Part shown: piece by piece, positions 1-11,174 of the stretch
Numbering within the stretch: position 1 is the stretch's first letter
How the letters are laid out: each line of letters begins with the position of its first letter
NCBI GenBank assembly: GCA_947488485.1
Contig: CANKZO010000061.1
Span: 1-11,174, forward strand
Reading direction: 5' to 3'
Origin: Opitutia bacterium
Lineage (GTDB): Bacteria > Verrucomicrobiota > Verrucomicrobiae > Opitutales > UBA953
Length of the DNA stretch: 11,174 nucleotides
The notes under the pieces: generated by a model
Told to the model about the DNA's origin: nothing
What the model saw: the letters and a program-made list of their open reading frames with translations, nothing else
Database searches by the model: none
Position numbers and translations under genes: made by a program

Positions 1-1424
1 ACACCCTCCAGACCCGTCGCCGCTTCCTCGGCACGGGCGCCAACGCCCTCGGCGCCGCCGCGCTCACCAGCCTGCTCGGCCGCACGATGGCCCACGCCGC
101 GCCGGGCGCGATCAGCACGCAGCACCTGCCGAAGGCCAAACGCGTCATCTACCTCCACATGGTCGGAGGCCCCGCCCAGATGGACCTCTTCGACTACAAG
201 CCGAAGATGAAGGAGATGTATGACAAGGACCTGCCCGCGAGCATCCGCAACGGCCAGCGCCTCACGACGATGACCAGCGGCCAGGCCCGCTTCCCCATCG
301 CGCCGTCGAAGTATAACTTCTCCCAGTTCGGCCAGTGCGGGATGTGGCTCAACTCCGACCTGCTGCCGAACCTCGGCAAGCATGCCGATGAGATCTGCTG
401 GATGCGTTCCCTCAACACTGAGGCGATCAACCACGAGCCGGCGATCTGCGCGATGCAGACGGGCAACCAGATCACTGGCCGCCCCTGCCTCGGTTCCTGG
501 GCCTCCTACGGCCTCGGCTCCGAGAACGACAACCTGCCTAACTTCGTGGTCCTCATCGCGACCCCGACTAACCGCGACCAAGAACAGGCCATTTCGAGCC
601 GTCTGTGGTCCAGCGGCTACCTGCCGGGCGAACACGCCGGCGTCTCCTTCCGCAGCAAGGGCGACCCGATCCTGTTCATCAATAACCCTCCCGGCGTGCC
701 CGACGACCTGCGTAAGCAGACCATCGACGGCATCAACCAGCTCAACCGTCTCAACTACGAGACCGTGGGCGACCCGGAGACCCATACGCGCATCAAGCAG
801 TATGAGATGGCCTTCCGCATGCAGGCCTCGGTGCCGGAACTGACCGACCTCACCAAGGAACCGGAACACATCTTCAAGCTCTACGGCGAAGAAGCCCGCA
901 AGCGCGGTAGCTTCGCCAATAGCGTGCTGATGGCCCGTCGTCTCGTTGAACGCGGTGTGCGCTTCGTCCAGATCTACCACAACAACTGGGACCACCACTC
1001 CAACGTCAGCGGCCGCATGCCCAGCCAGTGTAAGGACATCGACCAACCCTGCCACGCCCTCATCGAGGACCTTAAGCAGCGCGGGATGTTCGACGACACG
1101 CTCATCGTCTGGGGTGGAGAATTTGGACGCACGATCTACAGCCAAGGCGGACTCACCAAGGAGAACTACGGTCGCGACCACCACCCGCGCTGTTTCTCCA
1201 TGTGGATGGCCGGCGGCGGCGCCAAGGGCGGCCAGATCTACGGCGAGACCGACGAGTTCAGCTACAACATCGTCAAGGACCCGCTTCCGATCAACGACTT
1301 CCACGCCACAGTCCTTCACCTACTCGGTTACGACCACGAACGCTTCACCTATAAGTATCAGGGTCTGGACCAGAAGCTCACCGGCGTCCTCCCGACCAAG
1401 GTCGTCAAAGCGTTGGTCGCATAA
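1..1424 (+). CDS. DUF1501 domain protein, Tat-exported (5' partial)
   Basis: The reading frame is open from the window edge (codons start at position 3), so the true start lies upstream. The ATG at 87 is internal. The first visible residues are TLQTRRRFLGTGANALGAAA, a twin-arginine signal (RRRFLG) followed by an Ala/Leu-rich hydrophobic stretch, so export in folded form is expected. The mature part has the DUF1501 hallmarks in order: a VIYLHMVGGPAQMDLFDYKP segment near 147-206, a WDHH motif at 987-998, GGEFGRT at 1113-1133, GRDHHP at 1170-1187, and a following AGGGAKGGQIYGETDE segment. DUF1501 proteins belong to the alkaline-phosphatase/sulfatase-like fold. The His/Asp/Glu motifs look like metal ligands, but the substrate is unknown. 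In Planctomycetes and Verrucomicrobia these genes usually follow a PSD1/DUF1549-DUF1553 cytochrome-like gene, which would sit just outside the window. The C-terminus looks complete. Family call is firm, function is not. Confidence 0.93.
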   Translation, partial: TLQTRRRFLGTGANALGAAALTSLLGRTMAHAAPGAISTQHLPKAKRVIYLHMVGGPAQMDLFDYKPKMKEMYDKDLPASIRNGQRLTTMTSGQARFPIAPSKYNFSQFGQCGMWLNSDLLPNLGKHADEICWMRSLNTEAINHEPAICAMQTGNQITGRPCLGSWASYGLGSENDNLPNFVVLIATPTNRDQEQAISSRLWSSGYLPGEHAGVSFRSKGDPILFINNPPGVPDDLRKQTIDGINQLNRLNYETVGDPETHTRIKQYEMAFRMQASVPELTDLTKEPEHIFKLYGEEARKRGSFANSVLMARRLVERGVRFVQIYHNNWDHHSNVSGRMPSQCKDIDQPCHALIEDLKQRGMFDDTLIVWGGEFGRTIYSQGGLTKENYGRDHHPRCFSMWMAGGGAKGGQIYGETDEFSYNIVKDPLPINDFHATVLHLLGYDHERFTYKYQGLDQKLTGVLPTKVVKALVA

Positions 1425-1429
1425 GCCGA

Positions 1430-1455
1430 GGTAGGGACAGCACCACGTGCTGTCC
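1430..1455 (+). repeat. REP-like module: GTAG head plus palindrome (A1)
   Basis: A GGTAGGG head (GTAG at 1431-1434) runs into a perfect palindrome at 1435-1455: a 9-bp stem, GGACAGCAC against GTGCTGTCC, with a 3-nt CAC loop. It starts 6 nt after the DUF1501 stop codon. No T-run follows, so it does not look like a standard intrinsic terminator, although a transcript hairpin here could protect the 3' end. The 26-nt length and head match modules B and C in the same spacer. Confidence 0.7.
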
Positions 1456-1476
1456 TAAGGTGCAAAGGTGGCGGGT

Positions 1477-1504
1477 GAGTATCGAGTATTGAGTATGGAG
1501 TATC
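1477..1504. repeat. 7-bp tandem repeat (GAGTATN x4)
   Basis: Four head-to-tail heptamers: GAGTATC, GAGTATT, GAGTATG, GAGTATC. The same array with one base change lies at 2824-2851. Only the seventh base varies between units in this copy. It sits inside the conserved core between the hairpin modules. Confidence 0.85.
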
Positions 1505-1522
1505 GGGGGAATGCCTGCCTCG

Positions 1523-1577
1523 GGTAGGGTTGAGCGACCTCGCTCAACTGCGGCTGACCGAGGCGGTCAGCCCTACC
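1523..1577. repeat. REPIN-like inverted pair of palindromic modules (B1/C1)
   Basis: Two 26-nt modules face each other with their heads outward. Module B (1523-1548, plus strand) has GGTAGG followed by a 9-bp stem at 1529-1548 (GTTGAGCGA / TCGCTCAAC, 2-nt loop). Module C (1552-1577, minus strand) has a 9-bp stem at 1552-1572 (GGCTGACCG / CGGTCAGCC, 3-nt loop) followed by CTACC, the complement of the head. Heads 1523-1527 and 1573-1577 can pair, giving a three-way junction in single-stranded DNA or RNA. The GTAG-plus-hairpin layout in inverted pairs is that of REP/BIME/REPIN elements. Assignment to that class is inference. Confidence 0.72.
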
Positions 1578-1675
1578 TCACAAGATCCAAAAAGCTTTCC
1601 TACCCACCCCCGCTACTCATCTTTCCGTCTTTCACCCTGTCGGCCTGAAACCAATCTAGGGTCAACCCCCTCGCC

Positions 1676-2731
1676 ATGAAAGCGCTCCTTTATCTCGCCT
1701 GCTGCACCTTAGCCTTCGGCGGCGAAATCATCGTCCGCGATGCGCAGGAACTCGCCACAATGCTACGCTCGCTGCCCCGTACCGAGAGCACCCGTCTCCG
1801 GATCGCCCCTGGCGTCTACCCAGGCGGCCATCACGTCATCGGAGTCGAGAACCTGACGGTCGAAGCCCTTGACCCGAAGAACCCGCCGCACTTCCAAGGG
1901 GGTGCGAATGGCTGGCAGTTCTCCCAATGCCGCAACCTGACCGTCCGCGGACTGCGCCTCAGCGGCCAGACCGGCAACGGACTCAACCTCGACGACGGCG
2001 GACAATACGACAAGCCTGTCACGGGCGTGATCCTCGAGGACTTGGACATCAGCGATATCGGCCCCAAGGGAAACCACGACGCCATCAAATGTTCGGGACT
2101 GACGCAGCTGACCATCCGCCGCTGCACGATCAGCGGCTGGGGCGGCCAAGGCATCGACTTCGTCGGCTGCCATTCGTCGCAGATCACGGAATGCCGCTTC
2201 GTCGGCAAACCGGGCTTCACCGCCTCAGCTGCCATCCAGCTCAAGGGCGGTACGAGCGACATCGTCGTCACGAAATGCCATTTCCAGCAGGCGGGCGAAC
2301 GTCCGCTCAATCTCGGCGGCTCGACCGGTCTGCCGTATTTCCGTCCGCCGGCTGCCAAGTACGAAGCCGCCCGACTGAAGGTCACAGACAACACGATCGA
2401 AGGCAGCCCCTGCGCCGCGGCCTTCGTGGGCGTGGACGGAGCGGAGTTCAGCCACAACACGATCCTCTTCCCGACCCAATGGGTCTTCCGCATCCTGCAA
2501 GAGACCCGGGAGCCTGGCTTCGCCCCTTGCCGCAACGTGCGCATCACCGACAATCGCATCGTCTTCCGCCGCGCCGATTTGAAGTCTGACCTGAACGTCG
2601 GAACCGGCACGGAGCCGCAGACCTTCGTCTTCGAACGCAACCGCTGGTTCGCCGAGGACAGGCCCAAGTCCTCCCGCCCTTCCCTGCCCACGCCCGAAAA
2701 AGACGGCCAGTACGGCCAAGATCCTAGGTAA
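1676..2731 (+). CDS. Exported right-handed parallel beta-helix protein
   Basis: A 351-residue protein whose first ~16 residues (MKALLYLACCTLAFGG) form a Sec-type signal peptide, so it is probably periplasmic or secreted. The rest shows regularly spaced beta-helix rungs: NLTVEAL (59-65), NLTVRGLRL (87-95), GVILEDLDI (117-125), QLTIRRCTI (144-152), QITECRF (169-175), DIVVTKCHF (195-203), RLKVTDNTI (233-241) and NVRITDNRI (287-295). This fold is shared by pectate lyase-like polysaccharide lyases, some glycoside hydrolases and NosD-like proteins. I see no residue pattern that fixes a lyase family, so the substrate (perhaps an acidic polysaccharide) is a guess. The C-terminal tail with GQYGQDP looks like a complete family end. 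The start at 1676 is the first ATG that gives a signal peptide; no Shine-Dalgarno lies upstream. The gene is bracketed by two copies of the composite repeat, so it is probably transcribed separately from its neighbours. Confidence 0.9.
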   Translation: MKALLYLACCTLAFGGEIIVRDAQELATMLRSLPRTESTRLRIAPGVYPGGHHVIGVENLTVEALDPKNPPHFQGGANGWQFSQCRNLTVRGLRLSGQTGNGLNLDDGGQYDKPVTGVILEDLDISDIGPKGNHDAIKCSGLTQLTIRRCTISGWGGQGIDFVGCHSSQITECRFVGKPGFTASAAIQLKGGTSDIVVTKCHFQQAGERPLNLGGSTGLPYFRPPAAKYEAARLKVTDNTIEGSPCAAAFVGVDGAEFSHNTILFPTQWVFRILQETREPGFAPCRNVRITDNRIVFRRADLKSDLNVGTGTEPQTFVFERNRWFAEDRPKSSRPSLPTPEKDGQYGQDPR

Positions 2732-2740
2732 GCCGCCAGA

Positions 2741-2766
2741 GGCAGGGACAGCAACACGTGCTATCC
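2741..2766 (+). repeat. REP-like module, decayed (A2)
   Basis: Counterpart of 1430-1455, here with a GGCAGGG head (the GTAG has become GCAG) and an imperfect stem: GGACAGCA at 2746-2753 against TGCTATCC at 2759-2766, with one mismatch. It lies 9 nt after the beta-helix stop codon. Head and stem changes suggest this copy is drifting. Confidence 0.6.
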
Positions 2767-2823
2767 TATGTGCAAAAGTGCAAATCGGCCTTCGGCCTGT
2801 GCAAAGGTGCAAAAGTGGCGGGT

Positions 2824-2851
2824 GAGTATCGAGTATTGAGTACGGAGTATC
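2824..2851. repeat. 7-bp tandem repeat (GAGTATN x4), second array
   Basis: Units are GAGTATC, GAGTATT, GAGTACG and GAGTATC, differing from 1477-1504 only by T to C in the third unit. Copy number is the same in both arrays. Confidence 0.85.
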
Positions 2852-2869
2852 GGGGGAATGCCTGCCTCG

Positions 2870-2924
2870 GGTAGGGTTGAGCGACCTCGCTCAACCGCGG
2901 CTGACCGAGGCGGTCAGCCCTACC
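2870..2924. repeat. REPIN-like inverted pair of palindromic modules (B2/C2)
   Basis: Same architecture as 1523-1577. Module B spans 2870-2895 (GTAG at 2871-2874, 9-bp stem 2876-2895). Module C on the minus strand spans 2899-2924 (9-bp stem 2899-2919, CTAC at 2920-2923). The only change from copy 1 is T to C in the 3-nt linker between the hairpins, so both stems and the outer head pairing are intact. Confidence 0.72.
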
Positions 2925-3011
2925 TCCCGAGACCCGAAAAGTTTCCCTGCCCCTATCTTTCCACCTTTGCACTTTTGCACCTTTGCACTGTATCTTCGCT
3001 ACCTCCACCCC

Positions 3012-3767
3012 ATGCGCCATTCCCCTTGGTACACTTTACTGCTCTGCCTCATGGCAGGATCTGTCTCCGCCGCCGACGACACCACCTGGCTGCAGACGAA
3101 GGGCACGCTGATCTTCCACGATGCCTTTGAGCGCGAAGAGACCGGGACGGGACTCAAGGACATCGGTAACGGCTGGGAAAGCGCCACGGCCGACCGCGTC
3201 CCTAAGCTCAAGCAGGCCGACCTCGACGCCGGAATCATGAAGATCGCCAGCGCGACCAAGGAGGCTGGCCACGCCGCCCACATCCACCACGACGCCGGTT
3301 TCGCCGACGGCGGCGTGATCGTCCGGTTCAAGTTCCCGGGCCTGAACAAGGCCGAGAACCTCGTGACGGGCTTCGTCGACCGCTCCCTCAAGGACGTCCA
3401 CGCCGGTCACCTTTGCTACGCGACCCTCTCTCAGACCGACCTGACCCTCTCCGATCGCAAGACGGGCTCGATGAACCTAGCCGTGAAGAAGAAGCACGCG
3501 GATGACGCCGCCGCCAAACGGAAGCCTGACCCTGCCTTCGAAGCGATGCTCAAGAAGAAGTCGCAGGTCACGCCTTTGAAGGCTGACCAAGAATGGCATG
3601 TGTACACGCTCGTCACCGAAGGTGACGAGATGCGCTTCTCCCTCGACGGCAAGCTGATCGCGAGCCACCGCTCCGAGGGCTATGCTCACGACATGAAGCG
3701 CTGGTTCAGCTTCCTCGCGAACTCGACGGTCTGGATCGACGACGTGAAGATCTACAAGGTCCGCTGA
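3012..3767 (+). CDS. Exported DUF1080/LamG-like protein
   Basis: A 251-residue protein with a clear signal peptide, MRHSPWYTLLLCLMAGSVSA, and predicted cleavage before ADD. An in-frame ATG at 2877 would add 45 residues encoded by the intergenic repeat and bury the signal, so 3012 is preferred. The mature part opens with LIFHDAFEREE...GNGW (33-55). It ends with EWHVYTLVTEGDEMRFSLDGKLIAS (194-218) and WIDDVKIYKV (241-250). These are the features of the concanavalin A-like jelly roll seen in DUF1080 (3-keto-disaccharide hydrolase/LamG-like) proteins. A Lys/Ala-rich, probably helical stretch at about 156-185 interrupts the beta sandwich. Likely roles are carbohydrate binding or hydrolysis, but I cannot point to catalytic residues. 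The stop is 4 nt before the kinase-etherase start, so the two are almost certainly co-transcribed. Confidence 0.82.
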   Translation: MRHSPWYTLLLCLMAGSVSAADDTTWLQTKGTLIFHDAFEREETGTGLKDIGNGWESATADRVPKLKQADLDAGIMKIASATKEAGHAAHIHHDAGFADGGVIVRFKFPGLNKAENLVTGFVDRSLKDVHAGHLCYATLSQTDLTLSDRKTGSMNLAVKKKHADDAAAKRKPDPAFEAMLKKKSQVTPLKADQEWHVYTLVTEGDEMRFSLDGKLIASHRSEGYAHDMKRWFSFLANSTVWIDDVKIYKVR

Positions 3768-3771
3768 AGCC

Positions 3772-5559
3772 ATGCGAATCCTCGGCATCGAAGGCGGCGG
3801 CACGCGGACCTCGGCCTTGCTGGTCGACGGGAACGACGCCGAACTGGCCTCCTTCGCCGTCGGTCCCGGCAACCTCCGGCTCCTCAACCCCGAAGAGCTC
3901 GCCGCCCTGCTTGAAGCCATCCGCGAACGGCTGCCCGCCCCGCCGGACCGCATCGGGGTCGGCATGGCCGGCGTCCGCACCGACGCCGACCGCGAACGCC
4001 TGCGCCGCGCCGTCGGATCGGCCTGGCCCGGCGTGCCGGTCGTGGTCGGCGACGACCTGCTCCTCGCCCTCGAGGCGGACCCCTGGCCGGCCGACTGCGC
4101 CGCGCAGGTGCTCCAGCTGAGCGGCACCGGCTCCTGCTGCCTCGGACGTCATCGCGACGGTCGCACGGTCAAGATCGGCGGCCGTGGCCACATCATCGGG
4201 GACCGCGGCAGCGCATGCGACATCGCGATGCATGCGCTCAAGTCCACGGTCACGATCTCCGACATCGACGCCGACTGGCCCCGCCTCGGCGCCGACATGC
4301 TGGCCTTCCTCCAGATGAACGACCCCGAGTCGCTCATCGAATGGTCGATGACGGCGAACAAGACCGAGATCGCCTCGCTGGCGCAGGTCGTCTTCGCCGC
4401 CGCGACCTCGCGGCAGGACCCGATCGCCGTGGCCATCCTGCGCCGCGCCTCCGAGCGGCTCAGCAAGGACCCGGTCCACTGCGCCGCGCGGGTCGCCCGT
4501 CCGGGCGAGAAAGTCCGCTTCGTGCTCAACGGTTCGACCTTGCTCAAGAATCCTTGGTTCGCCGATGAGGTCGCCGCGAAGATCCTCGCCGCCCGGCCGG
4601 GCAGCGAAGTCGTCCGCCTCAAACGCTCTGGCGTCTGGGGCGCCATCGCCATGGCCCGCCGCCTCGAAGGCCCCGCTCCGGCGACCGCGGCGTCCTTGGC
4701 TACGCCCGCACCCTCCGCGACAGCTTCCTGGCGCCCCGTCGCCAACGCCCCGACCGAAGGGCGCAATCCGAAGTCCACGGGCTTCGCGGAGATGCCGCTC
4801 GCTGAAGCGATTCAGCTCATGCTCGCTGAGGATGCGACGCTGCCCGGCAAGATCCTCGCCGAAAGCGCCCACGTCGCCTGGACGGTCGAAGCGGTCACGA
4901 AGGCCTTCGCCTCCGGCGGGCGCCTGATCTATTGCGGCGCCGGGACGTCCGGCCGACTCGGAGTGCTCGATGCGAGCGAATGCCCGCCGACCTTCCGCAC
5001 GCCCGCTTCGCTCGTCCAAGGCATCATGGCCGGCGGCCGCCAAGCGCTCTGGAGCGCCGTCGAAGGCGCCGAAGACGATGACTCCGCAGGCGTCCGCTCC
5101 ATCGCCGCCCGCGCCGTGACCGCCCAGGACGTCGTCATCGGCATCTCCGCCAGCGGGCACGCGCCCTTCATCTGGGGCTGCCTCGCCGAGGCCCGTCGCC
5201 GCGGCGCCAAGACCGTCCTCGTCGCCTGCAATCCCGCCTACCGCGACCACCCTCTCCTCGACTGCGCGATCCTCCCCGACTCCGGCCCGGAAGTGCTCAC
5301 GGGCTCGACCCGGCTCAAGGCCGGCACGACGACGAAGCTCGTGCTCAACCTGATCACGACCCTCGCCCTGGCCCGTTCGGGCAAGGTGATGAGCAACCTG
5401 ATGATCGACCTGAATCCCTCGAACTCGAAACTGCGCGGTCGCGCGATCCGTATCGTGCGCGACCTGACCGGCGCCGAAGAAGCCGCCGCCCGCGCGGCCC
5501 TCGAGTCGCATGGCTGGGTCATCCGCCAAGCCGTGTCCGCCCTCACGGGTAAGGCCTAA
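3772..5559 (+). CDS. murQ: Fusion: BadF/NagK-type amino-sugar kinase + MurNAc-6-phosphate etherase (MurQ)
   Basis: A 595-residue cytoplasmic protein with no signal peptide. Residues 1-300 are a BadF/BadG/NagK-family kinase: phosphate motif GIEGGGTRT near the N-terminus, GDD at 93-95, SGTGS at 117-121, GDRGS at 143-147 and a later LNGSTLL segment. An Ala/Pro/Thr linker (about 301-327) joins it to a MurQ domain starting TEGRNPKS at 328. That domain has the SIS motif GAGTSGR (389-395), ASECPP with Glu403, VEGAED with Glu434, SASG (459-462) and TGSTRLKAGT (510-519). Glu403 and Glu434 are 31 residues apart, like the catalytic Glu83/Glu114 pair of E. coli MurQ. MurQ cleaves the lactyl ether of MurNAc-6-phosphate to GlcNAc-6-phosphate and D-lactate. 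The kinase would supply MurNAc-6-phosphate, as MurK does in Clostridium; its sugar choice (MurNAc, GlcNAc or both) is inference. Compared with E. coli MurQ, about 20 C-terminal residues appear to be missing. Confidence 0.92.
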   Translation: MRILGIEGGGTRTSALLVDGNDAELASFAVGPGNLRLLNPEELAALLEAIRERLPAPPDRIGVGMAGVRTDADRERLRRAVGSAWPGVPVVVGDDLLLALEADPWPADCAAQVLQLSGTGSCCLGRHRDGRTVKIGGRGHIIGDRGSACDIAMHALKSTVTISDIDADWPRLGADMLAFLQMNDPESLIEWSMTANKTEIASLAQVVFAAATSRQDPIAVAILRRASERLSKDPVHCAARVARPGEKVRFVLNGSTLLKNPWFADEVAAKILAARPGSEVVRLKRSGVWGAIAMARRLEGPAPATAASLATPAPSATASWRPVANAPTEGRNPKSTGFAEMPLAEAIQLMLAEDATLPGKILAESAHVAWTVEAVTKAFASGGRLIYCGAGTSGRLGVLDASECPPTFRTPASLVQGIMAGGRQALWSAVEGAEDDDSAGVRSIAARAVTAQDVVIGISASGHAPFIWGCLAEARRRGAKTVLVACNPAYRDHPLLDCAILPDSGPEVLTGSTRLKAGTTTKLVLNLITTLALARSGKVMSNLMIDLNPSNSKLRGRAIRIVRDLTGAEEAAARAALESHGWVIRQAVSALTGKA

Positions 5560-5566
5560 TCATCTT

Positions 5567-7900
5567 ATGTACCGCACCTTCCTCCTACTGCTGGCTTCTT
5601 GCCTGAGCCTAGCCGCGCTTGATCAGCCGACGCTCGACCTCTCCCTAGAGCCACCGACCCTGAATACCAACCCGGGCCCGGAATACGACGCGGCGAATCG
5701 ACCGGGCAATATGATCATCGGCCTCGATCGCACGCCGAAGGGGCGTCTCTGGGCCGCGTGGATCGGCAACGGCGACAGCGCCAACGGCTTCCTGATGCTA
5801 TCTTCCTCCGACAACGGCGGTAAAAGCTGGTCGAAGACCCGACTGGTCATCGATCCGACCGACCTACCGGGCAAACCCAACCGCCGCACGCTCGTCGGCA
5901 ACCTCTGGACCGACCCGCAAGGCCGTCTGTGGTGCTTCTTCGATCAGAGCCTCGGCATGTTCGACGGACGCGCAGGCGACTGGGTCACGCGCTGCGATAA
6001 CCCCGATGACGCGAACCCGACCTGGTCGGCGCCGGTACGCATCGCCGACGGCTGCACGCTCAACAAACCGACGGTCCTCGCCAACGGCGACTGGCTCCTG
6101 CCTGTCTCGCTCTGGACTCGCAATCAGATCAACCCCTGGAACCGAGACTTTCCTGACGTGGCGACTTTCCGCAACCACCACCGCGACCTCGACGCCATCC
6201 GCATGGCCAACGTCTACGCCTCCTCCGACCAAGGTAAGACCTGGACCCGCCGCGGCGGCGTCACCTTCCCGGGCACCGACTTCGATGAGCACATGATCGT
6301 CGAACGAAAGGACGGCTCGCTCTGGATGCTGGCCCGCGCTGGCAAAGGTATCAGTGAATCCACTTCGGCCGACGGTGGCCGCACCTGGAGCACGCCCATG
6401 GATTCGCCGATCAAGAACCCCAAGGCCCGGTTCTTCATTCGTCGGCTCGCCTCCGGCAACCTGCTGCTGGTGAAGAACGGCCCGATCGACGTCCAGCTCC
6501 CCCGTCGCTCCAGCCTGAGCGCCTTCCTCTCAAAAGATGACGGCAAGACCTGGGGACCAGGACTCCTACTCGACGACCGCGCCTCAGTCTCCTATCCCGA
6601 CGGCTTCCAAGCGCCCGACGGCTCGATCCACATCCTCTACGATTGGAACCGCCACACCGACGCCGAGATCTTGCTCACGAAGTTCACGGAAGAGGACATC
6701 GTCAAGCAGACCAAGGTCACCCGCTCGCTCGTGAACAAAGCGACCAAGACGCCGCACCCGGAACTCGGCGGCCACGGCGTCCGTGCTGACGCCAAGTGGA
6801 CAGCCCAAGGTCTCATCGATGCCAAGCAAGACCGAACCAGCATCCCGTACGAAGGCTACACGCCCAACCGGATGGTCTGCGACACGACCCTCCGCCTGAT
6901 GCCCGACGGTTCCTGGATTTACTTCATGCTGGCCGGCGGCGACACCGAACCCTCCCCGCTGAACTATACCGCCATCACCCGCAGCACCGACGAAGGCCGG
7001 ACGTGGTCGCCGCTCGCGACATTCGACGTCGGTTTCCCGCGCGAAGGCGAGACCATCGGCCAAGGTCCGACCGAGGTCCTCGTCCGCGGCGGCCGTGCGA
7101 CGCTCTTCTTCTCGACCCACTCGAAACACTGGGCCAATGACTTCCGCTCCTGGTATCTGACGAGCGACGACTCCTTCAAGACGTGGAGCAAGCCCACCGC
7201 CCTGCCTGGTCGCCTGAAGGAACGCACATTCATCCGCCCTTCCATCGTCACCAAGGACGGCCGTATCCTGATGCCCTTCCAACACTACGTCGGTCCGGAT
7301 TCCGAAAAGGACAAGGCTCCGCTCGACCGCGCATTCACCAACCCACGCAATGGCGTGCTGATGAGCGGGGACGGCGGCAAGACCTGGAGCGAGCACGGTA
7401 ACGTGCGCCTCACGCCCAACGACAAATACTTCGGCTGGGCCGAACCGACCATCCATGAACGCGCCGACGGCTCGATCCTGATGTATATCCGCGCCGATGG
7501 CCTCGGTGGCGTGCTCTATCAGGCGACCTCCCGGGACGGCGGTCGCACGTGGCCCGAATTCGCTTCGGTCACCGACATCCCCAATCCCGGCAGCAAGGCC
7601 ACCCTCTTCCCGCTCGGCGGCCAGGCTGTCGCCTTACTGCACAACAATAACTCCAAACGTCGTGCTCCGCTTTCCCTCTGGATCAGCTTCGACGACGGCA
7701 AGACCTGGCCCTACCAGCGCGTGCTCGTGCCCGAGGCCGGCCCCGACCCGCAATATCCCGGCAAGCACATGAAGGGGTCGATCAATTATCCGGACGGCTT
7801 CGTCAGCGCCGACAAGCAGTGGCTGCACTTCGCCTACGACGACGCCCGCCACCGGGCCGTGCATTACAGCGCGAAGCTACCGCCGCTGCCCGCCAAGTAA
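5567..7900 (+). CDS. Exported tandem sialidase-fold (BNR/Asp-box) protein
   Basis: A 777-residue protein. The ATG at 5567 gives the signal MYRTFLLLLASCLSLAA; an upstream in-frame GTG-type start overlaps the preceding gene and is rejected. LASC (9-12) could be a lipobox, so it may be a lipoprotein rather than free. Nine Asp-boxes (S-x-D-x-G-x-x-W type) are visible, at 79-88, 219-226, 265-274, 322-329, 473-480, 532-540, 600-607, 654-662 and 707-714. They show two six-bladed beta-propellers, roughly residues 25-385 and 400-777. The halves are clear duplicates: DEHMIVERKDGSLWMLARAG (240-259) aligns with AEPTIHERADGSILMYIRAD (625-644), and YPDGF occurs at 343 and 741. The family includes exo-alpha-sialidases (GH33-like, BNR_2), but I do not find a canonical F/Y-R-I-P motif, so sialic acid specificity is unproven. 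It follows the etherase gene by 7 nt, in the same operon. Confidence 0.9.
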   Translation: MYRTFLLLLASCLSLAALDQPTLDLSLEPPTLNTNPGPEYDAANRPGNMIIGLDRTPKGRLWAAWIGNGDSANGFLMLSSSDNGGKSWSKTRLVIDPTDLPGKPNRRTLVGNLWTDPQGRLWCFFDQSLGMFDGRAGDWVTRCDNPDDANPTWSAPVRIADGCTLNKPTVLANGDWLLPVSLWTRNQINPWNRDFPDVATFRNHHRDLDAIRMANVYASSDQGKTWTRRGGVTFPGTDFDEHMIVERKDGSLWMLARAGKGISESTSADGGRTWSTPMDSPIKNPKARFFIRRLASGNLLLVKNGPIDVQLPRRSSLSAFLSKDDGKTWGPGLLLDDRASVSYPDGFQAPDGSIHILYDWNRHTDAEILLTKFTEEDIVKQTKVTRSLVNKATKTPHPELGGHGVRADAKWTAQGLIDAKQDRTSIPYEGYTPNRMVCDTTLRLMPDGSWIYFMLAGGDTEPSPLNYTAITRSTDEGRTWSPLATFDVGFPREGETIGQGPTEVLVRGGRATLFFSTHSKHWANDFRSWYLTSDDSFKTWSKPTALPGRLKERTFIRPSIVTKDGRILMPFQHYVGPDSEKDKAPLDRAFTNPRNGVLMSGDGGKTWSEHGNVRLTPNDKYFGWAEPTIHERADGSILMYIRADGLGGVLYQATSRDGGRTWPEFASVTDIPNPGSKATLFPLGGQAVALLHNNNSKRRAPLSLWISFDDGKTWPYQRVLVPEAGPDPQYPGKHMKGSINYPDGFVSADKQWLHFAYDDARHRAVHYSAKLPPLPAK

Positions 7901-7924
7901 GCAGCCGGCAAAAGGCAGATTAAG

Positions 7925-7952
7925 TTGGCAAAGCAGGGCCGAGGGCTAAGTT
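7925..7952 (+). promoter_or_regulatory. Weak sigma70-like promoter candidate
   Basis: In the 68-nt gap before the FAD oxidoreductase gene, TTGGCA (7925-7930, 5/6 to the -35 consensus) is followed after 16 nt by TAAGTT (7947-7952, 3/6 to the -10 consensus). TAAGTTG also occurs twice, at 7921-7927 and 7947-7953. The -10 match is poor and the spacing slightly short, so this is only a candidate. If real, the leader would be about 10 nt. No terminator hairpin with a T-run is seen in this gap. Confidence 0.25.
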
Positions 7953-7968
7953 GCACTCTTCCCCGCCC

Positions 7969-10029
7969 ATGCGCCTCCTCCTCGCCTTAGGGCTCCTGCT
8001 GCTCGCCCGTCCCGCCCAGGCCGCGGAGGCCGATGTCATTGTCTACGGCGCCACCCCGGGAGGTTTCTGCGCGGCGATCGCCGCCGCCCGCGAAGGCGCC
8101 AAGGTCGTGCTCCTCGAACCCACCGCCCACGTCGGCGGAGTCAACACCGGCGGCCTGAGCTTCAGCGATTCCAACCAGACCGTCAGGTCCACCCTGCTGG
8201 GTCTATTCGAGGAATGGCACCAGCGCGTCGCCGCCGATTATGCCGCCCGCGGCGTGAAGCTGCCTTACGACGTCGCGGTGAAGGACAACTCCGTCTGGAC
8301 CTACGAACCGCACGTCGCCGCCCGCGTGACGGACGCGATGCTCAAGGAAGCCGGCGTGAGCGTGCTGACGAAACAGACCTTGGAAGGCGTCGAGAAAGCT
8401 GGCGCCCGGATCGTCGGCCTGCGGACGTCCGGCGGCATGCACACCGCGAAAGTCTTCATCGATGCCACGTATGAGGGCGACCTGATGGCCCGCGCCGGCG
8501 TGGTCTGGCACCTCGGTCGAGAGAGCCGCGACGAATACGGCGAATCGTTCGCGGGCCGCCAATACCCGAAGGAGAAGATGGCCATCAATGGTTTCGATGC
8601 CAACGGCCTGCCGCTGCCATTCATCACGTCCGTCCGCCCGGGCGACGACCAAGCCGGCGAAGAGACCGTCATGGTCTACAGCTTCCGGCTCTGCCTGACC
8701 AAGAACCCTGCGAACCGCGTACCGTTCCCGGAACCGCAGACCTACGACCCGGCACGCTTCGAACTGATCCGCCGGTATTTCCAGAAATACCCAAACGCGC
8801 CGCTGCCCTGGGATCTTTACCCCCTGCCGGGAGACAAGTTCGACGCCAACAACGGCATCGGGAAGATGTTCTCGATGGGACTCGTCGGCGAAGCCAACGG
8901 CTGGTGCGCCTCCGATCCCGCCGGCCGCGCCAAGCTCTGGGAGAAGCATAAGCAGTATACCCTGGAGTTCTACAAGTTCCTCACGACCGACCCGGCCGTC
9001 CCGGCGAAGATCCGCGCGACGATGGCCGAGCTCGGCCTTTGCCGAGATGAATTCCCGGAGACGCAACATTGGTCGCCGCAACTCTACGTCCGCGAGGGTC
9101 GACGCATGGACGGACGAATGATCCTGACCCAGAACGACGTGCTCAAAGACGCCCAGAAGGAAGACCCAATCGCGATCTCGTCCTTCCCGATCGATTCGCA
9201 TGACTGCCGTCGCCTCGCCCTGCCCGACGGCGTCATCAACGAAGGCACCATCTTCCCCGTACGCATGCCGGGGCGCCGCCACGGCTACGCCTACCACATT
9301 CCGTATCGCGCCATCACGCCTTCGGCATCGGAGTGTTCCAACCTGCTCGTCCCTGTCGCGCTCTCGGCTACGCACGTCGCGTATTCATCCGTCCGCGTCG
9401 AACCGACCTGGATGGCCATCGGCCAAGGCGCTGGTGTCGCCGCCGCCCTCTCCGCCAAGGCCGGCGTCACCGTCCAAGCCCTCGACTACCCCACGCTCCG
9501 TACCCGCCTGCTCGCCCAGAAGGTCGTCCTCGAACTCCCCGTGCTGCCGCCGGTCGGCAAGGTCGCCCGCTCCTCCGGCCCAGTCTCGATCGACTCGAAG
9601 TCCCTACCGGGGCTGATCCTCGACGACGCGCAGGCCGAACTCTCGGGCGACTGGGAACGCTCCACGAACTTCAAGCCGCACGTCGGCACGGGCTACCTGC
9701 ACGACGAACAGCGCTCGGATGGTAAGTCGCGCGCGGTGTTCCGCTTCAAGGGACCGGCCGACGGCGAATTCGCCCTGCGCATGGCCTACTCCGCCCACGA
9801 GACACGGACGACGCGCCTTCCGGTCACGATCGTCGGCGGCGGCACGGAGCAGAGCTTTACCGTCGACCAGACCCAGCCCCTCCCCGCCGGTGAGGCCTTC
9901 CGCGAAGTTGGTCGCATCCGCCTCCGTCAGGGCATGGACTATACGCTCACCGTCGCCAACGAGGACACCAAAGGCTTCGTGATCCTCGACGCCTTCCAGT
10001 TGCTCCCGGTCGTCGCACCGGCAAAGTAA
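7969..10029 (+). CDS. Exported FAD-dependent oxidoreductase with golvesin-like C-terminal domain
   Basis: A 686-residue protein starting at the ATG 7969. An in-frame TTG at 7951 would add six residues (MHSSPP) before the signal peptide and is less likely. MRLLLALGLLLLARPAQA is a Sec signal cleaved before AEA. Residues 21-50 form the Rossmann FAD/NAD motif, ADVIVYGATPGGFCAAIAAA with acidic Glu50 at the end of beta-2. HVGGVNTGGLS (54-64), LYVREGRRMDG (around 375-379) and GQGAGVAAALS (485-495) follow, as in the FAD_oxidored family common in Planctomycetes and Verrucomicrobia. Residues ~550-686 resemble the golvesin C-terminal/xanthan-lyase-associated beta domain (FRFKGPADGEFALRMAYSAH, FTVDQTQPL, GFVILDAFQLL), a likely carbohydrate- or surface-binding module. 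Substrate is unknown; sugar or polyol oxidation is plausible. The stop is 4 nt before the next start, implying co-transcription with the lipoprotein gene. Cofactor loading is a puzzle, since the signal lacks a twin arginine. Confidence 0.9.
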   Translation: MRLLLALGLLLLARPAQAAEADVIVYGATPGGFCAAIAAAREGAKVVLLEPTAHVGGVNTGGLSFSDSNQTVRSTLLGLFEEWHQRVAADYAARGVKLPYDVAVKDNSVWTYEPHVAARVTDAMLKEAGVSVLTKQTLEGVEKAGARIVGLRTSGGMHTAKVFIDATYEGDLMARAGVVWHLGRESRDEYGESFAGRQYPKEKMAINGFDANGLPLPFITSVRPGDDQAGEETVMVYSFRLCLTKNPANRVPFPEPQTYDPARFELIRRYFQKYPNAPLPWDLYPLPGDKFDANNGIGKMFSMGLVGEANGWCASDPAGRAKLWEKHKQYTLEFYKFLTTDPAVPAKIRATMAELGLCRDEFPETQHWSPQLYVREGRRMDGRMILTQNDVLKDAQKEDPIAISSFPIDSHDCRRLALPDGVINEGTIFPVRMPGRRHGYAYHIPYRAITPSASECSNLLVPVALSATHVAYSSVRVEPTWMAIGQGAGVAAALSAKAGVTVQALDYPTLRTRLLAQKVVLELPVLPPVGKVARSSGPVSIDSKSLPGLILDDAQAELSGDWERSTNFKPHVGTGYLHDEQRSDGKSRAVFRFKGPADGEFALRMAYSAHETRTTRLPVTIVGGGTEQSFTVDQTQPLPAGEAFREVGRIRLRQGMDYTLTVANEDTKGFVILDAFQLLPVVAPAK

Positions 10030-10033
10030 CCCC

Positions 10034-11174
10034 ATGAAGACCCGCCTGCTTCTCTGCCTTACCGCCCTGCTCGTGGGCTGCTCCACGCCCAAGGAAGAGC
10101 CTAAGCCGTCCGCCTCGCTGCTCCCGGTCGGCTGGGACGCCAAGGCCGCGGGCGACAAGATCATGGCCGGCCTCTTCAAGGTCACCGGCCCGGAGGTCAA
10201 AGGTGCGCACGACGCCCATTTCACGATCGTCGGAGACCGCGCCTACGTCGTGACCGAAGTCAACGACCGCCAGGCCGGCGAGGCCGCCCAGTGGCCCTTC
10301 GTCTACGCGACGCTCTCCATCGTCGACCTGCGCAATGAGCGCCTGCTCGACGTGATGACCCTCGCCCGCTCCGAACAGGCCTTCGCTAATGAGACGCTGC
10401 CCGTCGGCGCCTGCTTCGTGCCCCGAATCAAGCAGATTGCCCCGAAGACCCTCCGATGCTGGTTCGCCAGCGAACAACCCGGCAAGCGTCAGTCCCAGAC
10501 TTACTATCGCGACTTCGACCTCGGAACGCTGACGTTCGAGCGCGAGATCCATCGCATGAAGCTGCGCACGAGCGACGGCGTCTTCGACCTGCAGCCACAA
10601 TATCTGCACGCCGACGCCACCAAGCAGGGCTTCAAGCGCAAGCCGGTCGACGCCGGGCTCTACCTGTTCGACAACTTCAAGGAATTCGACGGACGCACCT
10701 ACATCGCGATCAACAACTACATTGGCGCCCAGCAGGCGCTCTGCGCTCTGAACGCCGAAGCGGACACCCTCGAAGTCGTCGGCCACTTCAACGGCCCCGG
10801 CGGCCCGGCCCTGACCGAGCCCGCGGTCAATCGTCTGCCCAACGGCACCTGGCTGGCCATCTGCCGCCAGGAGAACGGCGACCACAACTACTGGTTCTGC
10901 GAAAGTCAGGATGGCCGGACCTGGACGACCGGGGGCGAGAAGCCCTTCGTCAAGCTAGGCGCCGGCTCCAAGCCGACGTTCGATAAGTTCAACGGCACCT
11001 ACTACCTCGGGTGGCAGGAGCTCACCCGGATCGACGGCGTCAGCCGGAGCGTCTTCAATGTCGACGTCTCCAAGGACGGCCTCAGCTGGGAGCGTAAATA
11101 CCGCTTCGAGAGCACCAAATCCTTTCAATACCCCACCTTCGTCGAGGACAGGGGGGCTATCTGGCTGGTCGTGA
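10034..11174 (+). CDS. Sialidase-fold lipoprotein (3' partial)
   Basis: An open frame from ATG 10034 runs to the window edge without a stop: 380 whole codons are visible and the C-terminus is missing. MKTRLLLCLTALLVGC is a lipoprotein signal with lipobox LVGC, so Cys16 would be lipidated and the protein membrane-anchored. It is followed by a Lys/Glu/Pro/Ser linker (STPKEEPKPSAS). The body is beta-rich, with repeated short strands typical of a beta-propeller and Asp-box-like turns SQDGRTW (291-297) and SKDGLSW (346-352). A NRLPNGTWLAICRQ segment resembles the corresponding blade of BNR/sialidase-superfamily proteins. It lacks the closely repeated Asp-boxes of the 5567-7900 product and is not a close copy of it. 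Sialidase-superfamily membership is likely; enzymatic activity is not established. It starts 4 nt after the oxidoreductase stop, with only CCCC between, and no Shine-Dalgarno sequence, so translational coupling is plausible. Confidence 0.83.
   Translation, partial: MKTRLLLCLTALLVGCSTPKEEPKPSASLLPVGWDAKAAGDKIMAGLFKVTGPEVKGAHDAHFTIVGDRAYVVTEVNDRQAGEAAQWPFVYATLSIVDLRNERLLDVMTLARSEQAFANETLPVGACFVPRIKQIAPKTLRCWFASEQPGKRQSQTYYRDFDLGTLTFEREIHRMKLRTSDGVFDLQPQYLHADATKQGFKRKPVDAGLYLFDNFKEFDGRTYIAINNYIGAQQALCALNAEADTLEVVGHFNGPGGPALTEPAVNRLPNGTWLAICRQENGDHNYWFCESQDGRTWTTGGEKPFVKLGAGSKPTFDKFNGTYYLGWQELTRIDGVSRSVFNVDVSKDGLSWERKYRFESTKSFQYPTFVEDRGAIWLVV

Follow-up and report, generated by a model that had tools for sequence, protein, structure and literature searches.

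The hairpin modules clustered at two places in the window (the whole stretch of 11,174 bases analyzed here) are, with high confidence, REPs of the GTAG superfamily, each class of which is most likely spread by a RAYT. In relatives of the window organism, RAYT genes lie between REPs, and each type of RAYT was paired nearly exclusively with its own class of REP, including the classes present in the window. We infer transposition, as well as any activity of the window copies, which lie in a duplicated block.

REP units in the window

A REP, in the definition given in the available text of PMC3733652, is a GTAG tetranucleotide adjoining a short palindrome of 20 to 40 bp. Five window units, plus a sixth that has decayed, have GTAG directly beside such a palindrome (Table 1). 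The units share one build, consisting of GGTAG, a stem starting with GG, a loop of 3 to 4 nt, and a returning arm, while the stems of A, B, and C are three different sequences. An original prediction made from the letters of the window had described modules with a GGTAGGG head running into differing palindromic stems, and the unit analysis bore this out. The same prediction gave each module a length of exactly 26 nt, which stood for A and C but not for B, which is 27 nt long in the same register and reaches 26 nt only if its stem is read in another 9-bp register, leaving a loop of 2 nt. In the register with loop ACCT, the outermost stem pair of B is G.T. Modules B and C were correctly seen as an inverted pair with outward heads; 2 nt separate them, and B' and C' are arranged likewise. 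Two close REPs in inverted orientation make a REPIN, and both pairs have this form, so that A is a single REP and B/C is a REPIN.

Table 1. REP units and composite repeats in the window
Feature	Description	Positions	Strand	Details
Module A	REP unit GGTAG + GGACAGCAC(CAC)GTGCTGTCC	1430-1455	+	26 nt; 9-bp stem; loop CAC
Module B	REP unit GGTAG + GGTTGAGCG(ACCT)CGCTCAACT	1523-1549	+	27 nt; left half of inverted pair (REPIN)
Module C	REP unit GGTAG + GGCTGACCG(CCT)CGGTCAGCC	1552-1577	-	26 nt; 9 bp; right half of REPIN
A'	Decayed copy of module A	2741-2766	+	Head GGCAGGG; two stem mismatches
B'	Perfect copy of module B	2870-2896	+	10-bp stem when read with 2-nt loop
C'	Perfect copy of module C	2899-2924	-	Unit comparison
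Block 1	Composite repeat, B/C with preceding spacer	1450-1605	+	Direct repeat D1; 156 nt; 92%
Block 2	Second copy of composite repeat	2797-2952	+	Direct repeat D1; 156 nt; 92%

The window has five units of this build, whereas 200 first-order Markov copies of it averaged 0.005 and never contained more than 1, and GGTAGGG words occurred 7 times where 0.90 were expected, a count that none of 200 shuffles reached. Together, these comparisons exclude chance. Five of the seven words were the modules themselves; the other two (7709-7715; 9602-9608, minus strand) lie inside genes and are followed by no such hairpin. When four stretches were folded as single-stranded DNA, each was more stable than all 200 of its shuffles (z scores of -4.8 to -6.2), and the B/C pair folded into two hairpins with their two heads paired with each other. 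Both clusters lie between genes of the window.

Identification of the modules as a known RNA family or a tRNA was rejected, as there was no Rfam match at the gathering score and no tRNA, and terminators were rejected because the hairpins lack a following T run. A search of a plasmid collection with positions 1425 to 1620 of the window returned no match, which says little.

Abundance of REP classes in related genomes

Tests were run in the nearest genome (G001), in its genus, g1 (55 genomes), and in its family (79 genomes). G001 shares 20% of the window's sampled 31-letter words, and shared words together with synteny probably place the window organism among the relatives of G001; in the taxonomy, UBA953 belongs to class Opitutia of the phylum Verrucomicrobiota. 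The 26-nt pattern GGTARGG-N17-CC was found 230 times in G001 against 37 for the control. Across the 55 g1 genomes, GGTAGGG-N17-CC was found 5947 times against 1246, a nearly fivefold excess, and in 46 of these genomes the count was above twice the control. Counting of whole REP units gave 101 in 182,701 bases of G001, from stretches chosen as REP rich, and 61 in 230,003 bases of G053, from ten stretches chosen blind to REPs (three of them at Y1 genes), with a single unit in the reversed sequence in each case.

The individual classes were also abundant. For example, the module A unit (at most one mismatch) occurred in 42 of the 79 genomes with up to 43 copies, and the module C stem occurred in 33 with up to 41 copies, all of these genomes belonging to g1. 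A further unit, GGGCAGCAC(CGC), was found in 43 of the 79 genomes, in two genera, with up to 44 copies. Backward controls gave 0 in every genome for all three. The relatives therefore carry the many dispersed copies per genome that are characteristic of REPs. Three earlier expectations were confirmed in the nearest relatives: a genome-wide excess of headed palindromes, several stem classes (61 unit kinds beside 22 RAYT types), and inverted pairs, with 41 heads-out neighbors within 150 nt in the sampled stretches.

RAYT genes and their flanking REPs

Searching for Y1_Tnp gave matches in 44 of the 79 family genomes. Among the 22 Y1 loci read first, 12 were short (frames of about 136 to 190 amino acids), and REPs stood beside all 12; the other 10 were of a long sort. 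These long Y1 genes (about 300 to 340 amino acids, some cut short) were rejected as RAYTs of these REPs, with a REP as near as 250 bp at 1 of the 10 (distance, 241 bp). Because PF01797 alone underdetects the short RAYTs, a profile was built from ten of them, and it gave 85 matches in 45 of the 79 genomes. Examination covered 61 loci; of the other matches, one belonged, as a second piece, to a locus that was in the count, and 23 weaker ones, several of them long Y1 genes, were left out. As a separate observation, two genomes of genus g2 (G007 and G009) had 8 and 18 Y1_Tnp matches without an excess of GGTAGGG units.

A GGTAG hairpin lay within 250 bp at 57 of the 61 short RAYT loci, which were the 57 strongest, and on both sides at 50. 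By genus, 54 of the 57 belonged to g1, 2 to g5, and 1 to g2; two of them, on contigs 17 and 100 of G001, may be halves of one gene. The four remaining loci, distant ones from G008 and G010, had no GGTAG hairpin within 250 bp. Contig ends cut four of the seven one-sided loci and an internal stop upset the measurement at another, leaving two that were truly one-sided at this threshold. At 39 of the 50 two-sided RAYTs an identical unit was present on both sides, whereas 2,000 shuffles of partners averaged 3.2 and did not exceed 9, and at 43 of 53 loci (L107 and L110, for example) the nearest downstream REP overlapped or abutted the RAYT stop codon. The REPtron arrangement, in which a RAYT gene sits between REPs of one class, is thus present in the relatives.

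The short proteins also had the features of RAYTs. Residues H74, H76, and Y127 were invariant in all ten aligned sequences, giving the His-x-His motif and Tyr of Y1/HUH enzymes, with Y127 being what we take to be the catalytic Tyr. All ten matched the Pfam Y1_Tnp family and, at E values of up to 0.001, the NCBIfam RAYT model REP_Tyr_transpos (NF047646); the score of 86.1 against a cutoff of 80 bits is that of member 1 alone. Their best match among solved structures was 4er8, TnpArep, presumably the E. coli protein (E value of 7.8e-15). Outside the family, 49 of 80 RAYT relatives had GTAG or GTGG hairpins nearby, 34 of them on both sides, compared with 12 of 138 control placements, although these were the best 80 of 326 and many came from the same genus, so that this is no independent test.

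Pairing of RAYT type with REP class

Clustering of 55 RAYTs at 65% identity by single linkage, with the four G008 and G010 loci and two pieces shorter than 100 amino acids left out, gave 22 types, and only 3 of 61 unit kinds occurred beside more than one type. On the flanks of type T1 RAYTs (6 loci) stood CTGACC/TTGAGCG/TTGACCA units, which make up the B/C class. The stem and loop of module C were found unchanged in two of these loci (L075 and L116), and the module B stem was found there with loop CCCT instead of ACCT. The unit beside type T2 (6 loci) and beside T16, which is closely related to it, was GGACAGCAC(CAC), the same as module A. The expectation that RAYT genes would be flanked by the same modules was therefore realized in the relatives, with the module A unit at T2 and the module C unit at T1. 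Type T3 (6 loci, one a contig-end piece in G001) was flanked by the GGGCAGCAC(CGC) unit. Across types, RAYT protein distance correlated with stem distance (r = 0.48, Mantel P = 0.0001) and with loop distance (r = 0.34, P = 0.0003).

Copy number followed the same pairing. Median class copies per Mb in genomes where the matching RAYT was found, against those where it was not, were 11.3 versus 4.0 for T2/T16, 7.5 versus 0.5 for T1, and 13.7 versus 3.2 for T3, with P values of 0.00007 to 0.0006 in a comparison that ignores the kinship of genomes. Copies were also above those of genomes carrying another of the three types (P values of 0.003, 0.015, and 0.038, kinship again ignored). T1-class copies were as many in genomes with a T3 RAYT (median, 7.8) as in those with a T1 RAYT (7.5). 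G077, G042, G035, G069, and G032 were clear exceptions to the association, and high copy numbers per Mb without a detected matching RAYT were seen in G077 (20.6, T2), G035 (12.8, T1), and G069 (18.3, T3). The density of GGTAGGG was likewise higher where Y1 genes were present (63.8 versus 19.1 per Mb, P = 7e-6), but this test mixes long and short Y1 genes, making the class-specific copy test the better one. What had been predicted as one REPIN family with several stems and a shared head, served by one or more RAYTs, therefore survives in its REPs, its REPIN, and the RAYTs of relatives, but is better described as several REP classes, most with their own RAYT type.

A duplicated block around a beta-helix gene

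The two window clusters align over 151 nt at 93%, spacer included, which makes them copies of one block to be counted once, not independent insertions. The whole set had been predicted to recur at 2741-2924; this was exact for B' and C', while A' is a decayed remnant and the recurrence is the copying of one block. Over 226 nt, the second cluster (window 2735-2960) and its syntenic counterpart in G001 share 94% identity, and Block 1 is missing from the syntenic place in that genome. No clean empty site was found in comparisons with G001, G043, G051, and G053. The clusters surround a beta-helix gene (1676-2731), with A/B/C before it and A'/B'/C' after it, and the REP blocks may have served recombination at this locus. 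The beta-helix gene itself is absent between the same neighbors in G043, G051, and G053 and is present, without Block 1, in G001.

The window units could be relics of REPs that spread long ago, moved now only by homologous recombination of the composite block around the beta-helix gene, with no active RAYT. The likeness of the two blocks down to the spacer is consistent with this, as are the match of Block 2 to a G001 block that has no Block 1 partner, the decay of A', and the occurrence of class copies where no RAYT was detected. We consider it somewhat unlikely, given that identical or near-identical copies of the A and B/C classes are numerous across the genus and that open-frame RAYTs of types T1 and T2 are present in relatives.

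Several other elements were seen in this region. Four tandem GAGTATN heptamers separate module A from B/C in both blocks (1477-1504 and 2824-2851). A second dispersed repeat, at 2770-2816, consists of GTGCAAA units around a CGGCCTTCGGCC hairpin, the arms of which also occur at 2799-2817 and 2970-2988; its 40-nt pattern (at most three mismatches) was found in 35 of the 79 genomes, all of genus g1, with a control of 0. At several places among the matches listed this repeat lay about 11 nt after a REP, and in the sampled stretches 14 of 35 places with the motif were within 60 nt of one. Farther along, a single gene (3772-5559) fuses a BadF/BadG-type ATPase domain to a GKRP-like SIS domain; GKRP-like SIS proteins include MurQ etherases.

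Possible recognition at the hairpin tip, and mixed arrays

If each REP class was spread by its own RAYT, the shared head and the variable stem would have different roles. In analogy to the REPtrons studied in PMC8266576, a RAYT (TnpA-REP, a Y1/HUH single-strand transposase) would bind the single-stranded REP hairpin, use the GTAG head for cleavage, and perhaps read the tip of the hairpin, meaning the first loop base and the stem pairs that close the loop. The common GGTAG-GG head would then reflect shared descent and shared catalytic needs of RAYTs, and the differing tips and stems would mark different RAYTs.

The opposite case, with a decisive head, all stem classes served by a single RAYT or a few, and neutral variation among the stems, is very improbable. 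GGTAG with a stem starting in GG is indeed common to all counted classes (the head being a requirement of the scan), classes occur in many genomes where no matching RAYT was found, and mid-stems differ among units of one RAYT type, but neither 22 RAYT types with nearly exclusive classes nor identical flanking units at 39 of 50 two-sided RAYTs, where chance gives about 3, would be expected of it. Still less probable are host hairpins under selection (for transcription ends, RNA stability, or protein binding) with a secondary RAYT link: the intergenic position of both clusters and the credit given to REPs for such roles in the available text of PMC3733652 are outweighed by the missing Rfam match and T runs, the class-specific flanks of RAYT genes, and the 9 of 55 g1 genomes not above twice the control.

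Returning to class-specific RAYTs, agreement within types located the most constant hairpin positions. Since the unit scans required the head and, for these tests, GG at the stem base, constancy of the head and of that GG is not a result. Within-type difference was least at loop base 1 (0.06, against 0.52 when permuted), stem position 8 (0.13 against 0.74), and stem position 9 (0.24 against 0.68). Mid-stem positions 3 to 7 also agreed within types above chance, less strongly (ratios of 0.49 to 0.62). Units of one type do differ in mid-stem, and beyond its first base the loop was not steady, whole loops differing in 0.62 of within-type pairs. On the RAYT tree, in which most inner branches have weak support (5 of 19 starred), loop base 1 changed 6 times, as few as in 25 of 1,000 shuffles; stem position 9 gave no such signal, with 300 of 1,000 shuffles having as few changes. 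Among 39 distinct inverted pairs in RAYT flanks, stems were equal in 1 and loops in 16. The within-type agreement and these pairs suggest an address in the tip and more freedom in the mid-stem. Mid-stems may have been driven apart to keep the two units of a pair from folding into a single long hairpin, which the available text of PMC3733652 raises for heterodimers. A CT dinucleotide before the head, a candidate for the cleavage dinucleotide, was enriched at -5 and -4 (0.16 and 0.17 versus 0.06), but loosely.

In the sampled stretches, 35 of 85 neighbor pairs within 150 nt had the same orientation. Among the 18 same-orientation pairs at most 20 nt apart, none shared a stem, 2 shared a loop, 17 had spacers of 9 to 13 nt, and 1 consisted of two units of one RAYT type (T5). 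Same-orientation arrays with different stems and 9- to 13-nt spacers were seen at L036, L038, L039, L040, and other stretches of G001, as well as at L166 of G053. Plain tandem duplication would give equal stems, whereas insertion beside resident REPs could give arrays of unequal stems.

Our tentative proposal is that the identity of a RAYT resides in the hairpin tip (loop base 1 and the last two stem pairs), that the head is universal, and that the mid-stem can diverge freely, which keeps the two halves of a pair from merging into one long hairpin. In that case the genus could be a natural library of RAYT-hairpin pairs, about twenty in number and orthogonal to one another, and mixed-class arrays with 9- to 13-nt spacing could arise by RAYT insertion next to resident REPs. 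Because module B, in this register, starts its loop with A and the T1 flanks start theirs with C, and because T1-class stems are also found with loop GCC in G001, recognition of the tip is something that we infer and not a result.

For future use, the approximately 20 RAYT types, most with their own hairpin class, form a comparative set for finding the hairpin bases and protein residues that set specificity, and a set at the level of one genus also suits asking how new REP classes arise. In these genomes, such repeats around genes should be annotated as REPs, not as regulatory hairpins.

Comparison with known REP-RAYT systems

The original prediction had suggested that this family may be undescribed in its lineage. 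RAYT-defined REP classes and the GTAG repeats of Opitutus terrae (PMC3733652) are published, so that the suggestion holds at most for the genus, for which no literature on REPs appeared among the top matches listed. In the available text of Nunvar 2013 (PMC3686654), 22 and 13 REP classes were defined by RAYT proximity in fluorescent pseudomonads and Stenotrophomonas, respectively, and high REP abundance appeared dependent on the cognate RAYT. The accessible part of Di Nocera 2013 (PMC3733652) describes several coexisting GTAG families in O. terrae, a verrucomicrobium, and reports that REPs flank RAYT genes and that heterodimers are common. Given these REP classes and GTAG families, as far as those texts describe them, the elements of the window are of a kind already known, here in a lineage that has been little studied.

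Similarities extend to structure. The Stenotrophomonas REPs in the available text of PMC3686654 have 8 to 9 perfect pairs directly after GTAG or GTGG, like the window units, and by description the GTAG-17 head-to-head dimers of O. terrae, with 1 to 2 bp between units (PMC3733652, same part), resemble the B/C pair with its 2 nt. Compared with the GTAG repeats in that part of PMC3733652, same-orientation neighbors are frequent here (35 of 85). Relative to the groups covered in the available text of PMC3686654, the phylum is a different one, and one genus-level group supplies most of the 22 types, which are clusters at 65% identity and were defined unlike their classes.

Recognition by TnpA-REP was characterized biochemically on three REPtrons by Corneloup 2021 (PMC8266576). 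In the available text of that study, single loop bases were decisive (G13 of the Sm loop; T12, T13, and A15 of the Mb loop), changes at the stem bottom were tolerated, and group 3 systems had perfect palindromes, a likeness to the present units by palindrome form. Those data, in the same text, came from assays on three pairs, whereas the present ones come from natural variation in 22 types alone. Less expected here were how many RAYT types a single genus-level group contains and the finding that within-type agreement was best at the hairpin tip, matching the published SELEX result at the loop.
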